From Pumilibacter muris (GTDB lineage: Bacteria > Bacillota > Clostridia > Christensenellales > Pumilibacteraceae), in NCBI RefSeq assembly GCF_943193045.1, contig NZ_CALPCN010000002.1, forward strand, positions 186,001-250,000: 64,000 bases of DNA. Direction: 5' to 3'. Made by a program: the position numbers and the translations under genes. Positions 1 through 64,000 of this stretch are shown in pieces (the first letter of the stretch is position 1; each line of letters begins with the position of its first letter). The notes under the pieces were generated by a model. The model did not search any database and had not been told where the DNA came from. It was given only the letters and a program-made list of their open reading frames with translations.

Positions 1-1
1 G

Positions 2-1180
2 GTAGAGTGCGTGGAACATCCCGAGTGGAGAGAGCTTCCGCTCGCGGTGGCGGGAAATCCCGACAAGCGGCACGGAGTTATTTTAGCTAAAAACGAACTC
101 GCAAAGAAAAAAGGAATAAAAACGGGCGACACGATTTGGCAGGCGCTTCAAAAAGAACCCGCTCTAAAATGCGTGCCGCCGCACTTTTCGGAATACATGC
201 GCTATTCCCGCCTCGCGTTCGAAGTATACACCCGCTTTACAAGCCAAGTTGAGCCGTTCGGACCCGACGAGTGTTGGTTAGACGTTACCGCATCCACTAA
301 AATATTCGGAACGGGCAAAAACATTGCCGACAGCGTGCGCGAAGCGATTAAGCGCGAAACGGGTCTTACGTGCAGCGCGGGCGTTAGCTTTAACAAAGTT
401 TTCGCTAAAATGGCAAGCGACTTAAAAAAGCCCGACGCGACAACGGTTGTAACCCGCGTGACTTATAAAAAGATTTTGTGGCCTTTGCCGGTGTCGGATA
501 TGCTTATGGTGGGAAAACGAACGGCGGAAAAACTCGGAAAATTAAATATTTTCACAGTGGGCGACCTCGCCGCCGCCGACGTAAAACTGCTTAAATCGCA
601 TTTCGGAATAGTGGGCGAAAAACTGCACGGGTACGCCAACGGCAACGACGACGAGCCCGTGCGCGAATACGTTGCAAATCGGGAAGAAAAATCTATGGGG
701 CACGGCATGACCGCAACGCGCGACCTCGTTTGCTATGCCGACGCCGAAGCGCTAATAACTTATCTTGCCGACAAAGTGGCGCACAGATTGAGAAAGGCTT
801 CGCTAAGGGGAAGCGGCGTTGCTTTGGGGCTAAGAAGCTACGATTTAAAACACCTTACTCGCCAAAAACCGCTTAGCTCCGCAACGTGTTCGAGCGCCGA
901 CATTCGCGCCGCCGCGTTCGAACTGTTGCACTCTAATTGGCACGAAGACGTCGCGCTGCGAACAATCACCGTAAGCGTATTCGACTTAACTTCGGTAGAC
1001 GCCGTTCAGATGGGAATGTTCGACGAACAAAAATCGTTGAAAAGCGAAAATCTCGAAAAAGCAATAGACGCAATCCGCAAAAAATACGGCGAGGACGCCA
1101 TTTATCGCGCGGGTATTCCCGGCGCCGACTTTATATACGACAAGAACGACGACGAGGACTTTTTGCCGTTTAAAAGATGA
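2..1180 (+). CDS. dinB: DNA polymerase IV (Y-family), 5' end beyond the window
   Basis: Error-prone Y-family polymerase that copies damaged templates. The reading frame is open to the left edge and its first residues (VECVEHPEW) already match the interior of DinB, so the true start and the first metal-binding Asp lie outside; a GTG at 11 is not the start. The palm acidic motif DECWLDVT, the segment SFNKVFAKMASDLKKPDATT, helix-hairpin-helix and little-finger regions are visible. QMGMF near the C-terminus resembles a sliding-clamp binding motif (inference). It converges with the next gene across a shared terminator. Confidence 0.95.
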   Translation, partial: VECVEHPEWRELPLAVAGNPDKRHGVILAKNELAKKKGIKTGDTIWQALQKEPALKCVPPHFSEYMRYSRLAFEVYTRFTSQVEPFGPDECWLDVTASTKIFGTGKNIADSVREAIKRETGLTCSAGVSFNKVFAKMASDLKKPDATTVVTRVTYKKILWPLPVSDMLMVGKRTAEKLGKLNIFTVGDLAAADVKLLKSHFGIVGEKLHGYANGNDDEPVREYVANREEKSMGHGMTATRDLVCYADAEALITYLADKVAHRLRKASLRGSGVALGLRSYDLKHLTRQKPLSSATCSSADIRAAAFELLHSNWHEDVALRTITVSVFDLTSVDAVQMGMFDEQKSLKSENLEKAIDAIRKKYGEDAIYRAGIPGADFIYDKNDDEDFLPFKR

Positions 1181-1188
1181 ACGCAAAC

Positions 1189-1220
1189 AAAAAACGCGAC
1201 TTAAAACAGTCGCGTTTTTA
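1189..1220. terminator. Bidirectional terminator between dinB and the CvpA gene
   Basis: Inverted repeat AAAAACGCGAC / GTCGCGTTTTT (1190-1200 and 1209-1219) with an 8-base loop. A-runs and T-runs on the two flanks let it work for both convergent genes. Confidence 0.85.
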
Positions 1221-1238
1221 ATTTGCTAAATATAGTTT

Positions 1239-2360
1239 TTACAGAGCGAACACAAGTCTTGCGGGAAGAACGGGTTCGTTTTCGGGAACAGGCGGTTTTT
1301 CTTCGCCGCCGTTTTCAATTTCGGCGGGAGGAGTTACTCCCGGTTTTGTGAAGAACTGTTCCCACATATAAATCCATCCGTCGCCTAAAATAACGGTGTC
1401 TTCGTCTCCGTCCGAAAAGCTGAGCGTAACGTTTTCGCCGCCGACCGTATAGTTTCCGTGTTGTTCTCTCGCGTCGGGCACTCCGTCAACGTAAGTTTTC
1501 AAACTGAAAGTTCCGTCGGCTTTAAGTTCGAGCTTATAAGTGAGTTCGTCATTGTTGCTCATCTCGGTGAAGCTGTATTCGCCCACATACGGCTTTTCTT
1601 CCGTTTCACCGTTATTTCCGCCGTTGTTTTCGTTGTCGCCGTCGGTGTTTTCGTTGCCGCGCGCCCAAATTCTGAGCAAAGTTTCAAGCCTGTTCTTTCC
1701 GCCCGAAATCACGCTGTCGGTTGCTCGGGAAATTTGTTTATACAGCGGTGCGCCTATAACGCTTTTATCGAGCTGCTCGCGCACAGGCGCCATAAAGCCG
1801 ACGCCCATAAGAAAAGTCATGAGAACCATAATAACGCACACAAAGCCCACGCCTTTAACCGCTCCGATTACCAAACCGAACAGACGGTTGGCGGCTCCCG
1901 TAAGCTTATCTTTCGTCATTGCGTTGGCGAACATTGTAAACAGCAACAACAGAAAACGTATAACGATAAAAATCCCCAAACATACGATTACGCTGAACAC
2001 GCCGTTCGCAAGCATTAAAGCAACGTTTGTGTTCACGTCGCCGTTGCCGCTCGCAGCAACGTCGGTGGCAACGCTTATAAGCGATTTTAAGAGCTTGCTC
2101 CAAAAGCCGCTCGAAAGGTCGGGCAAACTGCGGTATATCCAGCTATAAAGCGACCACCCGCTTCCGTCGCCAACAACAAAGTTCTTCACCTTTTCGGCGT
2201 CTAACAGAGCGCCCACTATCGGCTTTGTGATAAAAAACGCTATAATAAACGACACGAGCCAGCCGAACAACGAAATTACCGACTTAAAGAACCCGCGCCA
2301 TAAACCTAATAAAGCGCCGAGCACCACTATACCTATTATTGCCAAATCGAGCCACGACAT
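1239..2360 (-). CDS. CvpA-family membrane protein with extracytoplasmic C-terminal domain
   Basis: The N-terminal about 210 residues are CvpA-like (colicin V production family): MSWLDLAIIGIVV, then hydrophobic segments near residues 4-21, 26-48, 115-140 and 160-185. A low-complexity linker rich in Asn, Gly and Glu (about 235-255) leads to a tail of about 115 residues. That tail has alternating beta-like text (YVGEYSFTEM, GTFSLKTYVDGV, GNYTVGGENVTLSFSDGD), like small lipocalin-type bacterial domains. CvpA proteins are usually 160-250 residues, so the tail is an addition. The start has a GGAGG site 10 bases upstream. Function is not known beyond the family; it is divergent from yyaC. Confidence 0.8.
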   Translation of the reverse strand: MSWLDLAIIGIVVLGALLGLWRGFFKSVISLFGWLVSFIIAFFITKPIVGALLDAEKVKNFVVGDGSGWSLYSWIYRSLPDLSSGFWSKLLKSLISVATDVAASGNGDVNTNVALMLANGVFSVIVCLGIFIVIRFLLLLFTMFANAMTKDKLTGAANRLFGLVIGAVKGVGFVCVIMVLMTFLMGVGFMAPVREQLDKSVIGAPLYKQISRATDSVISGGKNRLETLLRIWARGNENTDGDNENNGGNNGETEEKPYVGEYSFTEMSNNDELTYKLELKADGTFSLKTYVDGVPDAREQHGNYTVGGENVTLSFSDGDEDTVILGDGWIYMWEQFFTKPGVTPPAEIENGGEEKPPVPENEPVLPARLVFAL

Positions 2361-2472
2361 AAAAAGGCAACCTCCCGCCGCAAAAGCGGCACTGAACTTT
2401 AAAAATAAATATTGCCTTATTTTCGTTTTTTAAACGTATAAAGGCTTCGTATACGGGCAACAATCCACCCGT

Positions 2473-3021
2473 ATGAGAAAAGAAAACGTTAAACCTATTA
2501 GCCCCAACCGAACCGCCGCCGACTTATGCGACGCGCTCGGCTCTCTGCGCCGTCCGCCCGTTGTGCTGTGCATAGGTTCCGACCGCGTTACGGGCGACTG
2601 CATAGGTCCGCTTGTTGGACACATGCTTTCTTCCCGACTTCACGACTGCGCAGTGCTCGGCACCCTTAAAGAGCCTATAACCGCCCTCAACCTTGCCGAC
2701 GCCGTTCTAACCATTAAGCGCTCTTACGCGGGTCGCAAAATTATAGCGGTGGATTCTTGCGTGGGCGAAATAGACGAACTCGGCACCGTGCGAGTTAAAA
2801 AAGGAAGTTTGCGTCCGGGCCTTGCCTGCGGAAAGTCGCTACCTAAGGTGGGCGACGTGAGCATTACCGCAACCGTTACAACGGGAAGTTCCGACAACTT
2901 ATATTCGGTTAGGCTCGGGCTCGTTTACGCCCTCGCCGCCGAAATTGCCGACGCTCTCGCGCTTGCAATCGAAGCTTCGGTGCGCAAACCTTCTTCACGC
3001 TCTTGCGTTTCACTAATATAA
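2473..3021 (+). CDS. yyaC: YyaC-type spore protease family protein (DUF1256)
   Basis: Homologue of the YyaC family, related to the germination protease GPR and the hydrogenase-maturation protease fold. CIGSDRVTGDCIGP (about residues 33-46) and VDSCVGEIDELG (about 93-104) are the family signatures, with D37 and D94 as likely active-site acids by analogy. At 182 residues it has normal size. It is the only gene in the window that points directly to sporulation. No strong Shine-Dalgarno is visible before this ATG, so the exact start is uncertain. It is divergent from the CvpA gene. Confidence 0.85.
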   Translation: MRKENVKPISPNRTAADLCDALGSLRRPPVVLCIGSDRVTGDCIGPLVGHMLSSRLHDCAVLGTLKEPITALNLADAVLTIKRSYAGRKIIAVDSCVGEIDELGTVRVKKGSLRPGLACGKSLPKVGDVSITATVTTGSSDNLYSVRLGLVYALAAEIADALALAIEASVRKPSSRSCVSLI

Positions 3022-3067
3022 TAAAATACCGTCATTTTAAGGCAATTAGCATAAGATTAAAATTGTA

Positions 3068-3865
3068 TTAAATTTTTCGGCAACGGCTTTTAACAGCGTC
3101 GCCGAACTCGCCTATGTCGTTAAAAACGTAGTCGGGCGCTCGTCGGTATTTTTCCGCGTCGGCTTTCGTTGCGTCGCCCGTAAGCACCAAAACGCTCGTC
3201 ATTCCTCCACGCATTGCGAATTCCATATCGGTGGAAAGTCTGTCGCCCACCATTGCGCAATATTTCGCCTCCGTTCCGCACGCTTTAACGGCGCCCGCGA
3301 GCATAGGTTCGTAAGGCTTGCCGCACACGGCAAGCGGTTTTTTGCCCGTCGCCGTTTGTATTAAAGAAATGAAAGCGCCAGCATCGGGAATTATTCCGCC
3401 CTCAACGGGGCAAAACGGGTCGGCGTGGGTAGCCACATACGGCACGCCGTTGCGAATAGCGGTACACAGCGCGGAAAGGTCGTTAAAATTCAAATCGGTT
3501 TTAAAGCCAAGCAAGATTAGCTCGGGCTCTTTTTCGCACACGTTCACGCCGCCGTCTCTCGCCTCTTGCACGAGGTCGGTTGTGCCGAAAACATAAACGC
3601 GCGCCCCTTTCATGTTCGCGTTTATGTAGTCGATTGCCGCAGTCGCGGAAGTATATACGTCGTAAACCGAAGCGGGAATGGAAAGCCGCGCGAGCTTTTC
3701 AACGTATTTTTCTCGCGACACCGACGCATTGTTAGTTAAATACATAACCTTGCCGCGCGCACGAAGAAAATCGAGAGTTTCTTTGGCACGGGGCAACAAA
3801 GTGTCGGATAGCCAAACAGTTCCGTCGAGGTCGAACATAAAACATTGCACACATTCCAAATTCAT
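3068..3865 (-). CDS. HAD-superfamily subfamily IIA sugar-phosphate phosphatase (NagD-like)
   Basis: Predicted cytosolic phosphatase. The nucleophile motif FDLDGT (D12, D14) is followed by the subfamily IIA signature LTNNAS near residues 42-47. The lysine motif is CGKP near 181-184 and the acidic motif GDRLSTD at 207-213. Length (265 residues) is typical. A GGAG site lies 8 bases before the ATG. The substrate cannot be told from sequence: relatives act on nucleoside monophosphates, p-nitrophenyl phosphate or glycolytic side products. Confidence 0.88.
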   Translation of the reverse strand: MNLECVQCFMFDLDGTVWLSDTLLPRAKETLDFLRARGKVMYLTNNASVSREKYVEKLARLSIPASVYDVYTSATAAIDYINANMKGARVYVFGTTDLVQEARDGGVNVCEKEPELILLGFKTDLNFNDLSALCTAIRNGVPYVATHADPFCPVEGGIIPDAGAFISLIQTATGKKPLAVCGKPYEPMLAGAVKACGTEAKYCAMVGDRLSTDMEFAMRGGMTSVLVLTGDATKADAEKYRRAPDYVFNDIGEFGDAVKSRCRKI

Positions 3866-4001
3866 TCGTTTTTCTCCGTTTTTCTTCTGTTTTCTTCGTT
3901 TTTCCGCTTTTTGCTTTTTAATTATACTATTTTCAACAATTTTATATTTTTATTTTCCATTGTTTCGGTTTTTATTCTCTTTTATGCCTTTATCTTTGTT
4001 T

Positions 4002-5255
4002 TTATAAATATCTTTCCAAAAGTCCGAATTCACGCATAAGAGTTAGGGCGCTGCCGCGCACGGGATACAAGTCGGGCGCGAGCGCGATAACCGTTTTAAC
4101 GTCGGACGCGTCTATAACGCTTGTAAGCCCGTAACCATCGTCCGGATACATACGCTTAAAACGACGTTTCGCGTCGGCAAACACGCGCGCCGATTCTTCG
4201 GCAATTTCGCAAAGTTCTTCGCCGTATTCGTGCACTCGATATGCCGCAAGCCCCACGTTTTTCATTCTGCCTACGGCAAGCTTAGCCGACGCAAGCTCGT
4301 CTATTCCGAAATACTCGCTTATTCTCTCCGCTCTTAGGTTATTGTCGGGCGGAGGAGTGAAAGCTCGCGGCATACGCGCAAATTCCCGATATACGTTTGA
4401 TAGCACCGCGCCGAAAACGTACGCAAATTCTCCGCGCGTAAGCCTGCGCCTTTCTTCGCGCCTGAAAAGAGAGCTTGCCGCCCGAGCGCACTCGTCGGCG
4501 GCGCCGCGCACCCAACAACCGCCGTCGGCTTGCGCCAAAAGCGACAGCTTTAAAGCTATTTCGGCAAGAGCGAACGGCAAATCCGCGCCGGCGCGTTCTT
4601 TTCGCGCCGCAACGTCGAGCGCGGCATAAAGCAGGTCGAACGCCGCTTCCCTCACAACCGCGCAACGCGTTTTTCCCGTCGCGCGAGCGTAAGCCTCGCG
4701 GTCGAACAGCCCCGCCGCAACCGCGCAAATTCCGCCGAACGCCGACGGCAAATTATGCGAGCCGTAAAGCTTATCGCGCGCAAGCGCCGCGCCTACGGGA
4801 ACGGCTCCCTCTTTCAGCACAAGCACGTCGCCGTCCCAAAGTTCGCAATAACCGTCGAGAACGGTAACGGCGTCGGGCGAACAAACGCACACAAAAACGG
4901 GCAATCCACGCAATTTTCCGTAACGTTTGGCGCAATCGGCTTCGCGCTCGCCGCCGTAGGCTATAAACAGCCTCACCTCGTCGCCCACATCTTCTATCCT
5001 TAATTTACGCTCGTCGGTTTCGGATAGTATAAACCTTGTTGCCACCCCTTGCCTTCTGAGCGCGCGCATAAAATCGCGGGTAAAATCTTCGCTTTCGGCA
5101 ATTACCGCCGCCACCGAGCCTTTGGGCAACATGCCCGCAATTTCGGCGATTCCGTCGCCCTCCGCCACCCGCGTTATAAGCGAATGTCCGCCGCATTCGC
5201 ATTCTACGCTTTTTTCAAACGGAAAAGCTTTCGTCGCAAAATCCTCTGTTCTCAT
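4002..5255 (-). CDS. Diverged iron-alcohol-dehydrogenase / glycerol-1-phosphate-dehydrogenase fold protein
   Basis: 417 residues with the layout of the dehydroquinate-synthase-like superfamily. FIAYGGEREADCAKRYGKL (about 110-128) sits where G1P dehydrogenases carry a glycine-rich NAD-binding GGG-x-DxxK segment, followed by a PVFVCVCSPDA stretch in place of the usual PTAPS. LPSAFGGICAVAAGLF also matches the family layout. The metal-binding region that normally reads GSEHxxxH appears as GAADECARAA, with the histidine missing, so the protein is probably not a normal metal-dependent dehydrogenase. GGAGG precedes the ATG. The fold call is a judgement from pattern; function unknown. Confidence 0.55.
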   Translation of the reverse strand: MRTEDFATKAFPFEKSVECECGGHSLITRVAEGDGIAEIAGMLPKGSVAAVIAESEDFTRDFMRALRRQGVATRFILSETDERKLRIEDVGDEVRLFIAYGGEREADCAKRYGKLRGLPVFVCVCSPDAVTVLDGYCELWDGDVLVLKEGAVPVGAALARDKLYGSHNLPSAFGGICAVAAGLFDREAYARATGKTRCAVVREAAFDLLYAALDVAARKERAGADLPFALAEIALKLSLLAQADGGCWVRGAADECARAASSLFRREERRRLTRGEFAYVFGAVLSNVYREFARMPRAFTPPPDNNLRAERISEYFGIDELASAKLAVGRMKNVGLAAYRVHEYGEELCEIAEESARVFADAKRRFKRMYPDDGYGLTSVIDASDVKTVIALAPDLYPVRGSALTLMREFGLLERYL

Positions 5256-5362
5256 TTACTGCCGTCCTCCGAAAAGAACAGTATAGCACGGCTTCGCTGT
5301 GTGCAAAATGCGAAATAATGCCGAAAAGCGTCGGATTTTTTCGCCGCGATTTAAGCGCGTTT

Positions 5363-6391
5363 TTACATGCGTTTAAGCGCCGAAATCAACTTTTCCGCTT
5401 CTTCGTCGGTCCCGACCGTAATTCTAAGTTTGTCGCGCAAACGCGGCGCGTCGAAAAAGCGTACCAAAACGCCGTTCTCTTTCAAATACTCGTAAACGCG
5501 ACCGCCGTTTCCGTCGGGCGTTGTCGCAAGCACGAAATTAGCGCTCGAATTTAAGCAAGCATATCCCATTTCTTTAAGACGCGCAATAAGTTTGCCCCGC
5601 GTTCCTATAACCTTTTTTACGGTGCTCTTATGATATTCTTCGTCGCGGATTGCCGCGAGCGCCGCCGTCTGCGTGAGCGCGTTCACAGAATAACTGTTGA
5701 ATCCGTTTTTAACGCGATTTATTCCCTCTATGTTTTCGGCGCTTGCCACCGCGTAGCCGCAACGCATTCCCGCAAGTCCGTAACTTTTGGAAAAAGTTTT
5801 AACCGTTACGGCGTTGGCGCTTTTTGCCGCCGATTTTGCCAAACTCTCCTTTCCCGAAAAGTCTATATACGCTTCGTCGATAATAACGGGAAAATTTTTA
5901 TTCGCGTATTCCGACACATCCTCCCAAATTCCCGTAGGGGCGTTAGGGTTTGCAAACACAGCTCCGCCGCAATCCGCATAACCTTGCCTGTTCAGTATAT
6001 AATTGTCGGTAAGCGGCACTTTTTCGTAAGGCAATCCGAAAAGCTCGCAATAAACGGGGTAAAAGCTGTATGTCACGTCGGCAAATTTTACGGGCGCGTC
6101 TTTATTAAAGAGCGCCAAAAAAGCAAATCCGAGCACTTCGTCGCTTCCGTTACCCACAAAAACGTTTTCCCTTTCAACTCCTTCTTTTTTCGCTATCGCG
6201 TCGCGGAGCGCGGTGCAGTCGGGGTCGGGATACAATTTTAAACGCGCCGCGTCGAAAGCCGCGATTGCTTTCGCCACCTCAGGCGACGGCGAATACGGAT
6301 TTTCGTTAGTGTTCAGTTTAACGTAGCTTTTGTCGTGCGGTTGTTCTCCCGCAACATAAGGCACAAGTTTTTTCGCAAGCTCGGAAATCAC
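5363..6391 (-). CDS. hisC: Histidinol-phosphate aminotransferase-like enzyme (class I/II aminotransferase)
   Basis: PLP-dependent aminotransferase with close HisC resemblance throughout: LNTNENPY near residue 26, VFVGNGSDEVL near 77, ANPNAPTG near 147, VIIDEAYIDF near 169. The PLP lysine K202 lies in FSKSYGLAGMRCGY, and LRITVGT near the C-terminus supplies the carboxylate-binding Arg. It starts with GTG after a GGGAG site. No other his gene is near, so it may serve histidine, or aromatic amino-acid or cobamide side pathways, as isolated HisC homologues do. Confidence 0.88.
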   Translation of the reverse strand: MISELAKKLVPYVAGEQPHDKSYVKLNTNENPYSPSPEVAKAIAAFDAARLKLYPDPDCTALRDAIAKKEGVERENVFVGNGSDEVLGFAFLALFNKDAPVKFADVTYSFYPVYCELFGLPYEKVPLTDNYILNRQGYADCGGAVFANPNAPTGIWEDVSEYANKNFPVIIDEAYIDFSGKESLAKSAAKSANAVTVKTFSKSYGLAGMRCGYAVASAENIEGINRVKNGFNSYSVNALTQTAALAAIRDEEYHKSTVKKVIGTRGKLIARLKEMGYACLNSSANFVLATTPDGNGGRVYEYLKENGVLVRFFDAPRLRDKLRITVGTDEEAEKLISALKRM

Positions 6392-6415
6392 TTTTTATTT
6401 CTCCCTGTTTAAACG

Positions 6416-6446
6416 AAACGCAGTCGAAAAAACACTCGACTGCGTA
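6416..6446 (-). terminator. Terminator-like hairpin downstream of the foldase gene
   Basis: Inverted repeat CGCAGTCGA / TCGACTGCG (6419-6427 and 6436-6444), lying between the foldase stop and the hisC start. The T-tract on the minus strand is interrupted (TTTCGTTT), so strength is uncertain. Confidence 0.55.
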
Positions 6447-6521
6447 AGTTATTTCGCATAGTTCCGCGAAAGTAAATTCTTTATATTCGGTATTTTGGTT
6501 GAAGCGCAGTCCGCCGCACCG

Positions 6522-8399
6522 TTAGTCTTCGTATAAGCTCTTGTAACGCTTTTCGTAAGTTTTAACAGTGCCGGGCTTTTCTCTGTAATAAGTTATACGT
6601 TCGTTTTGCCACGACGTGAAAGCGTTGTTCTCTTTGGTGGAGCGAATAACTTCGGCAAACGACTCGCGCACAGTTTTATACGCGCCGGGCGTAAGGTAAT
6701 CGTTGAGCGTGCGTATCGTTCCGGGAACCACCGCTTGCGAGAAATACATAATATGCACGCCGTAGTCGGTAACAACGATTTCGGGCAATACCTCACCCAC
6801 CTTGTGTTCGTCGTAAAGTTTTATCGCGCCGTCGTAGAACTCTTCCATATAGCCGGAATGCCCTTCGTCGTCGTTGCGTTTAACGGCATACGCCTTTCCG
6901 TAGCCGAACGCGCCCGTATCGGTGTTATACTTATAGGTCAACTCGTCGAACTTACGTTCAGCCTCTTTGGGATTGCTTGCAACAAGCGCCATAGCTCCGT
7001 ATATTTCGTCGAACACTTCGTTTACGGTTTTAGGATTACTCAAATCGTTTTCGCCGTTCACATGGGCGTATACAACGGTTTCGTTCACCATTTGGGTGTC
7101 GCGCATAATCCTGTAATCTTTGCCGGCATTCTTAGGGTCGTTCTTATAAGCGGTAAGCGCGGCAGTCTGCTTTTCGGAGAACGGAAGCAAAATATGCTTA
7201 ACGTAAAAATAACTGTCGTCGCGCATATAAAGCATAGTTGTGTTGCCTTCCGACAAAGCGGTTTGATACGCGCTTTGGTCGTTTGTGAAAGTTTCAACCT
7301 GATAAGTAAGCTGTTTCGTATACGCGTCTACAACTTCCTCGTCGGTAACTTCAACGTCACCCACAATATAATCGCGCAATTTGTTTATAAGAATGCTTTG
7401 ATGAGCCGATTCGCCAACAAGGTATTCCATAATATAAGTTTCGCCGAGCATGGGATAAACGTATTCGGCGCCCTTGTTGCCGATAACGTCGTTGATTTTT
7501 TTCAAATCGTCGGCAAACTTCTTCTTGTCTTCCTTTGTGGCTTTAATATCGGAATCGGCAAGTTCTTTAATTAAAGAAACGAAACGACGCACAGCCTCGC
7601 GGTCTAAGCTCTTTTGCTCTTCGGTGCCACGCGTTCCCGGCCACTTGCTTTCGTCCTTCTTTAACTCTTCGTACCAGTTTTTATAAACGGGAACCATAAC
7701 GTCAACCATAATAGGTTTCGTAAGGTCGTCCACCTCGTTGCCGTCTTCGTCTTTTTTCTTTTCGTACATGGGGTAGCCGTTGGAATCCACAGCTTGCTCC
7801 TGCACTACGTTTCCGTCCTTGTCTTTTTTAACGGTATATTGAATGTTGCCGAATTTATCGAGCTCGTAGTCCGACTTGTCGTCCTCGTCTTTTTCCGTTT
7901 CGGGCACGGGGTAAGTCGTGGAAGAACTCTCCTCTTCGTCGTCGCTCGGAGCGGACTCGTCGTAGTCGCCGAGAATTTCTTTGCGAATAGTTTGAAGCTG
8001 ACTGTCAACAGTTGAATAAATGTTACGTATTTGCTCGTTGGTGTCTTTCTGCGTCCATTCTATAAGCCCTTGCTTTTCTATCCTGTCGGCTTCTATTAGC
8101 AACAGCTCGCGCGTTATAAGTTCGTCGAGCAAACGCTCGGCGGCTTGTTTTAACGACAAATTGTAATTCGTCATATATTGCTGAGCGTAAGTGTTCATAG
8201 AACGGATAAGGTCGCTCTTGTAAATATATTTGGTTTCGCTCGTGTATTTTACGCCGTTCGACGTGTCTTCTATCGAATTTATAACGGCAATTACCTGACG
8301 GGCGTCTTTATCGTCGTTATGCTCTATAAGCGAGCACCCCGCGAACAAGGAACAGCTCATCAGTATGCCGAGAATCAACGCTACAACTCTTTTTCGCAT
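6522..8399 (-). CDS. PrsA/SurA-like foldase lipoprotein with parvulin (PPIC) domain
   Basis: Membrane-anchored extracytoplasmic chaperone and probable peptidyl-prolyl isomerase. The start at 8399 (MRKRVVALILG) is chosen because GGAGGG lies 12 bases upstream and it opens a lipoprotein signal with lipobox LFAGC; an in-frame upstream ATG lacks both. A SurA-N-like helical region follows (about 30-110). Then comes an acidic Asp/Glu/Ser/Lys-rich insert (about 130-215) that ordinary PrsA lacks. The parvulin part shows KHILLPF and, later, GAFGYGKA and TDYGVHIMYFS. It lies downstream of mfd. At 625 residues it is about twice the usual PrsA length. Confidence 0.85.
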   Translation of the reverse strand: MRKRVVALILGILMSCSLFAGCSLIEHNDDKDARQVIAVINSIEDTSNGVKYTSETKYIYKSDLIRSMNTYAQQYMTNYNLSLKQAAERLLDELITRELLLIEADRIEKQGLIEWTQKDTNEQIRNIYSTVDSQLQTIRKEILGDYDESAPSDDEEESSSTTYPVPETEKDEDDKSDYELDKFGNIQYTVKKDKDGNVVQEQAVDSNGYPMYEKKKDEDGNEVDDLTKPIMVDVMVPVYKNWYEELKKDESKWPGTRGTEEQKSLDREAVRRFVSLIKELADSDIKATKEDKKKFADDLKKINDVIGNKGAEYVYPMLGETYIMEYLVGESAHQSILINKLRDYIVGDVEVTDEEVVDAYTKQLTYQVETFTNDQSAYQTALSEGNTTMLYMRDDSYFYVKHILLPFSEKQTAALTAYKNDPKNAGKDYRIMRDTQMVNETVVYAHVNGENDLSNPKTVNEVFDEIYGAMALVASNPKEAERKFDELTYKYNTDTGAFGYGKAYAVKRNDDEGHSGYMEEFYDGAIKLYDEHKVGEVLPEIVVTDYGVHIMYFSQAVVPGTIRTLNDYLTPGAYKTVRESFAEVIRSTKENNAFTSWQNERITYYREKPGTVKTYEKRYKSLYED

Positions 8400-8500
8400 A
8401 TATATGTTAAACCCTCCGAGTGAGTCGAAAAAATTATGACACTTTTCGAGTATCAACTCTAATTATACAGGAAACGTCGGGAAAAATCAATTAAATAAGC

Positions 8501-11500
8501 TTACTTTTTGCCACAATCAACCAAAAATTTCGTAAGCTCTTCGGTTGCGTCCCGTCCTGTGAATTTCACGCGCACGTCTTTCGCCGAAAAAGACACTCCT
8601 TTTCCCGTTGCGATATAAGCCGAAACGTAGTCGGGCAAATCTTTAACCGACGAAAACGTAAGCTGCGCCGCATTCGAACGAATGTTCACGCTTGCCGCTC
8701 CCGCTTTTGCCGCAAGATTTTTGATTAGCGCCAAACGAACAAGGTTCACGGTAGGCTGAGGCGGCGCGCCGTATATATCGGCGACGTCCGATAGCAAACT
8801 GCGGCAATCGCTCTCGCTCGAAAGCTTAGCTATGCGTGCGTACAACCTAACTCGCCAATCTTTGTCGGCAACGTAACTTTCGGGAACGAACGCGTTGAAA
8901 TCGCAAGTAACCACAACGTCGTTTTTCTCCGCCGCCGCTTTTTCGCCGCGAAGCTCGTTTACGGCAGACTGCAAAATTTTGCAATACATGTCGTAGCCCA
9001 CTTTTTCTATATGCCCGTGCTGTTCTTTGCCGAGAATATTTCCCGCGCCGCGAATTTCAAGGTCGCGCATAGCTATTTTAAAACCGCTGCTCAATTCGGT
9101 GAACTGAGTAATAGCGTCAAGCCGTTTATACGCAGCCTCGCTGAGTATTTTCGACGGCTCGTAAGTAAAATATACATAGGCAAGGCGATTGCTTCTGCCT
9201 ACCCTGCCTCGCAGTTGATACATTTGCGACAGACCGAGCCTGTCGGAATCCACAACGAGCATAGTGTTCGCTCGCGGCATGTCTATTCCGTTTTCTATTA
9301 TTGTAGACGCCACAAGCACGTCGGCGTTGCCCGCCGCAAATTCTTCTATAACACGCCCGAGCGCGCCTTCGTCCATCTGCCCGTGAGCAACGCGCACTTT
9401 CGCTTCGGGAACAAGCGAAAGCACCGACGCGGCAAAACGGTCTATGTCGGCGACGCGGTTATACACCACGAACACCTGCCCGCCCCTGCCTATTTCTCGG
9501 TTGATTGCGTCGGCAACGAGAGCCTCGCTGTATTCGGTTACGAACGTTTGAACGGGCAGTCGGTCGGCGGGCGGAGTGTCGAGCACCGATATGTCGCGTA
9601 TGCCCGTCATAGACATATGAAGCGTTCGCGGAATGGGAGTTGCGGACAAACTCAACACGTTTACGTTCACTTTGAGTTTTTTGATTTTCTCTTTGTCGGC
9701 AACGCCGAAACGCTGTTCTTCGTCGAGTATCAAAAGCCCCAAATCGGCAAACTCAACGTCGTTGCTCAAAACGCGGTGAGTTCCGCAAACTATATCCGTT
9801 TTTCCGCTTTTCAACCCGCCGAGCGCCTCTTTTATTTGAGCTTGCGAATTCATTCGGGTTAAGCTCGCAACCTTTATGCCGAACTTTTCCATTCTCTCGC
9901 GCACGGTTTCGTAGTGCTGGTTCGAAAGAATGGTAGTCGGCGACACGAACGCCACCTGTTTGCCTTCGCAAATCACTTTAAACGCAAGCCTCATTGCCAC
10001 TTCGGTTTTGCCGAACCCTACGTCGCCGCACAACAGCCTGTCCATAATTTTGCCCGCTTTAAGGTCGGCAAGTCCGTCGCGCGTGGCAATCAGTTGGTCT
10101 TCGGTTTCGCTGTAAGGAAAATCCGCGCAAAATTCGTCTAAAAGCGAATCGTCTTGCGAATAGACGTGCCCCTTAGCTTCGGCTCGCTTGGCGTAAAGCT
10201 CCACAAGCCCGAGCGCCATGTCTTTTACCGAACGCTTAACTTTTTCGCACAGACGCGCAAATTCCGCGCCGCCTATTTTGCTCAGCTTAGGATGCTCGCT
10301 CGCAACAAGTTTGCTGAGGCTGTCTATATTCTCGATAGGCAAATACAGCCTGTCGCCGCCCGCATACACCACAACAACATAGTCGCGCTCGCTTCCGCTC
10401 AAATTTAACCTGCATATATTTTCGCACAATCCTATGCCGTGCACGCGGTGCACAACGTAGTCGCCCACTTCGGGCAGCACGAACGCGTCGCGCCCCGTGC
10501 GCTTAATAACCTTTTTAGCCGTGCGCTTCCCTATGTCGAGCGTGCCCACAACAACGGCGTCGCTTTCGAAAAAAGTTCCGCCGTGCGGCAAAAATTCGTC
10601 GAAAAGTTTCGCGCCGCCGCCTTTGCCGAGTTCGGAAAACATGTCGCGCAATTTTTCGCGCGCGGCGCTCGAACCGCACATTACGCTAACCGAATATCCC
10701 CTGCGCGTCCACATTTCAACATCGGCGGCAAACGCGGGAAGGTCGCGCGAATAGTCGGGAATATCCGCAGATTTAAAATTAAACAGTTTTTCGGGGTTGA
10801 ACAGCCTGTTGTTTCCGTTCACGCGGTGAAAAGCCAAAAGCCCCGCGCCGCAGTCTGTTTGCGCGCAGTCGTAAAGGGACTTTTCGCAAAACAAAAAAGT
10901 GTCGCCGCCCGAAAGCAAACTTTTAAACCGAGCAAGGTGTTCGCTGCGCAATACCGTCACATTGTCGGCAACGCTTTTGGCATCGTCGAAAACAACTATT
11001 TCGCCGTTAAAAAATTCACCGAAGCTCTCATGCGGGCAAAGCGGCAATAAGAACGAAAAACGCGCCGAGCGGTCGCCCTCGCAAAACATAAGTTCGGTTA
11101 CGCTCGCAACCGATTCAAGTCTTTGCGACTTATCCTTTGCCGAAAGTTTATTCGTTATTTTCCTTTCTTCGCCTAAGGGAACGAACACGTCGGTCGCGGG
11201 AAATATGCGCGCAACGTCAAGCGAGACGCGAGCCGTTTGTTCCGACGGGTCGAACGCGCGCACCGATTCCGCTTCGTCGCCGAAAAACTCTATTCTAACG
11301 CTGCGTTCGTCGCCTATGCTCCATACGTCTAAAATGTCGCCGCGCACAGCGAATTCTCCGCGCGCCGTAACCTGTTCGCAACGCTCGTAGCCGAGACGGG
11401 AAAGTTTGCCGCTAAGCGCGTTTAAATCGTATTCTTTGCCCCTTTCGATTTTAAGCGCTCCGCCGAGAAATTCTTTTTTTGGCGGGAAAAGTTCTATAAG

Positions 11501-11845
11501 CGCGGCGCTCGTTGCAACGAGTACGTCGGCGTTTCCCGCAAGAAACGACGCGGCGGCGGATAGGCGGGAAAAATCGTTGTCTTTCGACCTACTCACCGCG
11601 CAAGAAAGCATGTCGTCTTTTTGCGGCATAAACGCGGTTTTCAGTCCTAACGCGGAAAACTCCTCTTCGGCGTTACGCGCGGAAGATATGTCGGCGCACA
11701 CATACACGAAGCGTCCTAAAACCGCCGCCGCAATCATTTTGCCGAATTCGCGCATGCCGAAAGCCGACGCCTTACCGCCGCCGCGAACAAAATTCAGCAT
11801 TTCGGATAGCTCCCGCTTGGGGCTTATCAACTCTTCCGCTAACAT
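8501..11845 (-). CDS. mfd: Transcription-repair coupling factor
   Basis: ATP-dependent translocase that removes RNA polymerase stalled at lesions and recruits UvrA. Domains in order: UvrB-like N-terminal module (residues 1-about 350), RNA-polymerase-interacting domain with VGDYVVHRVHGIGL (about 460), RecG-like motor with Walker A GDVGFGKTEVA (about 605) and DEEQRFGV (about 708). The helicase C motif GRVGRSNR and a TRCF C-terminal domain complete it. At 1114 residues it is normal. AAGGA precedes the ATG. It sits downstream of pth, the usual Firmicutes arrangement, and shares the repair theme with uvrC upstream. Confidence 0.98.
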   Translation of the reverse strand: MLAEELISPKRELSEMLNFVRGGGKASAFGMREFGKMIAAAVLGRFVYVCADISSARNAEEEFSALGLKTAFMPQKDDMLSCAVSRSKDNDFSRLSAAASFLAGNADVLVATSAALIELFPPKKEFLGGALKIERGKEYDLNALSGKLSRLGYERCEQVTARGEFAVRGDILDVWSIGDERSVRIEFFGDEAESVRAFDPSEQTARVSLDVARIFPATDVFVPLGEERKITNKLSAKDKSQRLESVASVTELMFCEGDRSARFSFLLPLCPHESFGEFFNGEIVVFDDAKSVADNVTVLRSEHLARFKSLLSGGDTFLFCEKSLYDCAQTDCGAGLLAFHRVNGNNRLFNPEKLFNFKSADIPDYSRDLPAFAADVEMWTRRGYSVSVMCGSSAAREKLRDMFSELGKGGGAKLFDEFLPHGGTFFESDAVVVGTLDIGKRTAKKVIKRTGRDAFVLPEVGDYVVHRVHGIGLCENICRLNLSGSERDYVVVVYAGGDRLYLPIENIDSLSKLVASEHPKLSKIGGAEFARLCEKVKRSVKDMALGLVELYAKRAEAKGHVYSQDDSLLDEFCADFPYSETEDQLIATRDGLADLKAGKIMDRLLCGDVGFGKTEVAMRLAFKVICEGKQVAFVSPTTILSNQHYETVRERMEKFGIKVASLTRMNSQAQIKEALGGLKSGKTDIVCGTHRVLSNDVEFADLGLLILDEEQRFGVADKEKIKKLKVNVNVLSLSATPIPRTLHMSMTGIRDISVLDTPPADRLPVQTFVTEYSEALVADAINREIGRGGQVFVVYNRVADIDRFAASVLSLVPEAKVRVAHGQMDEGALGRVIEEFAAGNADVLVASTIIENGIDMPRANTMLVVDSDRLGLSQMYQLRGRVGRSNRLAYVYFTYEPSKILSEAAYKRLDAITQFTELSSGFKIAMRDLEIRGAGNILGKEQHGHIEKVGYDMYCKILQSAVNELRGEKAAAEKNDVVVTCDFNAFVPESYVADKDWRVRLYARIAKLSSESDCRSLLSDVADIYGAPPQPTVNLVRLALIKNLAAKAGAASVNIRSNAAQLTFSSVKDLPDYVSAYIATGKGVSFSAKDVRVKFTGRDATEELTKFLVDCGKK

Positions 11846-11970
11846 AATTTTTCCTTTTCCGTTCCCTTATTCGGCAACGAAGAATCGCCGACCTTTCGGT
11901 TACAAAAGGTCGGTTACATATAATCGATTAAAATAATAAGACTATCGGGATTTAAAAACCGCAGCCGAAT

Positions 11971-12492
11971 CTACAATCTTTCAATCCATTCGTCGCAAGC
12001 TTTTTCTATTGCTTCGCAAAGCGCGGGACGCTCGGCGCGAGGAACGTCTCCGAGAACGTAATCCGCAAGCGGAACGTTTTCGGGAGGGCGCCCTATACCT
12101 ATTCTAATGCGCGGAAAATTCTCCGTTCCGCACTCCGCCACAACATTGCGCATGCCGTTGTGCGTGCCGCCGCTTCCGCTCTGCCTAACTCGAACAGTTC
12201 CTTTCGGAATGTCTATATCGTCGAATATAACGGTAACGTCTTCGCTTTCGGCTTTGTATCGCGCCATAAGTTCTTTAACGGCGCGACCTGATAAGTTCAT
12301 ATAAGTAAGCGGTTTTGCAAGCACAACTTTTTCGCCGTTATACGAGCCTACGCCCGTAAGCGACGAACATTCTTTCGTTTTCAGTTTTATGCCGAGCCTG
12401 TCCGCAATACAATCAACCGCCAAAAAGCCCATATTGTGAAACGTATAGGCATACTTATCGCCAAAGTTCCCTAACCCCACCACTATCTTCAT
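11971..12492 (-). CDS. pth: Peptidyl-tRNA hydrolase
   Basis: Releases tRNA from peptidyl-tRNAs that drop off the ribosome. VVGLGNFGDKYAYTFHNMGF carries the conserved Asn and the catalytic His19; the usual TRHN reads TFHN here. PLTYMNLSG, the catalytic Asp region FDDIDIPKG and GGTHNGMRN are intact. At 173 residues it is slightly short at the C-terminus. It starts 7 bases after the stop of the DUF1858 gene without a clear ribosome site, suggesting translational coupling. mfd follows. Confidence 0.97.
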   Translation of the reverse strand: MKIVVGLGNFGDKYAYTFHNMGFLAVDCIADRLGIKLKTKECSSLTGVGSYNGEKVVLAKPLTYMNLSGRAVKELMARYKAESEDVTVIFDDIDIPKGTVRVRQSGSGGTHNGMRNVVAECGTENFPRIRIGIGRPPENVPLADYVLGDVPRAERPALCEAIEKACDEWIERL

Positions 12493-12499
12493 AGTTTAA

Positions 12500-12706
12500 T
12501 TACGAATTCTTTTCCACAAAATCGTTGAGCTTATCGAGCATTTCCTGCACGTCCACGCCGTGAGCGGCAGCCGCCTGAGCTACGGTTTCGCCGCGAGAAA
12601 CGGGGCAACCGAGACAGTGCATTCCGAATTCGAAAAACACCGGTCCGATGTCGGGCGCAAGTTGCAACACCTCGTAAATAAGCATATCTTCGGTAATCTT
12701 AGCCAT
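12500..12706 (-). CDS. Small DUF1858 protein with CxxC motif
   Basis: A 68-residue cytosolic protein of the DUF1858 family, whose members often sit near redox or hybrid-cluster proteins; the function is not established. MHCLGCPVSRGETVAQAA carries the paired cysteines C31 and C34, a possible metal or redox site. The start at 12706 (MAKITEDM) is chosen because AAGGAG lies 7 bases upstream, whereas the longer reading frame opens in A+T-rich leader sequence. It precedes pth. Confidence 0.88.
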   Translation of the reverse strand: MAKITEDMLIYEVLQLAPDIGPVFFEFGMHCLGCPVSRGETVAQAAAAHGVDVQEMLDKLNDFVEKNS

Positions 12707-12861
12707 AATTTTTCTCCTTTTTTTTATTGAACGAGCGTTTAATATGCCCGTCCCAAATTTATTTTGAGCTAACCTATTGTACTCCATTCGCAAAAATTTG
12801 TCAATCTTTTAAAATGCACGCTTCTCCTAGGCGGAAATTGCACATTGCAAACTGAGAGAAC

Positions 12862-14703
12862 TTATTTAACGTCTTTTTCGTTCGCGCGCGTCTTAAAATA
12901 TTCAACAACGCTCCTCGCCGACGCTTTGTCTATTCCCTCTATTGCGGTGAGAGTGGCTTCGTCGGCTTCTTTTATGTCGTTGAAATTAGGAAATGCCGCA
13001 AGCAAAATCTTAGCTTTGGTAGGGCCCACAAGCGGTATTTTTTCGAGCATTGAAATATAGCGCGACTTTCTTAGCGTTCTATGATACGTTATGGCAAAGC
13101 GGTGGGCTTCGTCTCGTATGCGCTGCAACAGTTTTAACGCGTTGTCCGACTTCGAGAGCAAAATAGGCTCGCTCGACCCCACAGTGAAAATTTCTTCCTC
13201 GCGCTTCGCAAGCCCCACCATTGGAATGTTGTAGCCGAGCGACGTCATTGCGGCGTGCGCGAAAGAAAGCTGACCTTTGCCGCCGTCTATAACTATGAGG
13301 TCGGGCAAATCGGAGAATTTTTCGTCGCCCGCTTTGGCGCGTTCGAAACGCCTTTTGAGCGTTTCTTCCATGCTCGCAAAGTCGTTTGCGCCCTCAACCG
13401 TTTTAATTTTGTATTTGCGGTAATCGGACTTGCTCGGCGCGCCGCCTATAAACACGACTTGGCTCGAAACTTTGTCTACCCCGCTGATATTGCTTATATC
13501 GTAGCACTCCATTCTGTGAGCGGACGGGATTCCGAGCACATTCGCCAAACGCTCGCACGCACCCGCCGTCATATCGGCTTTGCGCTTTTCTTCCGCCGAA
13601 CATTTGGATAAAAAGTCGGACGCATTTTGTTCGGCGCAAAGCAACAGCGACTTTTTTGTGCCGATTTTGGGAAAAACTATTTCGGGCTTTCTTCCGCAGA
13701 GAGAAGCAAGCGATTCTCCGAGCGCCGCCGCCGACTCAACTTCGTCGGGCAAACACACTTCGGGCGGAACAAACGAATCTTTGCGGTAATATTGCCCCAA
13801 AAATCCGAGCATAGTGTCGGAATACCCGAGCCCCGCGTCGGTAACGTAAAAATTGCGCACACCCATCATTTTGCCGCCGCGCACAAGGCACACGCTCACG
13901 GCGGCGCCCGAACCGTCCGACACATAGCCGAACAAATCTATATCCGAAATATTGCCGAGATTCGCAACGGTGCGCTCGTTAAGCTTTTTTAAAATAGCAA
14001 GTTGATTGCGGTAGGTAATAGCTCGCTCGAAATCTTCGTTTTCGGCGGCGCGCGCCATGCGCTCTTCGATTAGCTTTTCGGCGCCGTCGTCTTTGCCCGT
14101 TAAAAACGCAATAACGCGGTTCACCGTTTCGCGGTATTCCGCTTCCGTCACTCGCTCGGTGCAAGGCGCTTTGCACAGTCCTATAAAATAATCGAGGCAC
14201 TCGCGCGAGTTTTTGTTTACCTTCATTTTATTGCTGCATGTGCGCATTCCGTATGCCGTTTTAATTATGTTCACTACGTCGCGCACGCTTATGCCGTTAA
14301 AATACGGTCCGAAATAGCGCGCGCCGTCCTTTTTCAGCTTGCGCGTAACTTCGAGCGTGGGGAACGGCACCGACGTGTCTATTTTTATATACGGACTGTG
14401 CTTGTCGTCTTTTAATAAAATGTTGTATTTGGGCTTATGTTTTTTAACGAGGTTCGCTTCGAGTGTTAGCGCGTCTTTTTCGCTGAGCGTTATTATATAT
14501 TCGAAATCCGCAATATTATCTACCATCGCCTGCACTTTGGGAAGTTTGGGCGAATTGTTAAAATATTGACGCACGCGGTTGCGCAAAACAACGGCTTTTC
14601 CGATATAAATAATTTCCCCCGCCGCGTTTTTCATTATATACACGCCGGGATTTTCGGGAAGCGCTTTTATTTTTTCTTTAAGCAGTTCGCTGCGTTCAGC
14701 CAT
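12862..14703 (-). CDS. uvrC: UvrABC excinuclease subunit C
   Basis: Makes the dual incisions in nucleotide excision repair. The N-terminal GIY-YIG nuclease is clear (PGVYIMKNAAGEIIYIGKA, about residues 19-37). A UVR motif follows at about 195-230 (ERMARAAENEDFERAITYR). The RNase-H-like C-terminal nuclease starts around MECYDISNISG, and tandem helix-hairpin-helix motifs end the protein (PLVGPTKAKILLAAF, AIEGIDKASA). Length (613 residues) is normal. It is followed by DUF1858-pth-mfd, and preceded by a repeat-rich gap that separates it from queH. Confidence 0.98.
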   Translation of the reverse strand: MAERSELLKEKIKALPENPGVYIMKNAAGEIIYIGKAVVLRNRVRQYFNNSPKLPKVQAMVDNIADFEYIITLSEKDALTLEANLVKKHKPKYNILLKDDKHSPYIKIDTSVPFPTLEVTRKLKKDGARYFGPYFNGISVRDVVNIIKTAYGMRTCSNKMKVNKNSRECLDYFIGLCKAPCTERVTEAEYRETVNRVIAFLTGKDDGAEKLIEERMARAAENEDFERAITYRNQLAILKKLNERTVANLGNISDIDLFGYVSDGSGAAVSVCLVRGGKMMGVRNFYVTDAGLGYSDTMLGFLGQYYRKDSFVPPEVCLPDEVESAAALGESLASLCGRKPEIVFPKIGTKKSLLLCAEQNASDFLSKCSAEEKRKADMTAGACERLANVLGIPSAHRMECYDISNISGVDKVSSQVVFIGGAPSKSDYRKYKIKTVEGANDFASMEETLKRRFERAKAGDEKFSDLPDLIVIDGGKGQLSFAHAAMTSLGYNIPMVGLAKREEEIFTVGSSEPILLSKSDNALKLLQRIRDEAHRFAITYHRTLRKSRYISMLEKIPLVGPTKAKILLAAFPNFNDIKEADEATLTAIEGIDKASARSVVEYFKTRANEKDVK

Positions 14704-14740
14704 TTTCGAATTACCTTTCTAAACTACTTTTTTATGTTCG

Positions 14741-14830
14741 GGATTGCCGCGTCGGGCATAGCCCTCCTCGCAATGACCTTAGCCCCTAAGGCGGCAAAGA
14801 AGGGTTGCGGATTTTCGCAACAGTTGCCGA
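14741..14830. repeat. Partial copy of the interspersed stem-loop repeat (copy 4)
   Basis: Contains the module CCTAAGGCGG...GGGTTGCGGATTTTCGCAA (14785-14824), nearly identical to 40889-40927. Before it lies a CCGCGTCGGGC...CTCGCA stretch resembling 53640-53667. The downstream modules of the full copies are absent or very diverged, though CAAGTCGG...CGTAGCGCC text near 15020-15045 looks related. Confidence 0.7.
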
Positions 14831-15064
14831 GCACGCGACGGGAGTGTGCTTCCGCGCACTATGCGGAGAGGTTTACTGTCAGGCTCCGACAAAAAACGAA
14901 ACCGTTCGGTGGCGCAGTCGCGCAAAGAAAAAAGCTCAACGGCACGCAATCGGGAGTTAAGACGGGTTCAGAGAGGCGCAACAGTCGGCTCGCCGACGAG
15001 GGCGCGAATTTTACACTACGCAACCAAGTCGGCGTGCCGAACGTAGCGCCTATATGGGCTCGTA
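14831..15064. other. Gap between uvrC and queH, no gene seen
   Basis: About 230 bases with several short inverted repeats (for example GTGTGC...GCGCAC near 14849-14863) and degenerate text resembling the repeat family. No reading frame with a ribosome site or recognisable protein was found on either strand. Confidence 0.6.
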
Positions 15065-15622
15065 TTAGCTCCCGAACTCGCAACCGCAGTAGTTCTGCCG
15101 ATACACCCCGCACTCCCTGCTCCTTTGAACAGACAATAAAAAACCGTTTTCTTTTTTAAAGTCGTTCGGCAAAAACGGCACTCCGTACTTTTTAGCGAGG
15201 GCTTCTCCCGTTTCGTTTATAAAGCGGGCGTCTTTATGCGGACTGACGCTTAAAGTAGAGCAAAACAAATCCGCTTTAAGCTCCGCCGCTTTTTGCGCCG
15301 CGCGTTCCAACCTTAGCGCAATACAAGCTCTGCAACGGGCTCCGCCTTCGGGCTCGCTTTCAAGTCCGCGCGCAACCTGCAAAAACTCGTTGTGCTCGTA
15401 TTTTTCTATAATGGGCTCAACTCCGAGCTTACCAAATTGCTCCGCACGCAAAAAGTATTCCGCGCTTGTGTTTATATTCGGATTATAAAAATACGGCAAT
15501 ATATCAAAGCCGCCCAAGCGCGGCAAAACTCCAGCCGAACAAGGCGCGCAACAAACGTGCAACAAAAGCTTGCCGCCGAGAGCGCACTCTTTCATAAGTT
15601 TGTTGTAATCGGGAAAACGCAT
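15065..15622 (-). CDS. queH: Epoxyqueuosine reductase QueH
   Basis: Catalyses the last step of queuosine synthesis in organisms using the non-QueG enzyme (former DUF208). The iron-sulfur and metal cysteines are in place: LLLHVCCAPCSAGVL near the N-terminus (C24, C25, C28), RCRAC in the middle and CGVYRQNYCGC at the end. The start at 15622 (MRFPDYNKLMKE) fits family length (185 residues) and avoids overlapping prfA; a longer frame to 15697 would overlap prfA by 41 bases. It is co-directional with prfA. Confidence 0.9.
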   Translation of the reverse strand: MRFPDYNKLMKECALGGKLLLHVCCAPCSAGVLPRLGGFDILPYFYNPNINTSAEYFLRAEQFGKLGVEPIIEKYEHNEFLQVARGLESEPEGGARCRACIALRLERAAQKAAELKADLFCSTLSVSPHKDARFINETGEALAKKYGVPFLPNDFKKENGFLLSVQRSRECGVYRQNYCGCEFGS

Positions 15623-15656
15623 AAAGTTCCAACACTCCCCGCAACTGTGCTTTCCG

Positions 15657-16730
15657 CTATTCCTGCGAGCTTTCGAGTTTCGCCGTTTGGTCGGCAAGCC
15701 GCAACGCCTCTAACATTTCGTCTATGTTTCCGTCCATAAACGTGCCTATGCTGTAAATCGTCATTCCTATGCGGTGGTCGGTTACTCTGCCTTGCGGAAA
15801 GTTATAGGTGCGAATACGTTCGCTGCGGTCGCCCGTGCCCACCTGCATACGGCGGTTTTCGCTGTATTCGGCGTCGGCTTGCGAACGGTAATAATCGTTA
15901 AGCTTGCTTTTGAGCACCCGCATCGCTTTTTCGCGGTTTTTAATTTGACTACGCTCGTCTTGGCACTGCACAACTATACCCGTAGGCAAATGCGTCATGC
16001 GAACGGCGGAATCGGTTTTGTTAACGTGCTGACCGCCCGCGCCGCCACTGCGGTAGGTGTCTATTTTCAAATCCTTTTCGTTTATTTCCACAACCACGTC
16101 TTCCGCTTCGGGAAGCACCGCAACGGTAGCCGTTGAAGTGTGAATACGCCCCTGCGTTTCGGTTTCGGGCACGCGCTGAACGCGGTGCGCGCCGCTTTCG
16201 TATTTAAGCACGCGATACACGCTCTCGCCGGATATTTGAAACACCGCTTCTTTTATTCCGCCGAGCTCGGTTTCGTTCACGTCTATGTCTTCCACTTTCA
16301 TGCGGTGAGCCGCCGCCCACATTTTATACATGCGCACAAGCTCCGCCGCAAAAAGGTTCGCTTCTTCGCCGCCCGCGCCGCCGCGAATTTCAACAATAAC
16401 GTTCTTTTCGTCGTTGGGGTCGGTGGGCAAAAGCAAAATTTTGAGCTCTTCGGTAACTTTTTCAAGCTCCGCCTTTTTTTCTTCGAGTTCTTCTTTGGCA
16501 AGTTCGAGCATTTCGGGCTCGCGCTCGTTTTTAAGCATTTCAAGCGCGCCGTCTATGTCGGACTGCGTTTTAACAAGCCTGTCGTATGCCGAAACAATCG
16601 GTTCGAGCGACGAATGTTCTTTAACGAGACGCGTCCACTCCTTATTATCGGCAATCACTTCGGGCTGAATTATTTGCGCTCCGAGCGCTTCGTATTTTTC
16701 TTTTACGCTTTTTAATTTTTCGGTGTTCAT
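15657..16730 (-). CDS. prfA: Peptide chain release factor 1
   Basis: Recognises UAA and UAG. The codon-recognition tripeptide is PET in RVPETETQGRIHTS, as in Bacillus RF1. The catalytic GGQ is in RSGGAGGQHVNKTDSAV. An N-terminal coiled-coil domain covers about residues 1-100. Length (357) is normal. The PrmC methylase that modifies the GGQ glutamine is encoded just upstream in the fused gene, a classic neighbourhood. Confidence 0.98.
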   Translation of the reverse strand: MNTEKLKSVKEKYEALGAQIIQPEVIADNKEWTRLVKEHSSLEPIVSAYDRLVKTQSDIDGALEMLKNEREPEMLELAKEELEEKKAELEKVTEELKILLLPTDPNDEKNVIVEIRGGAGGEEANLFAAELVRMYKMWAAAHRMKVEDIDVNETELGGIKEAVFQISGESVYRVLKYESGAHRVQRVPETETQGRIHTSTATVAVLPEAEDVVVEINEKDLKIDTYRSGGAGGQHVNKTDSAVRMTHLPTGIVVQCQDERSQIKNREKAMRVLKSKLNDYYRSQADAEYSENRRMQVGTGDRSERIRTYNFPQGRVTDHRIGMTIYSIGTFMDGNIDEMLEALRLADQTAKLESSQE

Positions 16731-16787
16731 AAAAAGTTTTCCGTTTTTATTTTATATTTTCAAACCGCAAAAAATTATTTCTCTTCT

Positions 16788-18599
16788 TTAAAACGCGGCT
16801 CGGTTTTTCGGCGTTACAACGGCTACGCGGTCGTTGCCGTCGAGGTCGCGCACAATTTCAACGTTTGCGTCGTCGAAAATCTTTTTTACGCTTTCCGCTT
16901 GATTATATCCTATCTCCATAAGCAAAACGCCGTTTTCGTTCAAATGTTCGCGGTATTCGCTCTGTATTCTGCGGTAAAACTCAAGCCCGTCGGCGCCGCC
17001 GTCGAGCGCGGCAAGGGGCTGCGCCTTAACTTCGGGCGAAAGCGATTCTATTACCCCGCTTTCTATATAAGGCGGATTGCTTACTATAAAATCGAACTTA
17101 CCGTCAACCGACGAAAACATATCGCTTTGCAAAACTACCGCTTCGGTATTTTTAAGGTTCTCTCTCGCAACAGCCAAAGCCGCATCGGATATGTCGGACG
17201 CGGTTACTTTCGCACGCGTCGCTTTTGCTACCGCGAGAGCAATACAGCCGCTTCCCGTGCATAAGTCGAGCACTTCGGCTTCACGCTCTCCTATTAGGCG
17301 AATAGCTTCGCTTACAAGCGTTTCGGTTTCCATGCGCGGAACGAGCACGTTTTCGTTCACTTTAATTTTGTGCCCGAAAAATTCGCTTTCACCCAAAACG
17401 TAATCGAGCGGTGTTCCCGCAATTCGCTTTTCCAAAAAACCAACCGCCGTTTTATATTGCTTTTCGTTAAGCGTTTTCATGCCCGCAAGTTCGTTACGAC
17501 GCACCTGCGCCACGCTACACAAAATCCAATCCGTTTCGGCTTGCGCTTCGCGTTCGTCAAGTCCGTAAACTTTGAGCGCCGTGTTAAACTCTTTTTTCAC
17601 GTCGGGCATATTGTGTTCGTAAAACTTTACGGGCTTAATCGACGGGTCGGCGTCCATATTGAGCACAGCCAAAAAGCTCTTTAAAGCAACCTCCGCCATT
17701 TCGTCTTGCGGCGGATATGTGGTTAGCCGTTGTAGCGCAAGGCCGGGCGCGCGCAAAATGTTTGTGAACCAATTATCGGGAAGACACGCAAGCCCGCGCA
17801 AAAGCTCGTAGCTTAGCCCCGCCACAAGCGGCAACATTGCAAGCCGCACGACCGTAAGAATCCAACGGTTGTCGCTTAGGCTTCCGTTTCCGAACGGAAC
17901 GTAACTTAGCGCCCACCGCGCGAGCGCGAACACGAGAATGGAAACAAGCATAACGAAGAACAAAAACGTGGTGCCGCAACGGTTGTGCCGCGTGGAGCAC
18001 TTTTGCACGTTCTCAACAGTCATGTCGTACCCTTTTTCGTAGCAATTTATAGTGCGGTGCTCCGCTCCGTGATACATAAACGTTCTGCGAATATCTTTCA
18101 TTCTCGACACAATTAAAAGGTATAGCACGAAAATAAGTATTCTCAGCACGCCCTCGAATAAGCTTTCAAGCAGAATAAGCGTTTTGGGGCTGACGTAGTT
18201 ATACAGTTTTATAACCTTGCCGAGCAATAAATCGTTTAAAAAACCCGGCAACAATATAAACAGCCCCACCGCCAAAATCACGCCGAGAATAACGGCGAAC
18301 GCCATCCAACCTTTTCCGGGAGTATCTTCGTCGGGCGTGGAAACTTCGGCGCTGCGCATAAGAGTGCTAACGCCGCCAACAAGACTTTGCACAAAACTCA
18401 CCACGCCCCTAAGCACGGGAACTTTATGATACCATTTTCTTCCGCCGAGTCGCGTTGTTTCGAGCGCAATCGAGCCGTCGGGCACTCGCACCGCCATAGC
18501 CATGCTCGTGCGTCCGCGCATCATAACTCCTTCCATAAGCGCCTGCCCGCCTATCATGGCGCGCTTCGGCTTTTCGGTTTTAACTTTCTTTTCCGACAC
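16788..18599 (-). CDS. prmC: Fusion: DUF1385 membrane protein + release factor glutamine methyltransferase PrmC
   Basis: A 603-residue protein joining two normally separate neighbours. Residues 1-about 310 are DUF1385: IGGQALMEGVMMRGR at the N-terminus, hydrophobic segments near 100-120, 135-165, 210-230 and 245-265, and MYHGAEHRTINCYEKG. Residues about 320-603 are PrmC: an N-terminal helical domain with DYVLGESEFFG, SAM motif VLDLCTGSGCIALAVA and catalytic SNPPYIES near 509. PrmC methylates the GGQ glutamine of release factors; prfA follows. GTG start after AAGGA. No stop or frame break separates the halves, so the methylase would be membrane-tethered. Confidence 0.93.
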   Translation of the reverse strand: MSEKKVKTEKPKRAMIGGQALMEGVMMRGRTSMAMAVRVPDGSIALETTRLGGRKWYHKVPVLRGVVSFVQSLVGGVSTLMRSAEVSTPDEDTPGKGWMAFAVILGVILAVGLFILLPGFLNDLLLGKVIKLYNYVSPKTLILLESLFEGVLRILIFVLYLLIVSRMKDIRRTFMYHGAEHRTINCYEKGYDMTVENVQKCSTRHNRCGTTFLFFVMLVSILVFALARWALSYVPFGNGSLSDNRWILTVVRLAMLPLVAGLSYELLRGLACLPDNWFTNILRAPGLALQRLTTYPPQDEMAEVALKSFLAVLNMDADPSIKPVKFYEHNMPDVKKEFNTALKVYGLDEREAQAETDWILCSVAQVRRNELAGMKTLNEKQYKTAVGFLEKRIAGTPLDYVLGESEFFGHKIKVNENVLVPRMETETLVSEAIRLIGEREAEVLDLCTGSGCIALAVAKATRAKVTASDISDAALAVARENLKNTEAVVLQSDMFSSVDGKFDFIVSNPPYIESGVIESLSPEVKAQPLAALDGGADGLEFYRRIQSEYREHLNENGVLLMEIGYNQAESVKKIFDDANVEIVRDLDGNDRVAVVTPKNRAAF

Positions 18600-18624
18600 T
18601 TCAAAAATTCCTTTTCAAAAGAAT

Positions 18625-18673
18625 ACAAAAAGACCATGCCTTAAAAACACAAAAGGAAACATGGTCTTTTTTT
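18625..18673 (-). terminator. Terminator after rpmE
   Basis: Inverted repeat AAAAAGACCATG / CATGGTCTTTTT (18627-18638 and 18660-18671), followed on the minus strand by a T-run. It separates rpmE from the DUF1385-PrmC gene. Confidence 0.8.
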
Positions 18674-18690
18674 GCTCTTTGCTTAAATAT

Positions 18691-18897
18691 CTACTTTTTG
18701 TTGTAGCGTTTGTTGAACTTATCAATACGTCCGCCCGTGTCAACGTGCTTTTGCTTGCCCGTGTAGAAAGGGTGGCACTGACTGCAAACGTCCACCTTAA
18801 CCACGTCGCCTTTTTTGGTGGAACCCGTTACGAATTTCGCACCGCAAGCGCATTCCATAGTAACCTCGTGGTAGTCGGGATGTAAATTCTCTTTCAT
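18691..18897 (-). CDS. rpmE: Ribosomal protein bL31 (zinc type)
   Basis: Large-subunit protein at the subunit interface. [19 protein letters not shown] and [12 protein letters not shown] provide the zinc-binding cysteines of the Zn-containing form. The start at 18897 is set by the family N-terminus and an AAGGAG site; 68 residues. It has its own promoter (19026-19055) and a leader of about 120 bases, and ends in a terminator, so it is monocistronic. Zn-type L31 is often zinc-regulated, but no Zur box was recognised. Confidence 0.97.
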
Positions 18898-19025
18898 TCC
18901 GCGTTTCTCCTTTTTTATTTCTCGGCTTATCCGCCGCAACCGCCCGCGCGCCGCGCAAGCGTCACGTCGCCGCCGTTTCTTGCCGTATTGCGTTACCGTT
19001 TAACGCCTAAATCCTTAGCCTATCC

Positions 19026-19055
19026 ATTTTATCACCAAACGCGCAACAATGTCAA
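19026..19055 (-). promoter_or_regulatory. Sigma-A promoter of rpmE
   Basis: TTGACA (19050-19055), 18-base spacer, TAAAAT (19026-19031), reading toward rpmE, which begins about 120 bases downstream. Confidence 0.8.
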
Positions 19056-19109
19056 GCGGATTACGCGAGGTATTTTTTCGGCGTATGAAAAAAGGTGAAA
19101 ATAGCTCGC

Positions 19110-19508
19110 TCAATAACAGTCCACAACGTTAATCAACAATTCGAACTCCCCTCTTAAATAATCATCAGCCTCTTTAATTTTCACTGCATGTTTAATGAGG
19201 TGTTTGCCGGGTTCTCGCAACGAAACGCGCTCAAAAACAGAACCAAGATTCCCACTGAGCACCTTTCTTCCGTCTCTGTAATAGAATTTTCCCGTAAAGC
19301 TCAAATATTCGTCACGGCAGCCGTATGTTAAACATAAAACGACATTTCTACCTTCTTCAACCATTTCAATTTCATTACCAAGACTGTCGGTTACCACAAG
19401 GCGCAACAATAAATTTTCTTTATAGCATGCCGTAGCTGAAAACACCGACAAAAAAAGCACAACAGCAAGCGCAAATCTTATAATCGATTTTTTCATTCTC
19501 GCCAACAT
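19110..19508 (-). CDS. Small secreted or lipoprotein with Ig-like domain (family A, copy 2)
   Basis: Not a recognised named family. An N-terminal signal (KKSIIRFALAVVLFLSVFSA) ends at TAC, a weak lipobox. The mature part of about 100 residues looks like one beta-sandwich domain: LVVTDSLGNEIEMVEEG, YLSFTGKFYY, VSLREPGKHLIKH, FELLINVVD. The same skeleton is in the first gene of this operon (24627-25064), so they are paralogues. GGAGGAG lies just before the ATG, which overlaps the preceding stop by one base. Last gene of the five-gene operon. Function unknown. Confidence 0.75.
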   Translation of the reverse strand: MLARMKKSIIRFALAVVLFLSVFSATACYKENLLLRLVVTDSLGNEIEMVEEGRNVVLCLTYGCRDEYLSFTGKFYYRDGRKVLSGNLGSVFERVSLREPGKHLIKHAVKIKEADDYLRGEFELLINVVDCY

Positions 19509-20023
19509 TACTTCTCCTCCTTAAACGATAAAACGTCGTCCTTTTCATTCCTCTTGTTTTTCATCATATCAACAATCAACAGCACGACAATAACGGTGGC
19601 GGCACATCCTATTGCCATTAAAATTATCGAAACCGCTATATCGCTCGCATTATCCACATCGATATAATTTATTTTATAGCAAACGTCGGTTGACACCTTC
19701 CCCGTACTATCGTTGATATCGTAATGCGGCAAAATAACGCGCACAGTTTCGTTGCTTTTTGCATAAACCGTTCCACGAAATACTTTGTCTCCATCTTTTT
19801 TTGCATAATAGCCTAATAATATTTTACATTTTTTTATATCGTACTTACATTCTGAGCGAACGCTGACGGCAACGTGCATTTCGAGCGCTTCGTCATCGTA
19901 GTCACTTTCAAGCTTAACGGAAATTTTGGGAGTGAGCGCCTGCACAAGCAATATTATTCCGAATACCAACGCAAGCGCGGCAACACATGCCGAAATAACC
20001 GAATAAATTATCTTCTTTTTCAT
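19508..20023 (-). CDS. Two-pass membrane protein of unknown function (family C, copy 2)
   Basis: 171 residues. A membrane segment at about 7-28 is followed by an extracytoplasmic domain of about 100 residues, a second membrane segment at about 130-152 and a basic cytoplasmic tail. It matches the next upstream gene closely in layout and text: LVQALTPKISVKLESDYDDE here against FVQAVSPEVEVEIYDIYEE there, KYDIKKCKILLGYY against KYKIKHCEMKIGFY, and ASDIAVSIILMAIGCA against GLDIAVSVILMILACA. The pair is a tandem duplication. Start follows AGGAA; 5 bases separate it from the upstream stop. Confidence 0.75.
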   Translation of the reverse strand: MKKKIIYSVISACVAALALVFGIILLVQALTPKISVKLESDYDDEALEMHVAVSVRSECKYDIKKCKILLGYYAKKDGDKVFRGTVYAKSNETVRVILPHYDINDSTGKVSTDVCYKINYIDVDNASDIAVSIILMAIGCAATVIVVLLIVDMMKNKRNEKDDVLSFKEEK

Positions 20024-20028
20024 ATTTA

Positions 20029-20553
20029 CTAGTTCCTATCGGGCGGCAAAGATTTCTTATTCTCTTTTTTTCGCTCTTTCGCAAGCCGCACCGACGCAAA
20101 TATTAAAGCGACTATCGAAGCGCAAGCCAAAATCATAAGAATAACCGACACCGCAATATCCAAACCGTTGTCAACTTTAACGTTCCACATTTTTAAAACT
20201 TCTATTTTTTCCACTTCGTGATACGGAATAGTTGAAGAGGTAAAGTCCTTTTTAACGTATACGGTTTTCTCTACGCCTTCGTTCACCACTTCTCCCAATT
20301 CTTTTACTTTTTTACCGTAATGATAATAAAAGCCTATTTTCATTTCGCAATGTTTTATTTTATACTTTCCGGGAGAACGCACCCAAATTTCCAACCTAAG
20401 TTCCTCTCCCGACTCTTCGTAAATATCGTATATTTCAACTTCTACCTCAGGCGACACAGCCTGAACAAAAAGGATGGTGCCGAGCGTTCCCGTAAGTGCC
20501 GCAAGTATAGCGGCAATAACCACAATTACAATCAAGTTTTTAACATTTTTCAT
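20029..20553 (-). CDS. Two-pass membrane protein of unknown function (family C, copy 1)
   Basis: 174 residues, paralogue of the gene that follows it. N-terminal membrane segment at about 8-32, extracytoplasmic domain (about 33-125) with SPGKYKIKHCEMKIGFYYH, C-terminal membrane segment at about 131-155, then a Lys/Glu-rich tail. It starts 5 bases after the stop of the 1343-residue repeat protein, with AAGGGG overlapping that stop, so translation is probably coupled. The membrane pair could anchor or export the large protein (inference only). No homology to a characterised family recognised. Confidence 0.75.
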   Translation of the reverse strand: MKNVKNLIVIVVIAAILAALTGTLGTILFVQAVSPEVEVEIYDIYEESGEELRLEIWVRSPGKYKIKHCEMKIGFYYHYGKKVKELGEVVNEGVEKTVYVKKDFTSSTIPYHEVEKIEVLKMWNVKVDNGLDIAVSVILMILACASIVALIFASVRLAKERKKENKKSLPPDRN

Positions 20554-20558
20554 AAACC

Positions 20559-23500
20559 TTACCCCTTGGCGTATAATATAAGTATTTTTAAATTACTGTT
20601 ATACCAATCGTCATTTCCAACGCCGCTCGCCCCGTATCGCACGCACAAAACGTTGGTGTTACTAATATCGTCTATTGAAATTTTCGCCAAATAATTATAT
20701 TCTTGCTTCCATGTGTCTCTACCGCCGCCTCCGTGTTCTAATTGCACGTTCCATAGTTCTTTATCCCCTGTTCCCGTTCCGTTATAAAGCATTATATACT
20801 GATAGCCATCATATTCCTCCCATATAGTGATTGTAATATATACATATAAATATTTTACACCCTCTTTTTTCAGCTGTTCATAATTGTTTTGCGTGTAAAT
20901 ATTTATCACATCATATTCTTGTTTAAACCGTCCTTTATCATCGATTTTATATTCGGCAGTCCTTGTGTAAGTTGAATAATCTTTCCATTTAGCATATAAC
21001 GTTATATTTCCTTGTTGTTGCGCGGATATTGCTGTTATGCGGTTTGTTAAAGCTTTATCGGAACACCATCCTTCGAATATATAAGTCATTATTTTGGGCA
21101 AATCCAAAATCACGTCGTTTAAATTTAACCCTACCCCCATTATATAATATGTAGGTTTATTACTTTTTCCGATAAAATTAGCCTTAGCGCCGTCTACAAC
21201 AATATTTTCGTAGTATATATTACCGATTCTTTTCCACTGCGCCGTAAAGGTAATATTCGAAGTAACCGTAAACTTTGATTCGAAGTTGCTCTCGTAATTT
21301 GCATTCCAAGCGCCCCAATTACCTATATAACCGCTTCGCAAACTTAAAGGCAACGTGATAATGTCTCCGTGTTTTGCCGTAAGCGGAGCACATTCGGAAC
21401 CGCCGTTAGCGTTAAACGTAACAGTATAAGTGCAAATTCTTAATTTTGCATAAAATGTTTTATTTCCAACCGAACCGACGGATATGGGAGCGGCTCTAAC
21501 CGTTGCGGCAGAATTTGTATACCACCCCTCAACCATATAGTAATTACTCGAAATAGTTGGGAATGCAACCGCGTCTTCAACGGTGTATGTTGTTTTCTTA
21601 TTCGTAAACGAATAATTGCTTGACACAACCGTTTCTCCTGTTGTTGTTTTGGGAATTGTTATATACGTTATGGAATATACTATTGCGCTATACCGCAATT
21701 CAAGCCAAAGCGAGCCATTTCCTTCTTTATTTTCGGTTATATCCGGCATTGTGGTATATGTAAATTTTATTCCCGTAATTGTATCGTACCAACCGTCTAC
21801 CGTATAGCCTTGCTTAGAACAAGAAACAAACGGCAAAACGTCTCCGTAATGAACTTTAAGTTCTTTTTTCTCTCCGAAATAATCGTCAAGATAGAGCGTG
21901 TAAACCTCTTTTTCATATTGAGGATACATAAGCGCTTTGCCGCTTGCGTCCGTGTATGCCCTTGTTGCATTACTGTCGGCAATTTCGGTGCCTTCCTTAT
22001 CAACCGTGAGGGTCTTATAAACATATCCTTTTTTATAAATTGCTTTAAAAGCTTCGTCTTTTGTGTCTTCGTCGATTAAAAGTTGCGCAAGCAAGCCGTT
22101 GGGAGTATAGTCCCAATATTTATCACCCTTTTTAACCATAAAAGTCCAACTCGAACCGCTTAGCTGAAACTCGAAGTATTCGCGGCTCCATTTGGCTTTC
22201 AACTCAATAACGTAAGGGTAAGAATACGGAACAAGCGAATTGCCTTCGGCGTCGGTTATTTTGGTTTCGCCGTAATACCAACCGTCGAATTCAAAACTTT
22301 CGGCAGTGGCAACGGGTAACGTGAATTGTTTCCCGTATTCCACTTCTCTGCTTCCCGAAGCGATTACAACGTTCTTATAGTCCGCTTCTTCGCTATTTCC
22401 GTTTAATATAAGAACATAGCTTTTTTGCGCCCAACACGCATAAAAAGTTTTATCGCCCGCACTGCCAACGGGCAAACGTTCTATTGCGTTGCCCGAAAAA
22501 TCTTCGCTTTCGAACCATCCCGCGAAAATGAAATCTTGCTTTTCGGGTATAGGCAAAACTATTCCGTCGTGAATTGTATACATTAGGTCGGGAATCTGCG
22601 AACCGCCGTATGTTTCGAAACGCACCGAATAAACAACCGGTATTTCCTGAGCATAGAGCGTAAGGCGCGAGCCGCCCGTTTTTGCAATATTTTGCGCGGT
22701 TATAGCTTCGCCATCATAGTTTTCATTTAAAAACCAACCCGCGAAACAATATCCGTTTTGTTGCTCGGGTTCGGGGAGTTCTAAACAAACGTCGTTTCTA
22801 ATAATAACGGGCTCTACGGCGTTTACGGAAATAAAGTTCACTTCTATTTCGGAACTCATTTGCAACGTTCCGCCGCCGTACACAACCGCAATCATTTCAT
22901 TCGAATCCGATTTCTCAAAGCGCAATTCGCCCGTCGCATCGCCTACAATTTGAAAATATGCGTCCGCCGCTTCTCCCGGTTGCAAGCTGCACACAACTAT
23001 TCTCGCGTCTTGTTCGGATGCGAGCAAGTTGTAAAAACGTTTTTTGTCGGGCAGTTTAAAAACGCTGTATTCGCTTGAAAGAACGTTTTCTCCTATTTGC
23101 AATTCGGGCGCAACTATTTTAGAATGCAATGCCGTGCGTAAAACTTGACTGTCGCTTAAATTGCTTATTTCTATATAATAAACTTTATCTTGTTCAAGTT
23201 TATACACACCCGCATTACTTTTTATTTCTTTTGTGCCGCTGTAATTGTTCACGTCGTAAGCTTGATACAATTTTATTCCGCAACCGTCGTCGGCAAAAAT
23301 TTTGTAATCTGCGGCAAGCTCCGTTCTGAAATTAAACACCTGCTTCCCCGACGGCAAAATATAAACTTGGGATTCGTTATAGTAATTGTGCATATATTCT
23401 TGTTCGTAAACATTATGAAATACGGGAATATGAACAGGCTCGTCTAACAGTTTAGCACCCGAAGAATCAACCAAATCGAATTTCGCATCTAAAAACAACT

Positions 23501-24590
23501 GCGACGGCACGTCTTGCTCGGACAATAAAATTTTGCTCTCGATATAATCGTTGATATATAAATCTATCCCGTCGGGTTTAAAAGTAAAAACCTTAGTAAG
23601 CCTATCTCTCGTAGGGTCGGCAATTTGTTCGCTTTTTTTAACGTTATCCAAAATATTGTCTTCGTTATTCGCCGAAACTTCGGTTGTGGAAACAGTATCA
23701 ATACTCAACAAAGTCTCTAAAAAGTCATATACTAATTTCAACTGTGCCAAACCGGGCACTTGGTCCGCAATTTTACCGAATACGAACGACACCGCAAAGT
23801 TCACCAACGGCATAACATCAATTTCGGATTTTATGTAAGAGCCGTTATAATTTAACCGAATTTGTTTAAAAATTGCGCCGTTATCGGTACACTTCGAGTA
23901 ATCCGAATCGAATTCGTTTAAATCGTGCAAATTTTGCACCGTGCCGCTAATCACGGGATTGAGAATATATCCGTTATTATTTAAAGTAGCTAAGGCATAA
24001 TGCTGCCCGTCCAATTCCGACATACAGTAATCGGCGGATAACACGGTTAGCTTTAAAGTAGCCATATCTGTTTCGGTTTTAAAAACGCTGTTGTAGTCAA
24101 TCAGTATTACAGAAGCGACATATTCATTTTTATGCAAAGCTTCTTCCGAGCAACCGCCGCCGCAAAAGATACATTTTGTGTTAGCGTAAAAAAAATATTC
24201 TTTCCCGATATATTTATATTTTCCCGTTTTATAAAAAATCTCAAGCGGCAAAATCTTTGATAAAATATTTCCGTGCTCCGCATTATTGTTAATATCGTAA
24301 TACCCCGCTTTTACGCGCGCAATATAATCGCTTAGGGTAATATTTTCTCCCTCTATAATATCGTTGCTTGTAAGTTCCGCACAAAGTTGTTGAGTTTGAG
24401 CGCTATTAAAATCAAAGTTTTTTGTTGCGGTTACGGCACGCGGTTGAATTTTTTGCGTCCTCAACATTTGCGGAGTCTGTTCCGCACTTGCAGTTGACTT
24501 AGCCCCTAATGCAAGGCAACCTACGGCGCAAATAAAACAAAACGCCGCCACAGCAAAAACTGCAGTCAACTTTTTCCCTTTTGTTTTCAT
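20559..24590 (-). CDS. Large secreted protein with Listeria-Bacteroides (InlB B-type) repeats
   Basis: 1343 residues with a Sec signal (hydrophobic stretch about 9-30, then STASAEQ). Residues about 40-580 are unrecognised; TKCIFCGGGCSEE near 135 is cysteine-rich. From about 590 to 1200 come seven or eight degenerate InlB-type repeats, marked by AGWF, AGWF, DGWYY, DGWYD, EGWYT, GNWGAW and EGWCS, each with KTFYA, TLYAKW or FTAQW ends. A final domain of about 130 residues rich in aromatics (YLYVYITITIWEEYDGYQYI) ends the protein. No LPXTG or other anchor is seen. GGAGGG precedes the ATG. Likely cell-surface or adhesin-like; ligand unknown. Confidence 0.8.
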   Translation of the reverse strand: MKTKGKKLTAVFAVAAFCFICAVGCLALGAKSTASAEQTPQMLRTQKIQPRAVTATKNFDFNSAQTQQLCAELTSNDIIEGENITLSDYIARVKAGYYDINNNAEHGNILSKILPLEIFYKTGKYKYIGKEYFFYANTKCIFCGGGCSEEALHKNEYVASVILIDYNSVFKTETDMATLKLTVLSADYCMSELDGQHYALATLNNNGYILNPVISGTVQNLHDLNEFDSDYSKCTDNGAIFKQIRLNYNGSYIKSEIDVMPLVNFAVSFVFGKIADQVPGLAQLKLVYDFLETLLSIDTVSTTEVSANNEDNILDNVKKSEQIADPTRDRLTKVFTFKPDGIDLYINDYIESKILLSEQDVPSQLFLDAKFDLVDSSGAKLLDEPVHIPVFHNVYEQEYMHNYYNESQVYILPSGKQVFNFRTELAADYKIFADDGCGIKLYQAYDVNNYSGTKEIKSNAGVYKLEQDKVYYIEISNLSDSQVLRTALHSKIVAPELQIGENVLSSEYSVFKLPDKKRFYNLLASEQDARIVVCSLQPGEAADAYFQIVGDATGELRFEKSDSNEMIAVVYGGGTLQMSSEIEVNFISVNAVEPVIIRNDVCLELPEPEQQNGYCFAGWFLNENYDGEAITAQNIAKTGGSRLTLYAQEIPVVYSVRFETYGGSQIPDLMYTIHDGIVLPIPEKQDFIFAGWFESEDFSGNAIERLPVGSAGDKTFYACWAQKSYVLILNGNSEEADYKNVVIASGSREVEYGKQFTLPVATAESFEFDGWYYGETKITDAEGNSLVPYSYPYVIELKAKWSREYFEFQLSGSSWTFMVKKGDKYWDYTPNGLLAQLLIDEDTKDEAFKAIYKKGYVYKTLTVDKEGTEIADSNATRAYTDASGKALMYPQYEKEVYTLYLDDYFGEKKELKVHYGDVLPFVSCSKQGYTVDGWYDTITGIKFTYTTMPDITENKEGNGSLWLELRYSAIVYSITYITIPKTTTGETVVSSNYSFTNKKTTYTVEDAVAFPTISSNYYMVEGWYTNSAATVRAAPISVGSVGNKTFYAKLRICTYTVTFNANGGSECAPLTAKHGDIITLPLSLRSGYIGNWGAWNANYESNFESKFTVTSNITFTAQWKRIGNIYYENIVVDGAKANFIGKSNKPTYYIMGVGLNLNDVILDLPKIMTYIFEGWCSDKALTNRITAISAQQQGNITLYAKWKDYSTYTRTAEYKIDDKGRFKQEYDVINIYTQNNYEQLKKEGVKYLYVYITITIWEEYDGYQYIMLYNGTGTGDKELWNVQLEHGGGGRDTWKQEYNYLAKISIDDISNTNVLCVRYGASGVGNDDWYNSNLKILILYAKG

Positions 24591-24626
24591 CTTCCCATCC
24601 CTCCTATGTTTAATATATTTTAAAAC

Positions 24627-25064
24627 CTAATCCTCAACAACCCCGTCAACAGTATTGTTTTCAACAACAACTACCTTAAATACAAACTCGATACCACCAC
24701 CAACCTTTAAAACATATTTTTGACTCATAGTATATTCGCCCGGCTTATTTAAATCAACTGTGTCGAACATTTTCATTGCAGGGCTCGCTTCCGTCTTTTC
24801 ATTGTGATGTTCAACAATCAGTTGCCCTGTAAAATTTAATTCCCGATTTTGACGCGGATACTCGAGCCTTAGCTCCTTATATTCTCCGAACGCATATATG
24901 CGATAGCAGTTACCGAAATTGTCGTAAAATTTAACATACGGATGCCCATATCCTTTAAGTTTGCGATTACATTCGGAAAAAGCAACCAACGACACGCACA
25001 AAATAATAGCCGTCAACAATGTAGCAGTAAATATCGTAACAAATTTCGAAACGCCTTTTTTCAT
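24627..25064 (-). CDS. Small secreted protein with Ig-like domain (family A, copy 1)
   Basis: 145 residues from the ATG at 25064, chosen because GGAGG lies 5-6 bases upstream. A hydrophobic N-terminus (KFVTIFTATLLTAIILCVSL) is a signal or anchor; SEC follows but is a poor lipobox. The remaining domain (VKFYDNFGNCYRIYAFG, LNFTGQLIVEHH, VDLNKPGEYTMSQKYVLKV, FKVVVVE) has the shape of single Ig-like bacterial domains and aligns with the last gene of the operon. First gene after the operon promoter. Function unknown. Confidence 0.75.
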   Translation of the reverse strand: MKKGVSKFVTIFTATLLTAIILCVSLVAFSECNRKLKGYGHPYVKFYDNFGNCYRIYAFGEYKELRLEYPRQNRELNFTGQLIVEHHNEKTEASPAMKMFDTVDLNKPGEYTMSQKYVLKVGGGIEFVFKVVVVENNTVDGVVED

Positions 25065-25101
25065 TTTTCCTCCTTCGATATATGCAGTTGCCCTTTCCGT
25101 C

Positions 25102-25134
25102 AACAATCGTCACTGCGGGCGCGAGTCGATTGTT
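25102..25134 (-). promoter_or_regulatory. Stem-loop in the leader of the five-gene secreted/membrane operon
   Basis: AACAATCG / CGATTGTT (25102-25109 and 25127-25134) with a 17-base G+C-rich loop, inside the roughly 105-base untranslated leader. On the plus strand it is followed by a T-run and would look like a terminator, but no plus-strand gene feeds it. Confidence 0.45.
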
Positions 25135-25175
25135 TTTTTGCCTGTTGCACACAGCAACACCACTTCTATATTACT

Positions 25176-25203
25176 ATTATATCACGGTTTTTCGAAAAGT
25201 CAA
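25176..25203 (-). promoter_or_regulatory. Sigma-A promoter of the five-gene secreted/membrane operon
   Basis: TTGACT (25198-25203), 16-base spacer, TATAAT (25176-25181). It lies between the dnaA terminator and the first small secreted protein, so the operon is transcribed independently of dnaA. Confidence 0.8.
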
Positions 25204-25249
25204 TACCTTTTCCAAAAATAGTTAAAATATTTTTTTACACTTATATACA

Positions 25250-25280
25250 AAAAAACAACGCTTGTTTAAGCGTTGTTTTC
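25250..25280 (-). terminator. Terminator after dnaA
   Basis: Perfect stem AACAACGCTT / AAGCGTTGTT (25254-25263 and 25268-25277), 4-base loop, then a T-run on the minus strand. Confidence 0.88.
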
Positions 25281-25284
25281 GGCA

Positions 25285-26631
25285 CTATTTTTTAAGCACC
25301 ATGTCTTTAATATCGGATACGGCTACTTTTAATTTGGGGTTTGTTTGCAACTTTTCCGCAACCTTATCGCGGGCGTGCATAATTGTGGTATGGTCGCGTC
25401 CGCCGAACATGGCGCCTATTGTGGCAAGCGGCAACGCGAGCATATCTGTAATCAAATATATGCAAATTTGGCGGGGTTCAACAATTTCTTTATTTTTCTT
25501 TTTGCCCACAAGTTCGTCTTTGCTAACGTTAAAATAACGGCATACGCAATCGGTTATAATATCCGCCGAAACGCTCTCTTCCGTTTTGTCGCTGTAATCT
25601 TTAAGCGCCTCTTGCACAAGTTCTATGCTCGGCGCGGAATTATACAGCCTGCTCAAAAAGATTACTTTGTTCAGTAGGCTTTCCATGTCGCGAATATTGC
25701 TCGACATTTTTTCTGCCATAAACGAGAGAACTTCGAAAGGAATATTGTATTTTTCTATTTGCGCTTTTTTTTGCAAAATGGCAATTCGGGTTTCTATGTC
25801 GGGCGGCTGAACGTCGGCTATAAGCCCCCACTCGAACCGCGAGCGCAAACGTTCTTCGAGCGGCGAAATCTCTTTGGGCGGGCGGTCGCTCGTAAGAATA
25901 ATTTGTTTGCTGTTTTGGTAAAGGTCGTTAAACGTGTGGAACATTTCTTCCTGCGTGCCCGCTTTGTCGGCGATAAACTGAATATCGTCTATCATGAGTA
26001 CGTCTACACTGCGGTATTTATCGCGGAAGTTGGTGCTTTTCCCCTTTGTTGTGCGAATGGATTCTATGAACTCGTTCACAAATTTTTCGCTGGACGCATA
26101 AAGCACTTTTAAATGCGGATGACTGAGCCTTACGCTGTTGCCGATTGCGTGCATAATGTGCGTTTTGCCAAGTCCCGCCCCGCCGTAAATAAACAACGGA
26201 TTATACCGCGAACCCGGTTCGTCGGCAACCGCGCGCGCCGCCGCATACATAAATTGATTGGATTTTCCCACAACGAAATTTTCAAAATTGTATTTGGGAT
26301 TTATAACGTTCGCTTCCACTTTGGGAAGAGGCTCTTCTTCCTCTATAACATAAGTTTCTTCTTTGGTGCGGTAAGTGTCGGCGTCGCTCGGACCTATTAT
26401 TAAAAGCCCCGTCATGAGCGGATTCGCTTCTTTCATAGAACTCGTAAGCTGTTCCGAAAATTTGTCGGAAACAAACTGTCGGCTTCCTTCGGTGGGCACC
26501 ATAAGAACAAGCCGACCGTCTATTATACTAATCGGCTCTATGGTTTTAATCCACACGTCGAAATTTACTGCGCTCACCTCTATTTCGAGGTTGGTGAGCA
26601 TTTTTTCCCATAGCTCTTTTGCGTTGTTCAT
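25285..26631 (-). CDS. dnaA: Chromosomal replication initiator DnaA
   Basis: AAA+ ATPase that binds DnaA boxes and opens oriC. Domain I spans about 1-80; the motor has Walker A YGGAGLGKTHIMHAIGN, Walker B VLMIDDIQF, sensor TSDRPPKEI and the Arg-finger region LEERLRSRFEWGL. The DNA-binding helix-turn-helix ends with the DnaA signature GAMFGGRDHTTIMHARDKV. The ATG at 26631 (448 residues) is preferred over an upstream TTG because GGAG lies 8 bases before it. dnaN, recF and gyrB are not adjacent; neighbours are a TetR gene and gltX. Confidence 0.98.
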   Translation of the reverse strand: MNNAKELWEKMLTNLEIEVSAVNFDVWIKTIEPISIIDGRLVLMVPTEGSRQFVSDKFSEQLTSSMKEANPLMTGLLIIGPSDADTYRTKEETYVIEEEEPLPKVEANVINPKYNFENFVVGKSNQFMYAAARAVADEPGSRYNPLFIYGGAGLGKTHIMHAIGNSVRLSHPHLKVLYASSEKFVNEFIESIRTTKGKSTNFRDKYRSVDVLMIDDIQFIADKAGTQEEMFHTFNDLYQNSKQIILTSDRPPKEISPLEERLRSRFEWGLIADVQPPDIETRIAILQKKAQIEKYNIPFEVLSFMAEKMSSNIRDMESLLNKVIFLSRLYNSAPSIELVQEALKDYSDKTEESVSADIITDCVCRYFNVSKDELVGKKKNKEIVEPRQICIYLITDMLALPLATIGAMFGGRDHTTIMHARDKVAEKLQTNPKLKVAVSDIKDMVLKK

Positions 26632-26678
26632 TTTGCGCTCCGACAAATCAAGTTTTATATTGCTTTGCTTTTTATTTT

Positions 26679-27260
26679 CTATTTGCGTTTGTCAACTTCG
26701 TAAAAATAGAATTTCAACAGCTTTTCAACCATTTCTTGCTTTTGCTCATGGTTAAGGTTCATTCTAAGCACGTCGAACAGCGAACCGCAAAAAGCTTTGC
26801 TAACAACGTCGGCGAATTTCGTGTTCCGCTCGTCGGCGCCGCTCGGATACAGCTTGTGGCAAATAACTACGGCTACTTCGCGCGTTATATCCTCGAAAAA
26901 GTCCTCGTAACGGGTTCCGTCGCAACAATCCATTAAAATAAGAATATCGTCGCCGAACGCATCGAAAAATTTTAAAAGCCCATTACTGAGCAAAGGCATG
27001 GTTTGCGACAGCGTTACCGAATCGAGAATAGCCACCTGTTGGAGTTCCGCCATAAGCTTTGGCAACGCTTCGTAGGCGGGCTTTACGATTGCGTCCAAAA
27101 CTCCGTTTTTGCCGTCGAAATATCTGTATAAATTGCCTACGGGCACTCCCGCTCGCTCCGCGATTGCGCTAATATTTCCGCCGCGAAAACCGCGTTCCAA
27201 ATATTCGGTTCGCGCGGCTTCTAAAATTCTTTCGCGCACCGCTTCTTTTTTATATTGCAC
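26679..27260 (-). CDS. TetR/AcrR-family transcriptional regulator
   Basis: 193 residues with a classic N-terminal helix-turn-helix (ILEAARTEYLERGFRGGNIS, then IAERAGVPVGNLYRYFDGK, about residues 12-52). The helical C-terminal ligand domain is unlike any regulator I can name. GTG start after GGAGGAG. It lies between gltX and dnaA on the same strand without an adjacent efflux pump, so its target is unclear; autoregulation is the usual expectation. Confidence 0.9.
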   Translation of the reverse strand: MQYKKEAVRERILEAARTEYLERGFRGGNISAIAERAGVPVGNLYRYFDGKNGVLDAIVKPAYEALPKLMAELQQVAILDSVTLSQTMPLLSNGLLKFFDAFGDDILILMDCCDGTRYEDFFEDITREVAVVICHKLYPSGADERNTKFADVVSKAFCGSLFDVLRMNLNHEQKQEMVEKLLKFYFYEVDKRK

Positions 27261-27323
27261 CGCAATACTCCTCCCGCTTATCTTTTTAAGACTTTAAACG
27301 TTGGTTCTTTGCCGCAAAACCGA

Positions 27324-28742
27324 CTATGCGATAACTTTACCGAGCGCGTAATTCAGTCGACGCAAGCTTTCGTCTTTGCCGAAAAGGCGCGCCATTTCGC
27401 TCGCGCCGCCCGGAGTTGACGCCGCGTTCGTTAGCGCTATACGGAACACCCACAAAACTTGTCCTTTTTTGTAGCCGTCGCGTTCGGCGTAAGCGTTTAA
27501 CGCGTCGTGCAAATTATCCCATTCGTTTTCCGCAACCTTTATTAAATCGGGCAACATTTTCGCAGCGAGCGCCGCGTCTGTTTTCCATTTGGCGTTAGTA
27601 AACAGCGCCGTGTCGAAATTCTCGAAATTTTCTATAAAAGCGGTGAGCTTGCCAACGTCGGTAAACACTTCGGTACGCGAATGCAAAAGCGTGCTCAAAT
27701 ATTCGAGGTCGAGCCCGTTTAAGTATTTATACGGCGCGTAAAACGCAAGCGCGCGCTTATGAAACTCTTCTTCGGAAAGCTCTTTAACGTAAAGCGAATT
27801 GAGCCAACGCATTTTGGTCTCGTCGAAAATCGACGCAGATTTGCTCACGCCGTCGAGCGAAAAAAGTTGCTCCATTTCTTCGAGCGTGAGTTTTTCTCGA
27901 TTGTCTTTGGGGCTCCAACCGAGAAGTGCGATATAATTCACGATTGCGTCTTTCAAAAAGCCTTTCGCTATAAAATCCTCATAGTTGGCGTCGCCGTGAC
28001 GCTTGCTTAGCTTTTGGTGAGCGTCGCGCATTATGGGTTGCAAATGAATGTATTGCGGACGTTCGAAGCCGAGCGCGTCGTACAGCAAATTATATTTGGG
28101 CGTAGACGAAAGATACTCGGTGCCGCGAATAACATGCGTTATGCCCATAAGGTGGTCGTCTATAACGTTGGCAAAATTGTATGTGGGATAACCGTCCGAC
28201 TTTATAAGCACGTTGTCTTCGAGGTCGTTGTAATCAACTTTTATTTCGCCGAAAACAAGGTCCACATAGCTCGACACTCCTTCGGCAGGGATATTTTGGC
28301 GTATAACGTATTTTTCGCCCGCCGCAATACGTTTTTCCGCTTCCTCGCGCGGAATATGCAAGCAGTGCTTGTCGTATTTTGTGGCTCCGTCTTTGTGAAT
28401 TTGTTCGAGGCGCTCCTTTGTGCAAAAGCAATAATATGCGTCGCCGCTCTCGATTAGCTTTTTAGCGTAGTCAATATAAATTTGCTTGCGTTGAGTTTGA
28501 ATATACGGTCCGTATTCCCCGCCCACGTCGGGACCCTCGTCGTATTTTAGTCCCGTTTCGCGCAACGTGCGGTAAATGAGCTCCACAGCTCCCGGCACCG
28601 TGCGTTCCAAGTCGGTGTCTTCTATTCTGAGTATAAATTTTCCGCCCGCTTTCTTAGCGTAAAGATATGCGTATAACGCCGTGCGCAAACCGCCCACATG
28701 CAAAAAACCCGTAGGACTGGGCGCAAATCTTGTTCTTACCAT
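27324..28742 (-). CDS. gltX: Glutamyl-tRNA synthetase
   Basis: Class I synthetase charging tRNA-Glu. The HIGH-type motif is in RFAPSPTGFLHVGGLRTALY and the KMSKS-type motif in KLSKRHGD. The tRNA-binding helical C-terminus is present; 472 residues is normal. The start at 28742 (MVRTRFAPSPT) matches the family; GGAGG lies 14 bases upstream. An in-frame ATG 24 bases earlier has no ribosome site. Whether it also charges tRNA-Gln cannot be told here, because no gatCAB is in view. Confidence 0.97.
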   Translation of the reverse strand: MVRTRFAPSPTGFLHVGGLRTALYAYLYAKKAGGKFILRIEDTDLERTVPGAVELIYRTLRETGLKYDEGPDVGGEYGPYIQTQRKQIYIDYAKKLIESGDAYYCFCTKERLEQIHKDGATKYDKHCLHIPREEAEKRIAAGEKYVIRQNIPAEGVSSYVDLVFGEIKVDYNDLEDNVLIKSDGYPTYNFANVIDDHLMGITHVIRGTEYLSSTPKYNLLYDALGFERPQYIHLQPIMRDAHQKLSKRHGDANYEDFIAKGFLKDAIVNYIALLGWSPKDNREKLTLEEMEQLFSLDGVSKSASIFDETKMRWLNSLYVKELSEEEFHKRALAFYAPYKYLNGLDLEYLSTLLHSRTEVFTDVGKLTAFIENFENFDTALFTNAKWKTDAALAAKMLPDLIKVAENEWDNLHDALNAYAERDGYKKGQVLWVFRIALTNAASTPGGASEMARLFGKDESLRRLNYALGKVIA

Positions 28743-28839
28743 AATTTCGAGCTTAACCTCCCGCATAACGAAACAAATTTTGCAAAACGTAAAAAAGCAC
28801 GCCTTTGCATAAGCGGCTTATTTTGCCGCCGTAACTATT

Positions 28840-28868
28840 ATTATAATAAAATTTGCGAAATAAAGCAA
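28840..28868 (-). promoter_or_regulatory. Likely promoter of gltX
   Basis: TATAAT (28840-28845) with TTGCTT (28863-28868) 17 bases upstream; the -35 matches only in TTG, so this is a moderate call. Confidence 0.5.
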
Positions 28869-28888
28869 CAAAAACAACGCAAAAGAGA

Positions 28889-28925
28889 AAAAACCGACGC
28901 TGAATTATTAGCGCCGGTTTTTTTG
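28889..28925 (-). terminator. Terminator upstream of gltX
   Basis: Stem AAACCGACGCT / AGCGCCGGTTT (28891-28901 and 28910-28920) with one mismatch and an 8-base loop, flanked by A/T runs. It ends transcription coming from the decayed region at 28.9-29.2 kb. Confidence 0.8.
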
Positions 28926-28933
28926 ATTGTTTA

Positions 28934-29020
28934 TTAAATTTTAGTTACATACACCTGACCATCACTACCGTTAGCTCCGTTTTTACCGTCCCAGCTTTTA
29001 AAGCTTCGAGACCTTTTCAT
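28934..29020 (-). pseudogene. 28-codon collagen-like fragment, probable gene remnant or microprotein
   Basis: Short frame with a strong GGAGGG site before its ATG, encoding a basic N-terminus and then DGKNGANGSDGQVYV, which has the Gly-x-y rhythm of bacterial collagen-like surface proteins. It stops after 28 codons, just before a terminator. I read it as the stump of a collagen-like secreted protein, because a neighbouring fragment also looks decayed. It could instead be a real small peptide. Confidence 0.45.
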
Positions 29021-29044
29021 AACACCAACCCTCCCTTTATTTTT

Positions 29045-29205
29045 TTATTCAACCACCTCTACGGTAATTGTTTTTCTTATAGAATTATATTTTTCTAAAT
29101 TCGGGTCAACTTTGTAATGTGCTATGGCAAATCTTACAATATATACACCTACTTTTATCGGTCCCGCAATAGAAATGCGTTCGGTTTTGCAAATTAGGAA
29201 ACAAA
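29045..29205 (-). pseudogene. C-terminal remnant of a family A-like secreted Ig-like protein
   Basis: A frame with no start codon or ribosome site that reads ISIAGPIKVGVYIVRFAIAH and later KTITVEVVE before its stop. It resembles the end of the small Ig-like proteins at 24627-25064 (VDLNKPGEYTMSQKYVLKV ... FKVVVVE) and 19110-19508 in strand rhythm. Upstream the frame runs into the plus-strand fragment at 29225, so the 5' part is gone. Relationship is inferred from a short, loose match. Confidence 0.4.
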
Positions 29206-29224
29206 TATTTAGGAGGGATAAAGA

Positions 29225-29305
29225 ATGAAAAAGGCAATAACATGTTTGGGTGCTTCCATATTGTTTTTGTTTTCTTTCGTAGTTGTTTACAAATCATCAC
29301 AATAG
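29225..29305 (+). CDS. 26-residue hydrophobic peptide, signal-peptide stump or small membrane protein
   Basis: ATG preceded by AGGAGGG, encoding a Lys-Lys start and one hydrophobic segment (ITCLGASILFLFSFVVVY) before a stop. It looks like a secretion signal without its mature protein, so a truncated gene is the simplest reading. A functional small membrane peptide remains possible. It lies between the decayed minus-strand fragments and the M20 peptidase. Confidence 0.4.
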   Translation: MKKAITCLGASILFLFSFVVVYKSSQ

Positions 29306-29364
29306 CAGATATTACTTTTTTGCTCAAGAGAAAAAACTGACGCTTTCGCATGTTTTTACTCTCC

Positions 29365-29393
29365 TTGACAAAAATCGGTAATTATAGTATAGT
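29365..29393 (+). promoter_or_regulatory. Sigma-A promoter of the M20 peptidase gene
   Basis: TTGACA (29365-29370), 17-base spacer, TATAGT (29388-29393). Transcription would begin near 29400, which supports the translation start at 29428 over earlier in-frame ATGs. Confidence 0.85.
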
Positions 29394-29427
29394 TATTATG
29401 AATACTAAAATGCGAGGAATTTTAAAT

Positions 29428-30819
29428 ATGCTCAACGATTTGAAAAAGTTGATTGCCATTCCGTCGGTTATGGGCGAGGCGGAAGAGGGCGCCCCGTTCG
29501 GTAAAGCTCCGCGCGCCGCGCTCGATTGTTTTTTGGAAATAGCCGCAAGCTACGGACTGAAAACGCATAACGAAAACGGTTATTGCGGGTGGGCGGAACT
29601 CGGCGACGGAAAGGACATGCTCGGCATACTCGGGCATCTCGACGTTGTGCCTGCGGGAGACGGTTGGAGTAACGAACCGTATTCTATGGTTTGCGAAGAC
29701 GGCTTGATAAAAGGCAGAGGCGTTGCCGACGACAAAGGCCCTACCGTAGCGGCTTTGCACGCCTTAAAGCGGTTAAAAGAGAGCGGTAAAAAACTTAACA
29801 ACCGCATTCGCCTTATTGTGGGTTGCAACGAAGAGAACGGTTCCGAGTGTATCGAATATTACAGAGAACACTGCGAAATTCCCAAAGCAAGCTTTGTTCC
29901 CGACGCAGACTTTCCCATTATAAACAGCGAAAAAGGCATACTGCACCTCACGCTTACTTTTCCCCGCTCACAGCGGCTTGCCGAAAACTTTGTTTCGATT
30001 AAAGCGGGAATGCGCCACAATATCGTGCCCGACCTTTGCACGGTTGTCGTGCCAAAAGAAAGCAAACTGTTCGACGCGATTAGCTCGCTCGGCTCCGACA
30101 GCTCGCTCTTTCTCAATCCCAAAGTCGCCAAAATAATAATAAGCGGCGGTATGCGCACGCAAGACTTTTCCGCGCATTTCTTCCCCGACAGAATAGCGCT
30201 TGAAGCGCGCGGCGTTGCAGGACATGCCATGTGCCCCGAAAAGGGCGAAAACGCCGCAATGAAAATGCTTGCGCTGCTGTGCGGAATTATGGGCGAATAT
30301 GCTCCCGAAGAATTTAAGGCGGTAACCAAATATTTATGCGCGCCCAACCCCGCTCCTCTTTTGAGCATAGAAGCGCAAGACGACGTTTCGGGAAACCTCA
30401 CGGTGAACACGGGAATTGTAACCGTAGCCGACGGCAAACTTACGGTAGCGCTCGACCTTAGGCTTCCGGTATGCGCAAACCATGAAACGGTTAAGAAAAA
30501 AATACGCGAATGCTTCCCCTCAGCCACTCTCACAGAGAACCGTTGGTCGCCCAACCTTTATATACCCGAAAACAGCAAGTTGGTGCAGGCGCTTTTGAGC
30601 GCATACGCCGAAACTACCGGAGGCGAAAAAAAGTGCCTCTACTGCGGCGGCGGAACATACGCGCGCGAGCTTCCGAACGCGGTGGCTTTCGGGCCCACAT
30701 TCCCCAACCTTGAAACCAATATTCACAACGTGGACGAGTCGTTCCCGTTCGAATTGTTTAACAAGTTGCCCGACATTTACGAGGCGGCAATTTTAAAACT
30801 TGACGAAGCTTACGCTTAA
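29428..30819 (+). CDS. PepV-like M20 metallopeptidase (Xaa-His / di-peptidase type)
   Basis: 463-residue zinc dipeptidase of the M20 family. Metal-site motifs are visible: GHLDVVPAGDGW, GRGVADDKGPT with the bridging Asp, GCNEENGSEC with the catalytic and metal Glu pair, and FVPDADFP. The start at 29428 follows GAGGA by 9 bases and fits the promoter position. It probably trims short peptides in the cytosol; exact substrate is inferred only from family. It stands alone on the plus strand and is followed by trxA. Confidence 0.88.
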   Translation: MLNDLKKLIAIPSVMGEAEEGAPFGKAPRAALDCFLEIAASYGLKTHNENGYCGWAELGDGKDMLGILGHLDVVPAGDGWSNEPYSMVCEDGLIKGRGVADDKGPTVAALHALKRLKESGKKLNNRIRLIVGCNEENGSECIEYYREHCEIPKASFVPDADFPIINSEKGILHLTLTFPRSQRLAENFVSIKAGMRHNIVPDLCTVVVPKESKLFDAISSLGSDSSLFLNPKVAKIIISGGMRTQDFSAHFFPDRIALEARGVAGHAMCPEKGENAAMKMLALLCGIMGEYAPEEFKAVTKYLCAPNPAPLLSIEAQDDVSGNLTVNTGIVTVADGKLTVALDLRLPVCANHETVKKKIRECFPSATLTENRWSPNLYIPENSKLVQALLSAYAETTGGEKKCLYCGGGTYARELPNAVAFGPTFPNLETNIHNVDESFPFELFNKLPDIYEAAILKLDEAYA

Positions 30820-30916
30820 ATAATATTATCGAGTATTTTTCGGTATAAGCGATTGAAACGTCTTTATGTATGGAAAACAAAATAATTGCAAAATTTATAA
30901 TTAAGGAGAGCATAAA

Positions 30917-31222
30917 ATGAAAGAACTTAACGCAATGACTTTTTCGGAAGAAACAAACAAGGAACTTCCCACAGTGGTGGACTTTTGGGCGCCGTGGTGC
31001 GGACCTTGCCGCAGTCAGACTCCCATACTCGAACAATTCGCCTCAAAATATTCGGGAAAAGTAAACGTAGGAAAAGTAAATGTGGACGAAAACCCCGACC
31101 TTGCGCAAAAATTCGGTATCATGAGTATTCCCACCATTATGGTGTTTAAAGGCGGCGAGGTTGCGGCGCGCGCCGTAGGCGTTCAATCGCTTGAACATTT
31201 AACCAAGCTTGCGGGACTATAA
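30917..31222 (+). CDS. trxA: Thioredoxin
   Basis: 101-residue disulfide reductase with the catalytic motif WAPWCGPCR at the expected place and the cis-proline segment MSIPTIMVFKGG. GGAGAG precedes the ATG. No thioredoxin reductase lies nearby. A terminator follows immediately. Confidence 0.96.
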   Translation: MKELNAMTFSEETNKELPTVVDFWAPWCGPCRSQTPILEQFASKYSGKVNVGKVNVDENPDLAQKFGIMSIPTIMVFKGGEVAARAVGVQSLEHLTKLAGL

Positions 31223-31243
31223 TACCGAAAACATTTTTATTAA

Positions 31244-31274
31244 GCAAAGCGGCGCTTAAAAACGCCGCTTTCTT
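31244..31274. terminator. Bidirectional terminator between trxA and the LRR lipoprotein gene
   Basis: Stem AAAGCGGCG / CGCCGCTTT (31246-31254 and 31263-31271) between two convergent genes. The T-run follows on the plus strand and is weaker on the minus strand. Confidence 0.85.
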
Positions 31275-33824
31275 TTATTGTTTCTCTATATTCCCGTCAG
31301 TGCAATAAACGGTATACTTTTTCGAATCAAAGCCGAAACCTATACCAGCATCCCATCCTTCCTCTTTTTTTATGGCATTCCATTCGTCTTGTGTCCCGTC
31401 GAAATTTATGCTACTTAAACACAAACAACCGCTAAACACGTTATTTTCAATATTTTGTACCTGCTTAGAAATACTGACACTCGTAAGCTTGGTACAATTA
31501 CTAAAAGCATATTCCTCAACACATGTAACAGACACAGGTAGTGTAATTGTAACTAAATTACTGCAGCCCGAAAACATGTGTTTTGAGATTGTTGTCAAGT
31601 TATCGGAAATACTAACGTTTTTTAAATTCCCGCAATTGCTAAAAGCCTCTTCGCCCACCGTTATCACACTGTTAGGAATAACAACGTTCTCAATACTACT
31701 GCATCCGCTAAAAGTTCTGTAACCTATACTTGTTAATTTCTGAGGCAAAACAACGTCTGACAAATTGTCGCAATTCTCAAACGCAAAATCGCCTATACTG
31801 ACAACGGAATTAGGTATTACGATTTTTGTAAGACTATAACAATTGCTAAACACGCTATGCGAAATACTTTCTATGCTATCGGGCAACGTAATATCCGTTA
31901 AACTTTTACAATACATAAACAGACTGCTTTCAAGATTTGTTACACCGTCGGGAATGTTAATGTTTTTAAGCTTATTGCAATATTGAAACGCGCCCCATCC
32001 TATACTCGTTATATTGTCGGGTAAAGTAATGCTTTCCAAATTAGAACAGCCGTCAAAAGCAAGATATTTTATAGCCGTAACGCTTCCGTCAGACGGTATT
32101 ATGCTGTTTTTGCAACCGATAATCAACGTTTTACTGTCCGTTTCGATAATACAATTCCCGTTACTGTGATAGTTCGCATTTCCCTTTTCAACGGCAATGC
32201 TTTCTAATCCATAACAACCACCAAATACATTATCGCCAAGCTTAGTTACGCTCTTCGGAATAAAAATAGTTTTTAAACTGACGCAATCCTCAAATGCGTT
32301 AGTAGCAATGCCAACAATATTATTAGGAAAAGAAATAGTTTCAAGGCTTTTACAATCTAAAAATGCGAAAGTTTCGATATATGATAATTCGTGAGGCAGC
32401 GTAATGTCAGTTAAACTATCACAACCGCTAAAAGTGCTTTCGCCGATACTTTTAATTGAGTTCGGAAGTTTAACGCTTACTAAACCGGAGCAATCGCTAA
32501 ATGCGCTTTTGCCGATATGTACCACCGTATCCGGCAATATAATATTTTTAATATTCTTACATCTAAAAAATGCGTAATTCGCTATATTTGTCCCATCCGT
32601 AACTAAAACCGTTTCTAACGATGACGGCACATAATTGTCGTAATAATAATCAGGCGCTCCGAAGATATAACCTAAATAACTTGCGCCGTTTGTTCCTACG
32701 CTATCTCTGCCGACAAACGGCAAAACAATTCTTGTAAGGCTTTGACAACTTTCGAAAGCGCCCTGCCCTATGTTAACAATACTGTTAGGCAGTTCAACAT
32801 TCGTTAGACTATGGCAACCTTTAAACGCACTACTACACATATATTTGGTATCGTTATGCACATTGCATTCCGTCGTACTTGAGAACACATTTATAAGCCA
32901 CAAATACGGATTTGCTTCATTTCCCAAATATAACTCTTTCCCGTAATTAGCATATTGCAAAGACCCGCAGTTATAAAATGCATAATTGCCGATATAAGTA
33001 ACACTATCCGGTATTTGAATATTGGTTAAACTATTACAGTTCTCGAAAGCGTTACTTTGAATAGTTTTTAAATTTTGAGGCAACGTTATTTTCTCAATCT
33101 CCGTGCAATTATAAAATGCCTTTTCGCTTATCGCCGCATCGTTCGTAATAACAACCGTTTTTAGCGATGCAGGCACATAGTCTTTATTAAATAAATAAGA
33201 CTTTGCTCCGAAGATATATCCAAAAAAGTCCGTAAACTCATCGTTGCCATTTCCCATACCTATGAACGGCAATTCTATTTTTACCAAATTACTACAACCG
33301 TTGAAAGCGCGCCGTCCTATACTTTCAACCGAAGACGGAATCGTTATACTTTGCAAACTACTACAACCGCCGAACGCATCCTCGCCTATGCTCTTAATCG
33401 TATTAGGAAGTTCAATACTTTTTATCCAAACGCAACCTATAAAAGCGTTAGCTCCTATTGCGGTTACGGGTTTACCTTTATAAGTCGATGAAACCGCTAT
33501 TGCATTAGAATCTTCAATACCTATGCCCGACACTGTATAACCATCTTTATTTAAAGTATAGCTAATCTTGCTATCCGAAAAACCGCATAACGTGCATATA
33601 TTGTTTTTAAAAGTATGTTCCGCTTTATCCTTTATTGCCGTTTCATGCTCGCATGTAGGCTCATGCCAATGATATTCATTATCATTGCTCCAAGTTTCCG
33701 AATATGTATGAGTATGCGACGGTTCTATATTTGTATTAACCATGCCTTTGCAAGCCACGAAAAAAGCGGCGCATAACAAAACGCATATAAGCAAAATAAG
33801 CTTGATATGTCTTTCTCTTTTCAT
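31275..33824 (-). CDS. BspA-like leucine-rich-repeat surface lipoprotein
   Basis: 849 residues. A lipoprotein signal ends at FFVAC (C25). A short Cys/His-rich module (CEHETAIKDKAEHTFKNN, ICTLCGF) follows, then about 25 BspA-type LRR_5 units of the form IGxxAFxxCxxLxxIxLPxS across the rest. Two units carry longer GYIFGA...VPxSLxTV inserts, and a plain segment (SIAVEKGNANYHSNGNC) breaks the run near residue 545. Such proteins are exposed on gut bacteria and bind host or neighbour surfaces; the target here is unknown. It has its own promoter and terminator. Confidence 0.92.
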   Translation of the reverse strand: MKRERHIKLILLICVLLCAAFFVACKGMVNTNIEPSHTHTYSETWSNDNEYHWHEPTCEHETAIKDKAEHTFKNNICTLCGFSDSKISYTLNKDGYTVSGIGIEDSNAIAVSSTYKGKPVTAIGANAFIGCVWIKSIELPNTIKSIGEDAFGGCSSLQSITIPSSVESIGRRAFNGCSNLVKIELPFIGMGNGNDEFTDFFGYIFGAKSYLFNKDYVPASLKTVVITNDAAISEKAFYNCTEIEKITLPQNLKTIQSNAFENCNSLTNIQIPDSVTYIGNYAFYNCGSLQYANYGKELYLGNEANPYLWLINVFSSTTECNVHNDTKYMCSSAFKGCHSLTNVELPNSIVNIGQGAFESCQSLTRIVLPFVGRDSVGTNGASYLGYIFGAPDYYYDNYVPSSLETVLVTDGTNIANYAFFRCKNIKNIILPDTVVHIGKSAFSDCSGLVSVKLPNSIKSIGESTFSGCDSLTDITLPHELSYIETFAFLDCKSLETISFPNNIVGIATNAFEDCVSLKTIFIPKSVTKLGDNVFGGCYGLESIAVEKGNANYHSNGNCIIETDSKTLIIGCKNSIIPSDGSVTAIKYLAFDGCSNLESITLPDNITSIGWGAFQYCNKLKNINIPDGVTNLESSLFMYCKSLTDITLPDSIESISHSVFSNCYSLTKIVIPNSVVSIGDFAFENCDNLSDVVLPQKLTSIGYRTFSGCSSIENVVIPNSVITVGEEAFSNCGNLKNVSISDNLTTISKHMFSGCSNLVTITLPVSVTCVEEYAFSNCTKLTSVSISKQVQNIENNVFSGCLCLSSINFDGTQDEWNAIKKEEGWDAGIGFGFDSKKYTVYCTDGNIEKQ

Positions 33825-33875
33825 TTCTCGCTCTCCTTTATATTCGGCTCAAACAATAAACTTATTATTAAAGCT

Positions 33876-33904
33876 AATATAGCATTAAAACACTAAAAAG
33901 TCAA
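33876..33904 (-). promoter_or_regulatory. Sigma-A promoter of the LRR lipoprotein gene
   Basis: TTGACT (33899-33904), 17-base spacer, TATATT (33876-33881), about 50 bases before the start codon. Confidence 0.75.
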
Positions 33905-33912
33905 GTTCTTTT

Positions 33913-34437
33913 CTATTCGAGTTCGTCTTTGCCGCCGTTGGGCGGGTGGCACCTACGCAGTCTTTTGATAATTTTCGGCACGCCGCGAACAACACCGTAT
34001 TTTTGCAAAGCTTCTATCGCATACTCAGAGCATGACGGAGTGAACACGCACCTGAGCCGCACTTCGTCGGGCGCAATAGCTTGATATGCTTTTACGCACC
34101 AAATTAGAATTGCACGCATTCGCAACACAACGTATAGCAAAAGCACGCTTAAACTAATGCCGAGCGAAAGCGCTAATTTGTGTTTAGGCAAAGTAAAAAA
34201 CAACGCGCAAAAAATTCCAGAAGCAACGGCAAGCGGAAAAAAGATATTAGCAAACGCGCGCCACACGCCGATTTTGGGGCGTACAAGATTTTTTCGGCGC
34301 TCGCGCTCTTTCCGCAAAAGTTCAAGCGGATTAGGCAACACGTCTTTTTGCTCTTGCACAACGAAAGAATCCGTCTCGGCTTTTTCTGCCGAAACGGATT
34401 TATCGTTTAATTCCGTTGTGTTTTCTTCCGTTTGCAT
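33913..34437 (-). CDS. yidD: YidD-type membrane protein insertion efficiency factor with N-terminal extension
   Basis: The last about 70 residues are Yid[21 protein letters not shown], then [20 protein letters not shown] and [12 protein letters not shown]. YidD assists YidC/Sec-dependent membrane insertion. Ordinary YidD is 70-90 residues with one amphipathic helix. This one has about 100 extra residues: an acidic cytosolic start, a basic linker ([16 protein letters not shown]) and two hydrophobic segments (about 60-80 and 85-105). It is separated from the usual rpmH-rnpA-yidC neighbours. No clear ribosome site was seen. Confidence 0.88.
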
Positions 34438-34460
34438 TTTCTTATAACAAGCCTTTTAGC

Positions 34461-35021
34461 TTATAAAATCGCTATCGAATACAAGAGCTTTGCGGGAAAA
34501 TCCGATTCCACAGCAACGTCGGGATTATTGAAAGCGATAGTCAACGTAACTTGTTTACCCGAAGAATTGTAGCAAAATTGATATTCCTTAATCACTTTCG
34601 AAGAACTGCGCTCTGTTAGCGTGAGTTCGTCAGCCAAAATCCACAGCCCGCTGAGCTTATAAAATTTAAACGAATCGAGTTTGCAATCGAAACCGCTTGC
34701 CGACATCGCGCTTTTAATGTCTTTCTCGAACTTAGACTCTTTTATTCTTTGCACTTTCGCGCTGCTATCTACCGTATTAACGTTAAAAGTGCCGTCGGGA
34801 AACCTATATAAGTCCACCCCGTTCACATGCGAATCGTATTTGCAGTTAGGCGGGATATAAAACGAGCTTCCCGCATATTCCAAACGCTCGTAGCCTTCAG
34901 GCGCTATTCCGCCCTCGCCTTCTATCGCCGCAGGGTCGGTTATGCCGCAACCGCAAAACACAAACGCGCATATTAAAACAAGCGCCGCGCTTAAAACAAC
35001 GGATTTAGCGTTCTTTTTCAT
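34461..35021 (-). CDS. Lipoprotein of unknown function
   Basis: 186 residues with a clean lipoprotein signal (VVLSAALVLICAFVFCGC; lipid Cys at 25). The mature part has a PsbP/Mog1-like feel: FYIPPNCKYDSHVNGVDLYR then a beta-rich body ending DFPAKLLYSI, but I cannot assign a family. A GGAGGA site precedes the ATG and a TATAAT promoter element lies 30 bases upstream. It runs co-directionally into yidD with a 23-base gap. Confidence 0.7.
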   Translation of the reverse strand: MKKNAKSVVLSAALVLICAFVFCGCGITDPAAIEGEGGIAPEGYERLEYAGSSFYIPPNCKYDSHVNGVDLYRFPDGTFNVNTVDSSAKVQRIKESKFEKDIKSAMSASGFDCKLDSFKFYKLSGLWILADELTLTERSSSKVIKEYQFCYNSSGKQVTLTIAFNNPDVAVESDFPAKLLYSIAIL

Positions 35022-35051
35022 ACTGTATCCTCCCGAACCGATTTCGATTCA

Positions 35052-35080
35052 ATTATACCCCGTTCGAAAGCGCTGCCGAA
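35052..35080 (-). promoter_or_regulatory. Possible promoter of the unknown lipoprotein gene
   Basis: TATAAT (35052-35057) is clear; the -35 (TTCGGC at 35075-35080) is poor. It overlaps the beginning of the rplQ terminator region. Confidence 0.5.
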
Positions 35081-35087
35081 TTGCTAT

Positions 35088-35133
35088 ACAAAAAGCGAAC
35101 CGTATCGATATTTGAAGTTAGGTTCGCTTTTGT
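35088..35133 (-). terminator. Terminator at the end of the S10-spc-alpha operon
   Basis: Perfect 11-bp stem AAAAGCGAACC / GGTTCGCTTTT (35091-35101 and 35121-35131) just after the rplQ stop, with a T-run on the minus strand. Confidence 0.88.
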
Positions 35134-35143
35134 AAACAATTTG

Positions 35144-35650
35144 TTACACTAATTCTATAAGAGCCGCTTCGGCGCTGTCGCCTCTGCGGAATCCCATTTT
35201 GAGCACGCGGGTATAGCCGCCCTTTTGCCCTAAATCGGATGCGCGCTTTGTGTATTTGGGCGCGTACTCGTTAAAGATTTTTTCAATAAGCGGATGCTGA
35301 ATATGTTCGGTGCGTTGCTTGAACGCAAGCGCTGATTCTTTGGCGCCGCGCTGTTCTTGACGGTCGTACACAATGCTCATAATTCTGCGACGAGCCGCAA
35401 GTTTTTTGGGTCCGTCGTTTACGAGCTCCACCTTGATTTCGCCCTTGTCGGTTTTGCGGGTTTCCACCTTTTTATAGGTGTCGGTGTAGCTGTTAATCGC
35501 CATAGTAAGAATTTTGTCCGCCATACGGCTCACTTCTTTGGCGCGTTCGTAAGTGGTTTCGATTTTGCCGTTCCAAAGAAGCTCGGTAACTTGATTTCTC
35601 AAAAGAGCCATTCTTTGGTCGGTGGGTCTTCCCAATTTTCTCTGTTCCAT
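35144..35650 (-). CDS. rplQ: Ribosomal protein bL17
   Basis: Large-subunit protein near the exit tunnel, last gene of the alpha operon. KLGRPTDQRMALLRNQVTEL and the C-terminal GGYTRVLKMGFRRGDSAEAA are conserved. At 168 residues it is about 50 longer than the common bacterial form. The extra part is a charged insert (about 58-110, including KVETRKTDKGEIKVELVNDG) seen in a subset of Clostridia. It follows rpoA by 19 bases. Confidence 0.97.
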   Translation of the reverse strand: MEQRKLGRPTDQRMALLRNQVTELLWNGKIETTYERAKEVSRMADKILTMAINSYTDTYKKVETRKTDKGEIKVELVNDGPKKLAARRRIMSIVYDRQEQRGAKESALAFKQRTEHIQHPLIEKIFNEYAPKYTKRASDLGQKGGYTRVLKMGFRRGDSAEAALIELV

Positions 35651-35669
35651 ACTGTTTAACTTTTACTCC

Positions 35670-36629
35670 TTAATCGTCGTTGCTTTTCAAGTCGAGTCCG
35701 TAGCTGCGAAGCTTTCCGATTACCTCGTCAAGCGACTTGCGTCCCAGATTGCGAACTTTAAGCATATCTTCTTCCGTTCTCTTAGTAAGGTCTTCCACCG
35801 TATGAATGGCGGCGCGCTTTAAGCAATTATAGCTGCGAACGCTCAAATCCATATCTTCGATGTTCATTTCGAGAACTTTTTGCTGTTTGTCTTCCTCGCG
35901 CGAAACAAGAATGTCCATACCCGATATAACGTCCGACAAATTCACGAATAACCTGATATGGTCTTCTATCGCCTTAGCTGCCAAACTCAAAACGTCTTTC
36001 GCCGATAAGCTGCCGTCCGTTTTAACTTCGAGCGTAAGTTTGTCGTAGTCTATATTCTGCCCTACGCGAGTTGCTTCCACCGAGTAGCTCGCCGCTTTCA
36101 CGGGGGTGAAAATAGCGTCGATGGGAATGTAGCCTATGGGCTGGGTGTCGTCTTTGTGGTTCACCGCCACAACGTAACCTCTGCCGCGCGCAACCGTCAT
36201 TTCCATAAAGAGCTTGCCGCCCTCGTCCAGCGTGCAGATGTACATGTCGGGGTTGAGCACTTCTATTTCGGGGTCGATTTCTATATCCTTAGCGGTTACG
36301 ATACCCGGCGTGTTGCGCTCGATTTTCAACACCTTTTTGAGCGTTTTATCCGAATAGTTAGCTTTAAGATTTAGCCCTTTAAGATTGAGGATTATTTCGG
36401 CTACGTCTTCTTTAACGCCCTTGATGGTTGTGAACTCATGGCTTGCGCCTTCGATGCGAATCCCCACCACAGCCGTGCCGGGCAGAGCCGACAAAAGAAC
36501 TCTGCGAAGCGCGTTGCCGAGCGTGATGCCATAACCGCGCTCAAGGGGTTCAACTACAAATTTTCCCGCCCTTAAATCGGGGCTTTCCTCAAGCGTAATA
36601 CGTGGCTTTTCGATTTCCATCATATTCAT
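35670..36629 (-). CDS. rpoA: RNA polymerase alpha subunit
   Basis: 319 residues. The N-terminal assembly domain (FVVEPLERGYGITLGNALRR) dimerises and binds beta/beta'. A linker leads to the C-terminal DNA- and activator-binding domain (DMDLSVRSYNCLKRAAIHTV and NLGRKSLDEV). AAGGAG lies 6 bases before the ATG at 36629, favouring it over two nearby internal ATGs. It sits in the conserved rpsM-rpsK-rpsD-rpoA-rplQ order. The catalytic subunit genes rpoB and rpoC are not in this window. Confidence 0.98.
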   Translation of the reverse strand: MNMMEIEKPRITLEESPDLRAGKFVVEPLERGYGITLGNALRRVLLSALPGTAVVGIRIEGASHEFTTIKGVKEDVAEIILNLKGLNLKANYSDKTLKKVLKIERNTPGIVTAKDIEIDPEIEVLNPDMYICTLDEGGKLFMEMTVARGRGYVVAVNHKDDTQPIGYIPIDAIFTPVKAASYSVEATRVGQNIDYDKLTLEVKTDGSLSAKDVLSLAAKAIEDHIRLFVNLSDVISGMDILVSREEDKQQKVLEMNIEDMDLSVRSYNCLKRAAIHTVEDLTKRTEEDMLKVRNLGRKSLDEVIGKLRSYGLDLKSNDD

Positions 36630-36760
36630 TCAATTCTCCTTGACGGCAACTCGCCGCATCTATCAGTCGGCGTTTGCCTATAACACTGTTTTTACTGTTT
36701 ATGCCTCGCATTCAAGCCGCCTTAGCGGTTTTAATTTCCGCCGCTTGCGGCACTCCGTTA

Positions 36761-37381
36761 TTATTTGGAGTACAACTCTACTATAAGCTGTTCGTTTATG
36801 TTGAGGTCGATATCTTCACGCTTCGGACTGTCTGTAATTTTGCCTACAAGAGTTTCGGTATTAAATTCGAGCCATTTGGGCATTACGATTCTCGCGCCGC
36901 GCAACTCTTTGAAAATAGCGTTGTCTTTCTTCGCGTCGCTCACCGCAATCACGTCGCCGATTTTAACTTGATACGACGGAATATCCACGCTCTTGCCGTT
37001 CACGGTAATGTGCCCGTGATTAACTATTTGGCGGCACTGCGCGCGGCTTGCGCCTATTCCCATGCGGTAAACAACGTTGTCGAGCCTGCGCTCTATGAGT
37101 GCGAGCATATTTTCGCCCGTTACGCCGCGCATACGCTCGGCTTCCTCGTAGTAGCTACGGAATTGCTTTTCAAGCAACCCGTAAGCGCGCTTTGCCTTTT
37201 GTTTTTCGCGGAGCTGAACGCTGTATTCGCTCGCCTTTTTGCGTCCCATGCCGTGCTGTCCGGGAGGAACGGGGCGACGCTCCATAGCGCATTTTTTGCT
37301 GGTGCAACGCTCGCCTTTGAGGAAAAGTTTTTGACCCTCGCGGCGGCACTGACGACAATCTGCACATGTATATTTAGCCAT
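36761..37381 (-). CDS. rpsD: Ribosomal protein uS4 (zinc-binding form)
   Basis: Primary 16S-binding assembly protein; in many bacteria it also represses the alpha operon. The N-terminus keeps the cysteine-containing form: [20 protein letters not shown] then CTSKKC, four Cys able to bind zinc. An S4 RNA-binding domain follows ([20 protein letters not shown], then [12 protein letters not shown]). At 206 residues it is normal. It lies between rpsK and rpoA. A gap of about 130 bases to rpoA holds no gene. Confidence 0.97.
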
Positions 37382-37399
37382 TTTATTCTATTTCTCCTA

Positions 37400-37792
37400 T
37401 TAAACTCTTCTGCGTTTGGGCGGACGGCAACCGTTGTGCGGTATGGGCGAAACGTCGGTTATGCTCGTAACGTTAAGTCCCACAACTTCGAGCGCGCGTA
37501 TTGCCGATTCTCTTCCGCTTCCCGGTCCTTTAACGAAAACGTCTACCGATTTAAGACCGTGCTCTTTTGCCGCAGCCGCAGCTTTTTCGGAAGCCTGCTG
37601 AGCCGCAAACGGAGTGCTCTTGCGGCTACCGCGAAAGTTAAGAGCGCCTGCGCTGCACGCCGAAATGGCGTTTCCCTGCTCGTCGGTTACGGTTATAATC
37701 GTATTGTTGAACGAAGCGTGAATGTGCACTTGCCCTTTATCTATATTTTTTGTTACTCTGCTCTTTCTGGAAGAAGTCTTTTTAACTGCCAT
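37400..37792 (-). CDS. rpsK: Ribosomal protein uS11
   Basis: Platform protein of the small subunit that contacts mRNA at the exit site. [34 protein letters not shown] and the C-terminal [15 protein letters not shown] are textbook. 130 residues. It is tightly placed between rpsM and rpsD in the alpha operon, with GGAGA upstream of the ATG. Confidence 0.98.
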
Positions 37793-37804
37793 TGTTATGC
37801 TCTC

Positions 37805-38176
37805 CTACTTTTTCTTCGCTCTGCCGACGGTACGCTTCGGCCCTTTGCGGGTGCGGGCGTTTTGCTTGGTGTTCTGCCCGCGCACAGGAAGCCCTTTGCG
37901 ATGACGCACACCGCGATAGCATCCGATTTCCATAAGACGCTTTATGTTAAGAGCAACTTCGCGGTGCAAATCGCCTTCAACGCGAAGATTATGCTCCACA
38001 TAGTTGCGGATTTTGTTTACCTCTTCTTCCGAAAGGTCTTTAACTCTCGTATCGGGATTTACGCCCGTATCCGCCAAAATCTTTTGAGCGGTGGGCTTGC
38101 CGATACCGTAAATATACGTTAGTCCGATTTCCACGCGCTTCTCGCGGGGCAAATCTATTCCGGCTATTCTTGCCAC
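37805..38176 (-). CDS. rpsM: Ribosomal protein uS13
   Basis: Head protein of the 30S subunit forming bridges to 50[21 protein letters not shown] opens it and [20 protein letters not shown] closes the conserved tail. 123 residues. It begins with GTG after AAGGAG. The gene is preceded by an unusually long gap (38177-38563) containing a stem-loop leader, so expression may be reset here. Confidence 0.98.
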
Positions 38177-38295
38177 TTTCTTTTTCTCCTTAAATTTGTT
38201 AAATGTCGAACTTTTTCGGGACTTTGCGCGACGAAGGCCGCTTCACGTTATGCTTGCGCCCAAACGGATTTTCCGTAGTCCCGCAGCGCCGCAAT
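38177..38295 (-). promoter_or_regulatory. Structured leader before rpsM, possible autoregulatory site
   Basis: Outer stem CGGGACT / AGTCCCG (38217-38223 and 38277-38283) closes a domain that contains an inner hairpin ACGGA / TCCGT (38064 is not involved; the arms are 38264-38268 and 38272-38276). TATAAT at 38302-38307 could start transcription just upstream, although its -35 is weak. The position equals that of the S4-controlled alpha leader of other bacteria, but the sequence is not the Rfam alpha_RBS I know. Regulation by S4 is inference. Confidence 0.5.
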
Positions 38296-38307
38296 CAGGT
38301 GATTATA

Positions 38308-38563
38308 TATAAAACGCGTTTTTCCGAAAACTTATGGAATGTTAAGTTTTAGGCTACTCCGCGAGCATTGCTTTTTTAATGTTGCACAAATTGCTTTTCG
38401 TTCTTTTTATTGCAGTGTTAGTCGCGTTTGAACCGAAACGCCTATTGCAATATAAACTTTAATTTCGTTAAACTGAAAATGTACTTAAACGCCAAAACTG
38501 CGCACGGACAATTTCCTTCTGTTTAAAGGATTCCGCACGCATTTCGTTCGCATATTAAAACGT
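38308..38563. other. Gap between rpmJ and rpsM, no gene seen
   Basis: About 255 A+T-rich bases inside the otherwise compact alpha operon. No frame with a ribosome site or recognisable protein was found on either strand, and no clear repeat module. Confidence 0.6.
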
Positions 38564-38680
38564 TTAGCCCTGACGCTGCTTGTGGTTGGCGTATTTGGAG
38601 CAAATCACCATAACCTTGCCATGACGCTTAATTACCTTGCATCTGTCGCACATGGGCTTTACCGAAGCTCTTACTTTCAT
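38564..38680 (-). CDS. rpmJ: Ribosomal protein bL36 (zinc type)
   Basis: 38 residues: [20 protein letters not shown] then [17 protein letters not shown], with the CxxC...C...H zinc ribbon of the C+ form. It lies between infA and the rpsM leader in the standard infA-rpmJ-rpsM order, with an AGGTG-like site before the ATG. Confidence 0.97.
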
Positions 38681-38730
38681 TTTTCAAACACCTCTTCTTT
38701 TAATGTAACCGACTGCAAACGCAGACTTTC

Positions 38731-38952
38731 TCAGTTTTTGTTACGGTAGGTTATTCTGCCTTTCGTGATGTCGTAAGGCGACATTTCGATTTTAACGGTA
38801 TCGCCCTCCAAAATCTTGATGTAGTGCATGCGAATTTTACCCGAAATCGTGCACGTTACAATATGACCGTTCGACAGCTTTACCTTAAACACAGCATTGC
38901 GCAGGCACTCTACCACCACGCCTTCTGCTTCGATATTGTCGGACTTTGGCAT
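38731..38952 (-). CDS. infA: Translation initiation factor IF-1
   Basis: S1-fold factor that blocks the ribosomal A site during initiation. [39 protein letters not shown] and [10 protein letters not shown] are characteristic. 73 residues. AAGGAG sits 5 bases before the ATG. It follows the KOW protein gene and precedes rpmJ. Confidence 0.98.
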
Positions 38953-39050
38953 AAATTCTCCTTTTCTTTTTTTCGCTTATAAAAGCGAGTTATTTGCCGT
39001 AACCTTATAAATATACGGGGTTCCACCCCTGCCGAATCCGCGAAACGTTT

Positions 39051-39347
39051 TTAATTTTTAGCGTTTCCCGAAAATTCTTTAAGTATTTTCCGCACCGCCG
39101 AATCGGTAAGACCACCGCTTGCAAACGCCGTTTTCGCTTGCTCGCTTTCGCCGAGCGGCTTTAAATGCTTAACACGCTTTGTTTTGAGTTTTGCGAGCGG
39201 TCTTTTGTCTCCGTCGGTTAAAAGAACAAAATCTTTGCCGACAACCGCCGCTATTAAATATATTCTTCCTTTGTCGTGCCCCATTCGGCTCTGCGCCGCC
39301 TGCCCGACGCCCGGAAACTCAAAGGCGTACATTTTATTATAGCACAT
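39051..39347 (-). CDS. KOW-domain RNA-binding protein
   Basis: 98-residue protein of the small KOW/L14e-like family commonly found between map and infA in Clostridia. GVGQAAQSRMGHDKGRIYLI aligns with the usual N-terminal KOW stretch, followed by VLLTDGDKRPLAKLKTKRVK. The C-terminal 40 residues are less conserved. The start at 39347 has AAGGA 5 bases upstream; a shorter start at 39284 would cut into the domain. Its role is probably ribosome-linked but unproven. A promoter-like sequence overlaps its first codons. Confidence 0.8.
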   Translation of the reverse strand: MCYNKMYAFEFPGVGQAAQSRMGHDKGRIYLIAAVVGKDFVLLTDGDKRPLAKLKTKRVKHLKPLGESEQAKTAFASGGLTDSAVRKILKEFSGNAKN

Positions 39348-39364
39348 AATTTCCTTTTTGTAAA
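39336..39364 (-). promoter_or_regulatory. Candidate internal promoter overlapping the KOW gene start
   Basis: TTTACA (39359-39364), 17-base spacer, TATAAT (39336-39341). Transcripts would begin inside the KOW coding region and could supply infA-rpmJ and the alpha operon independently of spc. Confidence 0.5.
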
Positions 39365-39420
39365 GCGGCTTAACACACCTAACTCTGTCGAAGAACGAAC
39401 ATTTTTGGCGCACCGCCTTA

Positions 39421-40164
39421 TTAAAGAGTTAAAATTTCGGGCTCTCCGTCGCGCACGAGAATTGTGTTTTCGTAATGCGCCGATAAGCTGCCGTCAGCCG
39501 TTCGTGTGGTCCAACCGTCGGGGTCGAACTTTATCTTGAACGTTCCTGCGTTAATCATAGGCTCAACCGCAATCGTATAGCCCGATTTAAGCAACACGCC
39601 TGTTCCTTCCTTTCCGAAGTTCGGCACGTTGGGCTCTTCGTGCATATTGCGCCCTATACCGTGCCCAATCATTTCGCGCACAACGCCGTAGCCGTGACTT
39701 TCGGCATGGCGCTGAATTGCGTTTGAAAGGTCGCCGAGTCTTTTTCCGTCGCGCGCGTGCTTTATTCCTTCGAAGAAGCATTCGCGCGTAACGTCTATAA
39801 GTTTTTGCGCGCCGTCCGAAATCTTTCCTACCGCGAACGTGCGCGCGGCGTCGCCCTGCCATCCGTCTTTAACCACGCCCACGTCGATAGAAACGATGTC
39901 GCCCTCTTGCAAAACGTAGCCGCTCGGAATGCCGTGCACAACGACGTCGTTCACCGAAACGCATGCGGACGCAGGATACCCTCTGTAATGGAGAAACGAC
40001 GGTTTTGCGTCGTGCGACACAATATACTCGTGTATTGCGGCGTTTACTTGTGCGGTTGTAACTCCGGGTTTGATTTTTTCCTCAATAAATTTAAGGACGT
40101 CGCCCGTAAGCTTGCCCGCAACGCGCATTTTGTTTATTTCGCTCGGTTTTTTAACAGTAATCAT
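39421..40164 (-). CDS. map: Methionine aminopeptidase, type I
   Basis: Removes N-terminal methionine from new proteins. Metal ligands are visible in SIDVGVVKDGWQGDAARTF (two Asp), MIGHGIGRNMHEEP (His), VEPMINAG (Glu) and YENTILV (Glu). 247 residues. It follows adk by 16 bases, as in most secY-adk-map clusters. Confidence 0.98.
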   Translation of the reverse strand: MITVKKPSEINKMRVAGKLTGDVLKFIEEKIKPGVTTAQVNAAIHEYIVSHDAKPSFLHYRGYPASACVSVNDVVVHGIPSGYVLQEGDIVSIDVGVVKDGWQGDAARTFAVGKISDGAQKLIDVTRECFFEGIKHARDGKRLGDLSNAIQRHAESHGYGVVREMIGHGIGRNMHEEPNVPNFGKEGTGVLLKSGYTIAVEPMINAGTFKIKFDPDGWTTRTADGSLSAHYENTILVRDGEPEILTL

Positions 40165-40180
40165 TTTGCTTCCGACGCCC

Positions 40181-40807
40181 TCAATTCCGAGAGTCCAGCA
40201 ATTTTTCTATTTGGGCGAACACTTCGTCTATCGGCTTCATTCCGTCAACGCTTTCAAGTTTGCCCTTTGCGGAGTAATAATCGATTAGCGGTTTGGTTTG
40301 CTCGGCATAAACTCCGAGACGCTTGCCAACAGTTTCTTCGGTGTCGTCGGCGCGCTGAATTATTTCGCCGCCGCACTTAGGGCATCTCTTTTCCGCAAAA
40401 GTTGAAATATGGTAGCTTTCGCCGCATTTCGAGCACACTCTTCTGCCCGTGAGCCGCGCCATAAGCTTATCGAGCTCCACCGCGATATTAAGCACCAAAT
40501 CGATTTCGCTCATTTTATCGAGCGCTTCCGCCTGAAATACGTTGCGCGGGAAACCGTCGAGCATAAAACCGTTTTTGCAATCGCTTTCTTTCAAGCGCTC
40601 GGCAACGATTTCGCAAGTAACTTCGTCGGGCACGAGTTGCCCTTTATCGATATACGCTTTGGCTTTAAGACCTACGGGCGTACCCTCTTTTAAGTTCTTG
40701 CGGAATATGTCGCCCGTTGATATGTGCGTTATTCCGTATTTCTCGGCAATCTTAGTCGCCTGCGTGCCTTTTCCCGCACCCGGCGCACCCAACAAAACTA
40801 TTTTCAT
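40181..40807 (-). CDS. adk: Adenylate kinase (zinc-lid form)
   Basis: Interconverts ATP+AMP and 2 ADP. P-loop GAPGAGKGTQATKIAEKYG, AMP-binding DGFPRNVFQA and a LID with four cysteines (CSKCGESY, CPKCGG) typical of zinc-binding Gram-positive enzymes. 208 residues. AAGGA precedes the ATG. It is separated from secY by a stem-loop repeat of about 200 bases, where most genomes have only a short spacer. Confidence 0.98.
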   Translation of the reverse strand: MKIVLLGAPGAGKGTQATKIAEKYGITHISTGDIFRKNLKEGTPVGLKAKAYIDKGQLVPDEVTCEIVAERLKESDCKNGFMLDGFPRNVFQAEALDKMSEIDLVLNIAVELDKLMARLTGRRVCSKCGESYHISTFAEKRCPKCGGEIIQRADDTEETVGKRLGVYAEQTKPLIDYYSAKGKLESVDGMKPIDEVFAQIEKLLDSRN

Positions 40808-40853
40808 ATTTTTTCCTTTTTTATGGTTCGAAAGCTTTTACAACTCTATGTTT

Positions 40854-41060
40854 GAGATTGCTTCGCTACGCTCGCAATGACATGTACGCCTAAGGCGGTG
40901 CAGACGGGTTGCGGATTTTCGCAATAGTCGCTGCCAAATCCGACTTTCGCGGGCGTGTACCGCGAAAGGACTCCCCTTTAAGCTCGTCCAAGTCGGGTTA
41001 AGCAAGGAAGCGTGCGCTTTACGCACGCGCACCGTAGCGCCGACTTGCGTTTGGGCGACA
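40854..41060. repeat. Interspersed modular stem-loop repeat, copy 1 (secY-adk)
   Basis: Modules, plus strand: GATTGCTTCGCTACGCTCGCAA palindrome in part (40857-40878), CCTAAGGCGG block (40889-40927), hairpin CTTTCGCG / CGCGAAAG (40944-40951 and 40961-40968). Then a long stem AAGTCGG / CCGACTT (40990-40996 and 41040-41046) encloses GCGTGCG / CGCACGC (41010-41016 and 41022-41028). It ends TTGGGCGA, 3 bases from the secY stop. Confidence 0.8.
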
Positions 41061-41062
41061 AT

Positions 41063-42385
41063 TTACTTTAAGAAGCCGCGATACTGCTTCATCATCAACT
41101 GACTCTGCAACTGCTTTTCGAATTCGAGCGCCACCGAAACAACTATGAGCATACCTGTGGAGCTGAACGCGTTAACAAGCGCAATCGAAGTGCCCGAGCT
41201 GAACACAAAGTTGAAAATTATCGAGGGCACTATTGCGATAATCGCAAGGAAAATAGCTCCGAACAAGGTGAGACGCTTGTTGATTTTTTTAAGATAATCG
41301 CTTGTCTGCTTGCCCGGACGAAGTCCCGTAATATTTCCGCCGTACTGTTGAATGTTGCGCGCAACTTCTTCGGCGTTAAACTGAATCTGCGCATAGAAGA
41401 AGCTGAAAAACAAAATCAAAAGTCCAACAAGAACGCTGTATATGGGCTTGCCCGTTCCCAACCAATTCGTCCAGAATTTGTAGAAACCTTTCGTCGGGTC
41501 CATATTGAACATACTCATAATAAGCTGAGGGAACGAAAGTATTGCCGTAGAGAAGATTATGGGCAACACGCCGCTCGCGTTTACTTTAATGGGGATATAT
41601 GTGGTCTGTCCGCCGTATTGCTTGCGTCCCTTTATTTGCTTTGCATAGTGCACGGGAATCTTGCGCTCGGCAAGGTCTACGAACACTATGAACGCGAAAA
41701 TCACGACAACAAGCAACAAGAATGCCAACAACTGCCAAGGCGCGTTTTGGTCGGTTCCTTTAACCCATGCGGTGATTACCGACACAATGCTTATACCCGC
41801 AGTTGAAAGTATACCCACGAAGATAAGAAGCGATATGCCGTTTCCAACGCCGATTTCGGTAATTCTTTCGCCGAGCCACATTGTGAACATAGAGCCCGCC
41901 ACCAAAATAGCGCCCACGAAAATGCAGACGAGCCACTTTTTCATGTTAACGTTAAACACCGTTGTGCTTATTTGGTCGCCGCGCGAGAAATTTATAACAA
42001 TGCCGATAGCCTGAGCCACCGCAAGCACAAGAGTAAATATTCTTGTGAGTTTGTTAAGTTTCTTTCTACCCTCGTCACCCTGTTTGCTCCAACGCTCCAA
42101 AGGGGGAATGGCGACGGTTAAGAGCTGAATGATAATCGACGCATTGATATACGGCGAAATACCGATTGCCAAAAACGCGCCGTTAGTAAGCGCGCCGCCG
42201 GTAATCATACTCAGCAACGAAAGAATGTCGCCCGAATTGCCTGCTTGTCCGGCATAGGTTTCGCCCGTTATGCCGGGAATGGGAAGCCAACAACCCAAGC
42301 GGTAAACAAACATCAGCGCCAAAGTGATAAGGATTTTCTTTCGCACATCCTTATTCTTAAACGCGTTAACGAGTGTTTGAAACAT
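41063..42385 (-). CDS. secY: Protein translocase subunit SecY
   Basis: Main channel of the Sec translocon, ten membrane helices. GCWLPIPGIT near the N-terminus, the conserved cytosolic loop with RWSKQGDEGRKKLNKLTRI, and YGGNITGLRPGKQTSDYLKK near the C-terminus are diagnostic. 440 residues. Its ATG overlaps the rplO stop by one base (TAATG), coupling translation. SecE is encoded at the head of the other ribosomal operon in this window. Confidence 0.98.
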   Translation of the reverse strand: MFQTLVNAFKNKDVRKKILITLALMFVYRLGCWLPIPGITGETYAGQAGNSGDILSLLSMITGGALTNGAFLAIGISPYINASIIIQLLTVAIPPLERWSKQGDEGRKKLNKLTRIFTLVLAVAQAIGIVINFSRGDQISTTVFNVNMKKWLVCIFVGAILVAGSMFTMWLGERITEIGVGNGISLLIFVGILSTAGISIVSVITAWVKGTDQNAPWQLLAFLLLVVVIFAFIVFVDLAERKIPVHYAKQIKGRKQYGGQTTYIPIKVNASGVLPIIFSTAILSFPQLIMSMFNMDPTKGFYKFWTNWLGTGKPIYSVLVGLLILFFSFFYAQIQFNAEEVARNIQQYGGNITGLRPGKQTSDYLKKINKRLTLFGAIFLAIIAIVPSIIFNFVFSSGTSIALVNAFSSTGMLIVVSVALEFEKQLQSQLMMKQYRGFLK

Positions 42386-42828
42386 TACAACACCTCTACT
42401 TTACCACCGGCTTTCTCGATTTTCTCTATTGCGGATTTCGAGAATTTTTTAGCCTGCACGGTTATTTTTTTGGTGAGCTCGCCGTTTGCAAGCACCTTCA
42501 ATCCGTAAGGTTCCTCTTTGCCGACTATTCCGTTTTTAATCAACGTTTCGAGATTAACCACAGCGCCGTCTTCGAATTCGTTAAGGTCGCCGAGATTAAC
42601 TATAGAGTATACTTTTTTGTAGCGGTTGTCAAATCCCGTTTTGGGAAGTCTGCGCGAAAGGGGCATCTGCCCGCCCTCGAAGCCGGGACGAACCCCGCCT
42701 CCGCTACGCGCCCACTGGCCTTTATGACCCTTGCCGCTCGTTTTGCCCGTACCGGAACCGATACCGCGCCCCAAGCGTTTCACACCTCTTTTTGCGCCTA
42801 CCGCAGGCGATAAATCGTGCATTTTCAT
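42385..42828 (-). CDS. rplO: Ribosomal protein uL15
   Basis: Late-assembling 50S protein. [20 protein letters not shown] and the glycine-rich [19 protein letters not shown] are conserved. 147 residues. Overlaps secY by one base and follows rpmD by 5 bases in spc order. Confidence 0.98.
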
Positions 42829-42833
42829 TACTT

Positions 42834-43043
42834 TTATACCTCCTCTACGGTAACGAGGTGCTTCACAACGAAAATCATACCGCGCATTGCGGGATTGTCG
42901 TTAACTACCACGCTGGAACGAATTTTTTTGAGGCCTAACGCCTGCACCGTTCTTTTATGTTTTTCAAGGCTGCCGATTGTGCTTTTCACCAAAGTAACCT
43001 TTAATTTCTTAGTTTCGGCGTTCTCAGTCTTTTTTGTAGCCAT
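42834..43043 (-). CDS. rpmD: Ribosomal protein uL30
   Basis: Small 50S protein. [37 protein letters not shown] and NPAMRGMI are the family text. The 69-residue form has about eight extra N-terminal residues (ATKKTENAE) relative to the minimal protein. It sits between rpsE and rplO. Confidence 0.97.
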
Positions 43044-43053
43044 TTCGCCTCTC

Positions 43054-43566
43054 CTATCCTAAAATTTCTTCTACGGTCTTGCCTCTGAGCGCCGCAACCT
43101 GCTCGGGCGAACGGAGCGCGGTAAGCCCTCCGAACGTTGCCTTAACGCTGTTTATGGGATTGCGACTACCGTAGCTTTTCGTGGTGATATTCTTAATTCC
43201 CGCAAGCTCCACAACCGCGCGCACGCTGCCGCCGGCTATAACGCCGGTACCTTCGGGAGCGGGACGCATGAGAACCTGCGAGGTTCCGAACTTGCCTATA
43301 ATTTCGTGCGGAATTGTGCCGTCGGAAAGAGCTATTTTCACCAAACTGCGGCGAGCCACGCCCTCAGCCTTTTTAATTGCTTCGGGAACTTCCGCCGCTT
43401 TGCCCGTGCCGATTCCCACGCTTCCGTTGCCGTCGCCCACCACAACAAGCGCCGAAAAGCGCATGTTGCGTCCGCCTTTAACAACCTTTGTGATACGGTT
43501 TACCGCTACGAGTTTGCTTTTAAAGCCGTCGTCGGGCTTCATTTCTTCACGTTCACGTCTTGCCAT
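43054..43566 (-). CDS. rpsE: Ribosomal protein uS5
   Basis: Accuracy-related 30S protein at the mRNA entry. [40 protein letters not shown] and [20 protein letters not shown] are conserved. 170 residues. Located between rplR and rpmD in the spc order, all minus strand with short gaps. Confidence 0.98.
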
Positions 43567-43581
43567 TTCTGCATTCCTCCG

Positions 43582-43944
43582 CTAAAATTTGAGGCCCGCT
43601 TCACGAGCACCGTCGGCAAGAGCTTTAACCCTGCCTGTGTAAAGGTAACCGCCGCGGTCGAAAACAACGCATTCGATTCCTTTCGCTTTCGCCTTTTCGG
43701 CGATTTTCGCGCCCACAATAGCGGCCGCTTCGGTTTTGGTCTTGCCCTTCACGTTCACGTCTTTGGCAACCGTCGAGCTCGACGCGAGCGTAACGCCCGC
43801 AACGTCGTCGATAATCTGCGCGTAAATGTGCGAAGTGGAGCGGTACACGTTCAAACGGGGGCACTCGGCGGTTCCCGACACGTTGTGACGAACGCGCAAA
43901 TGACGCTTAACACGAACTTGATTTTTATTCTGTTTGTTTATCAT
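43582..43944 (-). CDS. rplR: Ribosomal protein uL18
   Basis: 5S rRNA-binding protein. [34 protein letters not shown] and the C-terminal [20 protein letters not shown] are diagnostic. 120 residues. It is flanked by rplF and rpsE with short spacers. Confidence 0.98.
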
Positions 43945-43957
43945 ATCGCTTTGCTCC

Positions 43958-44500
43958 TTACTTGCCCGCCGTCTTACCTTCTTTCTTCACAAGAACTTCG
44001 TCCGAATAATGGAGTCCGTAGTTGTGGTAAGGCTCCACAGGGCGCTTACTGCGTATGGTCGCCGCCGTCTGCCCCACAAGCTCTTTGCTTATGCCCGAAA
44101 CCACTATGGTAGTAATGTCGGGGCAAGCGATTGTGATGCCTTCGGGAGCGGTGAACTCTACTGGATGGCTGTATCCTAAGTTCATTGTGAGCTTGTTGCC
44201 CGAAACTGCGGCTTTATAGCCTACGCCTTGAACTATAAGCGTGCGGCTAAACGGCGTAACCACGCCCGCCACCATGTTGGCAATAAGCTGACGGTAAAGC
44301 CCGTGCTTCGATTTCGTTTCTTTCTTTTCGTCGGAACGCGTAACGTGCACTTCGGCGCCTTCAACTTTAACTTCTATTTTATTGCTTGCGATTTCGCGCT
44401 CTAACGCGCCTTTGGGTCCGCTCACCTTAACGGTTGAACCCGCAATCTCCACTTTAACTCCGGCGGGGATTGCAATGGGCATTCTTCCTATTCTCGACAT
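43958..44500 (-). CDS. rplF: Ribosomal protein uL6
   Basis: 50S protein near the factor-binding site. [20 protein letters not shown] opens it; TSKHG-type text reads [17 protein letters not shown], and the second repeat contains [20 protein letters not shown] and [16 protein letters not shown]. 180 residues, two related domains as usual. Confidence 0.98.
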
Positions 44501-44518
44501 AATGCTTTGCCTCCCTTA

Positions 44519-44917
44519 TTACCAAACGTAAGCAAGCACTTCGCCGCCCACTTTTTGAGCGCGCGCCTGCTTATCCGTCATAACGCCTTTGCTTGTGGAA
44601 ATGATTGCTATACCCAAACCGCCCAAAACTTTGGGAAGGTCTTCGTATCCGCAATACACTCTAAGACCGGGCTTACTGATACGTTTGAGGTTTGTTATAA
44701 CTCTCTCGTATTTGTTGCCGTATTTAAGAACAATGTTTATAACGGGGTGTCCGTTGTCGTCGCCTATTTCGGCGCTTTTAATAAAGCCTTCGCTCACGAG
44801 TATGTCGGCAATGGCTTTCTTCATTTTGGAAGAAGGAACCGACACGGTGTCGTGGCGCGCGGTGAGCGCGTTACGAATTCTCGTCAACAAATCTGCAATG
44901 GGGTCTGTTGTAACCAT
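44519..44917 (-). CDS. rpsH: Ribosomal protein uS8
   Basis: Central 16S-domain assembly protein; in other bacteria it represses the spc operon. [20 protein letters not shown] and the C-terminal [20 protein letters not shown] are characteristic. 132 residues. Sits between rpsN and rplF. No obvious S8-like mRNA site was identified. Confidence 0.98.
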
Positions 44918-44932
44918 ATTTCGCTGTCCTCC

Positions 44933-45118
44933 TTACCAACTCGACTTCTTAACGCCGGGAATTTCGCCCTTATAGGCAAGCTCGCGGAAACATATTCTGC
45001 AAATTCCGAACTTTTTCAGCACAGCGTGCGGACGTCCGCAAATATTGCAACGCGTGTATGCGCGAGTGGAAAACTTCGCAGGCTTCTGCTGCTTGTTTAT
45101 CATTGCTTTCTTAGCCAT
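44933..45118 (-). CDS. rpsN: Ribosomal protein uS14 (type Z, zinc-binding)
   Basis: 61-residue zinc form common in Gram-positive bacteria: [20 protein letters not shown] holds two CxxC pairs, and [18 protein letters not shown] is the standard C-terminus. GGAGA precedes the ATG. Between rplE and rpsH. Confidence 0.98.
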
Positions 45119-45137
45119 AATTTTCTCCTATCCTCCG

Positions 45138-45743
45138 CTAATTCCGAAACGGCATACCCATCTTGGTGAGCAATGCCTTCGCTTCGTCGTCCGACTTAGC
45201 GGTAGTTACTATGCAAATATCGAATCCGCGTACTTTCTCCACCTGTTCGTAAGAGATTTCGGGGAAAATAATCTGCTCTTTAACGCCCATCGAGTAGTTT
45301 CCTCTGCCGTCGAACGACTTACCCGAAATTCCGCGAAAGTCGCGCACGCGCGGAAGCGCGATAGACACAAGCTTATCGAGGAATTCGTACATTTTGTCGC
45401 CGCGAAGCGTAACTTTTACGCCTATGGGCTGATTTTCGCGGAGCTTGAAGTTTGCAACGCTCTTTTTCGCTTTCGTCACAATGCTCTTTTGTCCGCAAAT
45501 CGATTCGAGCTCGGCTTGAGCAAGCTGAATGCTCTTGTTGTTGTCTTTAATGTCGCCGAGACGCATATTGAGCGTGATTTTTTCGAGCTTGGGCACCTCG
45601 TTAACGTTCTTGTATCCTCTTTCGCTCATAAGCGCGGGAACAATTTCGCTAACGTAACGCTTTCTGAGGCGGTAACGGGGACTGTCGTCTTTTTTCGTAT
45701 CGGTTGCCGCTTTTGCCGCAACCTGATTCTTCTTTTCTGCCAT
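45138..45743 (-). CDS. rplE: Ribosomal protein uL5
   Basis: 5S rRNA- and P-site tRNA-contacting protein. [16 protein letters not shown], the region [20 protein letters not shown], and [20 protein letters not shown] are conserved. 201 residues, with about 20 extra charged N-terminal residues ([20 protein letters not shown]) before the family start. Between rplX and rpsN. Confidence 0.97.
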
Positions 45744-45754
45744 ATTTCCTCCGA

Positions 45755-46279
45755 TTAGTTCTCGCCGCCGTTGTCGGCAGTGTTCTCGGTAGCCTCAACC
45801 GCAGTGTCGGCTTCTTTCTTCACGACTTTTTTAACCGTCTTTTTCTCGGCGCTGTCGTCCGACTTTTTAGCGGTTTTCTTAGTCGTTTTCTTTTCTTTTA
45901 CTTCTTCGGCGGGAGCTTCAACCTTTTCGGCTTTGCTCTTTTTAGCCTTTTTCTCAACCTTTTTGGGTTCTAACGACGCGCCGCATTTTTTGCAAACGCG
46001 GATTTTCTTATCGCCCTCCAAGCTGTGAGCCACGCGGGTTGCGTGATTGCACGAGGGGCAAAGAATTTGCACGTTGCTAACGTCTACGGGACCCGCCATT
46101 TTGTTTATGCCGCCCGGTTGGTTGGCGCCTCTCGGCTTGGTGTGCTTTGTTATAATGTTGCAACCTTCAACAACAACTCTGCCGCTTTTGGGGTCGCACG
46201 ACGTGATTTTACCTTTCTTGCCTTTGTCTTTGCCGGCAATCATAAGTACGGTATCGCCTTTTTTAACGTTCATTTTCAT
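45755..46279 (-). CDS. rplX: Ribosomal protein uL24 with zinc ribbon and long charged tail
   Basis: 50S assembly initiator with a KOW domain ([20 protein letters not shown]) and [21 protein letters not shown] zinc-ribbon part follows, with [12 protein letters not shown] and [11 protein letters not shown], as in many L24. After residue about 104 comes an unusual 70-residue tail of Lys, Glu, Ala and Thr ([20 protein letters not shown] and similar) ending acidic. Ordinary L24 stops at 100-110 residues, so the tail is lineage-specific and probably disordered. Confidence 0.95.
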
Positions 46280-46294
46280 TTCGGCAATTCCTCC

Positions 46295-46663
46295 TTAAAG
46301 CACTTCGGGCGCAAGCGATATGATTTTCATGTAATCTTTATCGCGGAGTTCGCGGGCAATCGGTCCGAAGATACGGGTTCCGCGCGGTTGCTTTTGGTTG
46401 TCTATAATCACGGCGGCGTTGTCGTCAAAACGAATGAACGAACCGTCGGGGCGACCCACGCCCTTGTTGGTGCGAACGATAACCGCTTTAACCACGTCGC
46501 CCTTTTTAACGGCGCCGCCCGTTGAAGCGCTTTTAACCGACGCGATAATCACGTCGCCTATGTTGCCGCTTCTGCGGAACGAACCGCCAAGCACGCGAAT
46601 GCACATAATTTCTTTCGCGCCGCTGTTGTCGGCAACTTTAAGATAAGTTTGGGGTTGTATCAT
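46295..46663 (-). CDS. rplN: Ribosomal protein uL14
   Basis: Subunit-bridge protein. [40 protein letters not shown] and [20 protein letters not shown] are near-universal. 122 residues. Between rpsQ and rplX. Confidence 0.99.
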
Positions 46664-46676
46664 AATTCACCTCTCC

Positions 46677-46940
46677 TTACTTCGCCTTCTCGACTACTTT
46701 AACAAGGCGCCAACGTTTATCGCGCGACAAGGGGCGGGTTTCCATAATTTCCACTTTGTCGCCGATGCCCGCTTCGTTGTTTTCGTCGTGAGCTTTCAGT
46801 TTTTTGGTAGTGTTGATGGTCTTTTTGTACAGAGGGTGTTTCGTTTTGTCTTTAATGGCAACAACTATAGTTTTGTCCATTTTATCCGAAACGACGATTC
46901 CTTCACGAACCTTACGGTTATTTCTTTGTAATGTTTCCAT
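46677..46940 (-). CDS. rpsQ: Ribosomal protein uS17
   Basis: 16S-binding OB-fold protein. [40 protein letters not shown] and [18 protein letters not shown] are conserved. The start at 46940 ([10 protein letters not shown]) gives 87 residues; the longer frame runs into rpmC. Between rpmC and rplN. Confidence 0.97.
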
Positions 46941-46950
46941 AATGCCCTCT

Positions 46951-47151
46951 CTACGCCTTCTTCGAAAGTTCGCGCTCACGGAGAACCGTTTTAATGCGCG
47001 CGATGTCTTTTTTGCAAACGACCATCTGCATGGGGTTGTTGAGCTGCCCCGTAGCGTTGCTGAATCTAAGATTGAACAGCTCTTGTTTGAGCTCTCCGAG
47101 CTTAGCGATAAGCTCGTCGTCTTTCATTTCGTGAATTTGCTTAGCTTTCAT
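46951..47151 (-). CDS. rpmC: Ribosomal protein uL29
   Basis: Exit-tunnel protein that docks signal recognition particle and trigger factor. [20 protein letters not shown] and [20 protein letters not shown] are typical. The start at 47151 overlaps the rplP stop by one base, suggesting coupled translation. 66 residues. Confidence 0.97.
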
Positions 47152-47591
47152 TACGCTTTTTCCTCCTTGTCGGCGGATATAAGCTCGCCGCGTTTGCAAA
47201 TTTTGCAACGCACCGGCAATTTGTGGGAAGCGAGACGAAGCGCTTCGCGCGCCACTTCTTCGCTTACTCCCGCCATTTCGAACATAACTCTGCCCGGCTT
47301 AACAACTGCCGCCCAGTATTCGGGAGAACCCTTTCCGCTACCCATGCGGGTTTCGGCGGGTTTCTTCGTTATGGGCTTATGCGGGAAAATGTCTATCCAA
47401 ACCTGACCGCCGCGCTTGATATAACGCGTCATGGCGATACGGGCGGCTTCTATTTGATTGGAAGTAATCCATGCGGGGTCGAGCGACACAAGCCCGAACT
47501 CGCCGTATGCGATTTCGTTACCCTTGTTAGCCTTACCCTTCATTCTGCCGCGCTGTTGTTTGCGGTGTTTTACTCTCTTGGGAAGTAACAT
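47151..47591 (-). CDS. rplP: Ribosomal protein uL16
   Basis: 50S protein near the A-site t[43 protein letters not shown] and [20 protein letters not shown] are diagnostic. 146 residues. One-base overlaps join it to rpsC before it and rpmC after it. Confidence 0.99.
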
Positions 47592-48253
47592 TATTCCTGT
47601 CCTCCTTGCGGCTCTTTCGCCTTAGGCAATATTTCGCCCTTATACACCCAAACCTTAACGCCGATTGCGCCGAAGGTCGTGCGGGCGGTGGCAACGCCGT
47701 AATCTATGTCGGCTCTCAACGTTTGAAGAGGAATGCTTCCGTCGTGATAAGCCTCGCTGCGCGCGATTTCGGCTCCGTCAAGTCGGCCCGAAACTTTAAT
47801 CTTAACACCTTTCGCTCCGCTGCGCATAACTCTGCCCATAGCCTGTTTCATAGTTCTTCTGAACGAACTGCGCTTTTCAAGCTGAGCCGCAATGCTCTCC
47901 GCCACCAAAACGGCGTCCATATCGGGGCGTTTCACTTCCATAATGTTTATATGGAACTGTTTGTCGGGAACGACTTTTTTGAGCTGTTTTTTAAGCTCCT
48001 CTATTCCCGCGCCTTTAAGCCCTATTATCATGCCGGGCTTAGAGGTGTGAATGTTTATGCTCACGTTACCCTGAGCGCGCTCTATAATAACTTTGCTCAC
48101 GCCGTAAGCGTAATATTTCTTTTTGATAAATTCGCGGATTTTGTGGTCTTCGTAAAGGTTTGCGGAAAAATCTTTTTTACCCGCATACCAGTTGGCGTTC
48201 CAACCGCCTATAACACCCACTCTGAGACCGTGAGGATTTACTTTCTGTCCCAT
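47591..48253 (-). CDS. rpsC: Ribosomal protein uS3
   Basis: mRNA entry-channel protein with a KH domain. [40 protein letters not shown] (KH GxxG region) and the C-terminal [20 protein letters not shown] are conserved. 220 residues. Between rplV and rplP. Confidence 0.98.
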
Positions 48254-48258
48254 ACTTG

Positions 48259-48651
48259 TCAGCCCTCCTTCACGGTGCCCAAGATAACCGTGATATGACT
48301 CGTTCTTTTATTGATGCGATACGCTCTGCCCTTAGACACGGGATTCATACGCTTCAAAATCGGACCGCCGTCGGCGAATATTTCGTCCACATACAAGTCG
48401 GCGCGGCTGAGCCCCTGATTGTGCTCGGCGTTAGCCACAGCCGATTCGATCACCTTGCGAATAGGGTCGCTTGCGGCTTTAGGCGTGGCGAGCAATATGG
48501 CGAGCGCTTCGTTCACCGATTTGCCGCGCACGGTGTCGAGCACCACGCGCACCTTAGTGGGCGATATGCGAATATACTTTGCCTGAGCGCAAGGGCGCGT
48601 GTCTTTGTTGTCTTTGCGCGCCTGCGTCTTTTCTTTCATTCTCTTTGCCAT
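48259..48651 (-). CDS. rplV: Ribosomal protein uL22
   Basis: Exit-tunnel protein. The core [20 protein letters not shown] and the hairpin tip region [20 protein letters not shown] are conserved; macrolide-relevant loop intact. 130 residues, with an N-terminal charged stretch of about 20 residues ([18 protein letters not shown]) longer than the minimal protein. Between rpsS and rpsC. Confidence 0.97.
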
Positions 48652-48662
48652 AGTGTCGCTCC

Positions 48663-48941
48663 TTATTTACCCTTTGTGGTTTTTTCGCCGGCATGGCCGC
48701 GAAACGTGCGGGTGGGCGCGAATTCGCCAAGCTTATGCCCAACCATTTCTTCGGTGCAGTAAACGGGAACGTGCTTGCGTCCGTCGTGCACGGCAATGGT
48801 GCTGCCAACGAATTCGGGGAATATCGTGGAAGAGCGCGACCAGGTTTTAATAACCTTTTTATCGGAAGTTTCCGACTGCGCTTTCACTCTTTCATACAGC
48901 CTTTCTTCAACGTAAGGGCCTTTTTTTACACTTCTGCTCAT
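48663..48941 (-). CDS. rpsS: Ribosomal protein uS19
   Basis: 30S head protein. [40 protein letters not shown] and [20 protein letters not shown] are textbook. 92 residues. Between rplB and rplV. Confidence 0.99.
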
Positions 48942-48955
48942 GTGTTCTACACCTC

Positions 48956-49783
48956 TCAGTTAATACGCTTCACAATAAAGCGGTCGCTGTTCTTGTGTTT
49001 TTTACGCGTCTTGTATCCGAGCGCCGGCTGACCCCAAGGAGAAACGGGACCGGGACGGCCTATCGGAGACTTGCCTTCGCCACCGCCGTGAGGGTGGTCG
49101 CACGGGTTCATTACAACGCCGCGAACGGTGGGTTTCACGCCCATGTGGCGCTTGCGCCCCGCTTTGCCGAGCGAAACAAGCTCATGATCGAGGTTACCGA
49201 CCTGACCTACCGTAGCTTTGCACGAAAGCGGAATCATACGCATTTCGCCGCTCGGAAGCCTAAGCGTGGCATACTTGCCCTCTTTCGCCATAAGCTGAGC
49301 CGCGCTACCCGCAGCTTTCGCCATCTGGCCGCCTCTTCCCGGCTGAAGCTCTATGTTGTGAACCATTGTGCCTACGGGAATGTTTTGAAGAGGAAGAGCG
49401 TTGCCCGCCTTTATGTCGGCAGTTTCGCCGCTTATAACGGTGTCGCCCTTACTGAGTCCCAAAGGCGCGAGAATGTATCTCTTTTCGCCGTCGGCGTAAT
49501 GCAACAGAGCAATATATGCCGTGCGGTTGGGGTCGTATTCGATTTCGGCAACGCGCGCGGGGATATTGTCTTTGTTGCGCTTGAAGTCGATAATGCGGTA
49601 CTTTATTCTGTTGCCGCCGCCAATATGACGAACGGTTATTCTGCCGGTATTGTTGCGTCCGCCGGTGCGGTACGACGTGTCGAGCAACGATTTTTCGGGT
49701 TTCGTCGTGGTGATTTCGTCAAAACTCGAAACCGTTTTGAATCTGGTGCCCGGCGTCATGGGTTTAAATCTTTTTATAGCCAT
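48956..49783 (-). CDS. rplB: Ribosomal protein uL2
   Basis: Highly conserved 50S protein needed for peptidyl transfer and subunit joining. [40 protein letters not shown] and the C-terminal [20 protein letters not shown] are diagnostic. 275 residues. Between rplW and rpsS. Confidence 0.99.
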
Positions 49784-49799
49784 ATTGTTGCCGCCTCCA

Positions 49800-50090
49800 T
49801 TAGGTTAAGCTATCGAAAAACTCGATAGACTTGCTCGATGCGGTGAGCTGCACATACGCCTTTTTATATTGCGAAGTGTATCCTTCGGTTCTTCCTTGAC
49901 GTTTGTACTTTCCGCGTACGTTTACTGTGTTTACTTTTTCTACTTTAACCTTGAAGATTTCTTCAACCGCCGCTTTAATCTGCGTTTTGTTCGCTCTGCG
50001 GTCTACGACGAAGACATACTTCTTATCCGCTATGCCCTCGTAGCTCTTTTCGCTGCGGATTGGCTTAATAATTACGTCGTAGGCGTTCAT
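49800..50090 (-). CDS. rplW: Ribosomal protein uL23
   Basis: Exit-tunnel protein and chaperone dock. [40 protein letters not shown] and [20 protein letters not shown] are typical. 96 residues. Its ATG overlaps the rplD stop (ATGA), so translation is coupled. Confidence 0.98.
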
Positions 50091-50710
50091 TCTTTATAGG
50101 CCTCCTCGATTTTTTTGGCGGCCTCTTTCGTCATGACGCATTTTGCGTTAGCCACAACGTCGTAAACGTTTATAAGGCTGCTGTTAAGCGTGCTTACGCC
50201 GGGAATGTTTTTCGCCGCGCGCACAACCGCTTCGTCGGCGTCGGTTACAACTATGAGCACGCGCTTGTCGAGCTTGAGGTCGGAAAGCACCTGCGCCATT
50301 TGTTTTGTTTTGGGTTCGATTTTGATTTCGTCAACGATTTTAAGTTCGTCGCCGCGAAGTTTTTCGCTGAGCGCGGAGCAAATCGCGTTTCTGCGAGCTT
50401 GCTTATTGAGCTTTTGCGAGAAATCGCGGGGCTTGGGTGCGAACACAACGCCGCCGCCCGCCCACTGAGGCGAACGAATAGAGCCCTGACGCGCCCTGCC
50501 CGTGCCCTTTTGGCGCCACGGCTTTATGCCGCCGCCGCGAACTTCGGTGCGGGTAAGGGTGCATTTTGTTCCCTGACGCGCGTTGTTGCGCTGAGCTACA
50601 ACCGCTTGATGAATAAGTGCTTCGTTATATTCGGCGGCGAAAACGCTGTCGGCAAGCTCTATGCTGCCCGCCTCCGCGCCTTTTTGATTAAATACTTTTA
50701 CGCTTGGCAT
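50087..50710 (-). CDS. rplD: Ribosomal protein uL4
   Basis: Exit-tunnel protein; in gamma-proteobacteria L4 also represses the S10 operon. QAVVAQRNNARQGTKCTLTR, GGGIKPWRQKGTGRARQGSI and SPQWAGGGVVFAPKPRDFSQ form the conserved loop. 207 residues. Since this genome has a long, structured-looking leader before rpsJ, L4 is a possible regulator (inference). Overlaps rplW. Confidence 0.98.
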   Translation of the reverse strand: MPSVKVFNQKGAEAGSIELADSVFAAEYNEALIHQAVVAQRNNARQGTKCTLTRTEVRGGGIKPWRQKGTGRARQGSIRSPQWAGGGVVFAPKPRDFSQKLNKQARRNAICSALSEKLRGDELKIVDEIKIEPKTKQMAQVLSDLKLDKRVLIVVTDADEAVVRAAKNIPGVSTLNSSLINVYDVVANAKCVMTKEAAKKIEEAYKE

Positions 50711-50725
50711 TTTTCTTCCTCCGCC

Positions 50726-51358
50726 TTACTTCGATTTCACGGACTGTTTCACCGTTACGAGAGCGCCTTTGGGTCCGGGAATCGCTCCGCGTATCAAAAG
50801 CACGTTGCGAGCCGCGTCCACTTTTACGATTTTAAGATTCTGAATGGTTACGTTGTCGTGACCGTAATGACCGGGCATGTGCAATCCCTTTATAACTTTG
50901 CTGGGAGTGCTGTTCGCGCCTGTGGAGCCCACGCTGCGGTGAACGGGTCCCGTGCCGTGCGTCATTTTAAGACGGCGCTGATTCCAACGTTTGATAACGC
51001 CCGAGAAGCCGTGCCCTTTGCTTACCGCCGACACGTCTACCATGTCGCCGCCCGCAAAGATGTCGCAGTTGATTTTGCTGCCCACTTCGAATTTGTCGGG
51101 CTGAGAGAATTTGAATTCGCGCAGGATTTTTCCCGACGCAACGTTCGCTTTTTTATACACGCCCGCTTCCGCTTTGTTTTGATGCTTGGGCGCGTCTTCG
51201 AACGAAACGAGAACGGCGCTGTATCCGTCGCGCTCGGGAGTTTTTTTGCGTACTACCGTCATAGGTCCCGCCTCAACGACGGTTACGGCAATACTCAAAC
51301 CCGTTTCGTCGAAAATCGAGGTCATGCCAACCTTTCTTCCTAATATAGCTTTATCCAT
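50726..51358 (-). CDS. rplC: Ribosomal protein uL3
   Basis: Early assembly protein near the peptidyl-transferase centre. [17 protein letters not shown], the region [20 protein letters not shown] and the finger [20 protein letters not shown] are conserved. 210 residues. Between rpsJ and rplD. Confidence 0.98.
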
Positions 51359-51381
51359 TTGTCGTTACCTCCTCACCCGTC

Positions 51382-51690
51382 TTACAGCTTTATCTGGATG
51401 TCTACGCCCGCAGGGAGGTCGAGCTTCATGAGCGAATCGACCGTTTTTGCCGAAGGGCTATATATGTCTATAAGCCGCTTGTGCGTGCGAAGCTCGAACT
51501 GTTCGCGGCTATCTTTATACTTGTGCACCGCACGAAGTATAGTTACCACTTCCTTATCGGTGGGAAGAGGAATGGGACCCGAAACTTTGGTGCCCGTTTT
51601 CTTCGCCGTTTCAACGATTCTCGCCGCCGATTGGTCAATCAGGTCGTGGTCGTAAGCTTTTAACTTGATTCTGATTTTTTGGCTTGCCAT
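51382..51690 (-). CDS. rpsJ: Ribosomal protein uS10
   Basis: First gene of the S10 operon; also the NusE transcription factor. [40 protein letters not shown] and [20 protein letters not shown] are conserved. The start at 51690 is set by the family N-terminus and GGAGG about 10 bases upstream; a longer frame runs into the leader. 102 residues. A leader of about 340 bases and a strong promoter precede it. Confidence 0.98.
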
Positions 51691-52036
51691 CTTAATAAAT
51701 TTACCTCCGTTTAGCATTTGCGAAGCTACAACGCCGTCGGGTGGGTCCACACAAGGAGTTTTATATAGGCGGCTATTCTCACCGCCTCGTTTCCGACTAA
51801 CAGTTGCGCCTTACGGAATTTTTCCGTCGGTTCGCTTATCGGAACGCCTCTCCTAATTCGGTTTTCCACGCTCGCGCGCTTTCCTCTTTTGCCGCTCACT
51901 TCGCCGCACGGCATGCCTACCGCCGCACTCGGTCCGCCCAAGTTCTCCCGCAGTCCGCTAAATTTCCGCGAGTAACCTTCGGTTTCTTACCTATTTTCTC
52001 CGCAAAAAAGGGCTGTACAGAATGCACAGCCTTGTT
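51691..52036 (-). promoter_or_regulatory. Long leader of the S10 operon with several stem-loops
   Basis: Roughly 340 untranslated bases from the promoter to rpsJ. Hairpins in plus coordinates: GGCTGT/ACAGCC (52011-52016, 52026-52031) followed by T6 on the minus strand, right at the transcript start. Then ACGGAA/TTCCGT (51813-51818, 51822-51827), GGCGG/CCGCC (51768-51772, 51782-51786), and GTTTAGC/GCTACAAC (51709-51715, 51725-51732), which ends next to the rpsJ Shine-Dalgarno. A 71-codon frame at 51726-51941 has no good ribosome site and is probably not a gene. Likely an autoregulatory leader; ligand unknown. Confidence 0.55.
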
Positions 52037-52066
52037 ATTATACTATAAGTAAAGCGCAAAAGTCAA
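52037..52066 (-). promoter_or_regulatory. Sigma-A promoter of the S10-spc-alpha operon
   Basis: TTGACT (52061-52066), 18-base spacer, TATAAT (52037-52042). Further upstream a second TTGACA (52118-52123) and a second TATAAT (52072-52077) suggest additional, weaker start points. Confidence 0.82.
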
Positions 52067-52142
52067 ACGAAATTATAATATTTTACAAAAATTTTTTTAA
52101 AAGCATACGAGAGTTTTTGTCAAGCTTGATATAATGCCGTTG

Positions 52143-52178
52143 AACAAAAAACGACCGCGCTCAAAAACGCAGTCGTCT
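52143..52178 (-). terminator. Terminator after rplL
   Basis: Stem ACGACCGCG / CGCAGTCGT (52151-52159 and 52168-52176) with one non-canonical pair, followed by T6 on the minus strand. It separates the rplKAJL operon from the S10 operon. Confidence 0.85.
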
Positions 52179-52223
52179 TTTTGTTCTCGTTTATTTCGTT
52201 TTTCGGCTAAGCCGCAAAACTCT

Positions 52224-52598
52224 TTATTTGAGTTCCGCAGTGGCGCCCGCTTCTTGCAATTTCTTCATTGCTTCTTCGGCGGCGTCTTTGGGCATAGCTT
52301 CTTTCACGGTGGAAGGAGCTCCGTCTACGAGAGCTTTCGCTTCGGAGAGTCCGAGACCGGTGATTTCGCGCACAACCTTTATAACGGCAATCTTGTTTCC
52401 GCCGATTTCTTTAAGCATAAGGTTGAACTCGGTTTTCTCCTCTTCGGCGGGAGCGGCAGCTCCGCCTGCTGCGGGAGCGGCAACAGCCATAGCCGCAGCC
52501 GACACACCGAACTCTTCTTCGAGCATTTTAACGAACTCGTTGAGTTCCATAACCGACATGCTCTTTACTTCTTCCAACATTTTATTCAAATCTGCCAT
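52224..52598 (-). CDS. rplL: Ribosomal protein bL12 (L7/L12)
   Basis: Stalk protein that recruits translation GTPases. N-terminal dimer domain ([20 protein letters not shown]), Ala/Gly-rich hinge ([16 protein letters not shown]) and C-terminal factor-binding domain ([20 protein letters not shown]). 124 residues. AAGGAG precedes the ATG. rplJ lies 275 bases upstream rather than adjacent, because a stem-loop repeat intervenes. A terminator follows instead of rpoB. Confidence 0.98.
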
Positions 52599-52689
52599 GA
52601 TTTTTAAATTCTCCTTATTTTATTTGCGTTTTCACGCGGTTTTGTTTTTCTTTTTTTTGTTTTGATGCCGTTGCGTTCAGCATAACTCC

Positions 52690-52868
52690 ACGCACGGGAT
52701 TACTTTGCTACGCAATAGGCATTAAGCGACTTGCGCTTGGGCGAATTTTTTCAATCGACTTTCTCGGGTTTACCGAGAAAAGACGCCTAATTAAGTTCGC
52801 CTAACACGGGTTAAGCAAGCAAGTGCCGCAAGGCACGCAGCGTAGCGCCGTGTTACGTTTGGGCGACA
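52690..52868. repeat. Interspersed modular stem-loop repeat, copy 2 (rplJ-rplL)
   Basis: Hairpin CTTTCTCGG / CCGAGAAAAG (52759-52767 and 52773-52782). Then a long stem AACACGG / CCGTGTT (52803-52809 and 52848-52854) encloses GTGCC / GGCAC (52823-52827 and 52832-52836). It ends TTGGGCGA about 6 bases from the rplJ stop. The hairpin bases differ from copies 1 and 3 in a compensating way. Confidence 0.85.
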
Positions 52869-52873
52869 AAGCT

Positions 52874-53371
52874 TTACGCCGACTGTTTTTTTGCAATTTC
52901 GCTGAGAGCGACTGCAAGACTGCGCATAGGGCTGGTGAGCATTCCGAGCAACTGTCCGACAAGAACAGGTTTTGCGGGAATTTTGGAGAGCGCGTTCACT
53001 TCTTCTACCGAAGCTTGTTTGCCCTCTATAATGCCGCCTTTAATCGCAATCTTATTGTTGGTTTTCGTAACGGTTTCCGCAACGATTTTCGCGGGAGCAA
53101 CCGCGTCTTCGTAGCCGAACGCTACGGCGGTGGGTCCTTCGAGAACTTTTTCGAACCCGTCGAAACCGCAGTTGTTTAGCGCGCGGAGCACAAGACGGTT
53201 TTTAAGAACCTTGTAGTCAACGCCCGCTTTGCGCATATTCACGCGCATTTCGGTGTCTTGCGCAACGGTGAGTCCGCGATAGTCCACAAGCACTATGCTT
53301 TTGGATTTTTTTACTTTTTCCACGATTTCTTCAACCTGTTGCGCTTTTTGTTCGATTGCTTCTTTAGACAT
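52874..53371 (-). CDS. rplJ: Ribosomal protein uL10
   Basis: Stalk base protein that binds L12 dimers and, in Firmicutes, its own leader. KSIVLVDYRGLTVAQDTEMR, VDYKVLKNRLVLRALN and the C-terminal LLGMLTSPMRSLAVALSEIA are conserved. 165 residues. GGAGG precedes the ATG. An L10 leader and attenuator lie directly upstream (53404-53540), and a repeat copy separates it from rplL. Confidence 0.98.
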   Translation of the reverse strand: MSKEAIEQKAQQVEEIVEKVKKSKSIVLVDYRGLTVAQDTEMRVNMRKAGVDYKVLKNRLVLRALNNCGFDGFEKVLEGPTAVAFGYEDAVAPAKIVAETVTKTNNKIAIKGGIIEGKQASVEEVNALSKIPAKPVLVGQLLGMLTSPMRSLAVALSEIAKKQSA

Positions 53372-53403
53372 TTCTTTTACCTCCTGTTTTATTTTTATAA
53401 AAC

Positions 53404-53540
53404 AAACGCCCCGATTAAACGAGGCGTTTAAGGTCTTATTATTCGTTCGGCAATTTCGCCGTTCAAATTAAAGATTTCACACCTCGACAAGCCGACCGCA
53501 GTCATTTAAAGCGCGTAGCGCCGCTTGTTGTCTTAGGTTA
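53404..53540 (-). ncRNA. L10 leader with transcription attenuator
   Basis: The minus strand reads CTAAGACAACAAGCGG ... GGCTTGTCGAGGTG (plus positions about 53480-53537), which matches the L10-leader consensus as I know it (AAGACA-CAGG ... CCTGCCGAGGTG), with ACAAGC and GCTTGT paired. It is followed by a terminator stem AAACGCC(T)CG / CG(G)GGCGTTT (53420-53429 and 53404-53413) and T-rich tail just before the rplJ ribosome site. The L10(L12)4 complex is known to control such leaders in Firmicutes by attenuation. Confidence 0.85.
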
Positions 53541-53580
53541 TTTAATTGGTTGCGTCTTGTTTTTAACGTTGAACGCTGTT

Positions 53581-53825
53581 TGTCATTGCGAGCGTAGCGT
53601 GGCAATCTTTGCCGCAAAGTCGCTCTATGAATGAGACTACCGCGTCGGGCTTCGCCATCCTCGCAGCGACACCGAAAGTGCCGACTTACGTGTTGGGCGG
53701 ACAAAAATCCGACTTTCGCAGGCGTGTACCGCGAAAGGACGCCTTATTGAGTTCGCTCAACACGGATTAAGCAAGCAAGTGCCGTATGGCACGCATGCGT
53801 AGCGCCGTGTTGCGCTTGGGCGATA
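53581..53825. repeat. Interspersed modular stem-loop repeat, copy 3 (rplA-rplJ)
   Basis: Begins with the palindrome-like CATTGCGAGCGTAGCGTGGCAATC (shown in part, 53584-53607). Then comes hairpin CTTTCGC / GCGAAAG (53713-53719 and 53731-53737), and a long stem AACACGG / CCGTGTT (53759-53765 and 53805-53811) around GTGCC / GGCAC (53779-53783 and 53888 is not used; the right arm is 53788-53792). It ends TTGGGCGA about 7 bases from the rplA stop. Confidence 0.85.
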
Positions 53826-53830
53826 GTGTT

Positions 53831-54514
53831 TTATATTCTGTAATTTACCTTTACGCCGGGACCCATTGTGGACGCCGCGTAAACGCTTTTAAGATACGTT
53901 CCTTTTGCGGCTGCGGGTTTGGCTTTAACGATAGCTTCCATAAGAGTGTTGAAGTTTTCGAGAAGCTTTTCGGCCCCGAACGACTTTTTACCTATGGGGC
54001 AGTGAACAATAGCGGTTTTATCGACACGGTATTCAACTTTGCCCGCTTTGGTCTCTTTAATCGCCTTTTCAATGTCGGGAGTAACCGTTCCCGACTTGGG
54101 CGACGGCATCAAGCCTTTGGGACCGAGTATTCTCGCAACGCGACCCATTTGCCCCATCATGTCGGGCGAAGTAATAACAACGTCGAAATCAAGATAATTT
54201 TCGTTAAGAATTTTAGCTATAATTTCTTCGGCGCCCACTATGTCGGCGCCCGCTTTAACGGCTATGTCCGCCTTGTCGCCTTTCGCTATAACAAGAACTT
54301 TAACCGTTTTACCCGTGCCGTTTGGAAGCACCACCGTGCCGCGAACCTGTTGGTCGGCTTGGCGAGGGTCTACGCCCAAACGAACGTGAAGTTCCACCGT
54401 TTCGTCGAATTTCGCTTTCGCGGACGCTAAAACCGCTTCTATCGCGTCGGCGGGTTCGTAAGCCTTAGTCAAGTCGATAACTTTAACGCTGTCTCTGTAA
54501 TTCTTTCCGCTCAT
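53831..54514 (-). CDS. rplA: Ribosomal protein uL1
   Basis: L1-stalk protein that helps release E-site tRNA; in many bacteria it represses its own operon. [40 protein letters not shown] and [20 protein letters not shown] are diagnostic. 227 residues. GGAGGG precedes the ATG. Follows rplK; a stem-loop repeat begins immediately after its stop. Confidence 0.98.
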
Positions 54515-54528
54515 TATGCTTGCCCTCC

Positions 54529-54954
54529 TTAGTCTACCACCGTAACGCCCATACTGCGAGCGGTTCCGGCTATCATGCTTATTGCGGCTTCCAAACTTGC
54601 CGCGTTAAGGTCGGGCATTTTGGTTGTTGCAATTTCGGTAAGCTGAGCTTTGGTGATTTTAGCAACCTTGTCTTTATTCGGTTTTGCAGAACCGCTCTCT
54701 ATGCCGCACGCTTTTTTAATAAGCACTGCTGCGGGAGGGGTTTTGAGCACGAAAGTAAAGCTACGGTCGGCGTATATGCTGATTACTACGGGAATAATCA
54801 AGCCTTCCTGCCCTCTCGTTTTTTCGTTGAACTCTTTGGTAAAGCCCGGAATGTTTATGCCGTGCGGACCGAGACTGCTACCTACGGGCGGGCCCGGAGT
54901 CGCTTTGCCGGCGGGCAGTTGGAGCTTTACTACTGCTTGTAGTTTCTTTGCCAT
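54529..54954 (-). CDS. rplK: Ribosomal protein uL11
   Basis: Binds the GTPase-associated region of 23S r[40 protein letters not shown] and the C-terminal [16 protein letters not shown] are conserved. 141 residues. Separated from nusG by 404 bases of stem-loop-rich sequence. Confidence 0.98.
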
Positions 54955-55040
54955 TTTTCTTTTCTCCTTGCTTAAAATATTTTTTATGCAATCGCGGTAC
55001 TATCGAGCTTTCGCTCTCCCGAATTGTAACTATTATTTAC

Positions 55041-55062
55041 GGCTTTTTGGTCGCAAAAAGCC
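55041..55062. terminator. Hairpin near the nusG-rplK gap end
   Basis: GGCTTTTTG / CAAAAAGCC (55041-55049 and 55054-55062). Its arm text resembles the hairpin right after nusG (55328-55352). The arms themselves carry T and A runs, but no clear T-tract follows. Confidence 0.4.
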
Positions 55063-55310
55063 TTGCAAAAACGATAAGAGGGAGGGACACTTTTCGATTG
55101 TGTCCCTCCCCTCTTAACACCCCACCCCGCAACGAAAAAGGCTGCGCCTTTTATGGCTTTTATAGGTTGGAGTATTCGGAACGCAATCGTTTTCTTATTT
55201 TGTTTCGGTTTTTATTCCCGTAACCGTTAAGAGGGGTTAAGGGGCGGAGCCCTTTATCGTTGCGAGGGGGCTCTGCAAGGGGGAACACAGCCGAAAGTGT
55301 TCCCCCCCCT
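55063..55310. repeat. G/C-skewed inverted-repeat cluster between nusG and rplK
   Basis: No gene seen. Hairpins GGGAGGGACAC / GTGTCCCTCCC (55080-55090 and 55100-55110) and GGGGGAACAC / GTGTTCCCCC (55279-55288 and 55297-55306) flank further text (GGGGTTAAGGGGCGGAGCCC near 55222-55250). The two hairpins are built alike (G-run, ACAC / GTGT, C-run). They look like small mobile or degenerate intergenic repeats rather than regulation of a single gene. Confidence 0.6.
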
Positions 55311-55325
55311 GCACGCTTTTTCGCC

Positions 55326-55354
55326 TAAGCCTTTTTGGCGCTCAAAAAGGCTGG
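55326..55354 (-). terminator. Hairpin after nusG
   Basis: AGCCTTTTT / AAAAAGGCT (55328-55336 and 55344-55352), just past the nusG stop. It may be a terminator or attenuator between nusG and rplK; a T-tract is only part of the stem. Confidence 0.5.
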
Positions 55355-55358
55355 TAAA

Positions 55359-55883
55359 TTATTCTGCTTTGTCGATTTGATACAACTCCAAATCCACAGG
55401 AGTTTCTCTGCCGAACATGCTCACTATAACGCGGCACTTCGATGCGGCGGCGTCAAGCGTTTCGATTTCGCCAACAAATCCTTCCAAAGGACCTTGCACA
55501 ACCTTAACGCGGTCGCCAACGCGGTAATCCGTTTCAACGGCAACGCCTTTGTCTATTCCGAGCCGCTTTATTTCGTCTTCCGTGAGAGGCAAAGGGCGTC
55601 CTTGCGGACCTACGAAACCTGTCACGCCGCGCGTGTTGGTAATCATATGCCACATATTATTATTGTATAACATCTTTATAAGAACATAGCACGGGAATTT
55701 GCGGCGCTGCACTATTTTGCGTTTGCCGTTCTTCTCCTCGACCACGTCTTCCATAGGAATGGTAATTTCCAACAGGCGGTCGAGCATATTGTTCTTTTCG
55801 AATACCATTCTAAGGTTGTCGCGCACCATGTTCTCGTAACCCGAATAGGTGTGCAACACATACCACTTCGCTTCTTCTTCCAC
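55359..55883 (-). CDS. nusG: Transcription termination/antitermination factor NusG
   Basis: Binds RNA polymerase clamp helices and links transcription to translation. NGN domain starts at KWYVLHTYSGYENMVRDNLR; KFPCYVLIKMLYNNNMWHMI and NTRGVTGFVGPQGRPLPLTE are diagnostic; the KOW domain includes VGDRVKVVQGPLEGFVGEI. 174 residues. GTG start after GAGGAG. In secE-nusG-rplK order. Confidence 0.98.
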   Translation of the reverse strand: MEEEAKWYVLHTYSGYENMVRDNLRMVFEKNNMLDRLLEITIPMEDVVEEKNGKRKIVQRRKFPCYVLIKMLYNNNMWHMITNTRGVTGFVGPQGRPLPLTEDEIKRLGIDKGVAVETDYRVGDRVKVVQGPLEGFVGEIETLDAAASKCRVIVSMFGRETPVDLELYQIDKAE

Positions 55884-55898
55884 GACTTTCTCCTCGCG

Positions 55899-56225
55899 TT
55901 ATATAATTAAAGGCAACGAGGGCGCGCCCGAAAAGAGGGCGTTTGCCGCGTTTTTGAATCCGACCGCCACAGCTTGCAAAAGCCGCGCCGTTTCTTCGGC
56001 GGGAGGCGTTAAGCCCTTAATAAGCTGACGGTGGGCAAGTCCCAAAAGTTGGTCCATAACAAGAAGTATTACCAAAAAGAATACGGTAACAACCAAAACC
56101 GCGCCCGTTTGCTTCATGGTTTTGCCGAAAGTAGGCCATGTAACTTTTTTGAGTTCGGCAAACGTTTCCTTGACGCGACTGCGCTTTTTGGGCTTTTCAG
56201 CCTGCGCGCTCTTGTCTTTCGCCAT
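55899..56225 (-). CDS. secE: Protein translocase subunit SecE
   Basis: Single-helix Sec subunit that clamps SecY. The conserved cytosolic FAELKKVTWPTFGKTMKQTG leads into the membrane helix VLVVTVFFLVILLVMDQLLG. At 108 residues it carries an unusual tail of about 40 residues after the helix (LTPPAEETARLLQAVAVGFK and beyond) with a second mildly hydrophobic end. Gram-positive SecE is usually about 60 residues. Two bases separate it from rpmG. Confidence 0.93.
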   Translation of the reverse strand: MAKDKSAQAEKPKKRSRVKETFAELKKVTWPTFGKTMKQTGAVLVVTVFFLVILLVMDQLLGLAHRQLIKGLTPPAEETARLLQAVAVGFKNAANALFSGAPSLPLII

Positions 56226-56227
56226 GA

Positions 56228-56389
56228 TTATTTCGTCTCCTTATGAACGGTGTGCTTTTGGCAGAACTTGCAATATTTTTTAAGCTCGATTCTGTCGGGA
56301 TTGTTCTTTTTGTTTTTCATATTGTCGTAATTGCGCTGTTTGCACTCGGTGCATGCAAGCGTAATACGCGTTCTCGTTGTAGCCGCCAT
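56228..56389 (-). CDS. rpmG: Ribosomal protein bL33 (zinc type)
   Basis: 53 residues: [20 protein letters not shown], then [17 protein letters not shown], with two CxxC pairs of the zinc form. AAGGAG lies 11 bases before the ATG. It is the first gene of the rpmG-secE-nusG-rplKAJL transcript. Confidence 0.98.
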
Positions 56390-56451
56390 ATATGTTCAAC
56401 TCCTTTAATTGCTTACATAGAAAAATAACACCCCGATTGCGGTGCTTACCT

Positions 56452-56481
56452 ATGATAGCACACCGCAAGCAACGGTGTCAA
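56452..56481 (-). promoter_or_regulatory. Sigma-A promoter of rpmG-secE-nusG-rplKAJL
   Basis: TTGACA (56476-56481), 18-base spacer, TATCAT (56452-56457). The leader contains a short hairpin CACC / GGTG-type stem near 56429-56445 followed by TTATTTTT, a possible attenuator. Confidence 0.82.
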
Positions 56482-56538
56482 GCGTTTTTAAACTTTTTTC
56501 ACAACTAACAAAAACAGATTGATAACTACCGCTAAAAA

Positions 56539-56784
56539 TCAGTCGCTAATATCATCGAACACAGCATCGTCGAAAAATTCTTTTAAATTCATTCCGAGCG
56601 TAGCCGCAATTTGGTAAACCGTATCTATTTTGGCGGTCTTAACCCGAGTTAAGTCGGGATTGATTATTTTCCATACCGTAGAACGCGGCATACCCGCTTG
56701 TTTCGCAAGCTCGTATGCCGTCAAATTATCTTTATCATTTATTAACCCGCTAACTCTAAGAGCTATTGCTTCAATCAATTTCAT
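56539..56784 (-). CDS. Small XRE-type helix-turn-helix regulator
   Basis: 81 residues from the ATG at 56784, which has GGGAG 6 bases upstream. The HTH is clear: LTAYELAKQAGMPRSTVWKI, then a plain linker and TVYQIAATLGMNLKEFFDDA, ending acidic. It resembles antitoxin- or phage-type Cro/C1 folds, but no toxin gene is adjacent. A+T richer than the ribosomal genes next to it. Target unknown. Confidence 0.85.
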   Translation of the reverse strand: MKLIEAIALRVSGLINDKDNLTAYELAKQAGMPRSTVWKIINPDLTRVKTAKIDTVYQIAATLGMNLKEFFDDAVFDDISD

Positions 56785-57030
56785 AATCTTCTCCCGTTTC
56801 CAACAGTAAACGCCATAAAAAATTATATACGCATTTAACAAACAATTAGTTTCCACATGGGAACGCTTGATTATGCAATGTTCTTGTGGCGTACTCAACA
56901 TACAATAGTTATTTCTACAACGCCGCAATTTTTCTTTCCCGAAGCAACCGTATATTAAACCAACTAATATTAGAATAGGTTAAACATATATAGTTTCAGC
57001 TCGGCTCGTTTGTTTTAGCGTTGGTTTGAA
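56785..57030. other. Gap between the HTH gene and the GNAT gene, no gene seen
   Basis: A+T-rich sequence without a convincing frame on either strand. It sits at the edge between the conserved ribosomal region and the accessory A+T-rich group. Confidence 0.6.
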
Positions 57031-57033
57031 ATA

Positions 57034-57070
57034 AAAAACAGGTATATGCAAAATGCTTATACCTGTTTTC
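57034..57070. terminator. Terminator-like hairpin
   Basis: AAACAGGTATA / TATACCTGTTT (57036-57046 and 57058-57068) with a further inner TGCA/TGC pairing. A and T runs on either side allow both directions. Confidence 0.65.
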
Positions 57071-57163
57071 ATAATTTTCTGTAAAAAAACGACGCCGAAA
57101 ATGCGCATTTCTCATAGGGAATTGCCCCCCCAAAATATTTTATTGATACGCTTTCAGATTATG

Positions 57164-57200
57164 AAAAAAGCACTCGAACATTTTATTCGAGTGCTTTTAG
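57164..57200 (-). terminator. Terminator after the GNAT gene
   Basis: Perfect 13-bp stem AAAAGCACTCGAA / TTCGAGTGCTTTT (57166-57178 and 57186-57198), T-run on the minus strand. Ends the GyrI-DUF6194-DJ-1-GNAT group. Confidence 0.88.
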
Positions 57201-57238
57201 CTAAACTTTATTAGAAAGATAAATTGAAATTTATCGTA

Positions 57239-57679
57239 TCAAATAGCTTTTCCATATCTCAATATGTAGTGAGAGGAATTTTCGTCCACAACGACAAAGC
57301 CATTTCTTTCATAAAATTTCTTTGCAGGATTACTCTTAAAAGTATCCAAAAATATCGGTTTATTTAATTCATCTGCCTTTTTAATAAAGCCTTGTAAGAT
57401 TAAAGAGCCTAATCCGTTGTTACGATATTCGGGCAACAAGGTAAAAACATCTACTATAATTTTCGTATCTTCTTCTTTATAGTAAACATACCCGGCGGTT
57501 TGATTTTTGACTGCAATTTTAAGAAGATTAGGTTTTAATTGTTTCAAATGACTTTCCATAATAGCCATATCGCAAATCCCAAAGAACTCTAATATATACT
57601 TTTCAAAAGCGTCCATTTGGCACTTTATATAACTGTCGTGGTCTGCGTCGGTATATGGAACTAATTCATAGATATTCAT
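57239..57679 (-). CDS. GNAT-family N-acetyltransferase
   Basis: 146 residues. The acetyl-CoA motif A is in VDVFTLLPEYRNNGLGSLIL, and motif B in KPIFLDTFKSNPAKKFYERN followed by GFVVVDENSSHYIL, the usual GNAT ending. Substrate unknown; relatives acetylate small molecules or protein N-termini. It is the last gene of a four-gene group and is preceded by a copy of the 20-base leader motif (57703-57722). Confidence 0.88.
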   Translation of the reverse strand: MNIYELVPYTDADHDSYIKCQMDAFEKYILEFFGICDMAIMESHLKQLKPNLLKIAVKNQTAGYVYYKEEDTKIIVDVFTLLPEYRNNGLGSLILQGFIKKADELNKPIFLDTFKSNPAKKFYERNGFVVVDENSSHYILRYGKAI

Positions 57680-57702
57680 TATAGGTCGTTTATAATTCTC
57701 CG

Positions 57703-57722
57703 TTAAATTACTGTTTATCGTA
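57703..57722 (-). repeat. Duplicated 20-base 5' leader motif, copy upstream of the GNAT gene
   Basis: Plus-strand TTAAATTACTGTTTATCGTA. It matches 59448-59467 at 19 of 20 positions, and in both places the minus strand continues into (T/C)GGAG. Confidence 0.65.
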
Positions 57723-57723
57723 G

Positions 57724-58314
57724 TTACATTTCCGGCATAGGCGCATTGTAAAAGCCGAGCTTATGAAAATCATACCAGCCTTTTATTTGTTCTTCGGTTG
57801 ATACCAATAAAGCTCGTAATACTTCTTGCGCAAATTCAAGAGCTGCCGTTCCATTTGCCGTGATAACATTATTGTCCAATACCGCTTGCCTATGCATAAA
57901 GCCTTGTTCGTTTGTATAAGACGAATATTGTTTTAATTCGTTCAAATCATTAGCCGTATGTTTTGCGCCATTCAACGCCCCAATAGAGCCTAAAAATCTA
58001 CAAGCATCGCAAATCGCACCTACCACTTTGCCGCTCTTAATGCAAGCATCAATAAGCGGCTTAACTTGCATAGCGTTCTCGTTATGCCACGACATACCAC
58101 CGATAAGTATTACGGCACCATAATCGGACGGTAATGTAAGTAAATCATAATCAGGCAAACACTTAACACCGCCAATAGAGGTAACGGCGTTCTTTGTAAG
58201 CGATACAGTTTTATTTTCAAACTTGCCGCCACCGAGCATATTGACCGCCGACGAAATATAAGCAAGCTCCCAATCAGCCCATTGTTCCAAGATTACATAT
58301 AGTATTTTTTTCAT
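57724..58314 (-). CDS. DJ-1/PfpI-family protein
   Basis: 196 residues of the class I glutamine-amidotransferase-like fold. VILIGGMSWHNENAMQVKPL and the nucleophile elbow KVVGAICDACRFLGSIGAL place the reactive Cys as in PfpI/DJ-1; the residue after the elbow Cys is Asp instead of the common His, so catalytic type is uncertain. The start at 58314 is chosen because AAAGGA lies 10 bases upstream. Probable stress or repair-type hydrolase; second-last gene of its group. Confidence 0.85.
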   Translation of the reverse strand: MKKILYVILEQWADWELAYISSAVNMLGGGKFENKTVSLTKNAVTSIGGVKCLPDYDLLTLPSDYGAVILIGGMSWHNENAMQVKPLIDACIKSGKVVGAICDACRFLGSIGALNGAKHTANDLNELKQYSSYTNEQGFMHRQAVLDNNVITANGTAALEFAQEVLRALLVSTEEQIKGWYDFHKLGFYNAPMPEM

Positions 58315-58354
58315 TATCTTCATTTCCTTTTACGTCGCTAAATTGAAATTTCTC

Positions 58355-58801
58355 TTACTTTCTTTTAGAATATTTTTCCTTTGCGTACTCATAAGCCTCT
58401 TTAATTAACGGCTTTAATCTTTCAAAGGTAGTATCGGACGGATTGAGTGCACACACCCAACTCATCCAAGCGTAAACGGGGTGTGGCAGTATTTTATCTG
58501 TTTGCGTAAAATCATACGGCATATCCACAATTCCGCCTTTTGACGGACGTGCAGGAACTGTACCAAACATATCTATAAAAGTATTTTTGCGAACTCCGAT
58601 ATTCACACGATAAATATTCTCTCTATTCAAATTCGAACTTTTATCGTTGTCGCCGTCTTTCTCTTTGACAGTCAAAACATAAATTCCGCGTTTAAGCGTG
58701 TTATTAGGGTTATAAAAAATTCCACTTTCGCCCCAACTGCTTACTAAAACCGTATCGGGTAGATTTTCAAAACAGTATTTAAGTATATCGTTAGGTTGCA
58801 T
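58355..58801 (-). CDS. DUF6194-family protein
   Basis: 148 residues. The family look (N-terminal ILKYCFENLPDTVLVSSWG, then SGIFYNPNNTLKRGIYVLTV, YRVNIGVRKNTFIDMFG and HPVYAWMSWVCALNP) matches the DUF6194 pattern I recall, whose function is not known. It overlaps nothing and lies one base after the GyrI-like gene, so both are one transcript. Confidence 0.75.
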   Translation of the reverse strand: MQPNDILKYCFENLPDTVLVSSWGESGIFYNPNNTLKRGIYVLTVKEKDGDNDKSSNLNRENIYRVNIGVRKNTFIDMFGTVPARPSKGGIVDMPYDFTQTDKILPHPVYAWMSWVCALNPSDTTFERLKPLIKEAYEYAKEKYSKRK

Positions 58802-58802
58802 C

Positions 58803-59435
58803 CTATACCTTCTTTATCGGGTGTCTTACAACGGTTTTGAGTTTTTCTCCGGCACACTTGCGCGGATCGCTTAAATATATCTCGTGATGATAACGGCTTT
58901 CACTTATATCCAACACATAGCCGTTTGCCGCCATATACTCGTGCATAAGTGCTACCGTTTTCGGCTCGTCATCGTAAGAGCCAACGTGCATACATTGAAC
59001 GCAAACGCCCTCATCGTAGGTCAAAAACTCGACCTTTGAAAAGTCGGCTTTTTTCTTTTTCGTCGCTTCCTGCACCGCCCAATCAAAATCGGCTTCCGTT
59101 ACAAAATCGGGCAAACGAATAAGTGATATAAAGTTAAACCCGTTCTTGTTCGCATAATCAATTGTATCTGAGCCTTCTTGCCACCAAAAGCCTTCAAGCG
59201 GCGGGACAACGTATTCAAAATACCCGTCAATCTTGTGAGAACCTTTATAACTCATTTTAATAGTAAAGGCTATTGCGTACAAAAGCCCTATTGAATCTTT
59301 ATACTCGCCACTTTCGTCGTTGGGATTACCTTTACCGCGTACCGCTATATAATTCATTTTCGGCACAGTAACGATAGACGGCTTGTTTGCCGGCATATAA
59401 AATTCTTTGTATTCTTTTTTATAATCGAATGCCAT
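58803..59435 (-). CDS. GyrI-like small-molecule-binding domain protein
   Basis: 210 residues. SIVTVPKMNYIAVRGKGNPN opens a GyrI/BmrR-type ligand-binding fold with aromatic stretches (FEYVVPPLEGFWWQEG) and closes with SRYHHEIYLSDPRK. Such stand-alone proteins bind or hydrolyse small toxic compounds; no DNA-binding domain is present here. First gene of the four-gene group, with a promoter upstream (59473-59501) and GGAG before the ATG. Confidence 0.88.
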   Translation of the reverse strand: MAFDYKKEYKEFYMPANKPSIVTVPKMNYIAVRGKGNPNDESGEYKDSIGLLYAIAFTIKMSYKGSHKIDGYFEYVVPPLEGFWWQEGSDTIDYANKNGFNFISLIRLPDFVTEADFDWAVQEATKKKKADFSKVEFLTYDEGVCVQCMHVGSYDDEPKTVALMHEYMAANGYVLDISESRYHHEIYLSDPRKCAGEKLKTVVRHPIKKV

Positions 59436-59447
59436 AATCGTACTCCA

Positions 59448-59467
59448 TTAAATTACTGTTTAGCGTA
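59448..59467 (-). repeat. Duplicated 20-base 5' leader motif, copy upstream of the GyrI-like gene
   Basis: Plus-strand TTAAATTACTGTTTAGCGTA, located between the promoter and the GGAG of the GyrI-like gene; 19 of 20 positions match 57703-57722. Confidence 0.65.
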
Positions 59468-59472
59468 CAGTC

Positions 59473-59501
59473 ATTATATCACGAAAAATGGAAGAACACA
59501 A
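59473..59501 (-). promoter_or_regulatory. Promoter of the GyrI-DUF6194-DJ-1-GNAT group
   Basis: TTGTGT (59496-59501), 17-base spacer, TATAAT (59473-59478). Confidence 0.7.
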
Positions 59502-59584
59502 CCGATTGAATTTTGCGGGAAATATAAAACATATCTATATCTCACTTGGCTACAAGTAGCCTCGTTTGTCCACGCAATATAAAT

Positions 59585-59618
59585 ATCAAAAAAGGCGTGG
59601 CTTCACGCCACGCTTTAA
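59585..59618 (-). terminator. Terminator after the ECF-S-like gene
   Basis: GCGTGGC / GCCACGC (59595-59601 and 59607-59613) extended by A/T arms, with T7 on the minus strand. Confidence 0.85.
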
Positions 59619-59686
59619 TCTCTACAACCTGCGGCTTACCGAATATCCCTATGGAAACTGCGATAAAGCGCCGTTCCCTATTTTGT

Positions 59687-60214
59687 TTATTTAATAAGTT
59701 TTGTCAGTCTTATGCTCAGTTGATTAAAGAGCAAGTCGAACACAAGAGCCAAAAGCGTGAACACAAGAGCGAGTAGCGGATAGCCGCCGAGCTTTGAGGA
59801 AATCGCAATAATGTCGATTGTTGTAATCCACTTTGCGCAAAACCACACGGCAACAAGCGCGAGGTTTGAAAAAGTCGCCATAACCGCAAGCCTTATTAAA
59901 GCCGTTTGCCATTTGGTGTAGTATAGCTTGCGTATAAAATAACTCAAAATCGCAAACGGCGCAAAAATTAAAGCGTCGAGCAAAAAAGCCGAACTCAACA
60001 CGGTTACGCCGCCTGTGAAAAACGCGATTAACAAACTAACCGCAATGCCTGCGATTCCGTACCATATTCCGCATTTGCACGCAACAATATAATAGCACAA
60101 CGCCGCGAACATTAAAAGCGACACTTTGAGCCAACCGAAGTTTGTTAAAAATACGCAAAGAGCGGCAATCGCCGCCCCTACCGCGCTATATGTGATTTTA
60201 CGCGTTTTGTTCAT
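59687..60214 (-). CDS. ECF-transporter-S-like integral membrane protein
   Basis: 175 residues with about five hydrophobic segments (YSAVGAAIAALCVFLTNFGW, VSLLMFAALCYYIVACKCG, ALIFAPFAILSYFIRKL and others) and a short basic start. The length and the N-terminal pattern fit substrate-binding S components of energy-coupling-factor transporters or the related DUF2232 group; no ATPase (EcfA) or EcfT gene is near, so it would share a common module. Start at 60214 after AAGGA. Substrate unknown. Confidence 0.7.
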   Translation of the reverse strand: MNKTRKITYSAVGAAIAALCVFLTNFGWLKVSLLMFAALCYYIVACKCGIWYGIAGIAVSLLIAFFTGGVTVLSSAFLLDALIFAPFAILSYFIRKLYYTKWQTALIRLAVMATFSNLALVAVWFCAKWITTIDIIAISSKLGGYPLLALVFTLLALVFDLLFNQLSIRLTKLIK

Positions 60215-60292
60215 GCAAAATCCTTTTTTATTCGCACCGCGTCGGAAAAAACTATTCCTAAGCACGGGTTCGCCCGAGAAACAACCTCGCGC

Positions 60293-60913
60293 CTACCCGC
60301 AACAACGCGTCATGCTGCAACAACAGTCGGTTAAACAGTAGGCAAGACAACAGTTGCTAAGCATGTTGCCGCCGCACATTTGCCCGTCTTGCTGTTGCTG
60401 AACGGGAGGCGGTCCCTGCATGGGTTCAACTCCTATTGTGCGAGCGTCGGCTTGCGGATTGCCCATAACCAAATCGAGCTTTTCGAGCGCCGATTTGTAT
60501 TTATCGTTGCTCGGCTCCATTTCAACCGCAAGCGAAAGTTGCTTGCGGCTGTCGGTGAGCCACTCGCGTTTATAAAAAATTATAGACTGCAAATAATGCC
60601 ACTGCGCCGTGCGGTTGCTTATCGCGTCGAGCCGCGACTGCGCTTCGTCGTAGCTTCCCTTTTTAATAAGGTCGTCTATTAAACCGTAATCGCCGTCGCC
60701 GAATGTTTCCTGCGCCTTTTTCTTTTCGAAATCGGCGCAAATCATAGCCCAAGCCGATTCAAGCTCGCTCAACTTACGCGCGCCTTCGTTCCCTTCGGCG
60801 CCCGACTTAAAACGCTGCTCGCCGTATTGCGCTTTCAGCTCTTCGTAGCGGGCGCGAAGTTCTTCTTCGCTTGCTTCGGGGCTCAGCCCCAACTCGTTGT
60901 AAGGGTCTTTCAT
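60293..60913 (-). CDS. J-domain-like protein with TPR-like middle and cysteine-rich tail
   Basis: 206 residues. The N-terminal part (DPYNELGLSPEASEEELRAR) has J-domain rhythm but the HPD motif that stimulates Hsp70 is absent. A helical middle (about 75-155) resembles one or two TPR units (AQWHYLQSIIFYKREWLTDS). The end is remarkable: MCGGNMLSNCCLAYCLTDCC, then CSMTRCCG. The start at 60913 has GAGG 5 bases upstream. It follows an SPFH gene and a DUF5685 gene in one direction. Function unknown. Confidence 0.8.
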   Translation of the reverse strand: MKDPYNELGLSPEASEEELRARYEELKAQYGEQRFKSGAEGNEGARKLSELESAWAMICADFEKKKAQETFGDGDYGLIDDLIKKGSYDEAQSRLDAISNRTAQWHYLQSIIFYKREWLTDSRKQLSLAVEMEPSNDKYKSALEKLDLVMGNPQADARTIGVEPMQGPPPVQQQQDGQMCGGNMLSNCCLAYCLTDCCCSMTRCCG

Positions 60914-61003
60914 TTTTACCTCTTTTCGGCTTTTCATTCTGAAAAGCACGCAAAACGTTTTAAAGTATTGTTCGCTTTAAAAAACCGTCGCCGCAAATTT
61001 CTT

Positions 61004-62104
61004 TTACGGATTCGAAGGGTTCGTAGGGTCGGTCGGAATAATTACCTGCGCGTTGCCGTCGGTAATCATAACGCTCGGAAGTTTGCCGTCCCACTTAGAC
61101 AAATATTCAACATATTTAAGATAGTCGGAAATCAATTTTACTTCCGCTTCCGATTTCCCGGTGAAATCGATTTCGTAAAGCACGTCGGTAACGTTTCCTT
61201 TGTCGTCTGTAACGTTGGTTTCTTTTATCGTAAATCCGAGAGCGCGCGCAACCTCTATAGATTTAAGTTGAATTGCGTGGGCTTCCGCCTTTGCAACCTC
61301 TATTTGAGCCTGAGCTTCGGCTTTCGCAATTTCCAAATTAGCTTCCGCTTTCTTTTTGGCAACTTCGAGTTCTTTTTCGGCGTTTATAAGCGCGGTTTGC
61401 TTTTCGTATTCCGCTTTGAGCTTTTCTTGCTCCGCTATCATCTTATCTTCAACCGTCTTTTCGAAGGCGTCGCTGAATTCGATATTCGTAAGCACTACCG
61501 CAACTATATTAACATAGTAGTTTTCGTTTACGCTCTCTTTAATCACCGTTTCAACTTCGGGCGAAATAGTGGCGCGCGTTTCGATAATCGTCATAGCCGA
61601 ATATGCGGAAAGCACCGATTTAGCTTTTTCCACCGAAATGCTTTCTATACGGTTGCCGAGCACGTCCAAATTCCCGTAGTGATTGGCAATTTCTATTGCC
61701 TTAGAAGAATCTATTTGATATTGAACGGTCATGCTCACGGCCATAGTTTGAGCGTCTTTGCTATAAGCCATTGTGCTTATGTTCAAATTTTGCACTTTTG
61801 CATCGTATATTTGATACTTTTCGGTAATCCAAAAATCAAAATATGTGCCCGATGTGCGAACCTGACGCGCGTCGCCCATGTGCTTTACAACCGCCACTTC
61901 GCCCGCATCCACTGTGTGGAAACTGAACGGAATAAGCAAGAACAGCAAAAAGAACACGGCGCCCACGCCACCGAACAAAATACCTTTTTTCTTTTCTCCG
62001 CCGTTGCGGTTTTTCTTTTTAATTACTCCGTTATACACGCCGAGAACTAATCCGCCCGCAAACAAGACGAAAAACAAGATTCCGAGAACAACTGCCACAC
62101 CCAT
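61004..62104 (-). CDS. SPFH/prohibitin-family membrane protein
   Basis: 366 residues. Two hydrophobic segments (about 3-22 and 45-62) precede the SPFH/band-7 domain (FSFHTVDAGEVAVVKHMGDA, then YFDFWITEKYQIYDAKVQN). A long Ala/Glu/Lys coiled coil (about 235-290, EKELEVAKKKAEANLEIAKA) follows, and a short C-terminal domain ends the protein. Such proteins form membrane scaffolds. GGAGG precedes the ATG. Between the DUF5685 and J-like genes. Confidence 0.88.
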   Translation of the reverse strand: MGVAVVLGILFFVLFAGGLVLGVYNGVIKKKNRNGGEKKKGILFGGVGAVFFLLFLLIPFSFHTVDAGEVAVVKHMGDARQVRTSGTYFDFWITEKYQIYDAKVQNLNISTMAYSKDAQTMAVSMTVQYQIDSSKAIEIANHYGNLDVLGNRIESISVEKAKSVLSAYSAMTIIETRATISPEVETVIKESVNENYYVNIVAVVLTNIEFSDAFEKTVEDKMIAEQEKLKAEYEKQTALINAEKELEVAKKKAEANLEIAKAEAQAQIEVAKAEAHAIQLKSIEVARALGFTIKETNVTDDKGNVTDVLYEIDFTGKSEAEVKLISDYLKYVEYLSKWDGKLPSVMITDGNAQVIIPTDPTNPSNP

Positions 62105-62204
62105 AATTTTTATACCTCCTCAGTTCGCTTAACCGCGAACTTAAAAAATTTTCTGTCTTTAATATATATTGTATAACGTAAACGCAAGCGTTTATACGGT
62201 TAAA

Positions 62205-63071
62205 CTATATTTTAGGGGGCGGGAGCTTTTTTTCGCTTCCGAGCAATTCCTCGCATTTGCTCCTGAGCCCCTTGTGCACAATGTTCCGCATTAGGTCGCT
62301 CGCGCCCGTAAACGTCATTTTATTAAAACATTCGATTGCGCGGTTTACAGTGCTTGCAAGCAGAAACGTAAGCTCCCGCCTGTGCGCGTCAATAAACTGT
62401 TTTCTGTTTTTATATCCCGAGTATTCGATAAGAACGGGATTGTACCGCTTTTTTTTGAAGTCCTCGTCTATGTCGTCGATTGCGTCGGCAACGTACACGA
62501 ACTTGCCGACGTTATAAAGGAGTTTGCCAAGCTGCGCGTCGGACGAGCCTGTGAGCAAAAGCCCCAACTTTTCCATCATAACGGCGAAACAGTCCGCCAC
62601 TCGGTCTATCCCTTTCGTGTTTTGCTTTTCAAGTTCGAGTAGCTTTCCGTATTGCTCCGTTATTATTTTGTCGGCTTCGGGGAATAGCTCGGCGGCTTTG
62701 CGATAATGCTTTTTAAGCATTTTGCGCACAGCACGCTTTTTTATTCCGCCGCCGTCGTTTACGTCGTCTTGCGCCTTATTGTAGCTAAGCAAGATATTTG
62801 TTGCCACAATTTTATCGAAAAGTTCGTTGCGGCAAACAATCGTTTTTTTCTTAGGATTGCACACGCACCTTTCGTTTGAAAACGTTACTTGCTGCTTGGA
62901 ATAGTCGTGCAACAGCACGCTTAAAAACACCATATCGTAGTTGGTGGTGAAACGCGGCCATTGCCCGAACATTTTTCCTGTGGATTTGCATATTCCGCAG
63001 TAAAACGCTCTGTATAGGCAAAAGTCCGCTTGCCCTAACTCGGCTTTTACAGGAACCACATAACCGTACAA
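62205..63071 (-). CDS. DUF5685-family protein
   Basis: 288 residues. The N-terminus matches the family: YGYVVPVKAELGQADFCLYR, then AFYCGICKSTGKMFGQWPRF, with CxxC, and ERCVCNPKKKTIVCRNE. The rest is alpha-helical with acidic runs (YVADAIDDIDEDFKKKRYNP) reminiscent of isoprenoid-synthase-like metal sites. Starts with TTG after GAGG. Members are typical of Clostridia and lie near J-domain genes, as here; function unknown. Confidence 0.82.
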   Translation of the reverse strand: MYGYVVPVKAELGQADFCLYRAFYCGICKSTGKMFGQWPRFTTNYDMVFLSVLLHDYSKQQVTFSNERCVCNPKKKTIVCRNELFDKIVATNILLSYNKAQDDVNDGGGIKKRAVRKMLKKHYRKAAELFPEADKIITEQYGKLLELEKQNTKGIDRVADCFAVMMEKLGLLLTGSSDAQLGKLLYNVGKFVYVADAIDDIDEDFKKKRYNPVLIEYSGYKNRKQFIDAHRRELTFLLASTVNRAIECFNKMTFTGASDLMRNIVHKGLRSKCEELLGSEKKLPPPKI

Positions 63072-63094
63072 TTCTTTACCTCAAATTGTTTGCG

Positions 63095-64000
63095 TTAAAA
63101 AGGCTGCACAAAGCCAACTTTGCGATACACTTTCGAAAGAGTTCTCGCAGCCGTTCGCGCCGCTTTTTCGGCGCCCGTTTTCATAACCTCGTTCAAATAG
63201 GTTTTGTCGGCAAGAATACGTTTATACTCGGCTTGAACGGGTTTTAAAAACTCTATAACCGACTCGCCCACTCTCTTTTTAAAGTCGGCATAACCGAGCC
63301 CCGCGAACTCCTTTTCGGCGGCGGGCACGCTCGTGCCCGAAAAGGTTGAATACACCGTTAAAAGATTGCTTATGCCCGGCTTACTCTCGCGCTCGAATTT
63401 TATGCAAGCGTCGCTGTCGGTAACCGCCGCCTTGAACTTACGCATTATCACGTCGGGCTCGTCCGCCAAATAAACGCAATCGTTGTGATTGTCGTCCGAC
63501 TTGCTCATTTTCGACTTCGGATTCTGAAGCCCGCAAATCTTCGCGCCGTTCTTGGGAATTATCGGCTCGGGCAAAACGAACGTCGGCGAATATCTGCCGT
63601 TAAAACGTTGCGCAATGTTGCGCGCAAGCTCGACGTGTTGCTTTTGGTCTTGCCCCACAGGCACGAGCTCTGCCTGATACAACAGTATATCCGCCGCCAT
63701 GAGCACGGGATAATCGAACAGACCCACGTTTACGTTTTCGGGGTTTTTCTTGCTCTTTTCCTTAAACTGCGTCATGCGGCGCGCCTCTCCGAAAAGAGTG
63801 TTGCAATTAAGCACCCAAGCAAGTTCGGCGTGCGCCGAAACGTGCGACTGAATGAACAGCGTGCATTTTTCGGGATTTAAACCGAGCGCAAGATACATGG
63901 CAAGCATATCGAGCGTGTTCTTCCGAAAGTCTGCCGCCGAAAGGGTTACGGTGATGCTGTGCATATCCGCAACGCAATAAAAGCAGTCGTAATCTTCTTG
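63095..64000 (-). CDS. trpS: Tryptophanyl-tRNA synthetase, 5' end beyond the window
   Basis: Class I synthetase charging tRNA-Trp; the N-terminal Rossmann start and HIGH-type motif are cut off by the right edge. Visible text begins QEDYDCFYCVADMHSITV and includes DILLYQAELVPVGQDQKQHV, the KMSKS-type loop NPKSKMSKSDDNHND, and a helical C-terminus (KILADKTYLN-like text). About 302 residues are in view of a usual 330-340. It is the first gene of a set with DUF5685-SPFH-J-like reading left. Confidence 0.96.
   Translation of the reverse strand, partial: QEDYDCFYCVADMHSITVTLSAADFRKNTLDMLAMYLALGLNPEKCTLFIQSHVSAHAELAWVLNCNTLFGEARRMTQFKEKSKKNPENVNVGLFDYPVLMAADILLYQAELVPVGQDQKQHVELARNIAQRFNGRYSPTFVLPEPIIPKNGAKICGLQNPKSKMSKSDDNHNDCVYLADEPDVIMRKFKAAVTDSDACIKFERESKPGISNLLTVYSTFSGTSVPAAEKEFAGLGYADFKKRVGESVIEFLKPVQAEYKRILADKTYLNEVMKTGAEKAARTAARTLSKVYRKVGFVQPF

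Follow-up and report, generated by a model that had tools for sequence, protein, structure and literature searches.

The question raised by this locus is whether five tightly joined genes for exported and membrane proteins belong to one purpose-built system. They lie on the minus strand in the order A1-B-C1-C2-A2, between dnaA (25285-26646) and rpmE (18691-18897), within the 64,000-nucleotide stretch of Pumilibacter muris DNA analysed here (the window). A first-pass annotation had read them as a five-gene A-B-C-C-A complex made of paralogue pairs, and the five open reading frames are all present as it described, with successive gaps of 36, 5 and 5 bases and then a 1-base overlap between C2 and A2. 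The single TTGACT/TATAAT promoter that it placed ahead of the operon was found as well. In the direction of reading, the features are:

25280-25251, minus strand: terminator-like hairpin at the dnaA end; the promoter starts beyond it
25203-25176, minus strand: promoter TTGACT-16-TATAAT with an extended -10 TG, 11/12 positions
25064-24627, minus strand: A1, ORF of 145 aa
24590-20559, minus strand: B, ORF of 1343 aa
20553-20029, minus strand: C1, ORF of 174 aa
20023-19508, minus strand: C2, ORF of 171 aa
19508-19110, minus strand: A2, ORF of 132 aa
19055-19026: rpmE promoter, separate from the five-gene promoter and the downstream bound of the unit

The five genes are one transcription unit, extending from the dnaA terminator-like hairpin to the rpmE promoter; a terminator-like site was looked for between A2 and the rpmE promoter and was not found there. 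This A+T-rich island has a G+C content of 38-40%, compared with about 49-50% in its surroundings, and lies within a block, dnaA-rpmE-(DUF1385-prmC)-prfA, that is conserved in much of the family. In the same block, a DUF1385-type membrane protein and a PrmC-type (release-factor methyltransferase) domain are fused in-frame immediately ahead of prfA (16788-18599), and this fused ORF is present across the family. Regarding the promoter, exact matches to its motif TTTTTGRAAAAGGTATTG occur at three A/B promoters only in the seven genomes scanned. Sites with one mismatch are found upstream of ordinary genes (LacI-type regulators, transporter lipoproteins); hence the motif represents a general strong-promoter context, and its interpretation as a private A/B regulon was rejected.

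Comparison with related genomes, denoted here by G numbers, does not support the purpose-built five-gene complex. In the sister species (G004, DnaA 98% identical) B is alone in the dnaA-rpmE interval; it is 67-68% identical to B of the window and is directly preceded by a conserved copy of the five-gene promoter sequence. Because B stands alone at the same site in the sister species, a fixed five-gene system was rejected. C1-C2-A2, located downstream of B here, are absent there although the C-terminus of the sister B is homologous, and C1 and C2 have no counterpart in the whole G004 genome. C1, C2 and A2 are thus a local addition, and the full set of five is peculiar to this genome. Indeed, C1 and C2 are two-pass paralogues as had been claimed (33% identity, E 9e-27), C1 consisting of a membrane segment, an ectodomain and a second membrane segment and C2 likewise displaying a membrane stretch at each end, but among 74 family genomes they have one credible relative, isolated in G067 beside unrelated genes. 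Furthermore, the dnaA-rpmE interval is empty in G005, G019, G014 and G028, contains a 140-aa lipoprotein in G001 and a leucine-rich-repeat protein in G012. These varied contents indicate that the interval takes up surface genes. Elsewhere in the window (31275-33824) an A+T-rich gene encodes an 849-aa leucine-rich-repeat (BspA-like) lipoprotein, to which the G012 protein is related.

B was the only one of the five proteins said to belong to a nameable family, and this holds, given that the four small proteins have no Pfam or NCBIfam match above cut-off. Seven stretches of B match Pfam PF09479 (Flg_new, the InlB B-repeat; E 2e-39), TIGR02543 for InlB B-repeats is matched as well, and no known family besides these repeats was found in B with Pfam and NCBIfam. 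From its N-terminus, B is composed of:

about residues 1-36: signal peptide, one N-terminal hydrophobic stretch, cleavage ASA/EQ (site by inspection)
residues 58-399; 23394..24419, minus strand: N-terminal domain, of an unnamed family with members across the order
residues 400-599; 22794..23393, minus strand: beta-rich region, no Pfam family, its profile recurring at least 2 times in several relatives
residues 600-1204; 20979..22793, minus strand: InlB-type (Flg_new) repeats in seven stretches, the putative stalk
residues 1205-1343; 20562..20978, minus strand: C-terminal tip module, also found in InlB-repeat lipoproteins and in MACPF proteins within the order

Neither an LPxTG motif nor a C-terminal membrane segment is present in B or in any of the 21 B-family proteins examined, most of which have an AxA-type signal peptide; one B protein of G072 (G072b) has a lipobox of its own. 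No adhesive domain was found in B with Pfam, and no leucine-rich-repeat family was detected with Pfam or NCBIfam. The AF2 model of the N-terminal domain is weak (pLDDT 66). A leukocidin-like fold proposed for it by Foldseek (E 3e-4) was set aside, the superposition showing a TM of about 0.1, an rmsd of 20-30 A and a probability <0.3 on this weak model. In the same genome, filamentous-phage-like gene sets were observed (L177, L178 and L084; sequences C1, 46-57 kb, and C4, 150-178 kb); InlB repeats and a C-terminal membrane segment occur in their coat-like proteins, and two of the sets encode Zot-like ATPases (PHROGs 197).

The small protein preceding B, A1, is a 145-aa exported protein with one predicted beta-sandwich domain and a cysteine, Cys32, after its hydrophobic segment. 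A cysteine at this point is common to all eight aligned family members, and the lipobox of A1 is non-canonical (FSEC). Its AF2 model is an eight-stranded beta sandwich (pLDDT 76.5) whose best Foldseek neighbours are the surface-protein domains SlpX domain II, Rib and Big_3, all at E >= 0.01 and thus not significant; no Pfam family, Ig-like or other, was matched above cut-off. With an A-family profile built without A1 and A2, A1 scored 27.3 bits (E 6e-7 among 2,500 proteins) and A2 14.2 bits, whereas 400 shuffled versions of A1 and A2 reached at most 8.7 bits. A1 is hence homologous to the A proteins adjoining other B genes. A2, a 132-aa lipoprotein-like protein of a single domain, is a distant paralogue of A1, so that the pairing of the two small proteins claimed initially stands, with a weak similarity (25% over 73 residues, E 4e-4). 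No homology was found between A and the C ectodomains, and a short, isolated match of the A profile to poxvirus OPG185 was set aside. The A proteins retain either the cysteine after a hydrophobic segment or a plain membrane segment. Outside family f1, A-type proteins were recognised chiefly by where they lie, their size, an export signal and a beta-rich sequence, and profile-profile comparison links them weakly to the f1 group (hhalign probability 42%).

Separate searches were made with two profiles, one for the B N-terminal domain (A3) and one for the A family (A4). Besides the window, both gave matches in G004, where A' and B' lie at a second site, and in G002, G069 and G072. G002 contains A'', B'' and an A/B fusion protein, a single chain of 976 aa in which an A-type domain with a lipobox is joined to B-type beta domains. 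In G069, which belongs to another genus, about 33 bp separate the end of A from B, and in G072 the order is B, A, B; in these two genomes, both outside the profile-building set, the separate A and B profiles matched adjacent genes. A scan with a four-row B alignment found, by name, only G004 and G002. With a nine-sequence profile, the B N-domain family was found in 23 of the 396 genomes sampled in the order, distributed over 17 genera. At 12 of the 23 B loci with a readable upstream side, an A-type gene ends 4-48 bp before B (the window, G004', G002, G069, G072b, G283, G277, G158, G267, G236, G247 and G174), and in G277, G158 and G267 A genes are found in tandem. Other small lipoproteins lie upstream at three loci (four in tandem in G014, and G052 and G172), and at the remaining eight neither an A-type nor another small exported gene is present; these include the B of G004 at the dnaA-rpmE site, a genome in which A is present elsewhere. 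As a control, a small exported gene lies close upstream of 1 of ~12 InlB-repeat proteins of the P. muris genome that have no B domain. Hence A-B is a recurring undescribed pair, of which the five-gene locus contains one case, and the co-localisation anticipated by the first-pass annotation holds for A and B, which are neighbours in further genera and families, but not for the C-C-A part, whose sole credible C relative is the one alone in G067.

Two further observations concern these neighbourhoods. In G069 (L112:1191-12318) prophage head and holin genes immediately precede the A-B pair, a single case; cargo genes often occupy such a position. A phage origin of B was considered and rejected, as no relative of B was found in viral contigs. 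In the P. muris genome, an InlB-repeat protein with an HExxH-type motif (VHEFGHLLGLHD; L184:3596-5816, sequence C5) has a gene for a 157-aa lipoprotein 7 bp upstream.

The recurrence of the pair bears on a reading in which the dnaA-rpmE interval is a hot spot, permissive for unrelated A+T-rich surface genes that have a promoter in common and form no functional unit. The changing occupants of the interval, from none to a lipoprotein, a leucine-rich-repeat protein or B alone, favour it, as does the restriction of C1 and C2 to this genome. It is also consistent with the almost complete deletion of a second A-B operon next door, of which the following scar is left:

28767..29350, minus strand: scar of a second A-B operon between gltX and an M20 peptidase gene, ~3.7 kb from the cluster, beyond dnaA and gltX

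The scar contains the C-terminus of A' (29054-29194) and a remnant of B' in which the first 8 codons run straight into the last ~20, with the promoter/5' part inverted, and a near-intact A'-B' operon occupies the same position in G004, which indicates that A-B operons are gained and lost quickly in the genus. However, A-B adjacency is repeated in unrelated settings outside the genus and the family, a recurrence not expected from chance accumulation. We therefore consider the hot-spot reading rather unlikely for the locus as a whole, even though it could still hold for C1-C2-A2.

The divergence between B and its sister protein is mosaic. In the core (about residues 364-1043) synonymous divergence is 0.25-0.65, overlapping that of dnaA, prmC and gltX (0.26-0.60). 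From about residue 1044 onwards (20559..21461, minus strand, the last ~300 residues) identity falls from 85-90% to 32-49% and pS reaches up to 0.64-0.81, and synonymous differences are also raised in the first ~280 residues (0.56-0.71). Both divergent ends abut the extra genes, the 3' one adjoining C1-C2-A2. Faster protein evolution alone would not account for the raised synonymous change, although saturation limits this argument. Such a pattern is as expected if end segments had been exchanged by recombination.

The last ~140 residues of B correspond to an unnamed module (alignment A11) with no Pfam family of its own, which was found in 19 of the 396 genomes, in 11 genera. It ends the InlB-repeat lipoproteins L204-L210, L213 and L214 and the MACPF lipoprotein L202 (Pfam MACPF E 3e-10), lipoprotein status being assigned by inspection, within L202-L210, L213 and L214, to the proteins whose N-terminus is intact. 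Pairs of ORFs that look frame-split (MACPF and hydrolase-like) likewise terminate in it in G004 and G005. A putative ligand-binding role is suggested by its location at the distal end of stalks, and its presence on InlB-stalk lipoproteins and MACPF proteins alike suggests a common receptor. MACPF proteins ending in this module are encoded at L202:469-2097 and L081:282-1879; the G004 MACPF-tip gene is distributed over two reading frames, and the P. muris genome retains a remnant of the module beside the same ABC gene (C1:515723, C1 being here a sequence label).

A variable end followed by small membrane protein genes would also be seen if B were a polymorphic protein secreted against other bacteria, with an effector at its C-terminus, from which A, C1, C2 and A2 protect the producer. 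The conserved core with a C-terminal end divergent between sister species, the small membrane proteins directly after B, the occasional tandem A genes and the joining of the module to a MACPF domain are all in line with this possibility. On the other hand, sequence searches of B and its relatives revealed no toxin domain, the leukocidin matches of the N-domain are meaningless at such a TM, and the module forms the terminal part of many InlB-repeat lipoproteins, where a tip would typically be placed. Moreover, A sits upstream and not downstream of B, and the sister species has a homologous B C-terminus without such downstream genes. Toxin and immunity functions are thus an improbable explanation.

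The locus is probably a variable surface module of the adhesin type and not a fixed five-part machine. In the version that we favour, A and B form the core, A holding a fibrillar-adhesin-like B at the surface, and the tip end is exchangeable, with C1-C2-A2 as an add-on; we propose it tentatively, at a little under an even chance. B would be secreted via signal peptidase I with no anchor of its own, and A, the small membrane-tethered beta-sandwich protein made immediately ahead of it, would retain it at the cell surface, most likely through contact with the N-terminal part of B. The seven InlB repeats would form the stalk and the C-terminal tip would bind the ligand. The tip end may be swapped by recombination, arriving here with C1, C2 and A2, which probably support or protect this version of B at the membrane. 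The simplest reading of these sequences is that A would supply in trans the anchor missing from B, because B has none, A has a cysteine or a membrane segment and a natural A/B fusion exists. The initial suggestion that a small membrane partner anchors the large protein fits this wider evidence, the likely partner being A and not the C pair. The gene order, the recurring A-B pairs, the missing anchor of B, the shared tip module and the mosaic divergence are observed in the sequences, and from them we infer physical binding for A and B, adhesion for the assembly and an accessory function for C1, C2 and A2. Several observations weigh against this version: the eight B loci with no small exported gene upstream, the weak profile link of A proteins outside f1, the non-canonical lipobox of A1, the G072b lipobox, the poor model of the B N-domain and the absence of a known adhesive domain in B.

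A could instead be a helper for secretion or folding of B, or part of a glycan-capture complex resembling a surface lipoprotein pair. It is translated first and is membrane-tethered, and similar beta-sandwich lipoproteins are found in glycan-uptake loci, Foldseek pointing weakly to BT2262 and to the BT2261-2264 SusCD complex; yet a transporter, enzyme or sensor beside the A-B pair is absent in most loci, which makes such a role for A distinctly improbable.

Returning to the anchoring of B by A, the idea may be extended to an undescribed two-gene system, widespread in one gut-type Clostridia order, in which A docks an anchorless B whose tip is swapped together with matching membrane genes, the same tip targeting MACPF pore-forming proteins. 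In this full form we regard it as unlikely. If A docks B, a large uncultured gut-type group would have a means of retaining giant surface proteins that themselves lack sortase, S-layer or lipid anchors. In that case names and a testable function would also be available for three families absent from Pfam, namely the A family, the tip module and the N-terminal domain of B.

Among known systems, fibrillar adhesin-like proteins are similar in that B is exported and large, with repeated stalk domains and an unannotated N-terminal region, and Flg_new was treated as a stalk domain in the study of these proteins (PMC9210967). B differs from them in having no cell-surface anchor, in being paired with a small membrane-tethered protein and in its unusual module, which is C-terminal and common to MACPF proteins. 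With the Listeria internalins (InlB), the InlB B-repeats (PF09479) are the sole common feature, as the leucine-rich-repeat domain and the GW anchor were not detected in B. Polymorphic toxin-immunity loci have a conserved N-terminal part, a variable C-terminal end and small genes after it. B likewise has a conserved part and a variable C-terminal end with small genes following, but it contains no toxin domain, its C-terminal module is a recurring tip domain and its conserved partner gene lies upstream. In Bacillus subtilis, TapA is a small accessory protein that is encoded in the same operon as a secreted surface polymer, TasA, and tethers it. The A-B pair, compared by description, resembles this arrangement in that the gene of a small protein shares an operon with that of a large secreted surface protein, although B is a single giant modular chain and not a fibre subunit.
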